In this document: piece after piece, positions 1 through 64,000 of the stretch | Numbering within the stretch: position 1 is the first letter of the stretch | Layout: each line of letters begins with the position of its first letter | Source: Noviluteimonas gilva | Lineage (GTDB): Bacteria; Pseudomonadota; Gammaproteobacteria; Xanthomonadales; Xanthomonadaceae | Length of the DNA: 64,000 bases | Reading direction: 5' to 3' | Assembly: GCF_009740395.1 (NCBI RefSeq) | Contig: NZ_WOXT01000001.1 | Coordinates: 802,464 to 866,463, forward strand | Made by a program: the position numbers and the translations under genes | Notes under the pieces: model-generated | The model's input: the letters and a program-made list of their open reading frames with translations, nothing else | Told to the model about the DNA's origin: nothing | The model's database searches: none

Positions 1-629
1 CGCTCGCCGTCGTCACTGGCCCGTCGTTCGCGAAGGAAGTCGCGCAAGGGTTGCCGACCGCGCTGACGGTGCACGGCGACGCGCCGATGTTCACGCAGCA
101 GGTCGCCGACGTGCTGCACGGTCCCGCGTTCCGCGCCTACACCGGCGACGACATGCTCGGTGCCGAACTCGGTGGCGCGATGAAGAACGTCCTCGCGGTC
201 GCGACGGGCGTGGCCGACGGCATGCAGCTCGGCCTCAACGCGCGCGCCGGCATGATCACGCGCGGCCTCAACGAAATGCTGCGCCTCAACGCGGCGATCG
301 GCGGCAAGGCCGAAACGCTGATGGGCCTGGCGGGCCTCGGCGACCTGGTGCTCACGTGTACCGGCGATCTCTCGCGCAATCGGCGCCTGGGCCTCGCACT
401 CGGTCGCGGGCACAAGCTCGAGGATGCGGTGCGCGAAATCGGGCAGGTCGTCGAATCGATCCAGACCGCCGACGAAGTGATGCGCCAAGCCGATCGCAAT
501 GGGATCGAACTGCCGATCTCCGCAGCGGTGCAGGCCGTCCTGCATGGCGACATCACGCCGGCAGAAGGCTTGCAGCGCCTGCTCGCGCGCGACCAGAAAC
601 CCGAGTATCCCGAAGCGCTCTTCCGCTGA
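1..629 (+). CDS. gpsA: Glycerol-3-phosphate dehydrogenase [NAD(P)+], C-terminal part
   Basis: The gene is cut by the left edge; about 208 C-terminal residues are visible, read in the frame with codons starting at base 3. The visible start is [20 protein letters not shown], the family's conserved GPSFAKE block, followed by GGAMKNV, whose lysine is the catalytic one in GpsA, and the [20 protein letters not shown] block. The enzyme makes sn-glycerol 3-phosphate from dihydroxyacetone phosphate for phospholipid synthesis, in the cytoplasm. A family member is about 330-340 residues, so roughly 130 N-terminal residues lie outside. A strong hairpin with T-run follows the stop. Assignment is firm. Confidence 0.95.
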
Positions 630-638
630 GCCCATGCG

Positions 639-668
639 AAAAAAAGCCCGGCGGATCCGGGCTTTTTT
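639..668. terminator. Bidirectional intrinsic terminator
   Basis: An A-run, the arms AAGCCCGG and CCGGGCTT around a 5-base loop, and a T-run. It serves gpsA on the plus strand and the outer-membrane protein gene (690-1310) on the minus strand. Confidence 0.85.
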
Positions 669-689
669 CCTCCTGCAGATGCGTTGCGA

Positions 690-1310
690 TCAGAACGACG
701 CGCGCACACCCACCGAATAGTGATCCTGGTGCTCGGCGATGTCGGCCTCGCCCACGAGCGACCACGTGCGATTGAAGCGCACTTCCGCGCCCACGGTGCC
801 GCCGAACTCGCCGTCGCTGGACCAATCGTTGGAGTCGGTGTAATTGGCCTTCAGGGTGCCGACGAAGTGTTCGCCGAGCGCGCCACGCACGCCGGCCGAC
901 ACGCGATACAGGTTGTCCTGTTCGTCGTCGATGTCCTGGCCGAACAGGTCGGCCGACAGATCCTGGCGGATCCAGCTCAATTCGACCACGGCGTTGGCAT
1001 TGGCCGAGATCTTCGGATGCCAGCCGAAACCGAGCTGCGCTTCCTTCAGGTCGAAGTCGACGAAGTCGTTGTTGCTCGTGTTCTGGAATGCGCCGAACAC
1101 GTGGTACTCATCGGCGACGTCGACCGAACCGCTCACGTTCCAACCGTCGAAATCGATCGAGAAATCGGCGTCGTCGAGCGACGTGCGGGCCGCGGATGCC
1201 TGCACCCAGGTCCACGAAACCGACGTCAGGTTGTTCGAGGTGATGTCCTGCGCGCACGCGCCGAACGATGCGAAGGCCAGTGCGGCCGCCGCGAGAAGCT
1301 GCTTCTTCAT
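690..1310 (-). CDS. Small outer-membrane beta-barrel-type protein
   Basis: A protein of 206 residues starting at MKKQLLAAAALAFASFGACAQ, a clear signal peptide with cleavage near ACAQ-D. The mature part has alternating aromatic/polar strands and ends in Phe (VGVRASF), the usual C-terminal residue of outer-membrane barrels. The start at 1310 is preferred over an in-frame start at 1394 because the signal peptide begins there and GGGGA lies just upstream. It resembles in layout the protein at 1526-2089, so the two are probably diverged paralogues. Function is unknown. An unusual hairpin with eight Ts sits in its leader (see 1331-1355). Confidence 0.75.
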   Translation of the reverse strand: MKKQLLAAAALAFASFGACAQDITSNNLTSVSWTWVQASAARTSLDDADFSIDFDGWNVSGSVDVADEYHVFGAFQNTSNNDFVDFDLKEAQLGFGWHPKISANANAVVELSWIRQDLSADLFGQDIDDEQDNLYRVSAGVRGALGEHFVGTLKANYTDSNDWSSDGEFGGTVGAEVRFNRTWSLVGEADIAEHQDHYSVGVRASF

Positions 1311-1330
1311 TTGTTCCCCAAGCCAGATTG

Positions 1331-1355
1331 AAAAAAAAGCCGCCTCCCCGGCGGC
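1331..1355 (-). terminator. Terminator-like hairpin in the leader of the 690-1310 gene (possible attenuator)
   Basis: On the minus strand the arms GCCGCC and GGCGGC enclose a 5-base loop and are followed by eight Ts, ending about 20 bases before the ATG at 1310 and just before its Shine-Dalgarno. A second hairpin (1427-1457) already terminates the upstream gene, so this one may control read-through into the outer-membrane protein gene. Confidence 0.6.
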
Positions 1356-1426
1356 CGCGCGCACCGTAACAAAACAGCCACGATTGCCGAACATGACTCT
1401 TGGGGGAGTGACCGGAAGCGGACGCG

Positions 1427-1457
1427 CAAAAAAGAAGCCCGGCTTTCGCCGGGCTTC
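1427..1457 (-). terminator. Intrinsic terminator after the 1526-2089 gene
   Basis: The 10-bp arms GAAGCCCGGC and GCCGGGCTTC enclose a 4-base loop; on the minus strand they are followed by seven Ts. Confidence 0.8.
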
Positions 1458-1525
1458 GCATCACGCTGCGGGGGGAGGAGGGGGAACGCAGCGCGAATTC
1501 GGTGGTGCGTGTTACCAGGTGCGCA

Positions 1526-2089
1526 TTACCAAGTGAATCGCGGGCCGATGAAGTACTGCTTGTCGCCGCCCTGGATGAACTTGATGTCGCCGGCCACGCC
1601 CCAGTTCTTGTTGAACTTCACCTGCGCGCCGACCTTGCCGTAGAAATCGCCGTCGACGCGTTCGAAGTCTTCCCAGCCGGCCATCGCGTAGCCCTCGAAC
1701 ATGTCGTTCGCCGCGCCGCGCACGCCGACTTCGGTGCTGTAACCGTCGACGTCGAGGTTCGGGCCCGCATCGAGCTTCTCGTACGCCACGCGCGTGACCA
1801 GGTCGATCTTCGGCGCGATCGTGTGGTTGTAGCCGACACCGAAGCGGTACTGGTCGAAGTCGAAGTTCGTGTCGTCGAACTCCTGGTTCTGCCAGCCGCC
1901 GAACAGGTGGAAGTTGTCGTGGATCGCGACCGAGCCGTCGAGGCCGAAGCCGTCGGCGTCGAGGCCGGAGTGATTCGGGTCCGTGGCGACGTAGCCGCCC
2001 TGGACGTAATTCCAGGAAATGCCGTCGGCGGCCGAGGCAGCGAACGGCGTGGCCGCGAGGACGGCCAGGAGGAGCAAGGAACGCTTCAT
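1526..2089 (-). CDS. Small outer-membrane beta-barrel-type protein, second copy
   Basis: A protein of 187 residues starting at MKRSLLLLAVLAATPFAASA, a signal peptide with an A-S-A cleavage site. The mature part is rich in short amphipathic strands (FHLFGGWQN, YRFGVGYNH, YAMAGWEDF) and ends in FTW, an aromatic terminus as in outer-membrane barrels. It lies directly upstream of, and is laid out like, the protein at 690-1310. The start was chosen for the signal peptide; longer in-frame extensions to 2356 have no such feature. Its own terminator follows. Function is unknown. Confidence 0.75.
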   Translation of the reverse strand: MKRSLLLLAVLAATPFAASAADGISWNYVQGGYVATDPNHSGLDADGFGLDGSVAIHDNFHLFGGWQNQEFDDTNFDFDQYRFGVGYNHTIAPKIDLVTRVAYEKLDAGPNLDVDGYSTEVGVRGAANDMFEGYAMAGWEDFERVDGDFYGKVGAQVKFNKNWGVAGDIKFIQGGDKQYFIGPRFTW

Positions 2090-2484
2090 GCGAAAACTCC
2101 AACGATCATGGGGGAAGTGCCGGCTTCCCTTGTGGTCGGGAAGCTCAGCGGTGGCGATCCTTACAATTTCGTTACGAACCGATCCTGAATACAGAACTCG
2201 CGAGTTCAGGAACTTTTCCCGATGCATCCGGTCCACGCGGGTGCCCGTAACTTTCTTTGTGACCACCCCCTTGTGGCCTGCGCAGGCGGTCCCCAATCCC
2301 TGTGAAGGGGAAATTCCGGGCGATTCAACGGCCTGCCGGCCTGACGCATCGCCCACACCCGGTGTGGCATACGAAGGCCCCGCGATCGATTGGCGCCCAG
2401 GGCCGGCGTTTGTTGCATAAATGAAACACTGCGAACTTTTCCTACCCCGTTGTATCCAAGAAGGCCATTGCTAGAATCCCTGCC
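2090..2484. other. Intergenic region with the rpoH promoter
   Basis: This stretch of about 395 bases lies between the divergent outer-membrane protein gene and rpoH. I see no credible gene. The last 60 bases hold promoter-like motifs for rpoH; the leader side of the 1526-2089 gene must also be here. Confidence 0.6.
2432..2477 (+). promoter_or_regulatory. Candidate rpoH promoters (sigma-70 and possibly sigma-E type)
   Basis: TTGTAT (2450-2455) and TAGAAT (2472-2477) are 16 bases apart and would start transcription at or next to the ATG at 2485. Overlapping upstream, GAACTT (2432-2437) followed after about 17 bases by TCCAA resembles a sigma-E promoter. No Shine-Dalgarno precedes the ATG, which fits a leaderless message from the proximal promoter. 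Motif reading only. Confidence 0.45.
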
Positions 2485-3366
2485 ATGACCCAGAACTCGC
2501 TCTCCACCGCCCTCGTCGCGAACAACCTCCCGATCCCCAGTGCCCTGGGTTCGCTGGACGCGTACATCGGTGCGGTGCACCAGATCCCCGTGCTTACCGT
2601 CGAAGAAGAGCAGGCGCTCGCGCGCCGCTTCCGCGACGGTGAAGACCTCGATGCGGCCAAGCAGCTCGTGCTCTCGCACCTGCGCTTCGTCGTGCACGTC
2701 GCGCGTGGCTACAACGGTTACGGCCTGCAGATCGGCGACTTGATCCAGGAAGGCAACATCGGCCTGATGAAGGCGGTGAAGCGTTTCGACCCGACGGTCG
2801 GCGTGCGCCTGGTGAGCTTCGCGGTGCATTGGATCCGCGCCGAGATGCACGAGTACATCCTGAAGAACTGGCGCATCGTCAAGGTCGCCACGACCAAGGC
2901 GCAGCGCAAGTTGTTCTTCAACCTGCGCAAGAGCAAGACGCGCCTGGGCTGGATGAATGCCGAAGAAGTGCGCGCCGTCGCCGCGGATCTCAAAGTCTCC
3001 GAACGCGAAGTGATGGAGATGGAGTCGCGCCTGTCCGGTCGCGACATCGGCTTCGATGCACCGAGCGACAGCGGCGACGAAGACCACATGCCGCCCGCGC
3101 CGGTCTCGTACCTGATGGCGAACGACGAAGACCCGTCGATGGCCTACGAGCGCGCCGACAGCGAAGACAACCAGCTCGAACTGTTGCGCGAAGGCCTCGC
3201 GCGCCTGGATGCGCGCTCGCGCGACATCGTCAAGCGCCGCTGGCTGGACCCCGACAGCAAGGTGACGCTGCAGGAACTGGCCGACGAATACGGCGTGTCT
3301 GCCGAACGCATCCGCCAGGTCGAAGCGAACGCGCTGAAGAAGATGCGGGCCTTGTTCTCGGCGTAA
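2485..3366 (+). CDS. rpoH: RNA polymerase heat-shock sigma factor (sigma-32)
   Basis: A sigma-70-family factor of 293 residues. It has region 2 ([20 protein letters not shown] and the -10-recognition part [20 protein letters not shown]), the RpoH-specific box [10 protein letters not shown] that sets it apart from RpoD and RpoS, and a C-terminal region 4 helix-turn-helix ([28 protein letters not shown]). Length is normal for RpoH. It directs RNA polymerase to heat-shock promoters such as those of chaperones and proteases. The start lacks a Shine-Dalgarno. A bidirectional terminator follows. Family knowledge predicts control by DnaK and FtsH; nothing here shows that directly. Confidence 0.95.
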
Positions 3367-3391
3367 CGCCGGCCGCATCGCTGCACGAAGG

Positions 3392-3418
3392 AAAACGGCG
3401 CCGAAAGGCGCCGTTTTT
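3392..3418. terminator. Bidirectional terminator between rpoH and the NADH dehydrogenase gene
   Basis: AACGGCGCC, a GAAA tetraloop, GGCGCCGTT and a T-run, with an A-run on the other side. The two genes converge on it. Confidence 0.85.
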
Positions 3419-4671
3419 CATTTCTGCTCGCGCCCCAGCACGATCCGCGCGTTGCGCTGGTAGGTCCAGTACGCCACCGCCCAATCGAGCAGCACGACGA
3501 TGCGGTTGCGGAAGCCGATCAGGAAGAACACGTGCGCGATCAGCCAGAACGCCCACGCGAAGTAACCCGAGAAACGGAACCCGTGCAGATCCACGACCGC
3601 GGCGCGTCGGCCGATCGTCGCGAGGTTGCCGAAATCCTTGTAGCCGAACGGCGGCGGCGCGGCTTGGTTCGTGAGCCGCGCGCGAATCACACGCGCGACG
3701 TAGCTGCCCATCTGCTTGGCCGCGGGTGCGACGCCGGGCACCAGACGTTCGCCCCACTTCACCGTCGCCAGATCGCCGGCGACGAAGATCTCCGGATGAC
3801 CCGGCAGCGTGAGATCCGGTTCGACCGCCACGCGCCCCGCGCGATCCAGCGGCACGTCGAGCGTGCGCGCGAGCGGCGAGGCCGCGACACCCGCGGCCCA
3901 CAGCACGGTGTGCGCGTCGATGCGCTCCTCGCCCAGCATCAGCCCCGAGGCATCGATGCGCGAGACGGGCACGCCGGTGCGCACGTCGACGCCCAGCCGC
4001 GCGAGCGAACGCATCGCCTTCGCCGAGAGTGCCTCGGGGAACGTCGAGAGCACGCGCGGCCCGGCTTCGAGCAACAACACGCGCGTGTTGTCCGGATCGA
4101 TGTTGCGGAATTCCTTGCGCAGCGTGTGGTGCGCGATCTCCGCGAGCGTGCCCGCGAGTTCGACGCCCGTCGGGCCACCGCCGACGACGGCGAAGGTGAG
4201 CAGCGCGGCGCGGCGCGCGGGGTCGGTTTCGGCCTCGGCGCGTTCGAAGGCGGTGAGGATGCGGCGGCGGATCGCGAGCGCATCGTCGAGCGTCTTCAGG
4301 CCGGGGGCGTGCGGCGCCCATTCGTCGTGACCGAAATACGCGTGCGTCGCGCCCGTGCATACCAGCAGCGTGTCGTAGGCGATCGACGTGCCGTTGGCCA
4401 GCTGCACGTTGCGCGCGGCCTTGTCGACCGCGACGGCCTCGCCCATCAACACCGTGACGTTGGGCTGCCCGCGCAGGATGTGGCGCAGCGGGGCGGCGAT
4501 GTCGGGCGCGGACAGGCCCGCGGTCGCCACCTGGTACAGCAAGGGTTGGAACAGGTGGTGGTTGCCGCGATCCAGCAGCGTGATGCGGACCGGCGCGCTT
4601 GCGAGCGCGCGCGTCGCCCACAAGCCGGCGAAGCCCCCTCCCACGACCACGACATGCGGCACGTCGGCCAT
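3418..4671 (-). CDS. ndh: Type II NADH:quinone oxidoreductase (NDH-2)
   Basis: A flavoprotein of 417 residues. The N-terminal VVVVGGGFAGLWATRAL is the FAD-binding GxGxxG fold and FAVVGGGPTGVELAGTL is the NADH-binding fold. LFQPLLYQVATAGLS and FVAGDLA further on are typical of NDH-2. The C-terminal hydrophobic stretch (FAWAFWLIAHVFFLIGFRNRI) would anchor it to the inner membrane. It passes electrons from NADH to quinone without proton pumping. The start at 4671 is the first ATG directly before the FAD fold; longer in-frame starts add only low-complexity residues. NDH-2 is likely, another pyridine nucleotide-disulphide oxidoreductase less so. Confidence 0.88.
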   Translation of the reverse strand: MADVPHVVVVGGGFAGLWATRALASAPVRITLLDRGNHHLFQPLLYQVATAGLSAPDIAAPLRHILRGQPNVTVLMGEAVAVDKAARNVQLANGTSIAYDTLLVCTGATHAYFGHDEWAPHAPGLKTLDDALAIRRRILTAFERAEAETDPARRAALLTFAVVGGGPTGVELAGTLAEIAHHTLRKEFRNIDPDNTRVLLLEAGPRVLSTFPEALSAKAMRSLARLGVDVRTGVPVSRIDASGLMLGEERIDAHTVLWAAGVAASPLARTLDVPLDRAGRVAVEPDLTLPGHPEIFVAGDLATVKWGERLVPGVAPAAKQMGSYVARVIRARLTNQAAPPPFGYKDFGNLATIGRRAAVVDLHGFRFSGYFAWAFWLIAHVFFLIGFRNRIVVLLDWAVAYWTYQRNARIVLGREQK

Positions 4672-4724
4672 CGCGTCCTGCTGTTTCCGTCGTTGACGGA
4701 CATTCTGGCGCAAGCGCGCGCGGA

Positions 4725-6923
4725 TCAGTAGAGGTCGACGGGGTCCACGTCGAGCGACCAGCGCACGCGCTTGCCTTCGGGCGCGTCGCGCAATGCGGGC
4801 AGCGCGGCTTCGAGCGCCGCGTGCAGGGCGCGCCGCTGCGGCGCCGACACGAGCAACTGCGCGCGCTGGAAACCGGCCCGCCGTGGCATCGGCGCCGGCA
4901 GGGGGCCGAAGACTTCGACATCGGCGATGCGTGCGTCGTCGATGCAAGCCTTCGCCAGGGCGAGAAACCGCGTATTCGGTTCGGCGGACTTCGCTTCGGC
5001 GCGCAACAAGGCCAGGTGCGCGAACGGCGGAAAACCCGCGGCCTCGCGCTCGACAAGTTCCTGCTCGGCGAACGCGCGATAGCCGCCCGCGATCAAGGTC
5101 TGCAGCAACGGATGCGTCGGATGGTGCGTCTGCAACCACACCTCGCCCGCGCGCCGCGCTCGCCCCGCGCGCCCGGCGACCTGGATCAGCAACTGCGCGA
5201 GCTTTTCGCCCGCGCGAAAATCCGCGGAGAACAAGCCTTCGTCGATGCCGACCACCGCGACGAGCGTGAGGTTCGGCAGATCGTGGCCCTTCGCGAGCAT
5301 CTGCGTGCCGACGAGGATGCCCGCCCGATCGCCGAGTTCAGCCAACAACGATTCCAGCGCGTCGCGCCGCCGCGTGCTGCCGCGATCCACGCGCAGCACG
5401 GGCACGTCGGGAAACAACTCGATCAGGCGCTCTTCCAATCGCTCCGTGCCCACGCCCTGCGGTTGCAATGCGAGGCCGCCGCAATCGGGACACGCCATCG
5501 GTGCTGCCTGTCGTGCGCCGCAGTGATGGCACTGCAGGCGACGTCCGCCGGCATGCACCGTCATCGGATGCGGGTGATCGGGCGTGCTGCAGCGCTTGCA
5601 CGCCGCGCTCCAGCCGCAGTCGTGGCACAACAGCACCGGCGCGTAGCCGCGGCGATTGCGGAAGACGAGCACCTGTCCGCCGGATTCGACGGTCGCGCGC
5701 ACTTTCGCGATCAACTCCGTCGACAAGCCCGCATCGAGCGCGCGTTTGCGGATGTCGAGCACGCGCACGCTTGGCGGCTTCGCATCGCCGGCGCGCTTCG
5801 AAAGCCGCACGTGCGTGAATCGACCGGCCTGCGCGTTGTGCAGCGTCTCCAGCGACGGCGTCGCGCTGCCGAGAACGACGGGAATGCCCAGCGCCTTGCC
5901 GCGCACCAGCGCGAAGTCGCGCGCGTGGTAGCGGATGCCGTCCTGTTGTTTGTAGCTGCCGTCGTGCTCTTCGTCGACGACGATCAAACCCGCTTCGGGC
6001 AACGGCGTGAACACCGCCGAACGCGTCCCCACGATCACGCGTGCCTCGCCGCGTGCGGCCGCGGCCCAGACGCGGGCGCGCGCGGTGTCGTTGAGCCCCG
6101 AATGCAGCGCATGCACTTCGATGCCGAGCCGCGTGCGAAACCGCGCGAGCGTCTGCGGCGTCAATCCGATTTCCGGCACGAGCACGAGCGCCTGCTTCCC
6201 GCGCGCGAGGCAGTCGGCGATCGCCTGCAGATACACCTCGGTCTTGCCGCTGCCGGTGACGCCTTCGAGCAGCACGGCGCCGAAACCGTCGTGCGCGACG
6301 ATCGCTTCGACCGCCGCGCGTTGTTCGTCGTTGAGCGCCGGCCCGGGCGTGCCGTTGCCCGCGACGCGCGCGGGCGTGGTGCGGATCGATTCGGCCAGGC
6401 CTTTCGTCGACAGCGCGCGCGCGGCGGTGCGCCAGCCGGGCAGGGTGTCGTCGAGTTCGTCCTCGCTGCGGGCGCGCTGCGCGAGGAGCGTCGCCAATCG
6501 ATGCGGCATCGCGTCGCGCTTGAGCTTGTCGAGCGACGCGCCTTCGACCAGGCGCCACACGACCTCATCGGTTTCGGGCAACGGCCCGCCCTGGCGCAGG
6601 GCCGCGGGCAACGCCGTCGTCAGCACCTCGCCGAGCGGCGCATGCGCGTAGCGCGCCAGCCAACGCAGGGATTCCAGGAGCTCGCCGTGCAACAGCGGTT
6701 CGGTGTCGAGAATCGCGACCGCCGACTTCGTTTCGCGCGCACCCGCATCGAGCGGACCGACGGCCGCGACCACACCGATGAGTTCGCGCGGACCGAACGG
6801 CACGCGCACGCGCGCGCCCACTTGCACGCTGTCGACCTGCACGCCATCGGGCGCGCGATAGTCGAACAGTCGAGCCAGCGGCAACGGCAAAGCCACACGC
6901 AGGACGGTGTCGTCGGAGGACAT
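4725..6923 (-). CDS. priA: Primosomal replication restart helicase PriA
   Basis: A protein of 732 residues. The N-terminal DNA-binding domain (VALPLPLARLFDYRAPDG, GARVRVPFG) is followed by helicase motif I GVTGSGKTEVY, DEEHD, GSATPSLET and RNRRGYAP. The zinc-binding cysteine pairs (CHDCGW, CKRC, CHHCG, CPDCGG) sit in the middle and GTQMLAKGHDLPNLTLV follows. PriA recognises stalled forks and loads the replicative helicase DnaB. Start 6923 gives the canonical N-terminus; a 17-residue upstream extension is possible. Neighbouring NDH-2 lies 53 bases downstream on the same strand. Confidence 0.96.
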   Translation of the reverse strand: MSSDDTVLRVALPLPLARLFDYRAPDGVQVDSVQVGARVRVPFGPRELIGVVAAVGPLDAGARETKSAVAILDTEPLLHGELLESLRWLARYAHAPLGEVLTTALPAALRQGGPLPETDEVVWRLVEGASLDKLKRDAMPHRLATLLAQRARSEDELDDTLPGWRTAARALSTKGLAESIRTTPARVAGNGTPGPALNDEQRAAVEAIVAHDGFGAVLLEGVTGSGKTEVYLQAIADCLARGKQALVLVPEIGLTPQTLARFRTRLGIEVHALHSGLNDTARARVWAAAARGEARVIVGTRSAVFTPLPEAGLIVVDEEHDGSYKQQDGIRYHARDFALVRGKALGIPVVLGSATPSLETLHNAQAGRFTHVRLSKRAGDAKPPSVRVLDIRKRALDAGLSTELIAKVRATVESGGQVLVFRNRRGYAPVLLCHDCGWSAACKRCSTPDHPHPMTVHAGGRRLQCHHCGARQAAPMACPDCGGLALQPQGVGTERLEERLIELFPDVPVLRVDRGSTRRRDALESLLAELGDRAGILVGTQMLAKGHDLPNLTLVAVVGIDEGLFSADFRAGEKLAQLLIQVAGRAGRARRAGEVWLQTHHPTHPLLQTLIAGGYRAFAEQELVEREAAGFPPFAHLALLRAEAKSAEPNTRFLALAKACIDDARIADVEVFGPLPAPMPRRAGFQRAQLLVSAPQRRALHAALEAALPALRDAPEGKRVRWSLDVDPVDLY

Positions 6924-7418
6924 CGCGTGCAGTCTAAGCGCGCGATGCAACGGACATGAATGCGATCTGCGCATCGCGCCGCAGACGCACCATCGAGTTG
7001 CCGGAAATTGTTTCCTAGTTCGTGACGTAAGTCATGCAAGTCGTTGCCACGTAACACCTTTCGTCCTTATCCACACGATCTGTGGATAAATCTGTGCATG
7101 ACGCGATTCCAGAGCACTCCGCAAGGCAAAAAATGCGAATTAACTCTTCGTTGGTGAAAAAAGTGCCATTGCGTCAGAAGCTTTTCGAATCAAGGCGTTA
7201 GGCGTGAAACCAACTTGTAACGCGGCCGCGATCCCTCCCGCGGCGCGGCAATGTGACGGTCCTGTTATCGCTGTGCACAACCGTTTTCGACGAAACCCGC
7301 GCGGGGCTTGGAGGAGCGGGCGCAGCGAGGTTCGTCAAGACTTTTTTTAACATGTCGATTTGGTCGCCATCGGGCGGGGCGCGTGGCTATCATCGAAGCC
7401 GATGAGTACGCCGCACGC
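6924..7418. other. Long intergenic region with DnaA-box-like sites
   Basis: About 495 bases between divergent genes, noticeably richer in A/T than the flanks, with no credible gene. It holds a palindromic pair of perfect DnaA boxes (7067-7089) and two near-matches (7093-7101 and 7272-7280). Confidence 0.6.
7067..7089. promoter_or_regulatory. Inverted pair of perfect DnaA boxes
   Basis: TTATCCACA (7067-7075) and its reverse complement TGTGGATAA (7081-7089) are separated by 5 bases. Both match the DnaA-box consensus TTATNCACA exactly. One-mismatch copies occur at 7093-7101 and 7272-7280. dnaA, dnaN and rpmH are not nearby, so this is more likely a DnaA-responsive regulatory or titration site than the chromosomal origin. 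Confidence 0.55.
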
Positions 7419-8984
7419 ATGACAAGCACGCCGTCTTCCGGCATCGCCGCGACGGGTGCGCCGGCGGCATTCCTGCGTGGCGTCGAACGGCGCGCCGCGG
7501 TGTTCGCTTCCCTGCAATGTGGTTCGGTCGATCGCGGCGACGCGGCAGTGGCCGCCGCGCTGCGCGCATTCACGCGGATCGCGCCCGACTCGCCGATGGC
7601 GAGCTGGCCGGTCCGCTTCTGGTCCCTGCTGCTCGCCGCCCCCGACCTGCGCCGCAGTGCGGACGACGCGCAATGGCCCGCGACCTGGGCGTCGCTGGCG
7701 TCGCTCGGCAACGGACCGCGCGCGGCTTTGCTGCTGCGCCTGGTCGCCGCGCTCGAGATGGACGATGCGGCCGCCGCGTTGGGCGTGACGGCCGAGGCGT
7801 ATCGCAATGCGCTGCAGCGCGCGATTCCGTATCGCGAGGACGGCACGGCCGATCGCGAGGCCTGGCAGGCGTGGGTCGCCGACGTGCGTGCATCGACCGA
7901 AGGCATGCCGGCCGATCGCCTCGCGCGCCTGCATGCGCCGCCGCAGGTGGCCCGCGCGACGCCTGCGCCTGCAACCCCACCACCGCAAACTGCACGCGCG
8001 CCTGCGCGCCGCCGGCTCGCGATCGGCGTGGGCGCGATCGTCGCGCTTGCCGCGGGCATCGGCGCGGTCGCGTTGTTGCGTCCGCATTGGTTCGACGCGC
8101 TGCCGTTCCGCGGTGAGCTCGTCCGGAGCACGTCGCTGCCGCCGGCCGACGAACCCGTCGCACGCTACGACGCCGACCTGGCCGCGTGGACGCATCGCGA
8201 CTTCCTCGCCATCGCCGATCCCGATGGCCTGCATCGCGCCGACGAGTTCCCGTTCTTCGCCTGGTATGCGGCGACGCTCGCGGTGCAACCGGCCGCCGAT
8301 GCCTCGGCGCCGGCGACGCCGGCGAAGGCCGTCGTGCCTGCCGCCGTGCTCGCCGAACCGGCGCCCGCCTTCGTCGCGCCGCCGCGCGCGACGCCGTTGC
8401 CCATCCCGCGCAGCATCACGCTGCCGGCCGCGACCGCATCGGCCATCGCAACGGTCCCCGCGCCGTGGCAACAGGAACTGCGCGAGCAGGCCGCGCTATG
8501 GCAGGCCTATTCGCCGACGCAACGCCGCGACTTCACGCAACGCGCAGCGCAGTGGGATGCGCAGCCGCGCGAGGTCCGCACGCGCCTGCGCGAACGCTAC
8601 GCCGCGTGGCGCACGCTGGATCCAGTGTCGTTGGAAGCGATCGAAAGCGCCGTGCAGGCCTTCGCGCACCGCACGCCGCAAGAACAAACGGCGTTGCGTG
8701 CGCAGTTCGACGCACTCGACCCGATCGCGCAACGCGGCTGGCTGCTCGGCCCGGCGATCGGCGGCGACTATCCGAAACTGCACGCGCTGCTTGCGCAACT
8801 GCCGGAAGCGCAGCACGCGCCGATGCTGCGCGTGCTGCGTCGCATGAACAACGCCGAGCGCGCCGACCTGACGGTGCTCGCGCAACGCGTGCCACCGCAG
8901 GACCGCCCCGCGCTGGTGCAAGCCTTGTTGTCGACCGCCGATGCGCAACGCACCGCGTGGTTGCAGGTGCGTTTGGCGCAGTGA
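7419..8984 (+). CDS. Membrane protein with ECF-sigma-like N-terminus and DUF3106-like C-terminus
   Basis: About 521 residues. The first ~180 residues resemble a degenerate ECF sigma factor: ARMDD-like promoter-binding motifs are absent, but LGNGPRAALLLRLVAALEMDDAAAALGVTAEAYRNALQRA has the spacing of a region-4 helix-turn-helix. A proline/alanine linker and one transmembrane helix (LAIGVGAIVALAAGIGAVALL) follow. The C-terminal part carries repeated W/L-rich helices (QRRDFTQRAAQWDAQPREVRTRLRERYAAW) as in DUF3106. ATG 7419 is chosen as the first start with a plausible N-terminus. A six-codon reading frame at 7402 ends in TGA overlapping this ATG, which might couple translation. Function is unknown. 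Confidence 0.65.
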   Translation: MTSTPSSGIAATGAPAAFLRGVERRAAVFASLQCGSVDRGDAAVAAALRAFTRIAPDSPMASWPVRFWSLLLAAPDLRRSADDAQWPATWASLASLGNGPRAALLLRLVAALEMDDAAAALGVTAEAYRNALQRAIPYREDGTADREAWQAWVADVRASTEGMPADRLARLHAPPQVARATPAPATPPPQTARAPARRRLAIGVGAIVALAAGIGAVALLRPHWFDALPFRGELVRSTSLPPADEPVARYDADLAAWTHRDFLAIADPDGLHRADEFPFFAWYAATLAVQPAADASAPATPAKAVVPAAVLAEPAPAFVAPPRATPLPIPRSITLPAATASAIATVPAPWQQELREQAALWQAYSPTQRRDFTQRAAQWDAQPREVRTRLRERYAAWRTLDPVSLEAIESAVQAFAHRTPQEQTALRAQFDALDPIAQRGWLLGPAIGGDYPKLHALLAQLPEAQHAPMLRVLRRMNNAERADLTVLAQRVPPQDRPALVQALLSTADAQRTAWLQVRLAQ

Positions 8985-8991
8985 CTGCGCG

Positions 8992-9303
8992 TTAGAGCGT
9001 CACGTCCCGCAGGATGCGGCGGCGATAGCGCACGCCTTCCTCGCCGAAGCGCGACAGGCCGTCGGCGCGCAGGCGCGGCGCGTGTTCGCGCTGGTAGGTT
9101 TCGAGCGCGCCCAGGTCGCTCACGATGTAACGCACGCACAGGCCCTGGCGGCCGGCGGTGGGCAAGGGATCCACGACATCGTGCACCTGCGCCGAGATGA
9201 AGCCCGGCAGCGCAAGCAATTCCTGCACGTGCGCGGCGAGCCACTCGCGGTAGGGCGCGGCGATGGCCACGTCGAATTCCAGGTTGACTTCGTAAACGAC
9301 CAT
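8992..9303 (-). CDS. DUF4286 family protein
   Basis: A protein of about 103 residues starting MVVYEVNLEFDVAIAAPYREWLAAHV, the typical DUF4286 opening, with FISAQVHDV and CVRYIVSDLGALETYQREHAPRLR. The family is a small ferredoxin-like cytoplasmic fold of unknown role. An alternative GTG start at 9309 overlaps the stop of the upstream DUF3667 gene by four bases, so the two genes are very likely co-transcribed and translationally coupled. Confidence 0.8.
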   Translation of the reverse strand: MVVYEVNLEFDVAIAAPYREWLAAHVQELLALPGFISAQVHDVVDPLPTAGRQGLCVRYIVSDLGALETYQREHAPRLRADGLSRFGEEGVRYRRRILRDVTL

Positions 9304-9305
9304 CT

Positions 9306-10481
9306 TCACATCCAGACTAAGCCCGCCAGCATGGTGAACGCGGCACCGATGCTGAGCAGGACGGAATAACAGACGCCCAGCACGCAGTATTTCAGCAGGG
9401 TCATGATCCAGCCTTGACCGTAGACACGTTTCTGCATGATGAGCAGGTACAGCGGCATCCAGATCCCCAGTGCCACCTCACCCAGCTTGATGAGGGAGTG
9501 CAGCGGGGAAGCGATGGCACCGAGCGAATCCTGCAACGCCATCAACCCGAACAGCACCAGCAGCGCCAGGCACAGGAACGCATGGCTGTGCAGGGCGACG
9601 ATCAGGTGTTCCATGTAGAGCCTGCGCTTGAAGGCGTAGGCGATCTTCAGCATCAGCGCGAACAACGGCAGCATCAGGATCAGCGCCGTGGGCACGGTGC
9701 TCAGCACCGCGTCCTTGATGAGGTTCGGATCCTTTTCGCCGCGGCGCACATTGTCGCGGAAATGGCCGGCCATATCGTTGAGTTTCCGATTGCCGGCGTC
9801 GGGCAGCCACGAGACGTTCACCGGATTCTTCACCGGATCCCACGGTTTGCCGTTGAAGGAGATGTCCTGGTCGCCTTCCTCCTCCTCGGAGGTAACGCCG
9901 GGCGGCGGCGGGGCGCGGCCTGCCCTGGAGGCCTCTTCCAGCATCTTGATCCGCCGGTCGGCCTGCGTGTTGATCGCCGCCATGGCCGCGTCCAGGCCCA
10001 CGCTCACGCCGGGGGTGTCCTCGGTCTCGCGCTTGGCCTTCTCCAGCTCCTTCACCGCCACGCCGCGGCGCGCGTTGACCTCCGCCACGGTGGTCGCCTT
10101 CGCGATCGCCTCGTCCCCGGCGCCGTTGAAGCCGACCTTCATGCCGCTGAAGTCGACCGACAACTGCGCCACGAAGAACGTCACGATGCTCAGGAACACG
10201 AACAGGCGCACCGGGCTGACATAGCGGATGCGATGGCCGGCGAAATACTCCAGCGACAGATAGCCGGGCTTGGCGAACAACGGCCACAGCGTGCGGAACA
10301 CGCGCGCGTCGATGTTGAAGACGCTATCCAGGAAGTCGCCGATGATGCTGCTGAAATGGCGCACCAGCCCCTTCACGGGCTGGCCGCAGGCGTGGCAGTG
10401 CTCGCCGAGCAAGGGCACGCCGCAGTTCTGGCACGTCGGCCTGGGCGCGGCGGCGCTGTTGTTCGTCATCTCGCTGCCCAT
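9306..10481 (-). CDS. DUF3667 family membrane protein with zinc-ribbon
   Basis: A protein of 391 residues. The N-terminal CQNCGVPLLGEHCHACGQ is a four-cysteine zinc ribbon, followed by the DUF3667 signature (DVFRTLWPLFAKPGYLSLEYFAGHRIRYVSPVRLFVFLSIVTFF). A charged soluble loop of about 150 residues follows, then three to four transmembrane helices at the C-terminus (LILMLPLFALMLKIAYAF, HAFLCLALLVLFGL, LGIWMPLYLLIMQ, YSVLLSIGAAFTMLAGL). GGGGAG five bases before ATG 10481 supports this start. It sits in the inner membrane; its function is unknown. Confidence 0.82.
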   Translation of the reverse strand: MGSEMTNNSAAAPRPTCQNCGVPLLGEHCHACGQPVKGLVRHFSSIIGDFLDSVFNIDARVFRTLWPLFAKPGYLSLEYFAGHRIRYVSPVRLFVFLSIVTFFVAQLSVDFSGMKVGFNGAGDEAIAKATTVAEVNARRGVAVKELEKAKRETEDTPGVSVGLDAAMAAINTQADRRIKMLEEASRAGRAPPPPGVTSEEEEGDQDISFNGKPWDPVKNPVNVSWLPDAGNRKLNDMAGHFRDNVRRGEKDPNLIKDAVLSTVPTALILMLPLFALMLKIAYAFKRRLYMEHLIVALHSHAFLCLALLVLFGLMALQDSLGAIASPLHSLIKLGEVALGIWMPLYLLIMQKRVYGQGWIMTLLKYCVLGVCYSVLLSIGAAFTMLAGLVWM

Positions 10482-10560
10482 GAGGCTCCCCCGTCTGGCC
10501 GCTAAGATAGTACGCGGCGCTCGAAAAACCCCGCGCCCCCTTCACGATCAAGCCCTTGCG

Positions 10561-11934
10561 ATGTCCCCCCAGCCCCCGTTCGCGCGGGAACTGCGCACCA
10601 GCGCAACCCTCGCCGCGCCCCTCGTCCTCGGCCATCTGTCGACCGGCCTGATCGGTTTCGTCGACAGCGTGATCGCCGGCCACCACGGCACGCGCACGCT
10701 CGCGGCCGTCGCCGTGGGCACCGCTTTGTTCTGGCTGCCGATGATGGTGCCGATGGGCACGTTGATGGCCTTCCCGCCCGCGGTCTCGCAACTGGACGGC
10801 GCGGGGCGGCGCGGCGAGATCGCGCCGCTGTTCCGCCAGGCGCTGTGGTTGGCGGCGATGTTGGGCGTGGTGTTGTTCGGCTTCCTCAGCGTGGTGACCG
10901 TCGCGCTGGAACCGATGGGCATCGCGCCGGAAATCCGGCCGGGCGCGGTCGCGTTCCTGCACGGCATCCGATGGGGCGTGCCGGCGCTGACGCTGTACCT
11001 GTGCATGCGCTATCTCAGCGACGGCCTGCATTGGACATTGCCGACGATGGTGCTCGGCTTCGGTGGCCTGGTCGTGCTCGTGCCGATGGGTTACGCGCTC
11101 ACATGGGGCATCGGCGGATTGCCCGAACTCGGCGCGGGCGGGCTCGGGATCGCGTCGGCGGCGATGATGTGGGCGCAGGCGATCGCGTTCTTCGTCTATC
11201 TGTGGCGATCGAAGCGCTTCGCATCGCTGGGCTTGTTCTCGCATTACGAAGGACCGCGCTGGCCCCTGCTGCGCAACCTGCTCGCCACCGGCCTGCCGAT
11301 CGGCGTGACGGTGATGATGGAAGGCAGCTTGTTCATCGTGACGGCGCTGCTCATCGGGCGACTCGGGGGACTGGAAGCCGCCGCGCACCAGATCGCGATC
11401 AACGTGGCGAGCCTGTGTTTCATGATTCCCTTCGGCCTGGCCGAAGCGACGACGGTCCGCGTCGGCCACGCGCTCGGGCGCGGCGATCGCGAAGGCCTGC
11501 GACGCGCGGCGTTCGCCGGCTTCGTGCTGATGTTCGCCACGCAGGCGGTGTCGGGCGTGCTGCTGTTGTTCGGCAACCACGCGCTCGCCGGGCTCTACAC
11601 GGCCGATGCCGCCGTGGCTGCGCTGGCGGCGACCTTGTTGCTGTACGCGGCCGCGTTCCAGTTTCCCGACGGCGTGCAGGTCCTCTCCGCCGGCGCCCTG
11701 CGCGGGCTGCGCGACACGCGCCGCCCGATGCTGCTCGCCGGGCTCGCCTACTGGGGCGTCGGCATGCCGCTCGGCGCGGGGCTGGGCCTCGGCCTGGGCT
11801 GGGGACCGCAGGGCATGTGGGTCGGTTTGATCGTCGGCCTCACAACCGCGGCCGTCCTGCTGTCGATGCGCTTCTTGCGCTCGTCGCGCCGTGTCCCCAT
11901 GAACGCAGGCAGTGACAGCGAATCGTCGCCATGA
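10561..11934 (+). CDS. MATE-family multidrug exporter (NorM-like)
   Basis: A protein of 457 residues with about twelve hydrophobic helices and the MATE layout of two six-helix halves. The first half opens with ATLAAPLVLGHLSTGLIGFVDSVIAGHHGTRTLAAVAVG. The second opens with LLATGLPIGVTVMMEGSLFIVTALLIGRLGGLEAAAHQIAINVASLCFMIPFGLAEATTVRVGHALG, a hallmark. Family members export cationic drugs in exchange for sodium or protons across the inner membrane. Substrate cannot be told from sequence. The start is the first ATG before the first helix; the divergent DUF3667 gene is 79 bases away. Confidence 0.9.
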   Translation: MSPQPPFARELRTSATLAAPLVLGHLSTGLIGFVDSVIAGHHGTRTLAAVAVGTALFWLPMMVPMGTLMAFPPAVSQLDGAGRRGEIAPLFRQALWLAAMLGVVLFGFLSVVTVALEPMGIAPEIRPGAVAFLHGIRWGVPALTLYLCMRYLSDGLHWTLPTMVLGFGGLVVLVPMGYALTWGIGGLPELGAGGLGIASAAMMWAQAIAFFVYLWRSKRFASLGLFSHYEGPRWPLLRNLLATGLPIGVTVMMEGSLFIVTALLIGRLGGLEAAAHQIAINVASLCFMIPFGLAEATTVRVGHALGRGDREGLRRAAFAGFVLMFATQAVSGVLLLFGNHALAGLYTADAAVAALAATLLLYAAAFQFPDGVQVLSAGALRGLRDTRRPMLLAGLAYWGVGMPLGAGLGLGLGWGPQGMWVGLIVGLTTAAVLLSMRFLRSSRRVPMNAGSDSESSP

Positions 11935-12028
11935 CCGACGGCGCATGAATCCCTTACGCGCCTGCCGCTAACCTGTCGATCTCCCGGGGACCACCCCGGC
12001 GCACACCTTGTCCAGGAGTTTCACCGCA

Positions 12029-13927
12029 ATGAACGAACCCAGCCGTCGTGGCCCCATCGCCCGCGCCATCGTGGGCATCTGGGATGCCATGAACTTCACG
12101 CGGCGCCTGGTGTTCAACCTGGTGTTCTTCGCGCTGCTGATCCTGTTCCTGATGTTCGCGTTCTCGGGCGGTTCGCTTGCGCCCTTGAACGACCGCACCA
12201 CGCTCGTGATCGCGCCCGAAGGCCGCCTGGTCGAGCAGTACAGCAGCGATGTCGCCAGCCGCGCGTTGTCGAAGGTGATGGGCGATGGCGGCAACGAAGA
12301 AGTGCAGTTGCGCGATTTGCTGCGCGCGCTCGACGCCGCGGTGAAGGACAAGCGCATCGAACGCGTCTACGTGCGTTTCGATCGCCTGCAGCCCACCGGT
12401 TACGCCTCGCTGCGCGAAGTCGCCGCGGCGCTGGGCAAGGTGCGCGCGTCGGGCAAGCAGGTCGTCGCGTTCGGCGACAGCTACATGCAGGAGCAGTACC
12501 TGCTCGCCGCGCAGGCCAACGAGGTGTACCTGGATCCGATGGGCGGCCTGGTGCTCGAAGGCCTCGACCGTTATCGCCAGTACTACCGCGAAGGTTTGCA
12601 GGACAAGCTCGGCGTCGACGTGCACCTGTTCAAGGTCGGCGAATACAAGTCGGCCGCCGAGCCGTACGTGCTCGACGCCGCCTCGCCGCAGGCGAAGGAA
12701 GCCGACCTGTTCTGGATGAACGATGTGTGGCAGCGCTTCCTCGGCGACATCGCCAAGGCGCGCGACCTGTCCGCGCAGCAGCTCGCCGCCGGCATCGACA
12801 CCTTGCCCGAAGGCCTCGCCGCCGCGCGCGGCGATCTGGGCCGCTATGCATTGCAGCAGAAGCTCGTCGATGGCTTGAAGACCGAAGAAGAAGTCGATCG
12901 CCTGCTCGCCGAACGCGGCGTCGCCGACGCCGATGCCGAAGGCGGTTTCCGCCAGGTCTCGCTCGATACCTACCTGCGCCACATCGACACCACGTTGCCC
13001 GCGACCGACATGCGTCCGCAGGTCGCCGTCGTCGTGGCGGAAGGCGAGATCGAAGGCGGCGAGAAGCCGCCGGGCCACATCGGTGGCGTCTCCACCGCCG
13101 CGTTGCTGCGCGAAGCGCGCGACGACGAACACGTCAAGGCCGTCGTGCTGCGCGTGGATTCGCCCGGTGGCGAAGTCTTCGCCTCCGAGCAGATCCGCCG
13201 CGAAGTCGTCGCGCTGAAAGCCGCCGGCAAGCCGGTCGTCGTTTCGATGGGCGACCTCGCTGCGTCGGGCGGTTACTGGATCTCGATGAACGCCGATCGC
13301 ATCTACGCCGATCCCTCGACCATCACCGGTTCGATCGGCATCTTCGGCGTGATCCCGACCCTGCCGCGCGCGCTGGGCAAGATCGGCGTGCGCACCGATG
13401 GCGTGGGCACGACGCGGTTCGCGGGTGCGTTCGACATCACGCGCCCGCTCGATCCGGCGGTCGGCGACATCGTGCAGTCGGTGATCGACAAGGGCTATCG
13501 CGATTTCACCGGGCGCGTGGCGCAGGCGCGCAAGCGTTCGGTCGACGAGATCGATGCCATCGCACGCGGCCGCGTCTGGACCGGCGCGCAGGCGCGCGAA
13601 CGCGGCCTGGTCGACGACTTCGGTGGCCTGCAGACGGCGATCGCCGACGCGGCGGCGCGCGCGAAGCTCGGCAAGCCCGACGCCTTCAACGTGCATTACA
13701 TCGAGCGCGAAGCCACGCCGTTCGAACGCTTCTTCGCCGGCTTCGTGTCGAGCCGCGCGGGTGCGGCGATGATGCGCGACTCGGGTTTCGCGCAGGGCGT
13801 GGCACGCACGCTCGTCGCGCGCAGCGTGCCGCAGATGGATGCGGACCTGCGCTTCCTCGATGCAGCGCTGCAGCGCAAGCCCGGTGCGCCGGTCAAGGCG
13901 CTGGCTTACTGCTTCTGCGAGTTCTGA
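12029..13927 (+). CDS. sppA: Signal peptide peptidase SppA, 67 kDa type
   Basis: A protein of 632 residues with an N-terminal transmembrane helix (LVFNLVFFALLILFLMFAFSGGS) and two tandem ClpP-like domains, as in long SppA. The catalytic lysine is expected in KVGEYKSAAEPY and the catalytic serine in MGDLAASGGYWISMNADRI, followed by TITGSIGIFG. SppA degrades cleaved signal peptides in the inner membrane. AGGAG ten bases upstream supports ATG 12029. Length and motifs are complete. Confidence 0.94.
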   Translation: MNEPSRRGPIARAIVGIWDAMNFTRRLVFNLVFFALLILFLMFAFSGGSLAPLNDRTTLVIAPEGRLVEQYSSDVASRALSKVMGDGGNEEVQLRDLLRALDAAVKDKRIERVYVRFDRLQPTGYASLREVAAALGKVRASGKQVVAFGDSYMQEQYLLAAQANEVYLDPMGGLVLEGLDRYRQYYREGLQDKLGVDVHLFKVGEYKSAAEPYVLDAASPQAKEADLFWMNDVWQRFLGDIAKARDLSAQQLAAGIDTLPEGLAAARGDLGRYALQQKLVDGLKTEEEVDRLLAERGVADADAEGGFRQVSLDTYLRHIDTTLPATDMRPQVAVVVAEGEIEGGEKPPGHIGGVSTAALLREARDDEHVKAVVLRVDSPGGEVFASEQIRREVVALKAAGKPVVVSMGDLAASGGYWISMNADRIYADPSTITGSIGIFGVIPTLPRALGKIGVRTDGVGTTRFAGAFDITRPLDPAVGDIVQSVIDKGYRDFTGRVAQARKRSVDEIDAIARGRVWTGAQARERGLVDDFGGLQTAIADAAARAKLGKPDAFNVHYIEREATPFERFFAGFVSSRAGAAMMRDSGFAQGVARTLVARSVPQMDADLRFLDAALQRKPGAPVKALAYCFCEF

Positions 13928-13968
13928 CGAGCGCGGACGTCATGAGCAGACGCACGCTGACGCGTGCG

Positions 13969-14271
13969 TCACTGCGCCGGCGCAGCCCCTGAATTCCCCG
14001 AGGTCTGCGCATCGATGGCCGCGCGCTGCTGCGCGGCCGCATCGAGCGTCGTGTCTTCCACCGAGCGCGCCTTGTTCAGCGGTGCCTGGATCGCGTCGTT
14101 GAGCTCCGTCGCGGGCTTCTCGCGCTTGCTCGCGTCGTTCCAGGTGTCCGCAGCGGGCTGGGTCGCCGCCACGGCCTGCGGTGCGGGCGGGCGCTCGGTC
14201 TCGGGCTTCTCCGGCTTGGAGCAGGCCGACAGGGCCAGCACGCAAAGCACTGCAACCAGGATTCGCGACAT
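13969..14271 (-). CDS. Small predicted lipoprotein
   Basis: A protein of 100 residues. [24 protein letters not shown] is a lipoprotein signal with lipobox LSAC, so cysteine 17 would be lipidated. The rest is Ala/Pro/Gln-rich and low in hydrophobics, with no recognised domain. It converges on sppA and diverges from the SDR gene. Function is unknown. Confidence 0.65.
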
Positions 14272-14337
14272 CGCGGCGGCGTCCGTTGGAAGGCAGCGGC
14301 TATCCTACGCCGACCCGACGGGAGCAACGAGGCAGGC

Positions 14338-15114
14338 ATGGACCCCAAACGCTGGCGCCTGGATGGACAACTCGCCCTGGTGACCGGAGGCAGCGCGGGC
14401 ATCGGCCGCGCGATCGCCCGCGAGCTGCTCGGCTTCGGTGCCGACGTCATGCTCGCCGCGCGCGACGCCGCCGCGCTGGAATCGGCGCGCGCAGAACTCG
14501 CCGAAGACTTCCCCGATCGCGACGTGCACGTGTTCGTCGCCGACGTCGCCGAAGACGATCAACGCCGCGAGTTGCTCGACTGGGTCGAGGACTTCGGCGA
14601 AGGCCTGCACATCCTGGTCAACAACGCCGGCGGCAACCTCACGCGCGCCGCGGTGGAATACAGCGAAGACGAATGGCGGAAGATCTTCGAGATCAACCTG
14701 TTCTCCGCGTTCGAACTCTCGCGTTATGCCTATCCGTTGCTCACCAAGCACGCGGCCTCGAGCATCGTGAATGTCGGCAGCGTGTCCGGCCTGACGCACG
14801 TGCGCAGCGGCGCGCCCTACGGCATGAGCAAGGCCGCGATGCACCAGATGACGAAGAACCTCGCCGTCGAATGGGCCGAGGACGGCATCCGCGTCAACGC
14901 GGTCGCGCCCTGGTACATCCGCACGCGGCGCACGCACGACAAGCTCGCCGATCCCGATTACCTGGATGAAGTGCTGCTGCGCACGCCGCTGGGCCGCATC
15001 GGCGAACCCGAGGAAGTCGCCGCGGCGGTCGCGTTCCTGTGCCTGCCGGCGGCCTCGTATGTCACGGGCGAATGCATTTCCGTGGATGGCGGATTCCTGC
15101 GCTACGGTTTCTGA
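14338..15114 (+). CDS. SDR-family oxidoreductase (tropinone reductase-like)
   Basis: A classical short-chain dehydrogenase of 258 residues. [19 protein letters not shown] is the NAD(P)-binding TGxxxGIG motif, [10 protein letters not shown] is the NNAG motif, and the catalytic residues are S in NVGSVSG and Y-x-x-x-K in [37 protein letters not shown] is the usual C-terminal block. The best-fitting subgroup is the tropinone reductase-like type, which in bacteria acts on unknown carbonyl substrates. The gene stands alone. Confidence 0.88.
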
Positions 15115-15189
15115 CGAACGGCGCGTCGCTTCACCCGCCGGTTAAGCGACGGGAGGCATCCTGCGCGAACGTCGCCGGAGGTCAGGCCC

Positions 15190-16953
15190 ATGACGTTGCG
15201 CAGAGCCAGGACGCTCGTTTCGGGAGCGCTGTTCGCAGCCGCCCTCGCCGCGTGCGGCGGTAGCGGGACCAGCGGGTCGATTTCCTGGGGCAACACGCCG
15301 CCCAGCTTCACTTCGCCCAGTTCGGTGTCCGTGCAGGAAGACACCACGGGCGCGTTCTACAACGCGACCGCCACCGACATCGACGGGCAATCGATCAGCT
15401 TCGCGATCGACGGCGGCGAGGATGCCGCAGCGTTCCGCATCACGTCGGCCGGTGCGTTGTCGTTCGCGGCGCCGCCGGATTTCGAAGCGCCGATCGACGT
15501 CGGCGGCGACAACCTCTACCGCGTGACGCTGCGCGCAAGCGACGGCTATGCCTCGACCGCGATGGCGCTGTCGGTGACCGTCACCGATCGCAGCAGCATC
15601 GCCTTCCGCGTGCGGCGCGTGGCCTCGGCCGTCGCCTCGCCCGTGTTCGTCGCGCCCGTGCCCGATGGCACCGGGCGCGTGTACGTCGGCGAACTCGCGG
15701 GCCGCATCGACATCCTCTCGCCGGGCACCGGCACGATCGCGCCGACGCCGCTGCTCGATCTGCGCGGGGAGTTGTCGACCAACGGCGAACGCGGATTGCT
15801 GGGCTTCGCGACCTCGCCGGATTTCACGAGCTCCGGGCAATTCTTCGTGTTCGTCACCGATCCGGTCGGCACGATCGAAGTGCGGCGCTACACGTTGAGT
15901 GCGAGCAATCGCGACATCGCCGACCCGTCGACGATGCGCGTGATCCTGCGCCAGCCGCATCCGCGCACCAACCACAACGGCGGATGGATCGGGTTCGATC
16001 GCGCGGGCTTTTTGTACATCGCGATCGGCGATGGCGGCGGCTCGGGCGATCCGGACAACAACGGGCAGAACCCCGATACGTGGCTCGGCAAGATCCTGCG
16101 CATCGACATCACGCGCGACGACTTCCTGGCCGACGACACGCGCAATTACGCGATCCCGGCCGACAACCCGTTCCGCACCGCGGGCGGTGCGCCGGAAGTG
16201 TGGGCGCTGGGCCTGCGCAATCCGTTCCGCGCGAGCTTCGACTTCGGGCCCTTCGGGACCGGCGAAGGCGGCTTGATCATCGGCGACGTCGGCGAAGACG
16301 CGATCGAGGAAATCGACGTGATGGTCGGCCCCGACGACAACCAGGGCGTGAACTTCGGTTGGTCGGTGCGTGAGGGATCGCAGCCGTTCAAAGGCCCCGA
16401 CAGTCCGGCCTATCGTTTGCCGGCGGCCGAATACCCGCACGGCACCGGCACGCGCGCGGGCAGCACGGTGATCGGCGGCGTGGTGTATCGCGGCCCGGTG
16501 GAATCGTTGCGCGGGCAATACCTGTTCGCCGATTTCATCGAGGGCAACGTGTGGTCGCTGCCGGTCGACGAGCTCTACGGCACCGTGCCGGTGACGAGCG
16601 CTCGATTCGTCGTGCGCAATACGTCGTTCGCGCCGGATGTCGGTGCGATCAACAACCCGGTCGCGTTCGGCACGGACCAGGTGGGCAACGTCTACATCGC
16701 CGACCTGGATGGCGAGATCTTCGTGATCGAAGGCAGGCCGGGGCCCGTGGGCCCGTCGCGGCCCGTGCCGATGCAATCGCGCGCGCAGCGCGAAGCGGCC
16801 GCACCCAAGCGCCACTGGTGCGCCGAAGCGTGGGATGGACACACCGTGCGGTGGATCGATGGCCGGATGGTCATCGGCGGGCAAGGCTTCGTGTGCGTGC
16901 GCAAGTACTACGAGCGCCTGGCCGCGCAGCGCAACGCAGCTGAGCAGCGCTGA
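15190..16953 (+). CDS. PQQ-dependent sugar dehydrogenase-like lipoprotein with cadherin-like domain
   Basis: A protein of 587 residues. The N-terminus LVSGALFAAALAACGGS is a lipoprotein signal. Residues ~35-140 form a cadherin/Ig-like domain (PSSVSVQEDTTGAFYNATATDIDGQSI and DNLYRVTLRASDG). From ~150 on is a glucose/sorbosone dehydrogenase six-blade propeller: GERGLLGFATSPDF, NHNGGWIGFDRAGFLYIAIGDGG, LGKILRID, VWALGLRNPFRASFD and GDVGEDAIEEID. Such enzymes oxidise aldoses in the periplasm with PQQ. The C-terminal ~60 residues add a small Cys-containing extension (KRHWCAEAWDGHTV). GGAGG precedes the ATG. Confidence 0.85.
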   Translation: MTLRRARTLVSGALFAAALAACGGSGTSGSISWGNTPPSFTSPSSVSVQEDTTGAFYNATATDIDGQSISFAIDGGEDAAAFRITSAGALSFAAPPDFEAPIDVGGDNLYRVTLRASDGYASTAMALSVTVTDRSSIAFRVRRVASAVASPVFVAPVPDGTGRVYVGELAGRIDILSPGTGTIAPTPLLDLRGELSTNGERGLLGFATSPDFTSSGQFFVFVTDPVGTIEVRRYTLSASNRDIADPSTMRVILRQPHPRTNHNGGWIGFDRAGFLYIAIGDGGGSGDPDNNGQNPDTWLGKILRIDITRDDFLADDTRNYAIPADNPFRTAGGAPEVWALGLRNPFRASFDFGPFGTGEGGLIIGDVGEDAIEEIDVMVGPDDNQGVNFGWSVREGSQPFKGPDSPAYRLPAAEYPHGTGTRAGSTVIGGVVYRGPVESLRGQYLFADFIEGNVWSLPVDELYGTVPVTSARFVVRNTSFAPDVGAINNPVAFGTDQVGNVYIADLDGEIFVIEGRPGPVGPSRPVPMQSRAQREAAAPKRHWCAEAWDGHTVRWIDGRMVIGGQGFVCVRKYYERLAAQRNAAEQR

Positions 16954-16958
16954 CGAAA

Positions 16959-16985
16959 ACGCCCGCATGCGCGGGCGTCTTCGTT
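16959..16985 (+). terminator. Terminator-like hairpin after the sugar dehydrogenase gene
   Basis: Arms ACGCCCGC and GCGGGCGT enclose ATGC and are followed by a weak T-rich stretch (CTTCGTTT). Confidence 0.65.
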
Positions 16986-17004
16986 TCGTCGGTCGAACCG
17001 TGGC

Positions 17005-17247
17005 TTAGTGGTTGCTGCCGGGTTCGTTGCCGCCGAATTGGGTGGTGGGGGGCGTGTTCTGCGCGGGGGCGTTGGTGGGGTGAGTGCGGTTGCCGCCGGA
17101 GGCTTCTCCGCCTTTCCGGCCGATCATCGACATGTGTTCGCGATCGCGGCTCACCGCTTCGCCGCCTTTCTGCGCGATCTTGCGCTGCGTTTCCGGATCC
17201 ATGCTTGCGAATCCGCGATTGCTGGTGCCGCGGGTCTGGTTCGCCAT
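17005..17247 (-). CDS. KGG-motif stress-induced protein
   Basis: A protein of 80 residues with two copies of the KGG repeat (QRKIAQKGGEAVSRDREHM and IGRKGGEASGG), the stress-induced acidophilic repeat typical of general-stress proteins such as E. coli YciG. The C-terminus is Asn/Thr/Pro-rich and disordered. The family is cytoplasmic and its molecular role is not established. Confidence 0.85.
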   Translation of the reverse strand: MANQTRGTSNRGFASMDPETQRKIAQKGGEAVSRDREHMSMIGRKGGEASGGNRTHPTNAPAQNTPPTTQFGGNEPGSNH

Positions 17248-17404
17248 GCTGAACGCCTCGTGCTTTGGGGGAGGGAACAGCGACCATAGGCAAGCAACGG
17301 TTAGGAAGTTGCGTGGTGCAAGTCAAGAATTAGTAAGTCGCCGCAATTCATCCGCGCATTGCGCGCGAATCGTCACCAAGCTCACCGAATGTTGCAGTGA
17401 TGCG

Positions 17405-18031
17405 TCAGCGACACGAGGTGTCGATGAATGCAGCGAGCTGGCGTTCGTACTCCGCCTCGCGATCGGCCTTGTCGGCCTTCGCGGCGTATTTCATGCGGAA
17501 ATTGGCTTCGTCGATGCGGCGCTGCCATGCGGTGCAAAGCGCTTTGTCGGTGAGCGCGGTGCAGGTGTCGCGCTTGATCTCGCAAGCCTCTCCTGCGCCC
17601 ATTCCTCCATTCAGGCCCACGGTATTCAGGTACGCGCAGCGTTCTTCCGGTGTTTCGGTTTCGCTGAGATAGGTTTCCGCTTCCCAGGTCTTGCATTCGA
17701 ACAACGGCGGCGGTGGCTTGCGATCGGCGAGCGGGATCGCGGATGCGGGCAACTCGTCGGTCGCGGGCCCGCGGACGAGTTCGAACGCCGCGCCCGCCGG
17801 CGGACCAGTCGGCGCTTCGACTTTTTCCGCGCGCGGTGCAGGCGCGGGCGCGGTGGGAAGTTCGCCGATCGTGCGCACTTCCTGCTTCTCGCCGGGCGCG
17901 CAGGGCTTGTCGTTCTGCATCGTCACCGTGCCCTTGGCATCGGTGCATTTGTAGATCGTGGTCGCGTGCGCCCCGAAAGGCGACAGCGCGAGGAGCAGCG
18001 TGATCAGGGCGAAGGTGGCGGGGCGCGTCAT
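17405..18031 (-). CDS. DUF4124-domain secreted protein, copy 1
   Basis: A protein of 208 residues. MTRPATFALITLLLALSPFGAHA is a signal peptide and TTIYKCTDAKGTVTMQNDKPCAPGEKQEVRT is the DUF4124 domain with its paired cysteines. A proline-rich linker and a Cys-rich C-terminal region (CEIKRDTCTALTDKALCTAW) follow. It is 26 bases downstream of a homologous gene on the same strand, probably one operon from a duplication. Likely periplasmic; role unknown. Confidence 0.78.
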   Translation of the reverse strand: MTRPATFALITLLLALSPFGAHATTIYKCTDAKGTVTMQNDKPCAPGEKQEVRTIGELPTAPAPAPRAEKVEAPTGPPAGAAFELVRGPATDELPASAIPLADRKPPPPLFECKTWEAETYLSETETPEERCAYLNTVGLNGGMGAGEACEIKRDTCTALTDKALCTAWQRRIDEANFRMKYAAKADKADREAEYERQLAAFIDTSCR

Positions 18032-18057
18032 GCGGCAAGCCTGCCATACCGCACGCG

Positions 18058-18702
18058 TCATTGGCCGCCGCAATCGTTGTCCAGGCGCGCGTTGAGGCTG
18101 CGTTCCTCGACGCGCAGCACATCCCGTTCGCTGGGTTGCGCGTTGAAGAAGCGTTTTCGGATTTCGTCGCGGCGATCGCGCGTGCGCGCGCACACGTCGG
18201 CGGGCGGCAGCATGTAGCAGGTGTCGCGCACGTAGGTGCCGGCGCCGTAGGTGTTTGGGCCGATGAAGGTCGGGCCGGAGAAATTCGAGCCGATCAGGCC
18301 GCGCGAGGGGTAACCCAACGTCCACAACGGCACCCAGCGCGGATTCCCGTCGCTGGTGTCGCTCGTGTAAGCCATGCCGTCGGGCGTGATGCATTCGTAC
18401 AACGGGCGCGGCGGCGCGAGGTAGGTCTCGCGCGAGGCGACCTGCGTGTCGGCCACGTCGCGCGTCGGCGGTGCTTCCGTGGCGGCAGGCCTCGTCGATT
18501 TGCGCGGCGCATCCTGCGGGCGCGTCATCGTGCGCGCTTCCTGCTTCTGGTCTTTCGCGCACGGCGTGTCGCGCAGCGTGAGGTGGCCCTTGGCGTCGAC
18601 GCAGCGGTAGATCGTCACGTCCTGCGCGTGCGTGAGGCGTTGCGTGCCCAGCGCCGCCAGGCCGGCGATCAGGAGGACGGCGATGCGCGATGAACGGGCC
18701 AT
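18058..18702 (-). CDS. DUF4124-domain secreted protein, copy 2
   Basis: A protein of 214 residues with signal peptide MARSSRIAVLLIAGLAALGTQRLTHA and DUF4124 domain VTIYRCVDAKGHLTLRDTPCAKDQKQEARTM. The C-terminal part differs from copy 1: it contains ITPDGMAYTSDTSDGNPRWVPLWTLGYP and an Arg-rich helix with ARTRDRRDEIRKRFF. It is the upstream partner of the 17405-18031 gene. Role unknown. Confidence 0.78.
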   Translation of the reverse strand: MARSSRIAVLLIAGLAALGTQRLTHAQDVTIYRCVDAKGHLTLRDTPCAKDQKQEARTMTRPQDAPRKSTRPAATEAPPTRDVADTQVASRETYLAPPRPLYECITPDGMAYTSDTSDGNPRWVPLWTLGYPSRGLIGSNFSGPTFIGPNTYGAGTYVRDTCYMLPPADVCARTRDRRDEIRKRFFNAQPSERDVLRVEERSLNARLDNDCGGQ

Positions 18703-18756
18703 GCGCGCATCTTGCGCCGATTGCCCGCGGCCGCAACGGCGCGGCCGACCGGCGGT

Positions 18757-19320
18757 TCAGCCTGCGCGCAGTTCGGCGCCGGTGGCGGCGTCGCGGATGG
18801 CGGTGGGCGCGCGCAGGCCGCCGGTCTCGCCTTCGCCGACACCGTCGACGTCCGCCAGCACTGCCGGCGAAAGCGCGTCGAACGTAAAGGCCGGCGGCTC
18901 GCCCGCGAGGTTCGCGCTGGTCGACACGATCGGCCCGCCGAACGCGCGGCAAATCGCGACGACATCCGGGTGATCGCTCACGCGCACCGCGACGCCGGTG
19001 TGCGTGCCGGTGATCCAGCGCGGCACGCGCGCGGTGGCCGGCACGATCCACGTGCGAGGGCCCGGCCATTGCGCGCGCACGGCGTCGGCGCGTTCGCGCG
19101 GAAGTTGATCCCACGCCAGCAGGTCATCGAATTGCGCGAGATCGGACGCGACCAGGATCACGCCCTTGTCGACCGGGCGTTGCTTGATCGCGAGAAGCCG
19201 CAAGACCGCGGCTTCGTCGAAGGGATTGCAGCCCAGGCCCCACACCGCTTCGGTGGGATAGGCGAGCACGCCGCCGCTGCGCAGCAAGCTTGCGGCAGCG
19301 GTGGGCGCGAGGCGTTGCAT
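18757..19320 (-). CDS. tsaC: Threonylcarbamoyl-AMP synthase TsaC (Sua5/YrdC family)
   Basis: A protein of 187 residues. The YrdC signature is seen as GVLAYPTEAVWGLGCNPFDEAAVLRLLAIKQRP with the KQRP basic patch, and the substrate-pocket motif as GGPIVSTSANLAGEPP. TsaC makes L-threonylcarbamoyl-AMP from Thr, bicarbonate and ATP for the t6A37 modification of ANN-decoding tRNAs. It lies 12 bases downstream of topA on the same strand, so the two are probably co-transcribed. Confidence 0.92.
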   Translation of the reverse strand: MQRLAPTAAASLLRSGGVLAYPTEAVWGLGCNPFDEAAVLRLLAIKQRPVDKGVILVASDLAQFDDLLAWDQLPRERADAVRAQWPGPRTWIVPATARVPRWITGTHTGVAVRVSDHPDVVAICRAFGGPIVSTSANLAGEPPAFTFDALSPAVLADVDGVGEGETGGLRAPTAIRDAATGAELRAG

Positions 19321-19332
19321 CAGGCCCGGCTC

Positions 19333-21810
19333 TTAAACAGTACGTTTGGCGACGGCCTTCTTGACGGCCTTCTTCGCAGCGGTTTTCTTGGTCGCCTTCT
19401 TCACGGCTTTCTTCGCGGTCTTCTTCGCCGCTTTCTTCACCGTCTTCTTCGCGACCTTCTCGACCGGTTCCTTCTTCGCCGTCACCTTCTTGGCGGCGAC
19501 CTTCTTCCCGAAGCGCCCGCGCATCGGCTTGCCGGTTTCTTCCATCAACTTCTGCACTTCCTCCAGCGTCAGCGAGGCGGGCTCGCGATCCTTGGGAATG
19601 CGGCCGTTGAGCTTGCCGTCGCTGATGTACGGGCCGTAGCGCCCGTTGAGCACCTGGATGTCGCTGCCGTCGAAGGACTTGATGATGCGGTTGCGCGCGA
19701 TCTCTTCCTTCTCTTCGATGAGGAAGACGGCGTGCGCCAACTCGATCGTGTACGGGTCGTCTTCCTTCTTCAGCGAGGCGTAGGTGCTGCCGCGCTTGGC
19801 GAACGGACCGAAGCGCCCAATGCCGACGCTGACTTCATGGCCTTCGCTCTGCCCGAGCTTGCGCGGCAGCTTGAACAGCTCCAGCGCATTCTCCAGCGAG
19901 ATGGTGTGCATCGACTGGCCGGGACGCAGCGAGGCGAACGTCGGCTTGTCTTCGTCTTCGGCCGTGCCGATGGCTGCATACGGCCCGTAACGGCCGAGGC
20001 GCACGCTGACCGGCTTGCCGGACTTGGGATCGATGCCGAGTTCGCGCGCACCGGTGGCTTCGGAACGATCGACGCTTTCGGTCTTGTCCTCGACCAGTTC
20101 CTTGAACGGGCCCCAGAACTTCTCCATCAGCGGCACCCAATCTTCCTCGCCGCGCGAGACTGCATCGAGTTCGTCCTCGAGCTTCGCGGTGAAGTCGTAG
20201 TCCACGTAGCGCGTGAAGTGGCTGCTGAGGAAGTTCGACACCGCGCGGCCGACATCGGTCGGACGGAAGCTGCGGCTTTCCATCTCCACGTACTTGCGGA
20301 ACAGCAGCGTCTGGATGATCGAGGCGTAGGTCGACGGACGGCCGATGCCGTATTCCTCGAGCGCCTTGACCAGCGCGGCTTCGGTGAAGCGCGGCGGTGG
20401 CTGCGTGAAATGCTGGTCGGCGTGCACGCGGTCGAGCGGAATGCGTTCGCCCGGCTTCATCGCGGGCAGCTTGCGGCCTTCGTCTTCATCGTCGGCCGTC
20501 TTGGTGTCCTTGCCTTCTTCGTACACGGCGAGGAAGCCAGGATCCACGACCGTCGTGCCGCTGGCGCGGAAGTTGTGCTCGCTGCCCGCGGCGAGGTCGA
20601 CGCTCACGGTGTTGAGCGTGGCCGGCACCATCTGCGAGGCGAGCGCGCGCTTCCAGATCAACTCGTAGAGGCGGCGCTCGTCGTCGTTGAGGTAACGCGA
20701 CACCTGCGAGGGCGTGCGCAACGCGGAGGTCGGACGCACGGCTTCGTGCGCTTCCTGCGCGTTCTTCGATTTGGTCTGGTAGAAGTTGGGCTTGTCGGGC
20801 AGGGCGCGCGTGCCGAAATCGCGCGCGATGACGTCGCGCATTTCGCTCAGCGCTTCGGCCGACAGATGCACCGAGTCGGTACGCATGTAGCTGATCAGGC
20901 CGACGGTGCCTTCATCGCCGATCGCCACGCCTTCGTACAACTTCTGCGCCACCTGCATCGTGCGCTTGGTGGTGAAGCCGAGCTTGCGCGCGGCTTCCTG
21001 CTGCAGCGTGGAGGTGGTGAAGGGCGGCGCGGGGCGGCGCTTGCGTTCCTTGCTCGCGACGTCGGTGACATGCAGCGCGCCGCCGGCGGCCTTGAGGATG
21101 CGTTGGCGCGCGGCTTCGGCGGTGTCGCCGTCGGTGACGGTGAACTGTTCGAACTTCTTGCCGTCGAGCTTCGTCAGCTTGGCGGTGAAATTTTGCGAGG
21201 GATGCGCGAGCTCGGCTTCGATGCTCCAGTACTCGCGGGCGACGAAGGCTTCGATCTCTTCCTCGCGCTCCACGATCATGCGCAGCGCCGGCGACTGCAC
21301 GCGCCCGGCGGACAGGCCGCGCTGCACCTTGCGCCACAATACCGGCGAAAGATTGAAGCCGACCAGATAGTCCAGCGCGCGGCGCGCCTGCTGCGCATCG
21401 ACCAGGTCGGTTGCGATCGCGCGGGGATGGGTCATCGCCTCGCGGATGGCGCGCGGCGTGATTTCGGTGAACACCACGCGCTGCAGCGTCTTGTCCTTCA
21501 GCAGGCCGCGTTCCTTGAGGATCTCGGCGATGTGCCAGGAGATCGCCTCGCCTTCGCGGTCAGGGTCGGTCGCGAGGAACAGCGCGGTGGCGCCCTTGGC
21601 GGCCTTGGCGATCGCGTCGACGTGCTTCTCGTTCTTGTCGATCAGGTCGTAGCGCATGGCGAACCCGTTGTCGGGATCCACCGCGCCTTCCTTCGGCACC
21701 AGGTCGCGCACATGGCCGTAGGAGGCCAGGACGGTGAAGTCCGGGCCGAGGTACTTGTTGATCGTCTTGGCCTTGGCGGGCGATTCGACGATGAGGAGGT
21801 TCTTTGCCAT
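19333..21810 (-). CDS. topA: DNA topoisomerase I
   Basis: A protein of 825 residues. It has the N-terminal Toprim domain (KNLLIVESPAKAKTINKYLG, LATDPDREGEAISWHI) and the catalytic-tyrosine region (IGDEGTVGLISYMRTDSVHLS, Tyr in SYMRTDS). Further C-terminal zinc-finger-like repeats lack most cysteines (YGPYAAIG, FGPFAKRG, YGPYISDG). The protein ends in a ~55-residue Lys/Ala tail (AKKTAKKAVKKATKKTAAKK) resembling histone H1. The start at 21810 gives the canonical MAKNLLIVES. It relaxes negative supercoils. The basic tail is family-typical in Xanthomonadaceae. Confidence 0.96.
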   Translation of the reverse strand: MAKNLLIVESPAKAKTINKYLGPDFTVLASYGHVRDLVPKEGAVDPDNGFAMRYDLIDKNEKHVDAIAKAAKGATALFLATDPDREGEAISWHIAEILKERGLLKDKTLQRVVFTEITPRAIREAMTHPRAIATDLVDAQQARRALDYLVGFNLSPVLWRKVQRGLSAGRVQSPALRMIVEREEEIEAFVAREYWSIEAELAHPSQNFTAKLTKLDGKKFEQFTVTDGDTAEAARQRILKAAGGALHVTDVASKERKRRPAPPFTTSTLQQEAARKLGFTTKRTMQVAQKLYEGVAIGDEGTVGLISYMRTDSVHLSAEALSEMRDVIARDFGTRALPDKPNFYQTKSKNAQEAHEAVRPTSALRTPSQVSRYLNDDERRLYELIWKRALASQMVPATLNTVSVDLAAGSEHNFRASGTTVVDPGFLAVYEEGKDTKTADDEDEGRKLPAMKPGERIPLDRVHADQHFTQPPPRFTEAALVKALEEYGIGRPSTYASIIQTLLFRKYVEMESRSFRPTDVGRAVSNFLSSHFTRYVDYDFTAKLEDELDAVSRGEEDWVPLMEKFWGPFKELVEDKTESVDRSEATGARELGIDPKSGKPVSVRLGRYGPYAAIGTAEDEDKPTFASLRPGQSMHTISLENALELFKLPRKLGQSEGHEVSVGIGRFGPFAKRGSTYASLKKEDDPYTIELAHAVFLIEEKEEIARNRIIKSFDGSDIQVLNGRYGPYISDGKLNGRIPKDREPASLTLEEVQKLMEETGKPMRGRFGKKVAAKKVTAKKEPVEKVAKKTVKKAAKKTAKKAVKKATKKTAAKKAVKKAVAKRTV

Positions 21811-21995
21811 GGGGGCGGATGGGTCCGGCGGCGTCGGGAATTCCCAACGCGAAGAAGGCGACGCCCGGGGCCATCTGGCCACGGGCGTGAAGAGAGTTCC
21901 TTTTTTAGTGGTGTCACGCGGCCGGCGGGTGTGTCAAGCCGAACCGCGCCCCGTCCCCCCGAATGGCGACGCCCATCGAAGCCCGGGCCGCCCCG

Positions 21996-22487
21996 TCAGT
22001 GCACGGGTTCGGGCTCGTCCAGGAACATCTGGGTCTCCATCCAGGCATAGGCCGCCTCGGACCCGGGCTGGTTGAACAGGACCATCAGGACCACCCATTT
22101 GAGGTCGTCCAGGTCCAGTTCGTCCTGGTCCAGCGCCATCGCACGGTCGAGGACGAGTTCGCGCTGGCCGGGGTCGAGGACGCCGTGCTGTTCCAGGAAC
22201 AGCAGGAATCCGCGGCATTCGACGTCGAGCTTGTCGAGTTCGGGGCCGTGGAAGATGCGGGTGGGACCACCGGTGCGGGGCGTCGACGATTCCGGGCGCT
22301 GCTCGGCGAGCGCGTCCAGCCAGTCGAAGGCCTTGAGGATTTCCGCCGGGCTGAAGCCCGCTTCGGTGAGTTCGGAGAACAGCGGGCTGCTTTGAAGGGT
22401 GTCGCGGTCGCCCACCGGTGGTGCGGTGTCGTTGGTGAAGTAGTGCTCGAACAGGTACAGCAGGACGTCCAGGATGCTTTCTTTCAT
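21996..22487 (-). CDS. smg: Smg family protein (DUF494)
   Basis: A protein of 163 residues starting [17 protein letters not shown], the Smg opening. [22 protein letters not shown] and the C-terminal [16 protein letters not shown] complete the family pattern. Smg is encoded next to dprA in many gamma- and betaproteobacteria; its function is not established. GAGGG lies just before ATG 22487, whereas the upstream candidate at 22508 has no ribosome-binding site. Confidence 0.9.
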
Positions 22488-22523
22488 TTCCCTCTCGGCC
22501 TGCGCCATGGGCGCTGTGGAGGT

Positions 22524-23429
22524 TCAGGATGCCTTGCGGGTGTAGCGGCCGTGTTCGGAAACCACGCGCCCTTCCAGCTCCATGACCAGCAGCATGGAGA
22601 CAAGTTCGGCACTCGTCAATCCAGTTCTGGAGACAAGCGCGTCCATAGGGGTTGGGTCGTATCCGAGCGCGTCCCACAAGCGCTGGGTATTGGCATCCGT
22701 GCTCGGTGAATGATGTTGCAGTGCCGCGACCGATGAGTTGGGGACGCACAGCCGTTCGCGCAAGTCGCCTGCATACGCGGACAGCAGAGGGTTCAGCGCG
22801 GCGATGACTTCGTCGGGGGATTCGACGAGCTGCACGCCGTCGCGGATGAGCCTGTGGCAGCCGCGGGCCATCGGGTTGTGGATCGATCCGGGGATGGCGA
22901 ACACCTCGCGCCCGGCGTCGGCCGCGAGCCGCGCGGTGATGAGGGCGCCCGATCGCATCTGGGCTTCCACGACCAGGGTGCCCAGGCTGAGCCCGGCGAC
23001 GATGCGGTTGCGCTTCGGGAACTGCCCGGGGCGACCCGGCGCGCCCGGCGGGTATTCGCTGACGACCACGCCGCGTTCGGCGATCTGTTCCATCAGCCCG
23101 CGATTGCTCGGGGGATAGGCATTGTCGATGCCCGTGCCGAGTACTGCGACCGTGGGCGCTTCGACATCCAGCGCGCCGCGATGCGCCGCGGTGTCGATGC
23201 CCGCCGCCATGCCGCTCACCACGCACCAACCCGCGCGTGCGAAGGCGCGCGCGAAGCTGCGTGCGATGTCGAATCCGTTGGGCGTCGCGGTGCGACTGCC
23301 GACGATGGCGATCGCCGGATGCCACAGGCACGCGAGGTCGCCGCGGACGTACAGCAGCGTCGGCGCGTCGGGCAGGCGACGCAGCAGGGCGGGATAGTCG
23401 GGATCGTCGATCGTCAGGCGCGAATGCAT
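22524..23429 (-). CDS. dprA: DNA-processing protein DprA, short form lacking N-terminal SAM domain
   Basis: A protein of 301 residues. The Rossmann-like DprA core is complete: IAIVGSRTATPNGFDIARSFARAFARAGWCVVSGMAAGIDTAAHRGAL, TVAVLGTGIDNAYPPSNRGLMEQI, FPKRNRIVAGLS, VVEAQMRSGALITARLAADAGREVFAIPGSI. A C-terminal winged helix (TPMDALVSRTGLTSAELVSMLLVMELEGRV) follows. DprA loads RecA onto incoming single-stranded DNA in transformation. Related proteins have an extra ~70-residue N-terminal SAM-like domain that is missing here; the upstream gene ends only 84 bases away and leaves no room for it. Confidence 0.9.
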   Translation of the reverse strand: MHSRLTIDDPDYPALLRRLPDAPTLLYVRGDLACLWHPAIAIVGSRTATPNGFDIARSFARAFARAGWCVVSGMAAGIDTAAHRGALDVEAPTVAVLGTGIDNAYPPSNRGLMEQIAERGVVVSEYPPGAPGRPGQFPKRNRIVAGLSLGTLVVEAQMRSGALITARLAADAGREVFAIPGSIHNPMARGCHRLIRDGVQLVESPDEVIAALNPLLSAYAGDLRERLCVPNSSVAALQHHSPSTDANTQRLWDALGYDPTPMDALVSRTGLTSAELVSMLLVMELEGRVVSEHGRYTRKAS

Positions 23430-23453
23430 CGCGCAAGCGTGCGTCGCAAACGA

Positions 23454-23477
23454 CGACGGCGCCCTCGGGCGCCGTCG
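23454..23477 (-). terminator. Terminator-like hairpin between the LysM gene and dprA
   Basis: GACGGCGCC and GGCGCCGTC form a nine-bp stem with a four-base loop. The T-run on the minus strand is weak, so read-through into dprA is possible. Confidence 0.5.
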
Positions 23478-23512
23478 CGTTGTTGCGTCAGGGAATCCTG
23501 ATTTGGTTCGAC

Positions 23513-24670
23513 TTACTGCATCGCGTCCGGATGCTTGAGCTCGTAACCGATCGCGGTCGGCTTGATGCCGTCCATGAGCAGGCCGTAGCTCATCTTGTCG
23601 AAGGTGCGGAACACCATGACGTGGCCGACGAATTCGTCAGGCAGGCGCACGCGGCTGGCATCGCCGAACAGGTCTTCGCTGCGGTTGTTGGAGTACTTCA
23701 CGCGATCGGGCACGTTGCTGCCCACGCGCCACACCGAGAACACCGTGCCGTTGTCGACGCCCTCGCGGGAACCGACCGACAGCGCGATGACGTCGCGCGT
23801 ACCGCCGTGATACAGCAGGTCCGGCACGCCGATGACCTGCGCGCGACCGTATTCGAACTGCTGCTTCGGCGGGTGCGGGAAGAACTGCAGGTCGTAGGGC
23901 TGTGCGTCCACCGGGATCAGGCGATCGCCGACGCGCACTTCGTTGCCGCCCTGGTCGATGACGACCGTCGCGGCTTCGACGCCGCCACCTGCCACCTGCG
24001 TGAGCGCGCCGGTGTTCATCTGACGGAGTTCATAGCCCAGCTGCTCGTACCCCTTGTCCGGGGTGACGGCCGTGGTCCAGTACTCCTGGTAGTCCGCGAA
24101 GATGCGAACGCCGCGGAAATCCAGGTCCGTCTTGAAGCCGATGTCGCAGCACTGCGTGCGGTCCAGCCACGTGAAGCGCACCGTGGGACGCACGATCGCG
24201 TAACGCGTTCCCGGCTGGGCGCCTTCCAGGCCGACCACGTAGGCCGACATGCCGGACACGCCGTGGTTGCGGTCTTCCTCGAGGGAGACCACGTACGGCA
24301 GGTGCTCGAACTCCTGGACGACGCGCAGGTCCTTCAGGAACGGCTCGACCTGCGACAGCGGCACGCCGGTGACCGGCGCCTCGCCGCGCGGGCCTTCCTG
24401 CACCGCGACGCGGTCCAGGTACGCCAGCGACAGCACGTCGCCCGGGTAGATGAGGTGTGGGTTCTGGACCTGCGGGTTGGCCTGCCAGATTTCCGGCCAA
24501 AGCCACGGGCGCTTGAGGAACTTGCCCGCGATGTCCCACAACGTGTCGCCTTTCTTGACGACGTAGGTGTCCGGATGGTCGCCGCGCGTTTCGACAGCGG
24601 CGGCATAACTGCCGACCGTCAGCAACGCGACCGCACAAACCGGAAGAAGCCGTTTAAGCATGGCGGCCAT
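23513..24670 (-). CDS. LysM-domain peptidoglycan-binding protein
   Basis: A protein of 385 residues. A signal peptide (MLKRLLPVCAVALLTVGSYAAA) precedes one LysM motif (DTYVVKKGDTLWDIAGKFLKRPWLWPEIWQANPQVQNPHLIYPGDVL). The remaining ~280 residues are conserved in the family beside dprA/smg but have no assigned activity. LysM binds peptidoglycan glycan chains, so the protein is probably periplasmic. AAGGGGAG eight bases upstream supports ATG 24670. The def-fmt-rsmB operon diverges from it. Confidence 0.87.
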   Translation of the reverse strand: MAAMLKRLLPVCAVALLTVGSYAAAVETRGDHPDTYVVKKGDTLWDIAGKFLKRPWLWPEIWQANPQVQNPHLIYPGDVLSLAYLDRVAVQEGPRGEAPVTGVPLSQVEPFLKDLRVVQEFEHLPYVVSLEEDRNHGVSGMSAYVVGLEGAQPGTRYAIVRPTVRFTWLDRTQCCDIGFKTDLDFRGVRIFADYQEYWTTAVTPDKGYEQLGYELRQMNTGALTQVAGGGVEAATVVIDQGGNEVRVGDRLIPVDAQPYDLQFFPHPPKQQFEYGRAQVIGVPDLLYHGGTRDVIALSVGSREGVDNGTVFSVWRVGSNVPDRVKYSNNRSEDLFGDASRVRLPDEFVGHVMVFRTFDKMSYGLLMDGIKPTAIGYELKHPDAMQ

Positions 24671-24816
24671 GTGCCCGCTCCCCTTGAGTTTTTCCCCTTG
24701 TAGCCGGGCCACTATAGCCCACATTCCTCGGGCCTTTGCAAGCGCGCGGCGCTACAATCGCGACCCTAGGACACCCCATCGCTTGCGCCTGTGACCGGCG
24801 CCCCCATTTCGACACC

Positions 24817-25332
24817 ATGGCCCTTCTCCCCATCCTCGAGTTCCCCGATCCGCGCCTTCGCACGAAGGCCGCCACCCTGACGCCGGAACAAGTGGCGGAC
24901 CCGGCGTTCCAGCGCCTGGTCGACGACATGTTCGAAACCATGTACGAAGCGCCGGGCATCGGGCTGGCCGCGAGCCAGGTCGACGTCCACCAGCGCTTCA
25001 TGGTGATTGACGTGTCGGAAGAGAAGAACCGGCCGCTGGTGTTCGTCAATCCGGAGATCCTCGAACGCGCGGGCGAACAGGTCTACCAGGAAGGTTGCCT
25101 GTCGGTGCCGAACATCTTCGCCGACGTCACGCGCGCCAACGAGATCCTCGTCAAGGCGCTCGACCGCAACGGCCAGCCGTTCGAAATGCGCGTCGACGGC
25201 TTGCTTGCCGTGTGCATCCAGCACGAGATGGATCACCTGGAAGGCAAGTTGTTCGTGGATTACCTCTCGCCGCTCAAGCGCGAGATGGTCCGCAAGAAAC
25301 TCGCGAAAGCGCGCCGCACCGCGGCCGCCTGA
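24817..25332 (+). CDS. def: Peptide deformylase
   Basis: A protein of 171 residues with the three PDF motifs: [15 protein letters not shown] (metal-binding Cys) and [12 protein letters not shown] (HExxH, metal-binding His and catalytic Glu). It removes the N-formyl group from nascent proteins. It heads the def-fmt-rsmB cluster, with only 7 bases to fmt. Length is normal for a bacterial PDF. Confidence 0.96.
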
Positions 25333-25339
25333 CGCACGC

Positions 25340-26263
25340 ATGCCCTTGCGCATCGTCTTTGCCGGCACGCCGGAGTTCGCCGTGCCGTCGCTCGTCGCGG
25401 CCGCGCAGCGCAACGAAGTCGTCGCCGTCTACACGCAGCCCGATCGCCCCGCCGGGCGCGGTCGCGCGCTGACGCCTTCGCCGGTCAAACTCGAAGCGAT
25501 CAAGCGCGGCCTGCCCGTGCTGCAACCCGAATCGCTGAAGACCGAGTTGTCGCGCGATGCCCTGCGCGCGCTGAAGCCCGACCTGCTGGTGGTCGTCGCG
25601 TACGGTTTGTTGCTGCCGCAATCGATCCTCGACATCCCGAAGTTCGGTTGCTGGAACGTGCACGCCTCGTTGTTGCCGCGCTGGCGCGGCGCCGCGCCGA
25701 TCCAGCGCGCGATAGAAGCCGGCGACACGCAGACCGGCGCGTGCCTGATGCAGATGGAGAAGGGCCTGGACACCGGCCCGGTGCTGTTGCACCAGACGCT
25801 CGACATCGCGCCGGACGAAACCGCCGGCCAGTTGCACGATCGCCTGTCGACGCTGGGCGCGCAGGTGCTCGCCGACGGTCTCGGGCTTTTGCGCGCGAAC
25901 ATGCGCCCGGTGCAGCGCCCGCAGCCCGAGCAGGGCGCGACGTACGCGCGCAAGCTCGATAAAGCCGAAGCGCGCCTGGACTGGACGCAGCCGGCCGACG
26001 TGCTCGCCCGCAAGGTGCGTGCGTTCGATCCGTGGCCGATCGCCGAGGGCGAGATCGCGGGCGACACGGTCCGCATCCATCGTGCGATTGCGATCGAAGG
26101 CCGCGGCACGCCGGGCACCGTGCTCGCCGCGGGCCGCGACGGCATCGATGTCGCCTGCGGCGAAGGCGCGCTGCGCATCCGCGTGCTGCAACGTGCGGGC
26201 GGCAAGCTGATCACCGCCGCCGATTACCTCAACGCGCGCCGCGACCTGCGCGTCGGCGCATGA
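25340..26263 (+). CDS. fmt: Methionyl-tRNA formyltransferase
   Basis: A protein of 307 residues. It opens [53 protein letters not shown] contains the catalytic Asn-His of the formyl-transfer site, and the C-terminal tRNA-binding domain runs from [23 protein letters not shown]. It formylates initiator Met-tRNA. Its stop overlaps the rsmB start by four bases (ATGA), so the pair is translationally coupled. Confidence 0.96.
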
Positions 26264-27555
26264 AACCGGCGCCCGGCGTCGCGCTGCGCATCGCGGCCAC
26301 GCAGACGCTGGGCGTGGTGTTGCAGCGGCAGCGTTCGCTCAAGGCCGAACTCGCGCAGCGCTTGCCGACCTTGCGCGACACGCGCGATCGCGCGCTGCTC
26401 GAAGCCATCGTGTTCACCGCGATCCGCGGGCAGGCGCAGTACGACGCAGCGCTGAAGGCCTGGGTCGCAAAACCGCTGGGCCGCAGCGACGACGAGTTGC
26501 GCACGCTGCTGTACGTCGGCCTGGCACAGATCCAGATGGGCCTTCCCGCGCATGCGGCCGTCGATGCGACGGTCGAAGCCACGCGCGCGATGGGCCGCAC
26601 GCACCAGGCCGGCATGGTCAACGCCATCCTCCGACGCGCATTGCGTGAAGGCTTGCCGGAAGTCGCACCCGAAGCAACGTGGCCCGAATGGCTACGCAAA
26701 CGCGTGCAGCGCGATTGGGGCGATGCGGCGCAGGCCGTGTTCGCCGCGAGCGCGATTCCCGCGCCGATGTGGTTGCGCGTGAATCGCACGCGCATCGATC
26801 GCGCGGCGTATCGCGCGCGACTGGAAAAGGCCGGCATCGAAGCCACGATGCCCGCGTTTCCCGAAGACGCGCTCGTGCTTGCGACGCCCGTCGCCGTGAG
26901 CGAACTGCCGGGTTTCGACGAAGGCCTCGTATCCGTACAGGACGGCAGCGCGCAATGCGTCGCCGATGCGCTGGCGCCGAAGCCGGGTGCGCGCGTGCTC
27001 GATGCGTGCGCGGCGCCGGGCGGCAAGTCGGCGCATCTGCTCGAACGCGATCCGACCTTGCAACTGTTCGCGCTCGACATCGATGCGCAACGCCTGCGCC
27101 GCGTGCACGAAACACACGCGCGTCTGGGTGTCGGCGCGAACGCGCATTTGCTCGCCGCCGATGCCGCCGCACCCGACACGTGGTGGGACGGCGTGCCGTT
27201 CGACGCGATCCTGCTCGACGCACCGTGTTCGGCCACCGGCATCGTGCGTCGCCAACCCGACGTGCTGCTGCATCGCCGCGACACCGATGTCGAATCGCTG
27301 TGCGACATCCAGGCGCGCTTGCTCGACGCCGCGTGGACGATGCTCGCGCCCGGCGGCACGGTGTTGTATGCCACGTGCTCGATCCTGGCGGAAGAGAACG
27401 CGGGGCAGATCGACGCGTTCGTGCAACGCACGCCCGGCGCTGTTGTCGAGCCGCTCGATGCTCGCTTCGGTCGCGAATCCGGCGCGGGACGCCAGCGATT
27501 GCCCGGCGAAGATGGCATGGACGGCTTTTTTTACGGACGCCTGAGCAAGCGCTGA
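26260..27555 (+). CDS. rsmB: 16S rRNA (cytosine-967-C5)-methyltransferase RsmB
   Basis: A protein of 431 residues. The N-terminal NusB-like domain ([15 protein letters not shown] ... [19 protein letters not shown]) is followed by the RNA m5C methyltransferase: [31 protein letters not shown] (SAM site), [17 protein letters not shown] (PC motif) and [12 protein letters not shown] (catalytic TCS). It methylates C967 of 16S rRNA. Third gene of the def-fmt-rsmB operon. Confidence 0.95.
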
Positions 27556-27572
27556 GGTAAGGTGCGCCGGCC

Positions 27573-29246
27573 ATGATGACCGACGTCCGCCGCCGCGAGC
27601 TGTTCTGGTTTTTCGCCATTGCCTTGATCGTGCTCGGCGCGGGCATCGGCCTGCGCGCACCGTGGCCCGCGGACGAACCGCGCTTCGTCCTCGTCGCCAA
27701 GCAGATGTGGGACAGCGGCGACTGGTTGTTCCCGCATCGCGGCCACGAGTTGTACGCCGACAAGCCGCCGCTCTATTTCTGGTTGCTCGGTGCCGCTTAT
27801 GCCGTCGTGCGCGATTGGACATGGGCCTTCCTGTTGCCTTCGCTCGTCGCCGCGATGGCGACCTTGTGGTTGACCTACGACCTGACACGCCGCCTGTGGT
27901 CGCATCGCGCGGGTCTGTGGTCGGCGATCGCGGTTCTCGCTTGCGTGCAGTTCCTGTACCAGGCAAAGCGCGCGCAGATCGATCCGACCGTGGTGTGCTT
28001 CATCACGCTCGGCGTGTACGGCATCGCACGACACGTGCTGCTCGGGCCTGCGTGGAAATGGTTCTGGATCGGGTGCTTCGCCGCCGGTCTCGGCGTGATC
28101 AGCAAGGGCGTGGGCTTCCTCGCGCTGCTGGCATTGATTCCGTATGCGCTGATGCGCTGGCGCGGATGGAATGGCCTCGCCGACCTCGGCCGCGGCAACG
28201 CGTTGCGCTGGAGCGGCGGCGCGCTCGCGTTCCTCGCGGCGATCGCGGTGTGGTTCGTGCCGATGATCGTCACCGCGACGACGAGCGGCGATCCCGAGCA
28301 CCAGGCCTACGTCAATGAACTGCTCTACAAGCAGACCGCGACGCGCTACACGAGCGCGTGGCATCACACGCAGCCTTTCTGGTATTTCCTCGAAGTCATC
28401 GCCGCGTACTGGCTGCCATTCTCGCTCGCGTTGCCGTGGTTGTTCCCGCGCTGGCGCGATGCGTTCCGCGCAGGCGATGCGCGCGTGTGGCTGCCGCTCG
28501 GTTGGGCGTTGCTGGTGCTGGTGTTCTTCAGCGCGAGCCCGGGTAAGCGCGACATGTACATCCTGCCGATGCTGCCGATGGTGGCCGTCGCCGCGGGGCC
28601 TTATCTCGAAGGCGTGACGGCATCGAAATGGTTTCGCCGCATCCTGCTCGCACTCGTCGTCGTCCTCGGCATCGCGTTCTTCGGTGCAGGCGTTGCGGCG
28701 CTGCAAGGCGATCCCTCGTTCGAAGTGAAGATCGAAGCCGAACGCGGTCTCGCACCCACGAGCGACACCTTGTGGTGGCTGCTCGCGATCACGGGCGCGG
28801 CGATGCTCGCCGTGTGCGTGTGGTGGCGGCGCGATGCGTTGAGGGCTTCGGCTGTCGCGCTGTCGCTGTTGGTCGTCGTGTTGTTCTCGGGCACCGCCGT
28901 CCTGCTCGACGCGGAGAATTCCGCGCGCGCGGTGATGGCGCGCGGCCACGCGCTGGCCGGAGACGCGACGCTCGGCCTGGTCGCGTGGAAGGAACAGAAC
29001 CTGTTGCAGGCGCAGGGGCCGGTGGAAGAGTTCGGTTTCCGCAAGCCGGTCGACCAGCAACTGCGCGCGGGCATCGCCTGGATGGAAGCCGCGCCGGAGA
29101 AGCGCCGCCTGTTCGTGCAGCAGGATGCGTTGGACCATTGCCTCGTGCGCGAGCGCGGACAAGCCGTCGGCACCGCCAATCGCCGCACGTGGTGGTTGTT
29201 CGGCGCCGATGCGATCGCGCCGGAGTGCCGCGTCTCAGGCCACTGA
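27573..29246 (+). CDS. ArnT/PMT-like glycosyltransferase (GT-C fold)
   Basis: A protein of 557 residues with about eleven transmembrane helices. The first periplasmic loop has WPADEPRFVLVAKQMWDSGDWLFPHRGHELYADKPPLYFWLLG, whose acidic DEPR and KPP motifs mark the ArnT/undecaprenyl-phosphate-sugar transferase family. ISKGVGFLALLALIPYAL is also family-typical. Members transfer a sugar from a polyprenyl-phosphate carrier to lipid A or protein in the periplasm. Substrate is unknown. It ends overlapping the converging glycosyltransferase gene by 12 bases. Confidence 0.83.
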   Translation: MMTDVRRRELFWFFAIALIVLGAGIGLRAPWPADEPRFVLVAKQMWDSGDWLFPHRGHELYADKPPLYFWLLGAAYAVVRDWTWAFLLPSLVAAMATLWLTYDLTRRLWSHRAGLWSAIAVLACVQFLYQAKRAQIDPTVVCFITLGVYGIARHVLLGPAWKWFWIGCFAAGLGVISKGVGFLALLALIPYALMRWRGWNGLADLGRGNALRWSGGALAFLAAIAVWFVPMIVTATTSGDPEHQAYVNELLYKQTATRYTSAWHHTQPFWYFLEVIAAYWLPFSLALPWLFPRWRDAFRAGDARVWLPLGWALLVLVFFSASPGKRDMYILPMLPMVAVAAGPYLEGVTASKWFRRILLALVVVLGIAFFGAGVAALQGDPSFEVKIEAERGLAPTSDTLWWLLAITGAAMLAVCVWWRRDALRASAVALSLLVVVLFSGTAVLLDAENSARAVMARGHALAGDATLGLVAWKEQNLLQAQGPVEEFGFRKPVDQQLRAGIAWMEAAPEKRRLFVQQDALDHCLVRERGQAVGTANRRTWWLFGADAIAPECRVSGH

Positions 29247-29996
29247 CGCGCGCGCGAGCAGGTCGTACTTGCGCTTGGCGTAGCGGGCGTGCAGCCAGTG
29301 GAAGCGCCAACCGGCCGCGCCATCGACGATGCCGCCGCGCAGCAACAGGTTCTTGAGCAGGTAGGCCGTCGCCGCGAACCAACCGCGCAGCGGCCCCGCG
29401 GTCTTGCCCTTCGCATGTTGCTCGCCGGCCCACAGGGCGGCGTAGCGCTGCAACTTCGACCAGTAATCCTCGGCGCTGCGCGCGGTGTCATGTTCGAGCA
29501 CGATGCGCGAGGGGCGCACGGTGCGGCCTTCGACATCGAGGTATTCGTGCACGGCGCGCAGGCCGTGGCGGATGTTGGAACGGAACAGGCGATGCACGGG
29601 TTCGCGCGCGAAGCTCCCGCCGCGCAGCGCATGGCCGAGGAAGTGCGTGCGGCGCATCAGCAGCCAGACGTCGGACTGTTCGATGTCGCCGGCGAAGAGC
29701 TTGCGCACATCTTCCTGCGCGCGTGGCTCCAGCCATTCGTCGGCATCGAGCAACAACACCCAACGCTCGCGCGCCATGGCGATCGCCGCGTTCTTCTGCA
29801 ACGCGAAGCCCTGCCACTCGAGCTGTTCGACGCGCGCGCCGAGCTCGGTGGCGATGCGCACGGTGTCGTCGGTCGAACCGGAGTCGAGCACGATCACCTC
29901 GCTGCACAGCGGGGTCATCGATGCGACGCACCGCGCGATGCGGTCCGCCTCGTTCTTCGTGATCACGACACCGGACAGGGGCAGGGGCTGCGACAT
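29235..29996 (-). CDS. Family 2 glycosyltransferase (WaaE/KdtX-like)
   Basis: A protein of 253 residues with a GT-A fold. LSGVVITKNEADRIARCVASM, VIVLDSGSTDDTVRIA, and LLLDADEWLEP (DxD) are the nucleotide-sugar and metal sites. RRTHFLGHALRGGSF and VHEYLDVEGRT match the LPS-core beta-glucosyltransferase group WaaE/KdtX. Start is taken at 29996 directly before the fold. It lies between two other envelope sugar genes, consistent with LPS-core or surface-glycan synthesis. Confidence 0.82.
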   Translation of the reverse strand: MSQPLPLSGVVITKNEADRIARCVASMTPLCSEVIVLDSGSTDDTVRIATELGARVEQLEWQGFALQKNAAIAMARERWVLLLDADEWLEPRAQEDVRKLFAGDIEQSDVWLLMRRTHFLGHALRGGSFAREPVHRLFRSNIRHGLRAVHEYLDVEGRTVRPSRIVLEHDTARSAEDYWSKLQRYAALWAGEQHAKGKTAGPLRGWFAATAYLLKNLLLRGGIVDGAAGWRFHWLHARYAKRKYDLLARASVA

Positions 29997-30036
29997 GCGT
30001 GGGATTATGCCCGCCGCGGCCGTTAGACTGCGCGCC

Positions 30037-31167
30037 ATGCACGCCCCCGTCGATGCCCGTTCGCCCGAAGCGAGGCCCGTCCGCGTCCTGCACTTCGTCA
30101 CCGGAGGCTTCTCCGGCGGCGCGACGCAGATCGCCATCGCTTTGACGCAGGCCGGCGTCGAGAGCCCGGAGATCGAGCCGCTGCTCGTGCTGCGCCGCAA
30201 GCGCCGCACCGATCCGCGCCGCATCGCCGAACTCGAACAGGCCGGCGTGCCGTTGCGCGTCGTCCCCGGTTGGTCGCATGCCGCGACGATCTGGTCGTTG
30301 GTGCAGGTCTGCCGCGAGTTCAAGCCCGACGTTTTGATCGCGCATGGCTTCAGCGAACACCTGTGGGGCCGCTATGCCGGCCTGCTCGCGAAGGTGCCGC
30401 ACCTGGTGCACGTCGAACACAACACGCGCGAGCGTTACACCGCGTGGCGGCTCAAGCAGTCGCGCTGGCTCGCGCAACGCACCGATCGCATCGTCGGTTG
30501 CTCGGAAGGCGTGAAGGACGAACTGCTCGCGCAGGGCATGCCGCCGGAACGCACGATCGCGATTCCGAATGGCGTCCGACTGGCGCCGTTCGAAAACGCC
30601 GACGCGCATCCGCTCGCGCAGCGCATCCCCGGCATCGTGATGGTCGCGCGCCTTTCGAAGCAGAAGGACCACGCGACCTTGATTCGCGCCGTCGCGCATC
30701 TGCGCGATCGCGGGCACGTCGTGCCGGTGTTGTTCGCGGGCGGCGGCAAGAAGCGCCATCTCGCGCCGCTGGAACAACTCGTGCGTTTGCTTGGCCTGCA
30801 AGACCAAGTGCGTTTTCTCGGCGTCGCGCGCAACGTGCCGGAGCTGTTGCTGACGCATCGGATCGCAGTGCTGAGTACGCACTGGGAGGGCATGCCGCTC
30901 GCGTTGATCGAAGGCATGGCGGCGGGTTGCGCGGTCGTTGGCACTGCGGTGCCGGGTGTGCGCGAAGTGATCGACGACGGTGTCGATGGTCGCCTCGTTC
31001 CCGAGAACGACGATGTCGCGTTGGCCGATGTGCTGCAGGACTTGCTCACGAACGATGCGGAGGCCGCGCGCCTCGGCGCCGGTGCGCGTCGTTCCGCGCG
31101 GGAGAAGTACGGCCGTGAGCTGATGCACCAGCGCTACGAAGCGCTGTGTCTCGAACTCGCGCGTTGA
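30037..31167 (+). CDS. Family 4 glycosyltransferase
   Basis: A protein of 376 residues with a GT-B fold. The N-terminal glycine-rich loop is VLHFVTGGFSGGATQIAIAL; the C-terminal domain opens PGIVMVARLSKQKDHATLIRAVAHL and has STHWEGMPLALIEGMAAGCAVVGTAVPGVREVI with the EGMPxxxxE motif of family 4. It diverges from the WaaE-like gene, with 40 bases between starts, and probably works in the same LPS or surface-glycan pathway. Acceptor is unknown. Confidence 0.87.
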   Translation: MHAPVDARSPEARPVRVLHFVTGGFSGGATQIAIALTQAGVESPEIEPLLVLRRKRRTDPRRIAELEQAGVPLRVVPGWSHAATIWSLVQVCREFKPDVLIAHGFSEHLWGRYAGLLAKVPHLVHVEHNTRERYTAWRLKQSRWLAQRTDRIVGCSEGVKDELLAQGMPPERTIAIPNGVRLAPFENADAHPLAQRIPGIVMVARLSKQKDHATLIRAVAHLRDRGHVVPVLFAGGGKKRHLAPLEQLVRLLGLQDQVRFLGVARNVPELLLTHRIAVLSTHWEGMPLALIEGMAAGCAVVGTAVPGVREVIDDGVDGRLVPENDDVALADVLQDLLTNDAEAARLGAGARRSAREKYGRELMHQRYEALCLELAR

Positions 31168-31168
31168 T

Positions 31169-32653
31169 TCACCAGCGCAGTTTGCGCGCCGCGACCATTC
31201 GCGCGAGGCGATCGCACAAGGCGCGCGCTTCCGCTTCCGGCAGGTGCGCGATGCGCAACGGGCCGGTCATCGCGCCCGCGCCTGCGGTGTCGAGCCACAA
31301 CGTCGCCATGCCCCATCGCCGATCGAGCGGGCCGGTGGCGATGCGCAATGCCTGCAACTTGTCGATCTCCGCGAACCGCCACTGTCGCGACCACCAGCCC
31401 GTGCGCACGGCGACGATCTCGGCGTTCACCGCGTAGCCCGCACGCTGCGCATGGTGCCGCGCGACGAACCACGTCCACGCCGGCCACGCGAGCGCGATCA
31501 GCCCGATCCAGCCGAACCGCCAGCACAGCGCGATCACGACGAGCGTCGGGAACCACGCATTCGCCAGGAAAATGCGGATCGCCGACTTCGGATGCAGGCG
31601 CTGCCACTCCAGCGACGGCCAACCGGCCTCGGGCAGCAGGTGTTCGATCAGCGCGTCGCATTGCGCGGGCGTCGCGATCGGCGCGAGTTCGCGCAGCGCG
31701 CGCGGCGTTTGTCCTTCGCGTGTCTGCCCGCCTGCGGTGTCGACCTGCAGGCTGCGGCGCTTGAACAGGCGATGCAGCACGCCTTCCTGCAAGGTCCACG
31801 CCTGCAAGCGGCGCTTCGACGCGGAGTTGCGCGAACGCGCAAGCAACCCGCGCTCCACCGTGAGCCGCGGCCCGTCTTCGCTCAGCACGAAGCCGTAGTA
31901 CTGCAATAGCGCCAGTACGAGTGAAAGCAATCGCATGAACGCCAGCAGCGCGAGCACGAGCGTGGCACCCGCGATCGCGTATTCCTGCACGCCGAAATGA
32001 TGCGACTCGGCCCAGCCGAACATCGACTTCGCCCAGGATTCGAACAGGTTCTCCGCCAGGCGAGGCGCGAACTGCACCGACGCGGCGTAACCGCCGAGCA
32101 AGACGAGCAGGCCGCGGTTGGAGATGAAGCCCAGGCGCATGACTTCGCCCGGCGACATCGCGAGCAGCACGTTCGCGGCAGGGGCTTCACCGTCGGCCGT
32201 CGCTTCGACAGTCGCGCCGCGATGCCGGATCAGGCGTTCCAGCGCGAGCGCATCGTCCATGCGCAACACGCGCATCGTCGCCTCGGGTTTCTCGCCGCCC
32301 GCCGAATCCAGCCGCAACTCGGCCACGCCGAACATGCGATGCAACACCGTCTGGTTCACCGAGACGTTGTGGATGCGCGCGTAGGGAATCTCGCGACGTT
32401 GGCGATGGAGCCAGCCGCTGCGGATCGAAAGGCCATCGCGGCCGACGGTGTAACGATAGGTGAGGTATTGCAGCACCGAGGTCAGCGTCAGCACGCCGAC
32501 GCCGATCAGCGGCCACAACTCGTTGCGGTCGCCGCCGAAGAAGAACGCCGCGACGATCGGGATGATGAACTGCCGCAGTTGCTGCAGCAGCACGAACAAC
32601 CACGACCACGGATGCAGCCGTCGCTCGGACGGCGCCGCGTCAGCCGGCGTCAT
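31169..32653 (-). CDS. Bacterial PH-domain membrane protein, YdbT-like
   Basis: A protein of 494 residues. Two N-terminal helices (WSWLFVLLQQLRQFIIPIVAAFFFG) are followed by a bPH2 domain (YRYTVGRDGLSIRSGWLHRQRREIPYARIHNVSVNQTVLHRMFGVAELRLDSAGG). A second membrane/PH unit (YGFVLSEDGPRLTVERGLLARS) and a third (YAVNAEIVAVRTGWWSRQWRF) follow, giving the three-PH layout of YdbT. It overlaps the upstream PH gene by 14 bases, so the two form a coupled pair. Family role is unknown. Confidence 0.82.
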   Translation of the reverse strand: MTPADAAPSERRLHPWSWLFVLLQQLRQFIIPIVAAFFFGGDRNELWPLIGVGVLTLTSVLQYLTYRYTVGRDGLSIRSGWLHRQRREIPYARIHNVSVNQTVLHRMFGVAELRLDSAGGEKPEATMRVLRMDDALALERLIRHRGATVEATADGEAPAANVLLAMSPGEVMRLGFISNRGLLVLLGGYAASVQFAPRLAENLFESWAKSMFGWAESHHFGVQEYAIAGATLVLALLAFMRLLSLVLALLQYYGFVLSEDGPRLTVERGLLARSRNSASKRRLQAWTLQEGVLHRLFKRRSLQVDTAGGQTREGQTPRALRELAPIATPAQCDALIEHLLPEAGWPSLEWQRLHPKSAIRIFLANAWFPTLVVIALCWRFGWIGLIALAWPAWTWFVARHHAQRAGYAVNAEIVAVRTGWWSRQWRFAEIDKLQALRIATGPLDRRWGMATLWLDTAGAGAMTGPLRIAHLPEAEARALCDRLARMVAARKLRW

Positions 32654-33152
32654 CGTCGTCGAGCTGGCGCGCGAGGCGGTCGCGCAGGACTTCGGCATCC
32701 TCGGCGTCCAGGCCCGTCACCGACACCGCGCTCATCTTGCTGCCCGCGGTGTGGATCACGAGCGTGGCGAGTTTCCAGCGGCGCTCGAGTGGGCCGTGCT
32801 TGAGGTCGAGATGCTGCACGCGCGAGGCGGGCACACGCGTTTCGCGAAAGAAGATGCGGCCACGGCGATAGGCAAAACCATCGTCGTCGAGCCGCCACGC
32901 GCTCGATCGATAGCGTTTGATGCCCACCCAGATGAAGAACGCGAGCACGCACGCCCACAGCAAGAGCGGAAGCGCGATCGACGCCACGGGACCGAAGCGA
33001 TCGGCGAACGCATACGACAGCACCGCGACCGGAACGCCGGCGGCCAGGCCGAACGCGCCGTGGCTCAGCGCGAACAGGGACTTCGCGCGCGGCGGCAGCG
33101 GACGCCAGTCGGCGTCGATCGGCATGGCATCGGTCGTTGCGGCTTCGCTCAC
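32640..33152 (-). CDS. Bacterial PH-domain membrane protein, YdbS-like
   Basis: A protein of about 170 residues with two transmembrane helices (GAFGLAAGVPVAVLSYAF, VASIALPLLLWACVLAFFIWV) and one bPH2 domain (WRLDDDGFAYRRGRIFFRETRVPASRVQHLDLKHGPLERRWKLATLVIHTAGS). It is the small partner (YdbS type) of the downstream three-domain protein. The proposed start is GTG 33152, which overlaps the stop of the acyltransferase gene by four bases (GTGA); a downstream ATG at codon 10 is an alternative. Confidence 0.8.
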   Translation of the reverse strand: MSEAATTDAMPIDADWRPLPPRAKSLFALSHGAFGLAAGVPVAVLSYAFADRFGPVASIALPLLLWACVLAFFIWVGIKRYRSSAWRLDDDGFAYRRGRIFFRETRVPASRVQHLDLKHGPLERRWKLATLVIHTAGSKMSAVSVTGLDAEDAEVLRDRLARQLDDDDAG

Positions 33153-34114
33153 TGCGGATCCCCATCCCCTGCGCGCGCCAGTGCGGCGCGCTGCGCGCTC
33201 GCAGGGTAGCAGTCCGGCCAGTAGGGATTGCCGAGCGTGCTGCCGGGCGCGGGGATCGAGAAGCGCTTGTAGGTCCACTGGTATTGCGCGGGGTCGCGGC
33301 GTGCGACGCGTTCGATCGCGGCGTTGAGTGCGGCGACATCTTTCGCCGCGTCGGGCACCGCTTCGAAGCGCAACGCGAACGCCGGCCCATCGGGTGTCTC
33401 GCCGACGCGCTCGCAGTAACCGACCAACACCGTCGCCCCCGTGCGCTGCGCCAGGCGCGTGAGCAGCGTCATCGTCAGCGCGGGAATGCCGAAGAAGGGC
33501 GCGAACTCGCCGTCGCCGGCCTTCGGCTGCTGGTCCGGCAGGATCCCGGCGACCCCGCCGCCCTGCAGCAGCTTGAACAAGCCGCGGATCGCCGGCCCTT
33601 CGGCGCGCACCTGCGTCACGCGGTCGGCGTCGCCGTGCGCGGCGCGCACGCGACGCAGGAAGGCTTCGCCGATCTTCGAATCGGGCGGGGCGTAGAGGAT
33701 CGCGAGCTGCGTGCGCGACGCGAGCCACTGGTTCAACAACTCCCAGTTGCCGTAATGCGGCGCGGCGACGATCAATCCCTTGCCGGCTGCCAGCGCTGCA
33801 TCGAACAGGTCGACCCCCTGCGATTCGCGGATCAGCGCGAGGTTGCTTGCGTGGGGGCGCGTCCAGAAGCGCAGGGTTTCCAGCGCCTGGCGCGCGGTGG
33901 TGCGCAACACGTCGGCCGTGCGTTGCGCGCGTTGCCCGGGGAGCCATTCGGGATAGGCCAGCTCCAGGTTCCGCCGCACGACCCTGACGCCGCGCGTATC
34001 GCGGGACACCAAAGCACGGGCGAACACATCCGCCATCCCCCGCAGCCACGGCCAGGGCAGGCGGGCGAACCAGGTGGCGAGGCGGTGGAGGAGGCCAGCG
34101 GCGAAGTCGGTCAC
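33149..34114 (-). CDS. Lipid A biosynthesis acyltransferase-like protein (LpxL/LpxM family)
   Basis: A protein of 321 residues. The family's catalytic H-x4-E motif is HYGNWE in GLIVAAPHYGNWELLNQWLA; VAGILPDQQPKAGDGEFAPFFGIPALTMTLLTRLAQRTGATVLVGYCER is the second conserved block. Members add a secondary acyl chain to lipid A at the inner membrane. Which position is acylated cannot be read. It heads an acyltransferase-PH-PH operon with overlapping stops and starts. Confidence 0.88.
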   Translation of the reverse strand: MTDFAAGLLHRLATWFARLPWPWLRGMADVFARALVSRDTRGVRVVRRNLELAYPEWLPGQRAQRTADVLRTTARQALETLRFWTRPHASNLALIRESQGVDLFDAALAAGKGLIVAAPHYGNWELLNQWLASRTQLAILYAPPDSKIGEAFLRRVRAAHGDADRVTQVRAEGPAIRGLFKLLQGGGVAGILPDQQPKAGDGEFAPFFGIPALTMTLLTRLAQRTGATVLVGYCERVGETPDGPAFALRFEAVPDAAKDVAALNAAIERVARRDPAQYQWTYKRFSIPAPGSTLGNPYWPDCYPASAQRAALARAGDGDPQ

Positions 34115-34174
34115 GGCGGGCAGTCTAGCGGGCGCGGTCTGCTAACTTTTCGCATCCGCCCCGATGACCCCGCC

Positions 34175-34615
34175 ATGCTCGCCCTGATCCAGCGCGTCAC
34201 CGAAGCCAGCGTGGTGGTCGACGGCGAAACCGTCGGCGCCATCGACGCCGGCCTGCTCGCCTTCGTCGGCATGGAGCCGGGGGACACCGATGCACAGATC
34301 GCGCGGATGGCCGAACGCCTCCTGGGGTACCGGGTCTTCGAGGACGCGCAGGGCAAGATGAACCTCGGGCTCTCGCAAACCGGGGGCGGCCTGCTCCTGG
34401 TCAGCCAGTTCACGCTGGCCGCGGACACGCAATCGGGCATGCGCCCCAGCTTCAGCACCGCCGCGCCGCCGGAAGTCGCTGAACCCGGCTTCAACAAATT
34501 GGTCGAAGTTTGTCGCCAGCGGCATGCGGGAAGGGTGGAATCCGGCCGGTTCCGGGCCCATATGATCGTTCGTCTGGTCAATGACGGGCCGGTCACCTTC
34601 CTTCTCCGACCCTGA
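34175..34615 (+). CDS. dtd: D-aminoacyl-tRNA deacylase
   Basis: A protein of 146 residues starting [21 protein letters not shown], the DTD opening. [26 protein letters not shown] (SQFTL motif) and the Gly-cisPro motif near the C-terminus (LVNDGPVTF) identify it. It removes D-amino acids mischarged on tRNA. It ends 63 bases before rpoD. Confidence 0.95.
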
Positions 34616-34631
34616 CCTCCACCCCGGCAGG

Positions 34632-34637
34632 TATAAT
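34632..34637 (+). promoter_or_regulatory. Sigma-70 -10 element before rpoD
   Basis: A perfect TATAAT about 40 bases before the rpoD start. No strong -35 hexamer is visible at the right distance. Confidence 0.5.
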
Positions 34638-34677
34638 GCTGGGTTCCCTCCGACCCTTACATACGGTGGCGCACCAC

Positions 34678-36534
<1,857 letters not shown>

Positions 36535-36546
36535 TCGCAATAGACG

Positions 36547-36572
36547 AAGCCCCGCGAAAGCGGGGCTTCTGC
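36547..36572 (+). terminator. Terminator after rpoD
   Basis: AAGCCCCGC, GAAA tetraloop, GCGGGGCTT, followed by a short T-rich stretch. Confidence 0.75.
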
Positions 36573-36599
36573 TTTAGGGCGTCAGGCTATGCTCCGCGC

Positions 36600-36902
36600 A
36601 TGAAAACGCGCACCGTCTTCGTCGACGTCGACGACACCCTGATTCGATCGATCGGCACCAGGCGCATTCCGATGCCCGCGGTCGTCGAGTCCGTGCGTGC
36701 CCTGCATCGCGCAGGCGTGACGCTGTACCTGTGGAGCACCGGCGGCGCCGACTACGCGCGCGCATCGGCGGTCGAACTCGGCATCGAGCAGTGCTTCGTG
36801 GCCTTTCTGCCCAAGCCCGACGCCTACTTGGACGATCAGTCCGTCGCCGACTGGCGCGATTGCCGACATGTCCTGCCGGGCAACGCGGAGGCGCTTCTGT
36901 AA
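36600..36902 (+). CDS. Small HAD-like hydrolase domain protein
   Basis: A protein of 100 residues. MKTRTVFVDVDDTLIRSIGTRR has the HAD motif I DxDxT, LYLWSTGGADYARASA fits motif II, and LPKPDAYLDDQSVADWRDC fits motifs III/IV. It is shorter than most HAD phosphatases and lacks a cap domain. The real substrate is unknown. It ends 14 bases before the tRNA gene. Confidence 0.7.
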   Translation: MKTRTVFVDVDDTLIRSIGTRRIPMPAVVESVRALHRAGVTLYLWSTGGADYARASAVELGIEQCFVAFLPKPDAYLDDQSVADWRDCRHVLPGNAEALL

Positions 36903-36916
36903 GATGCCCCCGCGAC

Positions 36917-36992
36917 GGGCCTATAGCTCAATGGTTAGAGCAGAGGACTCATAATCCTTTGGTTCCAGGTTCGAGTCCTGGTGGGCCCACCA
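36917..36992 (+). tRNA. tRNA with CAU anticodon, probably tRNA-Ile2
   Basis: A complete cloverleaf of 76 bases including the encoded CCA. Seven acceptor pairs (GGGCCTA with TGGGCCC), D-arm GCTC/GAGC, anticodon stem GAGGA/TCCTT, loop CTCATAA with anticodon CAT at 36950-36952, and T-arm CCAGG/CCTGG with TTCGAGT. CAU is shared by Met and Ile2 tRNAs. C4-G69 and C5-G68 pairs, the known TilS determinants, favour tRNA-Ile2, whose C34 becomes lysidine to read AUA. Its 3' end is the attachment site of the island that follows. Confidence 0.93.
36961..36992 (+). other. Left attachment site region (attL) at the tRNA 3' end
   Basis: The integrase gene begins about 180 bases after the tRNA and all genes to its right are accessory, so insertion at the tRNA 3' end is inferred. 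The integration rebuilt a full tRNA. The matching right-end repeat is not in the window, so the exact core is not known. Confidence 0.6.
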
Positions 36993-37037
36993 CATAGGCG
37001 TCCAAGGTTGTCCGGGACAGTCCATGAAACAGCATAC

Positions 37038-37062
37038 AACCCCGCAAATCGCGGGGTTTTTT
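37038..37062. terminator. Intrinsic terminator between the tRNA and integrase
   Basis: AACCCCGC and GCGGGGTT around a five-base loop, then a T-run. It isolates the tRNA transcript from the integrase gene. Confidence 0.8.
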
Positions 37063-37105
37063 GTGCGCTCGGGTCCAGGCGTGTCCGCTTGAATCCGGAA
37101 AAAAA

Positions 37106-37168
37106 GTGAGTCAGGCTGTGAGTCAGGCGGCCGGCAAGGGGGCGCTGACTCACAATTGGTTGACTCAC
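37106..37168. repeat. Four copies of a 9-bp motif upstream of the integrase
   Basis: GTGAGTCAG occurs at 37106-37114 and 37118-37126; its complement CTGACTCAC is at 37145-37153 and TTGACTCAC at 37160-37168. Two direct pairs in opposite orientation flank 18 bases, directly before the integrase ATG. This fits arm-type integrase or excisionase sites, or an autoregulatory operator. Confidence 0.6.
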
Positions 37169-37170
37169 AC

Positions 37171-38382
37171 ATGCTCACCGACACGAAGCTGCGCACACTC
37201 AAGCCACGAACGAGTGCCTACCGCCTCGCCGATACCAATGGCCTGTGCATCGAAGTGCGCCCGAGCGGCGCCAAGGTCTGGCGATATCGATATCGCTACG
37301 CCGGCAAGCCGAGCATCATCACGATGGCGGAGTACCCGGCCATGGGCTTGGCGGAGGCGCGCGCCGAGCGGGACCGCCTGCGCGCTCTGGTAAAGGGCGG
37401 GGGTAATCCCGCGAACGCCGCCAGGATCGAGCGGGCCGCAAAGATCGAGCAGGCGGACACGACGTTCGGCGCCGTCGCAGCCGAGCTCTTGGCCAAGCGC
37501 GCGAAGGAAGGGCTGAGTCCTGGATCGGTGAAGCGCGAACGTCGGCTGATTGAGAAGGACATGGCAGCAATCAGCGGCATCCCGATTACCGACGTGACTG
37601 CTCCTCTGCTACTCACTTCGTTACGGAAACTTGAAAAGCGCGGTGTTGTCGAGACGGCTCATCGGGCCCGATCGTTCGCAGGCCGTGTCTTTCGATATGC
37701 CATCGCAACGGGCCGGGCGGTGAACAATCCGGCCGACGATCTCGCGGGTGCGCTCGAACAGCCGCAGACTAAGCACTTCGCCAGCGTGACCGATCCCGCG
37801 AAAATCGGTGACCTGCTCCGAGCCATGTACTCCTACCGAGGGTCGCCGGTGACCGTTGCGGCCTTGAAGCTGGCACCCATGCTCTTCGTGCGACCAGGAG
37901 AATTGCGGAAGGCGCGTTGGGCTGAAATTGATCTAGACGCGGCAGAGTGGCGCTTCACCGCCAGCAAGACCGGGACGCCGCATATCGTGCCGCTTCCATC
38001 TCAAGCAATAGATATCTTGGAGGATCTACACCCGCTCACGAGACGGAGTGAATATGCCTTCCCCGGGGTTCGGAGTGCAAAGCGGCCCATGAGCGAAAAC
38101 ACCATCAATGCCGCATTGCGCTACCTCGGCTTCAATGGGGACACCATCACCGGGCACGGATTTCGCGCTATGGCGCGGACCGTCTTGGATGAAGTGTTGG
38201 GGTTCCGGCCAGACTTCATAGAGCATCAGCTGGCCCATGCAGTTCGAGATCCGCTTGGACGCGCATATAACAGAACTGCACATTTGGGGGAGCGTAAGAA
38301 GATGATGCAGGCGTGGGCCAACTATCTTGATCGACTGCGCGAAGAGGCGAAGAAGGTCGTCCCTATCCGGCGAGCTGGATAG
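37171..38382 (+). CDS. int: Tyrosine-type integrase with DUF4102 N-terminal domain
   Basis: A protein of 403 residues. MLTDTKLRTLKPRTSAYRLADTNGLCIEVRPSGAKVWRYRYR is the P4-type integrase N-terminal domain (DUF4102). The C-terminal catalytic part shows the first Arg in LFVRPGELRKARWAEID, HGFRAMARTVLDE with the H-x-x-R, and the end RTAHLGERKKMMQAWANYLD; the Tyr nucleophile is expected in AYNRTAHLGER. Such enzymes insert islands into tRNA 3' ends. ATG 37171 is preferred to TTG 37156, since MLTDTK is the usual family start. Confidence 0.93.
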   Translation: MLTDTKLRTLKPRTSAYRLADTNGLCIEVRPSGAKVWRYRYRYAGKPSIITMAEYPAMGLAEARAERDRLRALVKGGGNPANAARIERAAKIEQADTTFGAVAAELLAKRAKEGLSPGSVKRERRLIEKDMAAISGIPITDVTAPLLLTSLRKLEKRGVVETAHRARSFAGRVFRYAIATGRAVNNPADDLAGALEQPQTKHFASVTDPAKIGDLLRAMYSYRGSPVTVAALKLAPMLFVRPGELRKARWAEIDLDAAEWRFTASKTGTPHIVPLPSQAIDILEDLHPLTRRSEYAFPGVRSAKRPMSENTINAALRYLGFNGDTITGHGFRAMARTVLDEVLGFRPDFIEHQLAHAVRDPLGRAYNRTAHLGERKKMMQAWANYLDRLREEAKKVVPIRRAG

Positions 38383-38394
38383 GGGGCCCTCGTT

Positions 38395-39300
38395 ATGAGA
38401 ATCGAGGCATCTGTGGTGCAGGGGCTCGTCGATCAGGCGAACCGTTTGCAGCTTGCCGCCGTGGTGCCGGCGGATTGCGGGCGTGTCGACGTTGCGGCGG
38501 AACTGCAGGCCACACGCGAACGCTTAGCCCGGCGCATTGACGCACACCTGCAACCCTGGTTTGTCCTGCTTGACGAAGGCATTCAGTTCTTCGTGCAGTT
38601 CGAGCGATATCTGTACGAGTTTCCGGTTAGCAGCAACCGCGCAAGTTTCGCGGTGACCATTTCGAAACTCAAACGCGACGTCATCTCGATACGCGACCTG
38701 CTAGCCATCGGCCAGGATATGACCGCGCGAGTTCTGGCACGCACATTCATTGAGAACATCGAAATCGCCATGGCGCTGGCGTTGAGTGCTGAAACATGCG
38801 AGGCCTTTGCCGCGACGCACGACACGAACGAGTTCTGGAACAGACACATTGGGTACGGAAAGGTGTACGACAAAGTGCATCAGTATCTCTTGGCCTGTGG
38901 CATCCAGGAAGAACGGTCCAAGCCACTCGTCGACAGGCACCGCGAAGCAAAGAAGATGTTCTCCGAGAGCACGCATGGTGGACGCCAGTCCTCGCTCATG
39001 AGTGCATTTGCGCCGTCACTTACCGATAAGGACGAAGTGCACTTCTTGTCCCTTGGTGCGCTTACCTACGTCACGGCGCAACTGGCACTGTTCATTGCAC
39101 AGGAGACGCATGCGCTTGCGGGCTCCATCATAAAGGGAAGGATGGCTGCTGACCCGTTGCATCTCTTTAGGGACTTTCTCATCACCGGTCGGTATATGAA
39201 TGCCGTCGGCTCCGCCTATGTTCTTCAAGAGCTGCTGATGCGCTATGAAGGTGAGCTGGAGCATCAAGAGGCGAATTTCGCATGCGGCATCGAACGGTAA
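38395..39300 (+). CDS. Uncharacterised helical protein of the island
   Basis: A protein of 301 residues, not recognised. It is almost entirely alpha-helical by composition. The middle part (ISIRDLLAIGQDMTARVLARTFIENIEIAMALAL) resembles the HEPN-like helical proteins of the DUF5677 type, but the R-x4-6-H motif of a toxic RNase is not evident. It starts 13 bases after the integrase stop, so the two may be co-transcribed. GC and codon use are lower than in the core genome. Confidence 0.6.
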   Translation: MRIEASVVQGLVDQANRLQLAAVVPADCGRVDVAAELQATRERLARRIDAHLQPWFVLLDEGIQFFVQFERYLYEFPVSSNRASFAVTISKLKRDVISIRDLLAIGQDMTARVLARTFIENIEIAMALALSAETCEAFAATHDTNEFWNRHIGYGKVYDKVHQYLLACGIQEERSKPLVDRHREAKKMFSESTHGGRQSSLMSAFAPSLTDKDEVHFLSLGALTYVTAQLALFIAQETHALAGSIIKGRMAADPLHLFRDFLITGRYMNAVGSAYVLQELLMRYEGELEHQEANFACGIER

Positions 39301-39608
39301 GCAGCTAACTCCATAGCGGACATGGCGCGTCGGCTGCTTATGGACGAGGCCTGTACGTGCACAGGGGCATGCGCGATTCGGATTTGCCAACATCTCATCG
39401 CAGCTGAGTCCTTCGCCGACGAGGCCACGGGTGGCTAGGCAAGAACTGGAAGCTGCGTGGTCAGCAGCTTTGACCAACGCCGTTATTGATCGCTGCCGTT
39501 TTCCAGGCCTGGATGTAGCGTATTAAGAGCCTTTCCGCGCAGATCGGGAACGAGCATTGGCAAGCGGCGTACCGCGGCGCGGTTACGGGTCAGAACTTGC
39601 CGGGCCAA
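39301..39608. other. Intergenic region, nothing recognised
   Basis: About 308 bases between two converging genes. No credible gene, repeat or RNA was seen, and no clear terminator. Confidence 0.5.
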
Positions 39609-40097
39609 CTAGAAGATCCTCAGCTCCACGGGAACGATACTGCGAGGCAGGAGGCTGCGCGTGGCGCCAAGCGTGAATACTTGCGTGCCCCATCTGTGTC
39701 CGCTTCCGGCGAATAGCACCATCAGCGGATCGGGACAGCGCGCTTCTGGAGCATTGGCTATGCGGCGCAACGTGCGCTTGTCTAACGGACTCAGCCGCGC
39801 AGTCCCTGAGGGATGGGTATGCCAATCACCAAGATAGGTCGTCGCTCCATTTGATTCACGGTAAAGACGCGCGATCTCATCCACGTGGTACTCGTCGTCA
39901 GGAACGAATGTGTAGCGGTGATGCTGGGCGTCATTCCCGGGGCCGACAAAATCGGTGACGATGGCGGCTTGGCCGTTCCAGTACCCGGCGAGCACTCCGC
40001 CAACTTCCAACGGTTCCCAATCCCTTGCGAGTTCTTCAAGGTCCTGCTGAATGCCGCGAGGCATCCAGCAGACCTCAATGGTTGGTGCACTTCGCAT
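39609..40097 (-). CDS. JAB/JAMM-family metallopeptidase (deubiquitinase-like)
   Basis: A protein of 162 residues with a perfect JAMM motif: Glu31 in EVGGVLAG, then H93-T-H95 followed by S103 and D106 in DWHTHPSGTARLSPLD. JAMM peptidases cleave isopeptide bonds or process modifier precursors. The gene overlaps the end of the E2-E1 gene by 23 bases, so it belongs to that operon and probably plays the role that Cap3 plays in type II CBASS. It differs from RadC, whose gene lies at 58972. Assignment to the JAMM fold is firm; substrate is unknown. Confidence 0.9.
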   Translation of the reverse strand: MRSAPTIEVCWMPRGIQQDLEELARDWEPLEVGGVLAGYWNGQAAIVTDFVGPGNDAQHHRYTFVPDDEYHVDEIARLYRESNGATTYLGDWHTHPSGTARLSPLDKRTLRRIANAPEARCPDPLMVLFAGSGHRWGTQVFTLGATRSLLPRSIVPVELRIF

Positions 40098-41796
40098 GAC
40101 GCGGCAGCTTGTAAGGGGTCCACTTGGGCAGTTGGGGGCGGCCTGCCTCGTCGCGCAGGTCTACCACGGCGACGTTCCAGTCGTATTGCGTGGCCGGTTG
40201 GGCGCCGACGTGCACCAGGACTTCGTCCATGACCACGCGCACGCCCATGAGGCTAACTTCGCTCAGGTCCACCTGCGCACCAACAAACGTAGGATCCAGG
40301 CAGCCCGCGGGCTGCACCTCGGCGCTTTCCGGGGCGCTGCGCAGCTTCGGAATCTTTACTTCGGCGTCCTGGTCGTCGAGGTAGTAGAGGTGGCACATCC
40401 AGCAGAAATCCTCCGGTTTTCCGCTCGCGCGTCCAACCAGTCCCGCCCAGCCTCCATTGCTCGCATGCATCCACACATGCGGAATCCCTTGGTGGCGGGC
40501 AAAGGCCGAAAGATAGTTGCTGACGCCTATGGATGCGGAGGCATCGAACAGACACGTGACGCCGTTCACCAAGCCTTCGTAAGCCTTATCCAGCCACGCC
40601 ATGTCATCAGACGATGCATCGCCGATCCGAAGCGTGGTGGGAACCACGGTCGTATACGGGAAGTTTTCACTCAGCACGGCGTGGAGCACCGTGACCTTGT
40701 GATGTCCGGCGTAATCGCGACCAAGCTCCCACCGAATGGCGTTGCCGGCATCGAGCACGTCATGGTCGAACAGCCGCAGCTCCCCGATGCCAGCCTGGGC
40801 GAGCCACTTGGCCGCGGGAGATCCGATACTGCCCGTGCCGACCAGTGAGACGCATCCCTTCTGCAATCCCTCGGCTGTGGGATCGCGTCGGAAGTAGTTG
40901 GTCCGACTTTCCAATTCCACGCGATGCAGCGCCCGGTCCGTCGAGCCGACGGTCTTGGTCTTGTTGCCGATGGACCTGCTCACCACGATGGCGTTGCCTT
41001 CGGCTCCCTTCCAAGTCAGTTCATCCGCGAAGAGAAGGGCAAGCAGATCGATGCGAACGTCGGTGTTGGGAAGTGGCTTCCAGGCAGGGCGGGAAAGGTT
41101 TGCATCACTTTCAGCCGCTAGCTTCAAGAAGTCGTTGGCGTCCCCGACCTTCGGGCGCTCCGCCAACTTGACCCATCGGCCCTCGACGATTGGGCGTTTT
41201 GTGAAGTTTTCACGACTCCGCGCTTCCGAGGAGAACAACACCCTGCCCTGCTGATCGAGGACCTCAATGACGGTGCCGCGCAGGGGGTTGAGCTGGACCA
41301 GGCCGATCTTGAACGTGCCTTTGTCCGGCAGCGTGGAAATGTCGAACGCGGGAAATCCAACAAACGATCCCTGCTGGGGATGCAGGAACGCCGTTACGGG
41401 TTCAGCCTCCTTGCCGTTGAGGTCCTCCTCAGGCTGACCAGGCTGGCCGGCGAATACACGCGGCAGCTGCTGGTCGATCAAGGACGACAGCGTGTCGGTA
41501 GCAGGCTTCCAATCCTCTCCGTTGCGCCTGAGCATGCACAGTTGCTTCGAGCCCGGCGTCTGATGTCGTGCCAAATCCAACGTTGGTGCCACGACCATCG
41601 GATTGGCGAAGGGGTAGTTGAACGGATAGTGGGCGACCAGTCGCAATGGCTGGCCGTCCCACAGTTTGGTGAGGTTCAACGTCAGCCGTCCCTTGCTTCG
41701 AGCGCCTTCGTCGACTTCAAACGTGATGCCGGCAGCTTCCAGCGCCTGCTGCTCCCGTTCCCAGCGCGCCGGGTCGAGTTCCCACCACTTAGTCAT
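40075..41796 (-). CDS. E2-E1 fusion of a bacterial ubiquitin-like conjugation system
   Basis: A protein of 573 residues. The N-terminal ~140 residues look like a prokaryotic E2: YPFNYPFANPMVV, then QLCMLRRNGEDWKP with Cys87 as the likely catalytic cysteine. The C-terminal half is a ThiF/E1 adenylation domain with nucleotide loop G320-T-G-S-I-G325, GELRLFDHDVLDAGNAIRWELG, a C-x-x-C (CWMC) and a later cysteine in AGCLDPTF. This E2-then-E1 order is that of Cap2 of type II CBASS. No CD-NTase is encoded nearby. ATG 41796 follows the upstream peptide's stop by two bases; TTG 41802 is an alternative. Confidence 0.85.
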   Translation of the reverse strand: MTKWWELDPARWEREQQALEAAGITFEVDEGARSKGRLTLNLTKLWDGQPLRLVAHYPFNYPFANPMVVAPTLDLARHQTPGSKQLCMLRRNGEDWKPATDTLSSLIDQQLPRVFAGQPGQPEEDLNGKEAEPVTAFLHPQQGSFVGFPAFDISTLPDKGTFKIGLVQLNPLRGTVIEVLDQQGRVLFSSEARSRENFTKRPIVEGRWVKLAERPKVGDANDFLKLAAESDANLSRPAWKPLPNTDVRIDLLALLFADELTWKGAEGNAIVVSRSIGNKTKTVGSTDRALHRVELESRTNYFRRDPTAEGLQKGCVSLVGTGSIGSPAAKWLAQAGIGELRLFDHDVLDAGNAIRWELGRDYAGHHKVTVLHAVLSENFPYTTVVPTTLRIGDASSDDMAWLDKAYEGLVNGVTCLFDASASIGVSNYLSAFARHQGIPHVWMHASNGGWAGLVGRASGKPEDFCWMCHLYYLDDQDAEVKIPKLRSAPESAEVQPAGCLDPTFVGAQVDLSEVSLMGVRVVMDEVLVHVGAQPATQYDWNVAVVDLRDEAGRPQLPKWTPYKLPRHAKCTNH

Positions 41797-41798
41797 GA

Positions 41799-41942
41799 TC
41801 AACCCACCGGACGGTGGCCCGGGGGGCGGGGCGGGTTCTGCGGGTTGCCGGGGTGCGGGTTGGGCGGGCCCGGCGGGACGTTCGGATGCCCCGGGTGTTC
41901 GGGATGCTGCGGATGGTCCGGGTGATCAGGGTGGTTGGGCAT
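41799..41942 (-). CDS. 47-residue His/Pro-repeat peptide with C-terminal glycine
   Basis: A 47-codon gene with a good Shine-Dalgarno (AAAGG about nine bases upstream) and a stop two bases before the E2-E1 start. The protein has six H-P-x repeats (residues 4-21, NHPDHPDHPQHPEHPG), then a Pro/Gly/Asn stretch, and ends HRPVG. It contains no Lys and no Cys and is unlikely to fold as a beta-grasp. Its place as first gene of an E1/E2/JAMM operon and its terminal glycine make it a candidate modifier, substrate or scaffold. It could also be a low-complexity peptide with only a coupling role. Function is inferred only. Confidence 0.55.
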   Translation of the reverse strand: MPNHPDHPDHPQHPEHPGHPNVPPGPPNPHPGNPQNPPRPPGHRPVG

Positions 41943-41985
41943 GGGGGTAGCCTTTAAGATGCGAACCTACGACAGGTCCGGCTAC

Positions 41986-42003
41986 AAACTATACGGATAG
42001 TTT
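41986..42003. promoter_or_regulatory. Inverted-repeat operator between the conjugation operon and its WYL gene
   Basis: AAACTAT and ATAGTTT form a perfect seven-base dyad around ACGG, in the 103-base divergent intergenic region. Its position suggests the binding site of the WYL protein encoded at 42046. Confidence 0.6.
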
Positions 42004-42045
42004 TATGACGGGTCAAGTAACTATTCTGACCAGAAGGGGCGGCCC

Positions 42046-42930
42046 ATGAGCGACACCGAAAACGCGCCAGTACGTTGGAGCGTTGAGCAGCGCCTCGCAT
42101 TCATAGAGCGCAGGCTGTTCTGGGACGGCAAGATCAACCGATCCGATCTCGTCGACCACTTCTCCATCTCCACCCCGCAGGCGTCGTCAGATCTATCGCA
42201 ATACGACGAAGTGGCGCGGGGCAATATGGCGTACGACAAGCATGCCAAGGCCTACCTGGTAACGGAGGAATTCCATCCCCGCGCCGAACCCAACGCCCGG
42301 GAATACCTAGCTCAGCTGCAACTGATTGCAGACGGCGTGCTGCGACAGCAGGAGTCGTGGCTGGGCTGGGTTCCTCCCTTCGGCCTCGTGCCACGTGTAA
42401 GACGGAAGTTAGGCGCCGATGTGTTGCAAAGCATCTTGGGTGCCATACGCAGCGGCTTGGCCTTGAACATCGAATACCAGTCGATGAGTGCGCAAAGGCC
42501 ATCACTTCGATGGATCGTGCCGCATGCGTTGAGCTTCGACGGCTATCGCTGGCATGTGCGAGCGTGGTGTCATCGACGAAACAAGTTTCTGGATTTCGTG
42601 CTTGCGCGAATCTTGGTTGTTGAGTCCACACGCGAAGAGAAAATCGACCCAGCGACGGATCGCGCATGGAATGAAACAACTGTATTGCGTCTAGGTCCAA
42701 ATCCCCTTCTTCCGCCTGCGCAGCAGAAGGCAATCGCCTTGGACTTCGGAATGCAGGGAGACTCCGTACCTGTTGAGGTAAGGAGAAGCCTGGTCTATTA
42801 CTTGGCGCGCCAGCTGCTTCTTGACGTAAGCAACACCCTGCCTCCGGAAAGAGTGCAAGTTATCTTGTTGAATTTGGACGAAGTGAACGAAGATCTGGAG
42901 TCGGTAGGTGAGGCCAAAATTGGAGCGTGA
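42046..42930 (+). CDS. WYL-domain transcriptional regulator (CapW/BrxR type), first copy
   Basis: A protein of 294 residues with an N-terminal winged helix (SVEQRLAFIERRLFWDGKINRSDLVDHFSISTPQASSDLSQYD) and a WYL domain in the middle (LRWIVPHALSFDGYRWHVRAWCHRRNKFLDFVLARI). A C-terminal extension follows, giving the wHTH-WYL-WCX plan of the repressors CapW and BrxR, which control CBASS and BREX operons. It is divergent from the E2-E1 operon and is presumably its repressor. The effector that releases repression is unknown. Confidence 0.85.
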   Translation: MSDTENAPVRWSVEQRLAFIERRLFWDGKINRSDLVDHFSISTPQASSDLSQYDEVARGNMAYDKHAKAYLVTEEFHPRAEPNAREYLAQLQLIADGVLRQQESWLGWVPPFGLVPRVRRKLGADVLQSILGAIRSGLALNIEYQSMSAQRPSLRWIVPHALSFDGYRWHVRAWCHRRNKFLDFVLARILVVESTREEKIDPATDRAWNETTVLRLGPNPLLPPAQQKAIALDFGMQGDSVPVEVRRSLVYYLARQLLLDVSNTLPPERVQVILLNLDEVNEDLESVGEAKIGA

Positions 42931-42988
42931 GTGACGTCTTCCAGCGTCCAGATTGACAAGTATCCGCTAAAATATTTGACGCAATCTG

Positions 42989-44932
42989 CTATGCGATAAG
43001 TTCATTCAAGCCTTCCCACGCAAAGACCATCGCTAACGTGTCGAGCTCGCAATAGCGCAAAAGCTGGACACGCAAGCGTTGAACTGCCGCCTCATCCAAC
43101 AGGCCGCTCTGGAGGAGGCCGTAGGCCACCATCGCGGCGCCGCCATCGGCGATAGCCTGTTCCTCATCCTCGAGTCGCTCAAGGCCAACCAGGTCTGGAT
43201 CTTCGCATCGCTCACCAAGAAGTAGGTATGGATCAATGACCGAGCCTGCCTCGTTGCGCTGCACCCAAACGTGGTTTTCGAAGTTCATGCTCCGAATGCC
43301 GTCGTCGCGGCCGTAGATAGGTTCGGCGTACCGCTGTTGCAGGCGAGCTGACGATGCAAGGAGTGCCGGTAGCACCTTCTTAAGCGAACTGCTTCCGCGC
43401 GTCCCCGGGAAGAAGATTGTGCGATGCACTAGGCGGCCCAAATCAAACAAGCGCCCGGGCACACCCTTGTCGCCGAGCAGATCATCGATGAATGCCACGA
43501 GTTCGTCGCGATCGGCAACTTGTTCGATGGGGCTTGCCAGCAGCTGCCTACGCACTTCACTGAGGACGGTGCGCTCGTGATCCCACCAGTGCAATACGGT
43601 GCCGCCGTCTCCGGCCAAGGCCGTCTTCAAGGCGCGAACGGTTTCAAAGTTCGGTAGGTCGGCCAAGGACTCCGACAAGTGCTGTGTTTCGTGCGCGAGT
43701 GCCCCATCGGCATTCAATCGATGGTGTGAGAACTGAAAGAGCAGCTGCTCGTATGGGCGACGTCCAGCGTGGAAGGGGAGCGCTGGGCGCGAGGTTTCAA
43801 AGTCGATGAAATGCAGCGGATACGTCAATGCCTCGATCTGCGCGCGGAGTGGATCCGAACGGACGAACGGACCATTCAATGCGCCACGCGCTTCCTCGGA
43901 CTGCAGCCACTGCCGATGGGAAAGGGCAATCTCGTCTTCCTTCGGGTCGAACTTGACGTTCTCTGGTTCGATATCGACCAAGAGCAGCTTGCGCTCGGCT
44001 AGCAAGGCATCGGTCTGCCGAGAGGAATACAGGTCAAACACGGTTCCCATCGATGTTTGGTGCGGCTCGACCTGGTAGGCCGCCGAAATGCAGCGTCCGC
44101 GGCCATCCAGCTTGCCTTGTGTCAACGCTTCGGTGGTCGCACGGTATTGGCAGGACTTGCAGTGACTTCCGAGCCTAGGTGGGTAGGGTTCGGTGTCGAG
44201 GCGACGTGCCAACTCCTCAATGCCCTCGCCAAATCCAGCTCCCCATCCCCCCATCTCCAGGGGGAGGGTTTCTAGCTGGTCGAGATACTCGTCGACGGGC
44301 AGGGTGTGGAGCACCTGGCGTGCCAAGTTGCCATCCTGCAAAGAGGGGTCGATTTCAATGCGGACTCGTCCGCCGTCCCGCCGAACTTGCAGCCGTTGCG
44401 CCAAGTTGCCTTCGTCGCAGAGGCTTGCTTTGTTGGGCATTACCAAATGACTTCGAACTGTCGCTTGCGGATAAGCCTTCTTCAAGACGTAACGCTGAAA
44501 CGCGACATCGTAGAGGTAGGGCTTCATGCCGCTCAGGAACCCACCTCGCTTTCCGAGGATCTGCGGATCGGCAGGGTCGATGCCCTTTGCCTTGACCTCA
44601 AACAGATCCAGCACATCGCCTGACTTGCGCAGTAGGTCTGTGCGCACAAACAGGCGTCCGACGCGAATGGCGGCCTCAAACAAGGTGATATCGCCCTGTT
44701 TGAGCATCTCCTCGGTCAGGTCAGCCTGCGCGTCGTGTCCGATGGCTTCTATTTCGATGCCATCGGGAAAGAGGCATTTTGCCAAGGCACCGACCTGATG
44801 CCCTCCCTCCGCCAGAGCGATTAGGAACTCGTTGTCGAGATCCGCGTTCGCAAACGCCGGCGCATCGCTGTATTCGAGCTTGGTTGGGCATTCGAGCGCG
44901 AGCGCGAAACGACTCTTTGTCAGATACCTCAT
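42989..44932 (-). CDS. DUF2779 protein: Cas4-like nuclease fused to DEDD exonuclease
   Basis: A protein of 647 residues. The N-terminal half has the Cas4/RecB-like PD-(D/E)XK elements: C15 in ECPTKLEY, FVRTDLL with D99, and E112-V-K114 in LFEVKAKG. SHCKSCQYR supplies the cysteines of a possible Fe-S cluster. The C-terminal half opens with LHFIDFETSRPAL, the exo I motif of a DnaQ-type DEDD exonuclease, and ends YCELDTLAMV, its last motif. It is 38 bases downstream of a WYL gene, likely in one operon. A defence role is suggested by the context only. Confidence 0.82.
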   Translation of the reverse strand: MRYLTKSRFALALECPTKLEYSDAPAFANADLDNEFLIALAEGGHQVGALAKCLFPDGIEIEAIGHDAQADLTEEMLKQGDITLFEAAIRVGRLFVRTDLLRKSGDVLDLFEVKAKGIDPADPQILGKRGGFLSGMKPYLYDVAFQRYVLKKAYPQATVRSHLVMPNKASLCDEGNLAQRLQVRRDGGRVRIEIDPSLQDGNLARQVLHTLPVDEYLDQLETLPLEMGGWGAGFGEGIEELARRLDTEPYPPRLGSHCKSCQYRATTEALTQGKLDGRGRCISAAYQVEPHQTSMGTVFDLYSSRQTDALLAERKLLLVDIEPENVKFDPKEDEIALSHRQWLQSEEARGALNGPFVRSDPLRAQIEALTYPLHFIDFETSRPALPFHAGRRPYEQLLFQFSHHRLNADGALAHETQHLSESLADLPNFETVRALKTALAGDGGTVLHWWDHERTVLSEVRRQLLASPIEQVADRDELVAFIDDLLGDKGVPGRLFDLGRLVHRTIFFPGTRGSSSLKKVLPALLASSARLQQRYAEPIYGRDDGIRSMNFENHVWVQRNEAGSVIDPYLLLGERCEDPDLVGLERLEDEEQAIADGGAAMVAYGLLQSGLLDEAAVQRLRVQLLRYCELDTLAMVFAWEGLNELIA

Positions 44933-44970
44933 GGCTCCCCCGGAGATCTCGCTGTTCCTCAGTTCTACAC

Positions 44971-45804
44971 TTATAGCAGTGCTCCTGGTGGAAGTTCGCT
45001 TGGCTTATGCACTGCCAGAATGAAGTCTGGTGGGAGCTGCCTGCTGGTATCAACCGCCGCCCTGTACGCTTGGACAAGGTACTTAGACACGGGAAGGCGG
45101 ACTTCGAAAACCCGCGCAACGGTGCCCGCCATGTACTCATCGCGAACGAGTTGGGCCTGGGCAGCACTCAAGTGTGGGTGCGGGATCAATCGAAGCGTTA
45201 TCAGCGTGTCCCACGCCTGGTCTTCCTCTGCTCCTGGCAGCAGCGAATGCGCCGGATCGTCTACTCGGCTTATCCGGCCGAGGTTGAAGTCACGAAACTC
45301 CTTGGCCCTGTCGCAGTACGCGCGAACGTGCCAGCGCGGTCCGGCTTGGATGAGGGCGTGGGGCCGGATCGTACGCTCGTGTGCTTCTGGATTGTTGAGC
45401 GATCGATACTCGATCTGGATCTGCTTGCCCTCGCGAATCGCGGTGTGGATTCGAGAGAACGGTCCGTGCTGGATATGCGTGGCGTGCTGTTGGGCCGAGA
45501 TGAGCTCGACGCCCGCGCGCAGTCCACGTAGGGCGAGCGTGCCGATTAGGGCTTCGTACTCACTGAATCGACCATCCGTGAGCTGTGGGCGCGCGTATGG
45601 CGTAACGACGTAGGCTCGGGCGCCGGTGTCGTACTGGCAGTTGTCGGGCACCAGGTGGGCGTAGGCGGCCATGTCGCGACTGAGGACGGTGCCGTGGACG
45701 TCGAAGATCTCCGCCAGCCGCGGGCGGGAGACCCGGCCCTCCCACAGCAGCAGAATCTCTACTGCTTTCACGCGTTCTTGGTGGCCGCGGGGGGTCTTTG
45801 CCAT
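44971..45804 (-). CDS. WYL-domain transcriptional regulator (CapW/BrxR type), second copy
   Basis: A protein of 277 residues with winged helix (RVKAVEILLLWEGRVSRPRLAEIFDVHGTVLSRDMAAYA), WYL domain (IEYRSLNNPEAHERTIRPHALIQAGPRWHVRAYCDRAKEFRDFNLGRI) and C-terminal extension. It has the same plan as the regulator at 42046 but is clearly diverged. It lies between the DUF2779 gene and the Wadjet operon, with a perfect 12-bp palindrome upstream. It probably represses one or both operons. Confidence 0.85.
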   Translation of the reverse strand: MAKTPRGHQERVKAVEILLLWEGRVSRPRLAEIFDVHGTVLSRDMAAYAHLVPDNCQYDTGARAYVVTPYARPQLTDGRFSEYEALIGTLALRGLRAGVELISAQQHATHIQHGPFSRIHTAIREGKQIQIEYRSLNNPEAHERTIRPHALIQAGPRWHVRAYCDRAKEFRDFNLGRISRVDDPAHSLLPGAEEDQAWDTLITLRLIPHPHLSAAQAQLVRDEYMAGTVARVFEVRLPVSKYLVQAYRAAVDTSRQLPPDFILAVHKPSELPPGALL

Positions 45805-45828
45805 GGCGCCGACGTGGGCTGGGTTGCC

Positions 45829-45862
45829 GGTAGCATAAAAGTATCGGACGTTTTATGCTACC
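45829..45862. promoter_or_regulatory. Perfect 12-bp palindromic operator before jetA
   Basis: GGTAGCATAAAA and its exact reverse complement TTTTATGCTACC are 10 bases apart. The site is 25 bases before the WYL start and covers the first ATG available to jetA (45855), so binding would block both directions. Confidence 0.75.
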
Positions 45863-47324
45863 GATGCCGTGGCCGGGGACCCGAGGCTCCAAATTGGACC
45901 AGGAAGCTGTCGCACCGCTGTTCGATCGACTGCCGGAAGGCATCTTCCGGCCCTTGGGCGTGGCTAACAGCCGCCACTACTGGGACGTTCTATCGAGGGT
46001 GATGTCGACGCTCTGGGGCGACGACGGTCGCGCCCCGGGCGAGGAGGTGTCCAAGACCGTGGTGGTTCGGGTCATCGAGTCGTGCATCGTGGCGAATGAT
46101 CCCTGGGACGGCGAGCTGCAGACCCCAGTGGGCGTGCTCAGCCACATGATCTTCAAGACGCTTTCCGAAGCGGGATGGTTCTCGGTGCGGCGCCGCGGCT
46201 TGGTCGATATGGTCACAGTGAAGCCGCGGATCGGCATGCTGTTCACGATGCTCAACGAGTTCGCCCGGCAGGAACCCGAGTACATCGGCGGCCAGGTGCG
46301 ATCGATTCTGCTCAACCTGCGCTCGGTCACCGAGGACAGCAGCGATCCCAATGCCTGCAGCGCCTACCAGACCGCGGCCAAGCAGGCCCGGCAGTGCATG
46401 GCGCACATCATCAATACCGGGTGTCGGGTGCAAGACTTGATGGACGGCCTGGTGGAGTTGGAGTCCGCACGCGACTTCGTCCATGGCTTCTTCACCGACT
46501 TCGTTGAGCGGGTGTACATCGCCGACTACAGCGAGCTACGGACCCGCAACCATCCCCTGCAGTACCGCGGCCAGATCATCGAGAAGACTTATGCGCTGCA
46601 GGATGACGAGGCTTCGCGTGAGCGACTGGTCAGCTGGTACGTCGAGCACATCGGCAAGGGTGACCGGGAGCGTGGGGAGGCTGTCTATCGGCGTGATACC
46701 CACCAACTGCTGCGCCTGAACAACATTGAGGATCACCTCGCCCGGTTGGACGAGGAGATCAACATCGCTAACCAGCGGGCGCTGGCGTTGATCGAGTACA
46801 AGCTGCGCGCCCCGAAACACCTGGACAAGCTGATCAGCCGGGCTTGCGCCTCGTTGGCGGGGATGGAAGAGGGTCACCCTGCGTTGCCCGGCGACGCCGG
46901 CGGCGTGCACTGGTCGGCGCTCGCGCTGGCCAAGCCCCGCAGACCCTTCAGGGAGCAGGTGGCCACCGCCGTCGAGGCGATCGAGTTATCGGATGAGGAG
47001 CTGGCGATGGAGTGGCTGCGCCGGCGCATGGTCGAGAACCGGAAGGTCACCGCCGTGCAGCTGGCCAACTATGTCGCGCGGATGCTCGACGACAAGCAGC
47101 GGGTGGACTCGGACGCGCTCGAGATCGAGTCAATCAACGACCTGTGCTGCTACCAACGCCTGCTGCTGATCGCTTCGCGCGACGACGCGCCTCTGCAGTT
47201 GCGTCGGCACGACCCCGTCATGCAGATGCTGCGCGGGATCCGGGTGAGATTCGAGGACGAGCGCATGACGAACAACGTTTACATGACCCATCGACGCTTT
47301 GTCGTCGAACGTGAGGGAGCGTGA
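45855..47324 (+). CDS. jetA: Wadjet defence protein JetA
   Basis: A protein of 489 residues (if the ATG at 45855 is used), MukF/kleisin-like. The opening LFDRLPEGIFRPLGVANSRHYWDVLSRVMSTLWGDD and the helical middle (LARLDEEINIANQRALALIEYKLRAP) fit JetA. It bridges the JetC heads and JetB. The ATG at 45855 lies inside the palindrome and has no Shine-Dalgarno; ATG 45864 or a TTG near 45894 with GAGG upstream may be the real start. Its stop overlaps jetB. Together with jetB-D it forms a complete system that cleaves closed-circular plasmids. Confidence 0.88.
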   Translation: MLPMPWPGTRGSKLDQEAVAPLFDRLPEGIFRPLGVANSRHYWDVLSRVMSTLWGDDGRAPGEEVSKTVVVRVIESCIVANDPWDGELQTPVGVLSHMIFKTLSEAGWFSVRRRGLVDMVTVKPRIGMLFTMLNEFARQEPEYIGGQVRSILLNLRSVTEDSSDPNACSAYQTAAKQARQCMAHIINTGCRVQDLMDGLVELESARDFVHGFFTDFVERVYIADYSELRTRNHPLQYRGQIIEKTYALQDDEASRERLVSWYVEHIGKGDRERGEAVYRRDTHQLLRLNNIEDHLARLDEEINIANQRALALIEYKLRAPKHLDKLISRACASLAGMEEGHPALPGDAGGVHWSALALAKPRRPFREQVATAVEAIELSDEELAMEWLRRRMVENRKVTAVQLANYVARMLDDKQRVDSDALEIESINDLCCYQRLLLIASRDDAPLQLRRHDPVMQMLRGIRVRFEDERMTNNVYMTHRRFVVEREGA

Positions 47325-47935
47325 TGGCCAACTGGGAGCGACTGGCGGCACAGAGCAACGGCGTCTACGAGGAGCAGGATTACCAGCAAGCGGCCTATCG
47401 CCTGATGATGGAGCAGGTGATCTACGCCGGCGACCGCGGCGGACGCGTGCCCTATGAACTGGTGACTCGCCACCTGGGGCCTTTCCGCGACGTGTTCGAG
47501 CATTTCGGGATGACGATTACCCATAACCCGCACCATGGCTACGTCGTCGTCATCCCACGCCACGCCTTCGGTGCCCGGATGCGGCTGGAGGAGACGCGGC
47601 TGGCGCTGCTGCTGCGACGGGTCTACGACGACCGGATCAACGCGGTCGACATCGTGGACGGGGAGGCCTTCGTCACCCTGGAGGAGCTTGAGCAGCTCTA
47701 CAAGGATCTGCTGGGCAGGCAGTTGCCTGATCGCGGCGAGATGCGCGAACTGGTGCGCTCGCTCAAGCGCAACGGCATGGCCCGCGAGATCGAAGCGGCA
47801 GACGACCAACCCTTCCAGATCGCGATCCGCCCGGCGATCACCGACATCCTGGGCCAGACCGCGTTGCTGCAGCTAGCGGCCTACGGCGTCGACTCCGAAG
47901 TGGTCGAAGAGGAGGCCGACGATGAAGCAGCTTGA
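47324..47935 (+). CDS. jetB: Wadjet defence protein JetB
   Basis: A protein of 203 residues, MukE-like (DUF4194). Family elements are YRLMMEQVIYAGDRGGRVPYELVTRHLGPFRDVFEHFGMTITHNPHHGYVVVIP and the C-terminal IAIRPAITDILGQTALLQLAAY. It binds JetA as its winged-helix partner. ATG 47324 overlaps the jetA stop (TGATG); GTG 47321 is an alternative. The end overlaps jetC by 14 bases. Confidence 0.87.
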   Translation: MANWERLAAQSNGVYEEQDYQQAAYRLMMEQVIYAGDRGGRVPYELVTRHLGPFRDVFEHFGMTITHNPHHGYVVVIPRHAFGARMRLEETRLALLLRRVYDDRINAVDIVDGEAFVTLEELEQLYKDLLGRQLPDRGEMRELVRSLKRNGMAREIEAADDQPFQIAIRPAITDILGQTALLQLAAYGVDSEVVEEEADDEAA

Positions 47936-50900
47936 GTCGATTGGTCTGGTCCAGTACTTCCTCTACACCCGGCAAGATCTTGATGTCGGTTGGAACACGG
48001 CCTTCCTCGGGCCCAACGGTACCGGGAAGACGGCACTGCTCGATGCATTGCAGATTGTGCTGCTGGGCGCCGATCGCAACCGGATCCACTTCAACGCCTC
48101 GAGCGAAGGAAAGCGCCGGGCCCGCAGCCTCCGCGACTACTGCCTCGGCGTGTATGGGCAACGGCCGAGCGACGTGTGCCGGGACTCGGCCAACACCTAT
48201 ATCAACTTGGTGTTCCGCGATCCCGATACCGGTGTGGCGGTGACCGCCGGCGCCGCCCTATCCGCGACCCTGGACAGCCAGGATCACATCTTCCACAGCC
48301 TCTACATCCTCCCCGGCGTCGCGCTACGCACCGAGCAGATGATCGAGATGCAGGGTGGAAAGGAGATGGTGCTGCCCTGGCGACGGATGCAGCACGAACT
48401 TGCCGATCGCTGCAGGGCGGTTGGTACCACGCCGGTGTTCACCATCAACGGCGAGGAGTTCTCCCGCCAGTTGTTCGGCGCGCATCTGGCCGAGCGCGGC
48501 GAGTCGCCGAACTATCGGGCGATCCGCACGGCTTTCGCCCGATCGCTCAAGCTCAACCGCGACGTCGACGACCTCAACGAGACCCTCCGCAGCCACCTGA
48601 TCGAGGCGCGACCGACCAACGTCACTCAGTTCCGCGCCAGGCTGGACCAGTTCCGAGAGATCCAGCGCACCATCCAGGAGCTGGCCGAACGCTTGGCCGA
48701 GGCCGAGGCCGTCGAAAAGCAGTACCGCACAGTCAGGCAGCACTTCGTCAAGGCGGCCAACTACGGTTATTTGAAGGCCGTGTACTCGTCCGAACGGCTC
48801 GGCGAACAGGTAGGCGAAGCCGCGGACATGATCGAACATCTCACGCTGCAGGAGACTTCGGCGAAAGTGGCGCTGAGCAAGGCGGAGGCCGATGCCGCGG
48901 CGGCACACAAGCGACTAGTGACGGCGGAGGTCGCGCTGAACCAGGATCCGGAATACCTGAGTCAGTTGGGCAGCAGGAAGGAACTGGACAAGAGTCGAGA
49001 GGATCTGGGCGGGTTGCGGGTCGGGTTCAAGGACGAGCTGGCCCGGCTGGGCGGCACAGTGCGCCGCTTAGTGGGCAACAAGGACCTAGCCGATATGCAA
49101 GGTAGCGGTGCGAAGGCGCTTGAGTACCTGTCCGCACTGACCCAACACGTGGGGCGGGAAGAGGAGATCCAGCCAGAGGACACTCTAGTGTTGGCCAACG
49201 CCATCGGTGCGCTGCACAAAGCTGTCGACGATGTGCGGATGGAGCTCGCCCAACAGTCGGTCGAGGCGAACCAGGCGCTGGCCTTGGCCAAGGGCGACAT
49301 CGCTCGGGCCGGCTCCGGTCGGGCGCCGCTTAGGCGCGAAGTGGCAGGTCTGCAGGCCCTGCTTGAGGAGGCCGACATCCGCACCACGCCCGTGTGCGAT
49401 CTGGTCGAAGTCAAGGATCCGGAATGGCAGCCGGCCATCGAGGCCTACCTTGGGCGAAATGTCGACGCTTTGTTGGTTCACGATCCGGCGCAGGAAACGG
49501 CCGCGGTAGATCTCTACCGACGCAATCGTCGGGATATCTACGGCGCCAAACTCGCTCTGAGCACGCGTACCCGCCCGTGGCAGGCCCCCGGTGGGGGCAA
49601 ATATGCTGCCCAGCTGATCGCCGGCGACGACAAGGGCGCCGTGCGCTTCCTGCAGGGCGAGCTAGGCAAAGTAGCGCTGGTGGACAGCAGTGAGCAGCTG
49701 CGCGTGGGCCATAAGGCGCTCTCGCGTGATGGCATGGTCAGCTCTGGCGGCGGCATCGATCGCCTGCGCCTGTTGACGACGGCCGGCCTGCGCATCGGTG
49801 GGCTCAGCAATGATGAGCAATTGCGGGCGGCGCGCGAGGCGCTGCGGAAGGCGGATGAGCATTACGAGGCGGTCAAGCATCGGCTGCAGTTGGTGGTGGA
49901 CATCGGTCAGGCGCTCGCGTCGGCTGGCGACAGCGACACTATCCAGAAGCGTCTCCAGGCGACCGTCAGCCAGATCGTGAACCAGCAAGCCGCGATCACC
50001 CAAGTGGAGACAATCGTCGAAGCGGGTGCCTCCGGTGGCGTCGCCGCGCTTAAGGCTGCGGCAGCGGACGCAGCGAAGGAACACGAGGCGAAGGACACGG
50101 CCAAGATCGCCGCCTCGAACGAATTGACGCGGATTGGATCGGCCTTGGGTGGCATGCGCGGACAGCTCGAACGGCTTGAGCGCGAACAAATCGACGCCCA
50201 GGTGGCTGAGTCGGCCGCACGCCAGAACCCACTGTGCGACCTCAATGCGGCCGAGGAGCTTCGGCAGGCAGTGGACGCCAAGACTGAGGAAGATGCGGCG
50301 GCGGCAATCGCCGAGTGCACCAAACAGCACGAGGACAGCGCCCGACACGGCAACACCGCCAACATCAAGGCGTGGGGCCTCATGACCACGTACTTGGCCA
50401 ATTACCAGCTCGAGAACCACGAGATCCGCGACCAGGACTGGCGGCAGGCCCAGGTCATGATCCAAGGCGAGATCAAGCGGATGTCCGAACTGGAGCTCGT
50501 CGAGAAGAAGGACGAGGCCGACCGCGCGTACGCCGCCGCCGTCGACGTCTTCCGGTCGGACGTTGCGCATACCTTGCTCAACGGCTTCGATGCGATCGAG
50601 GAGCAGATCAAGGGGCTGAACCGGATACTCGACAAGGCGCCGGAGTTCACCAACGGCGAGCGGTACCAGTTCAAGGCCACCAAGGTCGACCAGCACCGGA
50701 AGCTATACGAGTTCCTGCAACGCGTGCGGGAGATGGGTGAGAGCGAGGCCACGCTGTTTGGCGGCTCCGGTCCCATCCCGGAGGAATTTCGGCTGCTGGT
50801 GGAAGGCGATGGCAAGGGCTCGCCGCTGCAGCTGGAGAACAGTCCGCTCAACGACCATCGGTTGTTCTTCAGCTACGACGTCGACATCTATGCCGGCGGC

Positions 50901-51338
50901 GAGTTGAAGGGGAGGCTCAGCAAGCGGTTCGGGCCCGGCTCCGGTGGCGAGCACCGCACGCCGCTCTACGTCATCTTCGGTGCCGCGCTGGCTGCCGCGT
51001 TTGGCAAACCGGCGGGCACGCCAGGGTGCGGCGGGTTGATCATGTTGGACGAGGCGTTCGAGAAGATGGATGCCCAGAACGTGCGTGCGACTGCCGAGTA
51101 CCTCAATGCCCTCGGATTGCAGATGGTCATCGCCGGCCCCGAATCCGACCAGGCAAAGATGTCGTCGTTCCTCGACGTGTATTGGGACATGGCGCGGTTC
51201 GGATCGAAGCGGATCCAGTTGTTCCGCAACGAGGTGAAGCCGGCTGCCCGGGAGTTGCTGGCCAGCGACATCGTCGCCGTGCATCCGGAACTGATGGAGG
51301 AGGCCTTGGCCGAGGTTGCGGAGCCCGCAGGTGGCTGA
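47922..51338 (+). CDS. jetC: Wadjet SMC-like ATPase JetC
   Basis: A protein of 1138 residues. Walker A is G30-P-N-G-T-G-K-T37 near the start. Two long coiled-coil segments flank a hinge around residues 480-560 (VCDLVEVKDPEWQPAIEAYLGRN). The C-terminal head carries the ABC signature LSKRFGPGSGGEHRTPLYVIFGAAL and Walker B with catalytic Glu in LIMLDEAFEKMD. This is the MukB-like motor of Wadjet, which extrudes DNA loops to measure circle size before JetD cuts. GAGGAGG precedes the ATG. Confidence 0.93.
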   Translation: MKQLESIGLVQYFLYTRQDLDVGWNTAFLGPNGTGKTALLDALQIVLLGADRNRIHFNASSEGKRRARSLRDYCLGVYGQRPSDVCRDSANTYINLVFRDPDTGVAVTAGAALSATLDSQDHIFHSLYILPGVALRTEQMIEMQGGKEMVLPWRRMQHELADRCRAVGTTPVFTINGEEFSRQLFGAHLAERGESPNYRAIRTAFARSLKLNRDVDDLNETLRSHLIEARPTNVTQFRARLDQFREIQRTIQELAERLAEAEAVEKQYRTVRQHFVKAANYGYLKAVYSSERLGEQVGEAADMIEHLTLQETSAKVALSKAEADAAAAHKRLVTAEVALNQDPEYLSQLGSRKELDKSREDLGGLRVGFKDELARLGGTVRRLVGNKDLADMQGSGAKALEYLSALTQHVGREEEIQPEDTLVLANAIGALHKAVDDVRMELAQQSVEANQALALAKGDIARAGSGRAPLRREVAGLQALLEEADIRTTPVCDLVEVKDPEWQPAIEAYLGRNVDALLVHDPAQETAAVDLYRRNRRDIYGAKLALSTRTRPWQAPGGGKYAAQLIAGDDKGAVRFLQGELGKVALVDSSEQLRVGHKALSRDGMVSSGGGIDRLRLLTTAGLRIGGLSNDEQLRAAREALRKADEHYEAVKHRLQLVVDIGQALASAGDSDTIQKRLQATVSQIVNQQAAITQVETIVEAGASGGVAALKAAAADAAKEHEAKDTAKIAASNELTRIGSALGGMRGQLERLEREQIDAQVAESAARQNPLCDLNAAEELRQAVDAKTEEDAAAAIAECTKQHEDSARHGNTANIKAWGLMTTYLANYQLENHEIRDQDWRQAQVMIQGEIKRMSELELVEKKDEADRAYAAAVDVFRSDVAHTLLNGFDAIEEQIKGLNRILDKAPEFTNGERYQFKATKVDQHRKLYEFLQRVREMGESEATLFGGSGPIPEEFRLLVEGDGKGSPLQLENSPLNDHRLFFSYDVDIYAGGELKGRLSKRFGPGSGGEHRTPLYVIFGAALAAAFGKPAGTPGCGGLIMLDEAFEKMDAQNVRATAEYLNALGLQMVIAGPESDQAKMSSFLDVYWDMARFGSKRIQLFRNEVKPAARELLASDIVAVHPELMEEALAEVAEPAGG

Positions 51339-52563
51339 GGGGCGTCGGCCGGTGCTATGTGTGTGGGTGGAGGCCGTCTTGCGCGAGCAGATGCAGCGCG
51401 GCGAACGGAAGCGGGTAACCGGGTCTACGGCTGCCCCGCAGAAATCAAACCTCAAGCCCACCAACTCGATCTACTGGCGGCAGGGCTTTGACGAGCGCAT
51501 GCGCGGCCACGAGCAGATCCGGAGTGCGGTCACGCGCGGCGCAGTGGAGGCGGGGTGGGGCGACCAAGGCGGCGAGGATCGACCGCTGGAGTGGGTGCGC
51601 GTGCGCGACGTGGATGTGCTGGCCGACCTGCTTGGCCTGAGCACGAACGTGGGTCAGCTGCAGGCCGCCAAGGAGGAGCTGAAGCCATGGCTGGAGCGCT
51701 ATCCGCGCCTGAGCGAGATATTGCAGACGTGGGCGGCGCTGCGCCGCGTGCGTGCAATGGGACCAGACTCCTGGCGCTCGTGGCGAGATGCTCTGCACGT
51801 GCTCGATGCCTTAGCAGCTAGGCCCGGGGAGGATCAGGTCATCCGTGTCCTCAGTGGACGCCTGTTCTCGGATACGAAGCGGATCGAACAACTGCTACCG
51901 CAACTCGACGTGCTGTCCGGAGGAGGGCTGGCAAGCCGACCACGTGGCAAGTGGGAGGTGCTCAAGACGCTCGGCTTGGTCAAGCAGCCGCTGCCGCTGA
52001 TGGTCGCTGGGGCAGGCACCATCCTGATGCAGCAGGGGCCTGATTGCACAATCGCGCGGCCCTACGTTGGCGTGGCGCCGCGGAACGTGCGTGGCCTGGC
52101 GGCTACGCCGGCGTGGGTACTGACGATCGAGAACCTGACAACGTTCCACATGGCCGCTGAAGCGATGACGGGCAGAACGGATGGACTGGTCGTGTTCACC
52201 GGTGGCATGCCATCACCGGCATGGGTTGCTGGTTTCCGTCGCCTAACCGAGCAGCTTTCACAATCAGCGACGTTCTACCACTGGGGAGACATCGACGTCG
52301 GTGGCTTTCGGATTGCGGCTCGATTGCAGGAGGTGGCGCTGCCGGCAGGCGTGTCGCTGCAACCATGGCTCATGGACGCAACAGCACATGGCTGTGGGAA
52401 AAAGGTGTCAGATTCGATGCGCGATGCAATGAGAGCGACGGCGATCCATGCTGGATGGTCAATGCTCGAGGAATTGCCAGCATTGACGTTGGAGCAAGAG
52501 CTGGTCGAAGTGAAGTTGCCGGACACCGCAAGAAAGCAAGGAAAGTCACCTGATGGCGAGTAA
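51331..52563 (+). CDS. jetD: Wadjet nuclease JetD (Toprim)
   Basis: A protein of 410 residues starting at GTG 51331, overlapping the jetC stop; TTG 51316 is also in frame. The N-terminal half (TNSIYWRQGFDERMRGHEQIRSAV) is DUF3322-like and the C-terminal half is a DUF2220/Toprim domain: LTIENLTTFH supplies the catalytic Glu and FYHWGDIDVGGFRIAARL the Asp pair. JetD is the topoisomerase VI-like endonuclease of Wadjet. All key residues are present, so the operon looks intact. Confidence 0.9.
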   Translation: MAEGRRPVLCVWVEAVLREQMQRGERKRVTGSTAAPQKSNLKPTNSIYWRQGFDERMRGHEQIRSAVTRGAVEAGWGDQGGEDRPLEWVRVRDVDVLADLLGLSTNVGQLQAAKEELKPWLERYPRLSEILQTWAALRRVRAMGPDSWRSWRDALHVLDALAARPGEDQVIRVLSGRLFSDTKRIEQLLPQLDVLSGGGLASRPRGKWEVLKTLGLVKQPLPLMVAGAGTILMQQGPDCTIARPYVGVAPRNVRGLAATPAWVLTIENLTTFHMAAEAMTGRTDGLVVFTGGMPSPAWVAGFRRLTEQLSQSATFYHWGDIDVGGFRIAARLQEVALPAGVSLQPWLMDATAHGCGKKVSDSMRDAMRATAIHAGWSMLEELPALTLEQELVEVKLPDTARKQGKSPDGE

Positions 52564-52708
52564 TTCGCTGGATTCCCGTGATCGAGCAACGACAGCAGAG
52601 CGTAAGGCGGAAATCGAACGCCAACTAACTGCTTATTGTGCGCTGGATACGTTGGCACTGGTTGGACTGTGGTCCGCCTTTAGCGGCTCGAAACTGAAGG
52701 TGGCGTAG
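52553..52708 (+). pseudogene. C-terminal fragment of a second DUF2779 gene
   Basis: An open stretch of 51 codons encoding MASNSLDSRDRATTAERKA and ending IERQLTAYCALDTLALVGLW plus a short tail. It aligns by eye with the last residues of the intact DUF2779 protein (LRYCELDTLAMVFAWEGL), sharing the YC-x-LDTLA core, the last exonuclease motif. Nothing of the preceding ~600 residues is present, and it overlaps the jetD end. Best read as a remnant left by a recombination event; a small functional gene is possible but unlikely. Confidence 0.65.
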
Positions 52709-53581
52709 ATGGAGAAGGATGCCAAAAAGGGGTCCATGACCACTCAAGCGTTTTCCAGTGAGTATCTGGACGAGCTGCGCGACGACATCGAGCGATGTGC
52801 CGCGCAACTTGCCGCGCCATCCCCGCCACCCGTCGCGGAAGGATTTGATGCCGAGCTCCTGGCGGAGCTAGATAGCAAGCTCGCCACCGCACTGCAAACA
52901 GCGCGCGAGAACGCGAAACGTCTCGTCGAAGAGCACCAGGCGCAGTTTCCGGACAGTCCACTCTTTTGCTCATGCTCTCTCTTGCGCCCGCTGGGCCAAA
53001 GCCGGCGCGAACTGTCGGTCACCCAGGTGTTGGGGTGGCTTTTCGATCCCAGTGCCGAGCACGGGTTCGGAGGACGCCTGCTTCGCGCATTCCTTTCGAT
53101 GCTGTTGGATGATTCCGAAGCGGCGCGGATAATCAATCAGGCCGACGATCGCGATATCTCGGTCTACACCGAGTTCGCCATCAACGAAACGAGTCGCGCC
53201 GACATCGTGATCGCAAGCCACGACCACGCCGTAGTTATCGAGGCCAAGGTCGACTCCCGCGAGGGTATCACGCAGACGGAACGGTATAGCCGGGACTTCG
53301 GAAGAGCGTTTCCGGTGTGCACGTACGTCTACTTGACTCCTCACGGCACGAAAGCCTTGGCCGCCGGATTCCGAGCCGTGCGCTACTTGGAAGCTGCGCG
53401 GGCGATGATGCAGGCGCTGCCAGACGCCCGCACGGCAGAGGGATTCCATTACGCACGATACTTCGTGGCAGGGATGCTCAACGACCTTTGCAGCGTCCGC
53501 ACCTCGAACGTCATCGACGAGGTATTGCAAGGTAACAGCTTCGAACTCGAAACCCTTTTGGAGAATCAATCGCATGGTTGA
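52709..53581 (+). CDS. PD-(D/E)XK nuclease family protein
   Basis: A protein of 290 residues. E101 in ELSVTQVLGWLFDPSAEHGFGGRLLRAFL and the core D165 (RADIVIAS), E178-A-K180 (VVIEAKVD) and Q189 form a complete PD-(D/E)XK active site of the PDDEXK_4 type. The N-terminal 80 residues are helical. The stop overlaps the next gene by eight bases, so the pair is probably one unit. An inner start at 52736 with AGGGG is possible. The target is unknown; such orphan nucleases are common in defence islands. Confidence 0.8.
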   Translation: MEKDAKKGSMTTQAFSSEYLDELRDDIERCAAQLAAPSPPPVAEGFDAELLAELDSKLATALQTARENAKRLVEEHQAQFPDSPLFCSCSLLRPLGQSRRELSVTQVLGWLFDPSAEHGFGGRLLRAFLSMLLDDSEAARIINQADDRDISVYTEFAINETSRADIVIASHDHAVVIEAKVDSREGITQTERYSRDFGRAFPVCTYVYLTPHGTKALAAGFRAVRYLEAARAMMQALPDARTAEGFHYARYFVAGMLNDLCSVRTSNVIDEVLQGNSFELETLLENQSHG

Positions 53582-54230
53582 CGAATTTCCGACCCAGTCG
53601 CCGGCCCTTGGGTTCTGGGTCAAGCACCAGGACGCCATGCTCGCGTTCGAGTACGAAAGCGATGACGACGATCCGATCTCTGACGAGCTCCAGAAATTGT
53701 TCGAGGTCCAACGCTACCGGGAACTGCTAGATCGGATCCTCGAAGTGAGTGGCGAAGAGGGCAACGCCCTCGTCCACGCCATCGCGAACGTGACGGCCGG
53801 TGCCTGGGCAAGGCACCCCAAGCTCGTCATAGAACGCAAGAGGAAGGCGACCGCCTGGGCGGAGAAATTCTTTGTAAGGCGAGAAAGGGCGCGCAGCGGA
53901 GATTCGATAGAAGTGGGGTTCTACCTCGAAACCAATGCTCAGCTCGGAATAACGTTGTACACCTACCTCTGGACGAAGGGAGGGAAGGCTGCCGCGGAGT
54001 TCAATGCCCAGTGCATCCGTGATTTCTCCAAAGGCAACGTGTTGAAGGGTGCTGACGACAAGACACGGTACTGGAGCAACGGCGTACTCCTCCTTGCCAG
54101 AGTTCCATTGCGAGACTTCATGTCTGCGGCCGGCGAGCTAGAGGCCATGCGCTTCTTTGAGCATGCGACCGCCCAAATCACCAAGTGCACGGGGGATGCC
54201 GTGGCCAGGATTCTCGAGCCTAGGGGATGA
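53574..54230 (+). CDS. Unknown protein coupled to the PD-(D/E)XK nuclease
   Basis: A protein of 218 residues, not recognised. It has an acidic N-terminus (YESDDDDPISDELQKLFEVQRYRELLDRIL), then helices and a basic middle segment (IERKRKATAWAEKFFVRRERARSGDSIEVGF), with short strands (LGITLYTYLWTKGG) after it. The eight-base overlap with the nuclease gene indicates translational coupling, so it may be a partner, inhibitor or specificity subunit. Confidence 0.65.
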   Translation: MVDEFPTQSPALGFWVKHQDAMLAFEYESDDDDPISDELQKLFEVQRYRELLDRILEVSGEEGNALVHAIANVTAGAWARHPKLVIERKRKATAWAEKFFVRRERARSGDSIEVGFYLETNAQLGITLYTYLWTKGGKAAAEFNAQCIRDFSKGNVLKGADDKTRYWSNGVLLLARVPLRDFMSAAGELEAMRFFEHATAQITKCTGDAVARILEPRG

Positions 54231-54294
54231 GCTGCGCAAAGCTTCGCTGTAGCCGCCGCCACTACGTCGCGGCGCGGCTTAACTGAGGCATCAA

Positions 54295-55035
54295 ATGCAC
54301 ACGCAGATTATCGCCGGTGTTGATCTTGCCTGGATGGGCGCCCGAAATCCGACTGCCATTGCCGTTGGAAAGATTGAATGTGGCGTGATCGAACTCTCAT
54401 CCGTCTTCGTGGGTCTCTACGGAACGCAGTCTGTTATCGAAGCCCTGGATGGCATCGTAGATCTGCAAGGCGTCGCGATTGATGGGCCGTTGATCATCAG
54501 GAATCAAATTGGTCAACGGGAGTGCGAACGAGAGGTCGGCGTTTTTTACGGCAGCAGGAAGGCCTCTTGTCACACTTCAAATCTACGCAGATTCCCAGAC
54601 GCCGCTGGAGTGAAGCTGTCATCGCATTTGGTAAGCGCTGGATTTCGGCACCTTGCACCAACGAATCACAAGTGGCAGCTGGAGTGCTACCCGCACCCTG
54701 CACTAATCGAGATATTCGGGCTTTCGGAAAGGTTGGCGTACAAAAAGGGGACGATCCTTCAAAAGCGCCATGGCCAAATCGAGCTGAGTAAGCTCATTAT
54801 GGCGCTCGAAGAGTCGGCCACGTTACCTCTTCGTGTTCCTGGCGCTTTTCACATGTACATAGATGCAGATCGCATTAGCGCATTACGAGGTGATCAGCTG
54901 AAGCACAACGAGGATGTGCTGGATGCAATTGTTTGCATGTACATAGGGGCTCTGTATCAATCGGGGCAAGAGCAGTCCATTTTTGGTACGCCAGTGGATG
55001 GCTATATCTATGTCCCCGCAAAGAGGTGCGTCTAA
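54295..55035 (+). CDS. DUF429 predicted RNase H-like nuclease
   Basis: A protein of 246 residues. The family motifs are IIAGVDLAW (first Asp), AIDGPL (second Asp), WQLECYPHPALIEIFG, and NEDVLDAIVCMYIGALY (last acidic residues), placed as in the DUF429 RNase H fold. GC and codon use are lower than in the core. It stands alone; role in the island is unknown, though DUF429 genes often accompany defence genes. Confidence 0.8.
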   Translation: MHTQIIAGVDLAWMGARNPTAIAVGKIECGVIELSSVFVGLYGTQSVIEALDGIVDLQGVAIDGPLIIRNQIGQRECEREVGVFYGSRKASCHTSNLRRFPDAAGVKLSSHLVSAGFRHLAPTNHKWQLECYPHPALIEIFGLSERLAYKKGTILQKRHGQIELSKLIMALEESATLPLRVPGAFHMYIDADRISALRGDQLKHNEDVLDAIVCMYIGALYQSGQEQSIFGTPVDGYIYVPAKRCV

Positions 55036-55401
55036 CGATTGATTCAAGCCGAAGCCCGCTTCGCGGCCTCAACATGCGAATGGCCTGACATTCATCACGC
55101 CGCAGCGCCATTGAAAAGATTCTCAAGCCTATATCACCCACTCGAAGCTGGTGGATAGCCGCTTCGCGCTTAGACGCACCGCTCGATGCGTCCTAACCGG
55201 GTGACCTGATGTGATGAGAGGCAAGTTCGACGCGATCTACTGCGTTCTGGTGGTGGCCGCCGCTGTTCTTGTCGGCATTGTCAAATGCACGACATGCGGT
55301 CCACGCGGCCCCTGATCCAATCCACTTCTGGCATCTCCCACAAGGCCCGGCATTGCGCCCGGGCCTTGTGCGTTTATGCCCACAACGCATGAGGAACAGC
55401 A
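55036..55401. other. Intergenic region with a long hairpin before the DUF932 gene
   Basis: 366 bases without a credible gene. It contains a perfect 12-bp hairpin (55339-55370) close to the DUF932 start; nothing else was recognised. Confidence 0.5.
55339..55370 (+). terminator. Perfect hairpin upstream of DUF932 gene
   Basis: CACAAGGCCCGG and CCGGGCCTTGTG enclose an eight-base loop. It lacks a long T-run, so it could be a terminator or a leader structure. Confidence 0.5.
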
Positions 55402-56358
55402 ATGCACTTGGTTGAAACCATGGCTTACGCCGGCGAACGCCCGTGGCACGGGCTGGGCAACAAGCTGGCCCAACAGCAGCCTATCGAGGTCTGGAAGAGG
55501 CAAGCCGGGATGGACTGGACTGTAGAGGAATCAGAGGTTCGCTACATCACTGGCGGCAACGGCGTTGGCGTCATCAATGCCTTCCCGGAACAGAAGGTGC
55601 TTTACCGGTCTGATACCAAGGCGCCGCTCGCCGTGGTCTCCCGGCGGTTCCAGGTGGTGCAGCCGGGCGAAGTACTGGAGTTCTACCGCGACCTGACCGC
55701 CAACAACGGATTTGAGCTGGATACCGCCGGTGTGCTCCGCGAAGGCCGCAAGTTCTGGGCGCTGGCGCGTACCGGCCAGAGCACGACCCTCAGGGGCCGG
55801 GACAAGGTCGACGGCTACCTACTGCTGGCCACCGCCTGTGACGGCACGCTGGCAACCACCGCACAGTTCACATCCGTACGGGTGGTCTGCAACAACACCC
55901 TGCAGATTGCGCTTGGCGATCGCAGTGGCGCGATCAAGGTGCCCCACCGCAGCCTCTTCGATGCGGATGCCGTGAAGCGCCAGTTGGGCATCACGGTGTC
56001 GTCCTGGGATGGCTTCGTCGCCAGGATGAAGGCACTGTGCGAAAGACCGGTGGATCCGGATTCCGCCGAAGGTCTGCTGCGTCGAGTGCTCACCTACGCA
56101 GGCCCGGAGGGCAAGCCGGCAGTGGTCAACGAGCAGGCGTTGGCCAACGTCCGCTCCCTGTACGACGGCGGCGGTCGAGGTGCGCTGATGGCATCCAGCC
56201 GAGGTACGGCCTGGGGCCTGCTCAACAGCGTCACCGAGTACGTCGACCACCATCGCAGGGCTCGCAGCGAAGACCACCGCCGGGACGCGGCCTGGTTCGG
56301 GCAGGGCGCCCAGATCAAGCAGCGGGCGTGGGACGAGGTCATGAAGTTGGTGGCGTGA
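55402..56358 (+). CDS. DUF932 phage/plasmid-like protein
   Basis: A protein of 318 residues. It opens MHLVETMAYAGERPWHGLGNKL, with AVVSRRFQVVQPGEVLEFYRDL and ATACDGTLATTAQFTSVRVVCNNTLQIAL, all typical of DUF932/TIGR03299. Members occur on plasmids, phages and integrative elements next to recombination genes; molecular role is not established. GAGGAA precedes the ATG. It is first in the DUF932-YqaJ-metal-binding-RadC series of this island. Confidence 0.87.
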   Translation: MHLVETMAYAGERPWHGLGNKLAQQQPIEVWKRQAGMDWTVEESEVRYITGGNGVGVINAFPEQKVLYRSDTKAPLAVVSRRFQVVQPGEVLEFYRDLTANNGFELDTAGVLREGRKFWALARTGQSTTLRGRDKVDGYLLLATACDGTLATTAQFTSVRVVCNNTLQIALGDRSGAIKVPHRSLFDADAVKRQLGITVSSWDGFVARMKALCERPVDPDSAEGLLRRVLTYAGPEGKPAVVNEQALANVRSLYDGGGRGALMASSRGTAWGLLNSVTEYVDHHRRARSEDHRRDAAWFGQGAQIKQRAWDEVMKLVA

Positions 56359-56362
56359 GCCG

Positions 56363-56764
56363 ATGGACGCTATGCCCATCGACCCGCTCGATATCGCCTA
56401 CATCGCCATCGGTGCCCAGAAGGCGCTCGCAGACTGCGACGCCCTATCTGATGCCCTGCCGGCATTCGAGGGGGAGCTCGGTTACATCCTGGCCTGCATT
56501 GACCACGCAGGCATGCTGGATCGGGTATGGAGGGAGTCCGCGGAGACATTCCCGGGCGTCTGGTGCTACGCGGTGGCCGAGCCATTTGGCCACGCCTTTG
56601 GTAAGCATCTGCTGGATGGCGGCAGGTCGACGGATGCGGAGCGCATCCTTCGCGCCATCGTTGCCGGATGCATGGAGCACGCGATCACGGAGTGCGGTGG
56701 AACTGCGCAACGACACAAAGCCCGGCCACTTGGCCGGGCTTTTTCACTTCTGGAGGATCCATGA
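56363..56764 (+). CDS. Small protein of unknown function between DUF932 and YqaJ genes
   Basis: A protein of 133 residues, not recognised. It starts four bases after the DUF932 stop and its stop overlaps the YqaJ start (ATGA), so it is coupled to both. The C-terminal ~16 residues are encoded by a perfect terminator-like hairpin (56717-56742), which is odd inside a gene and may mean either an overlapping regulatory site or a protein end extended over it. Confidence 0.6.
   Translation: MDAMPIDPLDIAYIAIGAQKALADCDALSDALPAFEGELGYILACIDHAGMLDRVWRESAETFPGVWCYAVAEPFGHAFGKHLLDGGRSTDAERILRAIVAGCMEHAITECGGTAQRHKARPLGRAFSLLEDP
56717..56746 (+). terminator. Perfect hairpin at the end of the small gene, before YqaJ
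   Basis: AAAGCCCGGCCA and TGGCCGGGCTTT form a 12-bp stem with a two-base gap, then more Ts. It could terminate transcription before yqaJ or act as an attenuator. Confidence 0.6.
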
Positions 56765-57735
56765 AAGAACGACACACGGCCCTGCGTCTGGTCGAGACGA
56801 AGGGTCTCGACCGGGAGGACTGGCTGGAAGTGCGCAAGGGCGGCATCGGCAGTTCGGATGCTTCCGCCGCGATCGGCCTTAACCCCTACAAGAGCCCGCT
56901 TGAACTGTGGATGGAGAAGACCGGGCGCGCGATTGCCAACGAGGAGCACGCTGGCTTTGACGACCCCAGGTATTGGGGCACGTTGCTGGAGCCCTTCGTC
57001 GCCGTTGCCTACCAGCAGAAGACCGAGCGGCGGGTCCGCAAGGTCAACGCGGTGCTTCAGCACCCGACCTTCCCCTTCATGCTGGCCAATATCGATCGGG
57101 AAGTGGTCGGCTGCCCCGACGTCCAGATTCTGGAGTGCAAGACTGCCGGGGAGTTCGGCTCCCGCCTGTGGCGGGACGGCGTGCCGGAATACGTGCAGAT
57201 TCAGGTCCAACACCAGCTGGCGGTGACCGGCAAGGCCGCTGCCGATGTCGCGGTTCTGCGATGCGGCCAGCAACTGGAGGTATTCCGTATCCGCCGGGAC
57301 GAGGACGTGATCGGCCGGCTGATCGTTCTGGAAGCGCGGTTCTGGGAGCACGTCGAGGCCGACACCCCGCCCCCCGCCGATGGCAGCGAGTCCTCGGCTC
57401 GAGCCCTGCGGCAGTTGTATCCGGGCGGTGGCGACACCCTGGACTTCTCGCAGAACCAGCACTTGTCCCAGGTGCTCACGGACCTGCGCGCGCTCCGGAA
57501 TGAGCTCGACGCCAAAGGCCAGCACGCCGAAGCGCTCAAGCAGACGTTGCAGGAAGCCATGGGCGATGCCTCGCGTGCGGTGTTTGCCACCGGCGAAGTC
57601 ACGTTCAAGCGGTCCAAAGACGGCAGCGCGCTTGACGCGAAGCGCTTGGCGCAGGACTACCCCGACATTGCGGCTCGCTACACGGTGCCACGCCCCGGCA
57701 GTCGCCGGTTCGTGATCGTGGAGGACGCCGCCTGA
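56761..57735 (+). CDS. YqaJ-type recombinase/nuclease
   Basis: A protein of 324 residues starting MKERHTALRLVETKGLDREDWLEVRKGGIGSSDASAAIGLNPYKSPLELWMEKTG, the YqaJ opening. YWGTLLEPFVAVAYQQKT, FPFMLANIDREV and ILECKTAGEF give the PD-(D/E)XK (lambda exonuclease-like) active site. IQVQHQLAVTGKAAADVAVLRCGQQ is the last conserved block. It processes DNA ends for single-strand annealing recombination. GGAGG lies before the ATG. The C-terminal helical tail is element-specific. Confidence 0.88.
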   Translation: MKERHTALRLVETKGLDREDWLEVRKGGIGSSDASAAIGLNPYKSPLELWMEKTGRAIANEEHAGFDDPRYWGTLLEPFVAVAYQQKTERRVRKVNAVLQHPTFPFMLANIDREVVGCPDVQILECKTAGEFGSRLWRDGVPEYVQIQVQHQLAVTGKAAADVAVLRCGQQLEVFRIRRDEDVIGRLIVLEARFWEHVEADTPPPADGSESSARALRQLYPGGGDTLDFSQNQHLSQVLTDLRALRNELDAKGQHAEALKQTLQEAMGDASRAVFATGEVTFKRSKDGSALDAKRLAQDYPDIAARYTVPRPGSRRFVIVEDAA

Positions 57736-57751
57736 CTCATTGGAGAGCCAC

Positions 57752-58654
57752 ATGCTGAAAGGTCTTGCGATTACCCCGCCTGTGGTCGGGCGGATCTCGA
57801 TCGGCCGCGTGATTGAGCGCAACGGCAAGCGGCTGCCGGAAAAGGACGACCAGTTCACCCTGACCAGCCAGGTGCAGAACCGGGACGGCTGGGTGCTGCA
57901 TCCGCTGGACGAGCTGTTGCGCCGGGATGGCGGGGGCAAACTCCGGTCGATCCCGGTCCGATTGCTGTTCAACGATCCGTCGCTGAACCTGCGGGCCGAC
58001 TACACCCTGTTCGACCGCAGTACTGGTCGCCCGGTGTGCGTCGGCAACGGCGAGAGCTGCCGACGGCGCGGCGGGGAGGAGGGCATCGAGACCCTGCCCT
58101 GCGTCGGGCCGGACCTGTGCCGATTCGCCGAAGGCGAGTGCAAGGCCTACGCCCGCTTCAACGTGGTGATTGGCGACGGCGAGGAGGATGCCCTGGGCAG
58201 CTTCGTGCTGCGGACGACCTCGTTCAACACGATCCGTACGCTTGCAGCCAGGTTGCAGTACTTCAGCGCGGTCTCGGGCGGGCGACTGGCCTGCATGCCA
58301 CTGGAACTGAGGCTGCGGGGCAAGAGCACGACGATGAGCTATCGGGCGGCGATCTATTACGTCGACCTGGTCGCACGCACGGGGATGACGCTCGAGCAGG
58401 CGATTGCCGAGGCGCAGGTAAAGGACGCGCAACGCAAGGACAGTGGGTTTGACCAGGATGCGCTGGATGAAGCCGCCCGGCGCGGTTTCGCCAACGGCGC
58501 GTTCGAGGAGCTGGACGAGGACGTGCCGGCGGTGGCCGAGGAGTTCTACTCCGAGGCCGGCGGCGCGGGTCCAGTGACGGAGGCAGCGGAGGACCGGCCT
58601 GCCAGGCTCAGTGATCGGCTGCAGGACAAGGTCGCCCGCATCAGCAGTGGATGA
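57752..58654 (+). CDS. Recombination-associated metal-binding-type protein
   Basis: A protein of about 300 residues. It opens MLKGLAITPPVVGRISIGRVIERNGKRLPEKDDQFTLTSQVQNRDGW. Four cysteines lie at GRPVCVGNGESCRRRGG and LPCVGPDLCRFAEGECKAYARF, as in the 'hydrolase or metal-binding protein' family that travels with YqaJ and DUF932 genes. They probably form a metal site. The ATG at 57752 with GGAG upstream is preferred to TTG 57740. It may act as a single-strand-annealing partner of YqaJ; that is inference. Confidence 0.78.
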   Translation: MLKGLAITPPVVGRISIGRVIERNGKRLPEKDDQFTLTSQVQNRDGWVLHPLDELLRRDGGGKLRSIPVRLLFNDPSLNLRADYTLFDRSTGRPVCVGNGESCRRRGGEEGIETLPCVGPDLCRFAEGECKAYARFNVVIGDGEEDALGSFVLRTTSFNTIRTLAARLQYFSAVSGGRLACMPLELRLRGKSTTMSYRAAIYYVDLVARTGMTLEQAIAEAQVKDAQRKDSGFDQDALDEAARRGFANGAFEELDEDVPAVAEEFYSEAGGAGPVTEAAEDRPARLSDRLQDKVARISSG

Positions 58655-58672
58655 TCAACAACGAGGAGAAAG

Positions 58673-58888
58673 ATGATGTTCAAGCTAATTGGTGGTGCGG
58701 TCGTGTGCGGCTTTGCGCTGTATGGGTTGGCGATATACCTGGACCGGACAAACGTGAAAGTGGTGTTCAACTTGGGTGATGCTCGGCAGGCGGCCAAGGC
58801 GGCAGACAGTGCTGCCGATGCGGATGCAGCGGATGCCAGCGATCCGACAGCGGTAGTCGGGTCGGATGCTGTGCCCACTGCTTTCTGA
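58673..58888 (+). CDS. Small membrane protein of the island
   Basis: A protein of 71 residues with one N-terminal transmembrane helix (MFKLIGGAVVCGFALYGLAIYL) and an Ala/Asp-rich soluble tail. An ATG is present at both 58673 and 58676. It follows the metal-binding gene by 18 bases. Function unknown. Confidence 0.55.
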   Translation: MMFKLIGGAVVCGFALYGLAIYLDRTNVKVVFNLGDARQAAKAADSAADADAADASDPTAVVGSDAVPTAF

Positions 58889-58916
58889 CAGCTGCGGAAC
58901 GACAACGTGGGAGGTT

Positions 58917-58952
58917 CGCCGAAGGGACGCGCTAGCGTCCCTTCGGCGTTTT
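58917..58952 (+). terminator. Perfect 14-bp hairpin before radC
   Basis: CGCCGAAGGGACGC and GCGTCCCTTCGGCG with a GCTA loop, then TTTT. It closes the upstream transcript or controls radC. Confidence 0.75.
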
Positions 58953-58971
58953 GGAATGCGCAAGGGGAGTA

Positions 58972-59469
58972 ATGACCATGCAATCGAATCCGGCCTTGTA
59001 CGTGCGCAGCCGGACCCGCCGCTATGAACCGGCCACGACGGAACAGGTGCTGCAGGCCGCGCAACTGATCGTGGATGCACGCATGCAACGCGGCATGTCG
59101 TTCAGCGATCCGAACGCGGCCTGCGACTTCTTTCGGGACAAGCTGGGCGGCCGGGAACGCGAGGTATTCGCCGCCGTCTTTCTAGACACTCGTCATCGAC
59201 TGATCGAGTTCGTCGAGCTGTTCCATGGAACCATTGGCGGTACCGAAGTCCACCCACGTGAAGTGGTACGCAGCGCGCTCCGATGCAATGCCGCCGCGGT
59301 CATCGTTGCGCACAATCATCCATCAGGCGACGTCGAGCCTTCTGCAGCTGACCGGGCCCTAACCGTGCGCTTGAAACAGGCCTTGGCTCTGGTGGACGTG
59401 CGACTGCTGGATCACGTCATCGTCGGTGGTCAACAGACTTTGGCTATGGCTGCGCATGGCTGGGTATAG
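58972..59469 (+). CDS. radC: RadC-family JAB protein
   Basis: A protein of 165 residues. The JAB domain of RadC is complete: VFAAVFLDTRHRLIEFVELFHGTIGGTEVHPREVVRSALRCNAAAVIVAHNHPSGDVEPSAAD holds H-x-H...S..D. The N-terminal helix-hairpin-helix of chromosomal RadC is absent, as in mobile-element copies. The start at 58972 has AAGGGGAG upstream. The exact role of RadC is unsettled. Confidence 0.88.
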   Translation: MTMQSNPALYVRSRTRRYEPATTEQVLQAAQLIVDARMQRGMSFSDPNAACDFFRDKLGGREREVFAAVFLDTRHRLIEFVELFHGTIGGTEVHPREVVRSALRCNAAAVIVAHNHPSGDVEPSAADRALTVRLKQALALVDVRLLDHVIVGGQQTLAMAAHGWV

Positions 59470-59514
59470 ATAGCGGAGTCGCAGCCGGTCTTGCCCTGGA
59501 AATAGTGACAAACG

Positions 59515-59544
59515 GGAAGGAGGAGCCATGCGGCTCCTCCTTCC
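59515..59544. terminator. Bidirectional hairpin between radC and the DUF3987 gene
   Basis: GGAAGGAGGAGCC and GGCTCCTCCTTCC with a four-base loop, between two converging genes. Confidence 0.75.
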
Positions 59545-59562
59545 TTGCTCGCGATCACTTTT

Positions 59563-60993
59563 TCATTTGCCGTGATAGACACTCTGACTGAAGCCCTGCG
59601 CGATACCTAGAAAGCGGGGTTGGGTTAGACGAACACTCGCGTGCTCGCCGTTACCTTCCATCTCCACGTAGCCGCCGGTGATTAGCCAACCCAGGGTCTT
59701 GAGGAAGCGTGTCTGATGAAAACCTGAGAGCAACATGACTTCGCCAACGAGGACTCTTTCGCGCTGGTAGTAGGCGGCACGGGCGCAGATAGCGTCGAGC
59801 ATGAACTGCATATCCGCGTTCAATCTCTGTTGGTGCTCCGGTGGCTTTGGCGCCTTCATCAGCCTCACCAGTACGGGTTTCGGCGGCGGTCGATTGGCCT
59901 CAACAAAGATCAGGCGATGCTGGGTGAGAGACCACTCGACGATAATCCAGGCACGCTCGACCATCTCCAAGCTAATCTCGCCCTTGCCAACGCAGACTAT
60001 GTGGAAAACTGCCGCCACTCGGAGTGTGTTCTCCCACGCGCGCGCCGCTGCCTCGTCGATGTCGGCATACTCGGTATGACGCCACTGCTTCATGCGGAAC
60101 TTGAGTTCATGCATGAACGTAGCCGCTTCCTTGCCGAGTACCACGATCATTCGGTCCGTCAGGCCTGCCGCATGGCGCTCGTCCGCTTGGGCCAGCAACT
60201 CCTCCAGTCGCGCTGTCAGGTCCGCCATTCCTCCAGTTGAGCGTGGTACTGGCATGTAGGTTATGGGGGTCTGAAAGCGTTCGGGGTCGTAACAGGCTGC
60301 GATTGCCCGGGGCCAGAGCCCTTGGTGGAAGCTAGCGTTACTCGTCTTCTTGAGAACCGGGTAGTACAGCTTGGGCTGTATCCGGAACCCGAAGGAACAC
60401 CGGCCGCCTACGGCTATCAGATCTGTTCGGTAAACCTTGTGCTTAAGAGGTGGATTGCCGCTCCAGGTCTGCGTCAGCTTGTCAATGTATTTCCGGACCA
60501 GGTCGCTTTCCAGAAAGCTCGATCCGTCTTCGTGTTGAATGGTCGTATTGCGGTTGATGCCATGCAGACATTCCATCAAGGCGCGGTAGCTGACTTCCTG
60601 CAGGATCAACCCGTCCTGTTCACGGGCCTTGCCCTTCCCCTTTTCCTGTACTTGCCCGTCCTGGGCTTCGATAGCCTGAAGGTGATTCTCCGTTGCGTGT
60701 GCGTTGAAGGCCTGGAAGAAGCAAGAAAACGATGTGCCCTTGCCAAGACCGCTCGGCACGAGGGCTAGGGTGTTAACCGTGGACGGCATGGTGCGGGCGT
60801 CGAGTCCCCGCACGTCATGGCAGCGATGCACAGCTGCAGCGCAGGCTGCAATGGCATCAGTCAGCAAGCATTCGGCCGGGACGTCATCCTCAAGAGTCCG
60901 GACGTCGTAGGCGGCGCTGTAGAGCAGGTCAGGTAGTGCCTCGATTGGGCACGCGAAATATTGCCGAGGATACATGCGGGTTCCTACCGGCAA
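59563..60993 (-). CDS. DUF3987 protein (primase/helicase-type, replication module)
   Basis: A protein of 476 residues. It has ALVPSGLGKGTSF, a degenerate P-loop position typical of DUF3987, with VSYRALMECLHGINRNTTIQHEDGSSFL and RTDLIAVGGRCSFGF. The C-terminal part has a winged-helix look (GEVMLLSGFHQTRFLKTLGWLITGGYVEM). Members occur with primases in phages and integrated elements. Internal starts such as 60975 are possible. It overlaps the upstream gene by about ten bases. Confidence 0.72.
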   Translation of the reverse strand: MPVGTRMYPRQYFACPIEALPDLLYSAAYDVRTLEDDVPAECLLTDAIAACAAAVHRCHDVRGLDARTMPSTVNTLALVPSGLGKGTSFSCFFQAFNAHATENHLQAIEAQDGQVQEKGKGKAREQDGLILQEVSYRALMECLHGINRNTTIQHEDGSSFLESDLVRKYIDKLTQTWSGNPPLKHKVYRTDLIAVGGRCSFGFRIQPKLYYPVLKKTSNASFHQGLWPRAIAACYDPERFQTPITYMPVPRSTGGMADLTARLEELLAQADERHAAGLTDRMIVVLGKEAATFMHELKFRMKQWRHTEYADIDEAAARAWENTLRVAAVFHIVCVGKGEISLEMVERAWIIVEWSLTQHRLIFVEANRPPPKPVLVRLMKAPKPPEHQQRLNADMQFMLDAICARAAYYQRERVLVGEVMLLSGFHQTRFLKTLGWLITGGYVEMEGNGEHASVRLTQPRFLGIAQGFSQSVYHGK

Positions 60994-61337
60994 AGCGATG
61001 CGTTGGGTGGGTGGTGGCGACTACACGGCGGGCCGCTACCTGGTGGCGATCTGTTGTGGCGCCCGGCCAGCGCTTGCGAGAGCACGCCCTGCTTCGACTC
61101 TTCGTCATCCTCGTCAACTCGCTCCAGCAGGCGAGCGAACTGCTCGGCTGACAGGATGATGCCTGCGGACCGGCTGATCTCCTGGCGAATGGCCGCGCTG
61201 GTCACGCCGCGCTTGATGGCGTTACGGATGGCCGGTTTCGCGGCGTACAACAAGGCCGTACTTTCCGGGCCGAGGTTGTCCAAGCCCTTCACCAGCGCAG
61301 ATAGGACGTCAGGGCTGTAATTGTCGTTGGGCGGCAT
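60984..61337 (-). CDS. Small helical protein upstream of the DUF3987 gene
   Basis: A protein of 117 residues starting MPPNDNYSPDVLSALVKGLDNL. It has amphipathic helices (LLYAAKPAIRNAIKRGVTSAAIRQEISRS, LSAEQFARLLERVDEDDEESKQ) and a disordered Pro/His-rich tail. It resembles small mobilisation or partition accessory proteins, but no family is certain. An earlier in-frame start at 61451 would run through the operator-like dyad, so 61337 is preferred. Confidence 0.6.
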   Translation of the reverse strand: MPPNDNYSPDVLSALVKGLDNLGPESTALLYAAKPAIRNAIKRGVTSAAIRQEISRSAGIILSAEQFARLLERVDEDDEESKQGVLSQALAGRHNRSPPGSGPPCSRHHPPNASLCR

Positions 61338-61727
61338 AGCGACTCCCGTTCTTGTGAGGAGCCGTCTTATATCGCCTGGAGATGCGCCGTCGCCAACTAT
61401 CCTCGGAAAGTTTCGAACTGTTCGCGGGGGTAAGCGATTTGCGCCGTCCACGTCGAAACGCGATTTCCGGGCGCATGGACGTTATCGGACTGTGTCGAGT
61501 TACCCCGTAGAGGTTCCATAACGAAGAAGTCGGCAGCTATCCGAATTTGGAAACGGACCAGAAGCCTTGTAGCTACCCGAAGCTCCCAGGCTCGGGGCGA
61601 CATCATGCCGTCCTGACTGCAAAAACCGGAAAGTTGGGAACTTTCCGGGGAAACAATGCAGGTGCCCATGCGTCGCTGGCAGAGTGCGCGCCGCCACGGT
61701 GTTGTGGCATCACAAAGGAAGGCTGCG
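61338..61727. promoter_or_regulatory. Divergent control region of the replication module
   Basis: About 390 bases between divergent genes. Two related dyads are seen: CCGGAAAGTT/AACTTTCCGG, perfect, at 61625-61647, and CGGAAAGTT/AACTGTTCG, imperfect, at 61404-61424. Both have a three-base spacer. No credible gene. Confidence 0.6.
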
Positions 61728-61922
61728 ATGAATGTTCAGTCAACGAACACCATTTTGCGTCTCAAGCAGGTCAAAGAAATTACTGGCTTGGGCCGATCGA
61801 CGATCTACCTCTACATGAAGGAAGGGAAGTTTCCCAAGCAGCGTGAGCTGGGCGAGCGTGCCGTCGGCTGGCATTCCGTTGCCGTGTTCCAGTGGGTGGC
61901 CGAACGCCAGGTTGCGCGCTAA
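61728..61922 (+). CDS. alpA: AlpA-family transcriptional regulator
   Basis: A protein of 64 residues, starting MNVQSTNTILRLKQVKEITGLGRSTIYLYMKEGKFPKQRELGERAVGWHSVAVFQWVAER. It is the MerR-like helix-turn-helix of AlpA, the activator of P4-like and other cryptic islands. AAGGAAGG precedes the ATG. It probably controls excision or replication genes of the island and may bind the dyads upstream. Confidence 0.9.
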   Translation: MNVQSTNTILRLKQVKEITGLGRSTIYLYMKEGKFPKQRELGERAVGWHSVAVFQWVAERQVAR

Positions 61923-62096
61923 TGGGTATGCATCGCTGCGCTATCTCGACACGCCATTAGACGGGATCAAGACCCTGCTTTTCTTGGGCAATCGAGGCTG
62001 CCAAGGCGGGACTGTGCCCATGATTTAGTCGTTCCTCAATTCCGGCTTGTATGTAATGCAAATGGAAATACACGAGACACGAAATAGAGATGCCAG

Positions 62097-63440
62097 ATGC
62101 ATAAGCAGAAACGAATGTTAGACAGCAGTGAGCATGACGTCGATGAAGACGGCAGCTACCTAGGTCAGACCATTGCCGAGATCATCCGGCGTGACTCGCG
62201 GCATGAACTTGCGACAACGCTCCTGTGTGAGCAAACGCCTCTGGCGCAGGTGTTTGGCTACAACACCGACGACGAGCACTTGCTGAACTTCATGCCGAAA
62301 CTGCGGCGGCTTTACACCTGGATCATGGCGGGAGATAACCCGCCAGTCGAACCCGTGTTCGATGGTTGGGCTAACCGGCCCGGGTACAAGCTCACCAGGC
62401 TGGGCAGGCAGGCTCTAGATGCGTGCAATTACTACGCCTCCCAGGAGGAGGACGGGCGCAATTGGCAAGAAGCGTATTCCCACCACCGGTTCCATCCGAT
62501 CGTCGCGGTAATGCTGCGCGCGGTGATGCGCTGGGGGCTGACAATCACTCGCTGGTCGAACCCAGAGCACGCAATGCTTGACGGTGGGCGGGACGCAGAG
62601 GCCGTAGAGAAGCTACGCCAGTTGGTGGCATTCGTCCGGCGCACGTGCCGTTCGCAGGCTTTTCAGAACCTCCTGCACGACCATGAGCGCAAAGCGGAAG
62701 ACAACTTCCGGAGTGGTTGCGACTATCTGTCTGCGCTGTTCGAGCGTCACTCGCGCTTGCTTATTCTGCGCATTGACCTGTACTTCCGTCCCGATGCCAA
62801 AGGGTGGGGCTATAGCAAAGCGGCGGATAGGGCCGTCTCGAACTACCTCCGCGGGTTGCGCATGTGTCGCATCGTACCCGGCTATCGCGGCTTCCTCATC
62901 AAGCGTGAGAACGGCATCAGCCGCGGGATGCACTACCACCTGATGGTCGTCCTGGACGGGCATATGCATCGCAGCGCCTATTACCTGACACGGGTTATGG
63001 GGGAGGCATGGATCAAGCGGGTGGGGGCGGACAAGGGCAGCTACTTCAACTGCTACGCAAACAGGAACCGGTACTGCTACAACGGCTTGGGTCTGGTACA
63101 CGTCAGCGATACGGAGAAGCTGCTGGGTCTCCGAATCGCGCTCTGGTACATGAGTAAGCAGGATTCCGAATTGAAGGTGGACGAAGCGAAGGTCAAGAAC
63201 TTCTGGCGTGGCCTGATGCCGGGGGAGGCCGATCGCCGGGGCGCGACCCGCAAGGGCGGGGACGGCATGCCGCTGGTGCGGCGCCTGCTGGGCGGGGCGC
63301 GTAGCAAGTACCCACTGGGCTTCGAGCCACCGAAAGGGAGCGTCTCCCCCCGGCGCCGGCAACCGAGCTGCGCCAGGATCAATCGGATGTCGCAGGGATC
63401 GGGACAGGCTGTCCCTACCCTGTCAGCTCACGCAGAATAG
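62097..63440 (+). CDS. Inovirus Gp2-like protein (YagK/YfjJ type)
   Basis: A protein of 447 residues. The conserved C-terminal part is RLLILRIDLYFRPDAKGWGYSKAADRAVSNYLRGLR, KRENGISRGMHYHLMVVLDGH (an H-x-H motif, as in HUH-type replication proteins) and ALWYMSKQDSELKVDEAKVKNFWRG. Such proteins occur in inoviral prophages and islands, probably as replication initiators. No Shine-Dalgarno is strong at 62097, so a later start is possible. The last ~50 residues are low-complexity. Confidence 0.78.
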   Translation: MHKQKRMLDSSEHDVDEDGSYLGQTIAEIIRRDSRHELATTLLCEQTPLAQVFGYNTDDEHLLNFMPKLRRLYTWIMAGDNPPVEPVFDGWANRPGYKLTRLGRQALDACNYYASQEEDGRNWQEAYSHHRFHPIVAVMLRAVMRWGLTITRWSNPEHAMLDGGRDAEAVEKLRQLVAFVRRTCRSQAFQNLLHDHERKAEDNFRSGCDYLSALFERHSRLLILRIDLYFRPDAKGWGYSKAADRAVSNYLRGLRMCRIVPGYRGFLIKRENGISRGMHYHLMVVLDGHMHRSAYYLTRVMGEAWIKRVGADKGSYFNCYANRNRYCYNGLGLVHVSDTEKLLGLRIALWYMSKQDSELKVDEAKVKNFWRGLMPGEADRRGATRKGGDGMPLVRRLLGGARSKYPLGFEPPKGSVSPRRRQPSCARINRMSQGSGQAVPTLSAHAE

Positions 63441-63510
63441 GTACTTAGGGGGCGGGTCCGGGAATCGTGGCTCATAGGCCCCTAAAGCCTAAGTCCGCAA
63501 AGCCCGCCCG

Positions 63511-64000
63511 ATGCCCCATACCCTGCTAACCCCCTACCAAAGCCAGTACGTAGCATGGCTGCTGACTCGCAAGGCCCCGGGCGACACTGTCGAGTCCCTG
63601 GCGTCCACGCTGGTGGACTCGCAGGTCGACCTCAACCCCCATCAGGTGGATGCCGCACTGTTCGCCTGTCGCAACCCCCTGTCGCGGGGCGTGCTCCTCG
63701 CTGACGAGGTCGGTCTGGGCAAGACCATCGAAGCAGGCTTGGTCATCTCACAACGCTGGGCCGAGCGGCGGCGCAGGATCCTGATCGTCGTACCGGCCAA
63801 CCTGCGCAAGCAGTGGCACCAGGAATTGCAGGACAAGTTCGGCCTGCAGGGCCTGATCCTGGAAGCTAAAAGTTACAACGCCATCCGCAAGCAGGGACGG
63901 ATTCCCTTCCAGACGATTACCGGGCCGGTGATCTGCTCCTACCAGTTCGCCAAGTCCAAGTCCAAGGACGTCAAGGACATCGCCTGGGACCTGGTTGTGC
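63511..64000 (+). CDS. SNF2-family helicase, N-terminal part
   Basis: About 163 residues are visible before the window edge. It opens MPHTLLTPYQSQYVAWLLTRKAPGD, with NPHQVDAALFACRNPLSRGVLLADEVGLGKTIEAGLVISQRWA (SNF2 motif I) and RRRILIVVPANLRKQWHQELQDKFG (motif Ia). The order suggests the SNF2 helicases that accompany DNA methyltransferases in defence operons (for example with DUF4391 partners). The rest and any partners lie outside the window. Confidence 0.83.
   Translation, partial: MPHTLLTPYQSQYVAWLLTRKAPGDTVESLASTLVDSQVDLNPHQVDAALFACRNPLSRGVLLADEVGLGKTIEAGLVISQRWAERRRRILIVVPANLRKQWHQELQDKFGLQGLILEAKSYNAIRKQGRIPFQTITGPVICSYQFAKSKSKDVKDIAWDLVV

Follow-up and report, generated by a model that had tools for sequence, protein, structure and literature searches.

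A conserved proline-rich peptide ending in Val-Gly as the proposed modifier of a bacterial E2-E1/JAMM module

The peptide gene and its operon

The window analyzed here, a 64,000-nucleotide stretch of the Noviluteimonas gilva genome, contains three adjacent genes on its reverse strand, which we observed in the order peptide, E2-E1 fusion (with a ThiF domain), and JAMM protease (Prok-JAB). The first gene (41799..41942, stop codon included, minus strand) is read from 41942 to 41799 and translates to MPNHPDHPDHPQHPEHPGHPNVPPGPPNPHPGNPQNPPRPPGHRPVG followed by a stop. This 47-aa proline-rich peptide, for which we propose the role of a modifier, contains six HPx units, no Lys, no Cys, and 40% Pro. 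It ends in HRPVG, and the codons for its C-terminal R-P-V-G occupy 41802..41813 (minus strand). The sequence AAAGG is located 8 nt 5′ of the peptide ATG, and the TGA stop is separated from the ATG of the E2-E1 gene by the dinucleotide TC, leaving a stop-to-start gap of 2 bases. A sequence-only reading of the window had already described this frame, with its ribosome-binding site, H-P-x repeats, absence of Lys and Cys, HRPVG end, and 2-base gap, and each of these points was confirmed from the sequence. The peptide gave no match to Pfam, NCBIfam, or PADLOC models at the limits used.

An AF2 model of the peptide, built with 21 homologues, has neither helix nor strand (pTM 0.19, pLDDT 75). Given this model, the short length, and the proline content, the peptide does not meet the criterion of a beta-grasp fold. 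The predicted pLDDT of 75 is nevertheless above that of a typical disordered chain and counts against reading the peptide as unfolded.

Upstream of the peptide gene lies a sigma-70-like promoter site (TTGACC, 17 nt, TATAGT; 10/12; 41988..42016, minus strand). This is a consensus match only, with 1 site found versus 0.7 expected in shuffles. A 7-bp perfect inverted repeat (AAACTAT-N4-ATAGTTT; 41986..42003, unstranded) covers the −10 element of this site and is a possible operator. The divergent gene at 42046..42930 (plus strand) encodes a WYL-domain protein (PF13280, 1.6e-13), which might, by inference, be a regulator of the peptide module.

The E2-E1 fusion and the JAMM protease

The E2-E1 fusion (573 aa; 40075..41796, minus strand) consists of an E2 part (residues ∼1 to 130, including H78 and C87), a middle part (∼145 to 295), and an E1/ThiF part (∼292 to 573). 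The JAMM/Prok-JAB protease (162 aa; 39609..40097, minus strand), whose gene overlaps that of E2-E1 by 23 nt, carries the motif HTHPSGTARLSPLD together with EVGG and meets the JAMM criterion of a catalytic E and H-x-H-x(7-8)-S-x2-D. Pfam assigned ThiF/E1 (PF00899, 1.2e-16) to the fusion and Prok-JAB (3.7e-11) to the protease. Across 27 aligned E2-E1 proteins, H78 and C87 of the E2 part and C465, C468, C499, and C570 of the E1 part are invariant, as are G320, G322, G325, D346, and K367 in the E1 part. C499 is probably the E1 thioester cysteine, an assignment made by inference.

In profile comparisons, solved Cap2 was the best hit of E2-E1 (1.7e-20 over the E1 part), and UBE2L3 was matched at ∼2e-5. 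A structural model of the fusion (pLDDT 78.6) returned Cap2 as its first Foldseek hit (2.1e-22, although with a whole-chain TM of only 0.43), and residues 292 to 573 have an E1 fold, with Z scores of ∼25 to UBA5, MoeB, and ThiF; MccB and BubCD are also among the structural matches. The criterion of a ThiF/E1 adenylation fold with nucleotide-binding and cysteine residues is met. Support for the E2 part is thinner: the VIA-align rows mostly cover residues 293 to 573 and hold little information on the E2 and middle parts. The E2 part of the window protein was not recognized by Pfam at an E value of 0.001, and its identification rests on the alignment and the UBE2L3 profile match. Among the homologues, the Pfam model Prok-E2_B was passed by L007 (4e-39) and L046 (1.4e-26), with L034 just below the cutoff (25.1 versus 25.4 bits); no Prok-E2_B match was obtained by Pfam in L008, L017, L050, or the window protein. 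A JAMM motif was detected downstream by script in 41 of 44 loci; in the three remaining loci, a JAMM protein is indicated by annotation (L012) or by clustering (L013 and L038). With the E2-E1 and JAMM genes adjacent, the criterion of a cognate E1, E2, and deconjugating protease is also met.

Homologous loci

When plasmids were searched by tblastn with the window E2-E1, 151 records matched. In 10 of these, the match covered at least 80% of the query, and eight loci were examined. All eight have a proline-rich frame at the start of E2-E1, ending in R(P or Q)VG or, in Hymenobacter, in RPVGQQ. The peptide is annotated in one of the eight (according to the PLSDB gene tables, which are incomplete), and modifiers of this type would therefore escape notice. 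The window peptide alone gave 0 matches as a query against plasmids, as expected for a low-complexity sequence; the operon DNA also gave 0 matches.

A species-genome collection, queried with an alignment of six E2-E1 proteins, yielded 35 loci, including one (L048, E 4e-6) that was excluded as a family member after its translation was judged to be a MoeB-like protein. In the later searches, the query was an E2-E1 profile or the window E2-E1, never the peptide. These added four members of the clade: L050 (ending in NHRPVG), L051 (RKVA), L054 (RPVGR), and L058 (KHVG, a second copy on pNGR234a). All four loci, found without use of the peptide, possess the tail, one with Ala in place of Gly. The window protein alone returned nothing as a query in genome contigs.

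The final set comprises 47 loci, namely the window, L006 to L013, L014 to L047, L050, L051, L054, and L058; L003 was left out as a duplicate of L040 with the same sequence. These loci span Pseudomonadota, Bacteroidota, and Actinomycetota, with one KSB1 and one Planctomycetota metagenome-assembled genome. Related strains contributed some near-copies: 33 different tails are represented among the first 42 peptides, L003 included.

The module was detected in <1% of genomes in each taxon sample searched. At 1e-15, 4 of 395 genomes from the window's family matched (the window, L003, and the CBASS-like L004 and L005); the counts were 5 of 369 for its class and 5 of 398 for its phylum, in samples that share genomes. 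For G942, the family (1 of 248) and the class (1 of 385) each gave G942 itself. The E2-E1 had no match in a phage collection or in viral contigs (window protein or two alignments as the query), and a phage origin of the module was rejected on these grounds; these scans used either tblastn or short conserved patterns, and distant copies may escape them.

Conservation of the tail

A proline-rich tail coding sequence is located directly upstream of E2-E1 in 45 of the 47 loci, in two cases as a DUF1508 fusion. The tail was observed to end in Val-Gly in 44 loci and in Val-Ala in one (L051). Four of the 44 carry one or two extra residues after VG (QQ in L006 and L031, LL in L027, and R in L054). The criterion of a C-terminal Gly, sometimes exposed by trimming, is met by 44 of the 45 tails. 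Both tail-less loci (L025 and L042) have an N-terminally truncated E2-E1. The sequence-only reading had asked whether short His/Pro peptides upstream of other E2-E1 fusions conserve the C-terminal Gly, and these counts show that nearly all of the tails do. It had also stated beforehand that frameshifts, a missing ribosome-binding site, or the lack of a conserved C terminus in homologous operons would refute it; these were checked, and the finding survived.

The script that compiled the 33 unique tails demanded VG, so the VG count in that set arises by construction. The unconditioned test was a scan in which upstream open reading frames (ORFs) were chosen on proline content alone, applied to 44 loci (9 earlier ones plus the 35, L048 included). 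An ORF was found in 36 of these, and all 36 end in VG or VG plus two residues. The eight misses have individual explanations: in L003 and L013, the peptide is present beyond the scanned distance; in L045, the tail is present without a usable start codon, next to a broken E2-E1; in L028 and L037, it is carried by a larger protein; a tail is absent from L025 and L042; and L048 is unrelated. As background, a VG or even a Gly end occurs in 0 of 19 other proline-rich ORF ends of the fetched loci, and a VG end occurs in 32 of 6,316 ORF segments of any kind.

Within the 33 unique tails, position −3 is occupied by R in 28, K in 4, and G in 1, and seven columns, those of the last V and G among them, do not vary in an alignment of 21 peptides. 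Valine is encoded by GTA (13), GTC (9), GTT (6), and GTG (5), and glycine is encoded by GGC (17), GGA (7), GGT (6), and GGG (3). For the last 31 codons of eight pooled homologues, pS is 0.66 and pN is 0.095, calculated from nonindependent pairs within a single clade. Since every Val codon and every Gly codon is used and pN is far below pS, we conclude that selection maintains the tail as protein.

These data bear on three explanations in which the peptide is not a modifier. The region is GC rich, and chance frames exist in such DNA. We give this explanation practically no credence and rejected it, as the same end recurs in 45 of 47 loci against a background of 0 of 19 and pN is far below pS. 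An artifact in which the VG codons serve as the Shine-Dalgarno site of E2-E1 was likewise rejected, given that all GTN and GGN codons occur and that stop-to-start spacing varies. Alternatively, the frame could be a regulatory leader peptide, acting through ribosome stalling or through translational coupling to E2-E1; its many Pro codons and the near contact of stop and start codons would suit such a role. The conserved portion is instead the last residues, with synonymous freedom, the spacing varies, and in two loci a folded domain region of 110 residues takes the place of the body, which makes a leader peptide very unlikely.

The sequence-only reading had also entertained a metal-binding His scaffold. 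The HPx repeats of the window and Arthrobacter peptides and the position of two plasmid copies near copper or cadmium genes are compatible with this idea. Histidine content nonetheless ranges from 0 to 17% across homologues and is 2 to 4% in many, and the number of Lys residues in the short peptides varies from 0 to 5 (values for 39 of 42 peptides). Because His is not conserved, this option is disfavored, to the point of being hardly credible.

Body replacement and the search for another modifier gene

In two Hymenobacter loci (L028 and L037), the gene upstream of E2-E1 encodes a protein of 160 or 162 aa, respectively, in which a DUF1508 domain (PF07411; 1.4e-18 and 1e-21) is followed by a Gly/Pro tail ending in RQVG or RPVG. 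The enzymes of these loci fall within a five-row Hymenobacteraceae group (100/100) in the E2-E1 tree, and the other three rows have the bare peptide. If the tail is what the enzymes recognize, such an exchange of the body would be expected.

We also searched the loci for any other gene that might encode the true modifier. Clustering of genes of at least 90 aa in 46 loci recovered E2-E1 in 46 and JAMM in 39 at that cutoff, and the next family was confined to 8 related replicons. Because a 90-aa cutoff would miss a small ubiquitin-like gene, frames of 45 to 200 aa were also clustered in 47 loci; JAMM (39 loci) was followed by antisense frames of both enzymes and then by the 8 related replicons. 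The antisense status of the wider 45- to 200-aa frame families was judged by coordinates. Flanks of ∼3 to 4 kb were clustered for most loci and of 1.5 kb for L050, L051, L054, and L058. No gene of ubiquitin or beta-grasp size was seen to recur beside the module among the genes of at least 90 aa, the 45- to 200-aa frames, or the flanks of the loci. A different recurring gene as the true modifier was rejected, as none beyond the 8 related replicons was found within these flanks besides JAMM and the antisense frames of the enzymes. The suggestions that the peptide is an unfolded modifier or a substrate carrying the glycine gain support from the C terminus conserved across phyla, the body swap, and the lack of any recurring rival modifier gene in the loci, with conjugation itself inferred.

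Comparison with known systems

Pup is a small, unfolded protein modifier with a GGQ or GGE end, and the enzyme that attaches it is a glutamine synthetase-like ligase, PafA, rather than E1 and E2. The proposed modifier resembles Pup in being small and apparently unfolded. It differs in its ending (VG, VA, or VG plus one or two residues) and does not meet the GGQ/GGE criterion.

The Bil system combines a bacterial E1, E2, JAMM, and modifier in one operon (PMC11354881, from the portion of the text available), as does BUB, whose BubCD is among the PDB matches of E2-E1. Unlike the peptide module, Bil encodes E1 and E2 separately, and its modifier contains two ubiquitin-like domains (same portion of PMC11354881), and no conserved gene for a modifier of that kind was found in our loci. 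Iyer et al. (2006) described five types of E1/E2/JAB operons, 6a to 6e; the operon section of that paper, in the portion available, describes no proline-rich peptide (PMC1779556). By our own identification, their NGR234 type fits the DUF2604/metal-binding/JAB/E2-E1 cluster at 395.4 to 398.3 kb rather than either peptide module on that plasmid. In the open-access full-text literature, to which the search was limited, no description of such a peptide was found. E1-E2-JAMM conjugation itself is known; what we call new is the proposed conjugation of this type with an unfolded peptide as the modifier.

ThiF-like enzymes act on short unfolded peptides, and in the MccB-MccA pair an E1-fold enzyme acts on the C terminus of such a peptide, as we propose here (PMC12250964, in the sections available). 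The module might accordingly produce a RiPP-like compound, in which E1 would activate the peptide C terminus to yield a modified or cyclized product, as MccB does with MccA, and E2 and JAMM would be tailoring or processing enzymes. The occurrence of MccB among the structural matches is consistent with this possibility, which we regard as quite unlikely. MccA has a C-terminal Asn, and the MccB system has no thioester (PMC12250964, same sections) and is not known to include an E2 or a JAMM; the tails of the peptide module have Gly or Ala and do not meet the Asn criterion. An E2 with invariant H78 and C87 and a JAMM protease are foreign to those systems as they are described in that source, and the terms JAMM, Mov34, and ubiquitin-conjugating never appear in this RiPP review. 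Moreover, the loci share no recurring gene for export, immunity, or additional tailoring, the body of the peptide can give way to a DUF1508 protein, and the peptide lacks Cys and a conserved C-terminal Asn or Glu.

The closest parallel to the proposed modifier is found in type II CBASS, in which cGAS, through its C-terminal Gly (or Ala), forms a thioester with Cap2 and is conjugated by it, and Cap3 cleaves the conjugate (PMC10097602 and PMC11153139, as far as the accessible text goes). Both systems have an E2-E1 fusion and a JAB protease, lack a beta-grasp modifier, and draw a C-terminal Gly or Ala from the gene before E2-E1 (same sources, within the same limits). Two CBASS criteria are met by the module: a fusion related to Cap2, judged by the profile and Foldseek results above, and a Gly or Ala C terminus on the protein encoded before E2-E1. 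Unlike type II CBASS, the peptide module has no CD-NTase or effector, and its tail is a stand-alone peptide ending in VG, not the C terminus of an enzyme. No CD-NTase was found among the window proteins scanned, nor does a family of this kind recur in 46 loci; the peptide gene takes the upstream position.

Five outlying E2-E1 hits (L004, L005, L052, L053, and L055) have an upstream gene ending in GFA. Three of these five genes match the CBASS cGAS model below the cutoff (as fragments), and two match nothing. A GFA-ending gene before E2-E1 in five CBASS-like loci is the published Cap2 logic. An E2-E1 tree of 37 rows (32 of the peptide type and 5 of the CBASS type; 15 of the 47 loci were omitted as redundant, partial, or broken) places the two types on opposite sides of a 100/100 branch; the tree is midpoint rooted and gives no direction of change. 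Lacking a CD-NTase and lying on the other side of the tree, the module was rejected as a CBASS system in disguise. The five loci and the Cap2 precedent lead us to infer that the peptide does the job of the cGAS tail while being a small protein in its own right, without a predicted fold.

Proposed mechanism

We consider it likely that the peptide is the modifier of a self-contained, three-gene ubiquitin-like conjugation module and that it is unfolded; no biochemical data stand behind the conjugation, its targets, or its benefit. In homologues that extend one or two residues past Gly, trimming, presumably by JAMM, would come first. The C-terminal [R/K]-x-V-G would then enter the E1 half of E2-E1 and be adenylated with ATP, and the tail would pass as a thioester to the E1 cysteine (probably C499) and on to C87 of E2. 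Attachment to a target nucleophile, most likely a lysine, would follow, and JAMM would take the attached peptide off again. The proline-rich body may act as an extended unfolded spacer or handle in place of a ubiquitin fold. Activation by E1, the thioester relay, conjugation, and JAMM processing are all inferred, and the peptide has not yet been seen as a protein.

It is also conceivable that the tail, either loaded on E2-E1 as a thioester or docked in it, only controls this enzyme and that the real modifier is some other protein of the cell. The sequences name no target, and the module has no separate target gene, as this self-modification would allow. The extra residues that follow Gly in the pro-forms, the module's own JAMM, and the exchange of the body are in keeping with a modifier cycle instead, and the Cap2-type enzyme of CBASS conjugates a tail-bearing protein to many proteins (PMC10097602, in the part available). 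We therefore judge a purely regulatory role unlikely.

As to what the enzymes recognize, we lean toward the view that E1 and E2 read only the short tail [R/K]-x-V-(G/A). The modifier could then be a bare peptide or any tailed protein, the ubiquitin fold would be dispensable, and tail reading would possibly be an older or parallel branch. Tail-bearing carriers under such tail reading are the DUF1508 proteins found here and, in CBASS, a CD-NTase with its own tail. The general assumption is that E1-E2 cascades handle folded beta-grasp modifiers, with CBASS as an exception in which a large enzyme is the modifier. If the proposal is true, a tail is all that an E1-E2 cascade requires, the known modifiers gain a very small tag that is genetically encoded, and what an E1 recognizes becomes directly testable.

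Genomic surroundings

The peptide module lies within an apparent genomic island beside a tRNA gene (36917-51338) that also holds two WYL genes. Its members include an integrase (37156-38382), a DUF2779 protein (42989-44932), the second WYL gene (44971-45804, minus strand), and a Wadjet-type JetC (47922-51338). A role of the module in phage defense is a guess that draws only on this island and the Cap2/Cap3 parallel, and defense genes were examined in detail only around the window. Neither Pfam nor PADLOC gave a match for a 301-aa frame between the integrase and JAMM genes (38395-39300, plus strand). A 13-bp perfect inverted repeat with arms 10 nt apart (45828-45863) lies between the gene at 45855 (plus strand) and the second WYL gene; it is a possible WYL operator and does not resemble the repeat at 41986-42003.

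Elsewhere, the module adjoins a divergent RES/Xre toxin-antitoxin-type pair in related Sinorhizobium/Sphingobium loci (L009, L010, L013 to L016, L019, and L020) and lies among copper- or cadmium-related and DUF305 genes on the Hymenobacter (L006) and Arthrobacter (L007) plasmids. pNGR234a carries two diverged copies of the module, at 251.8 kb (L058) and 296.8 kb (L009), with tails ending in KHVG and RPVG, respectively.
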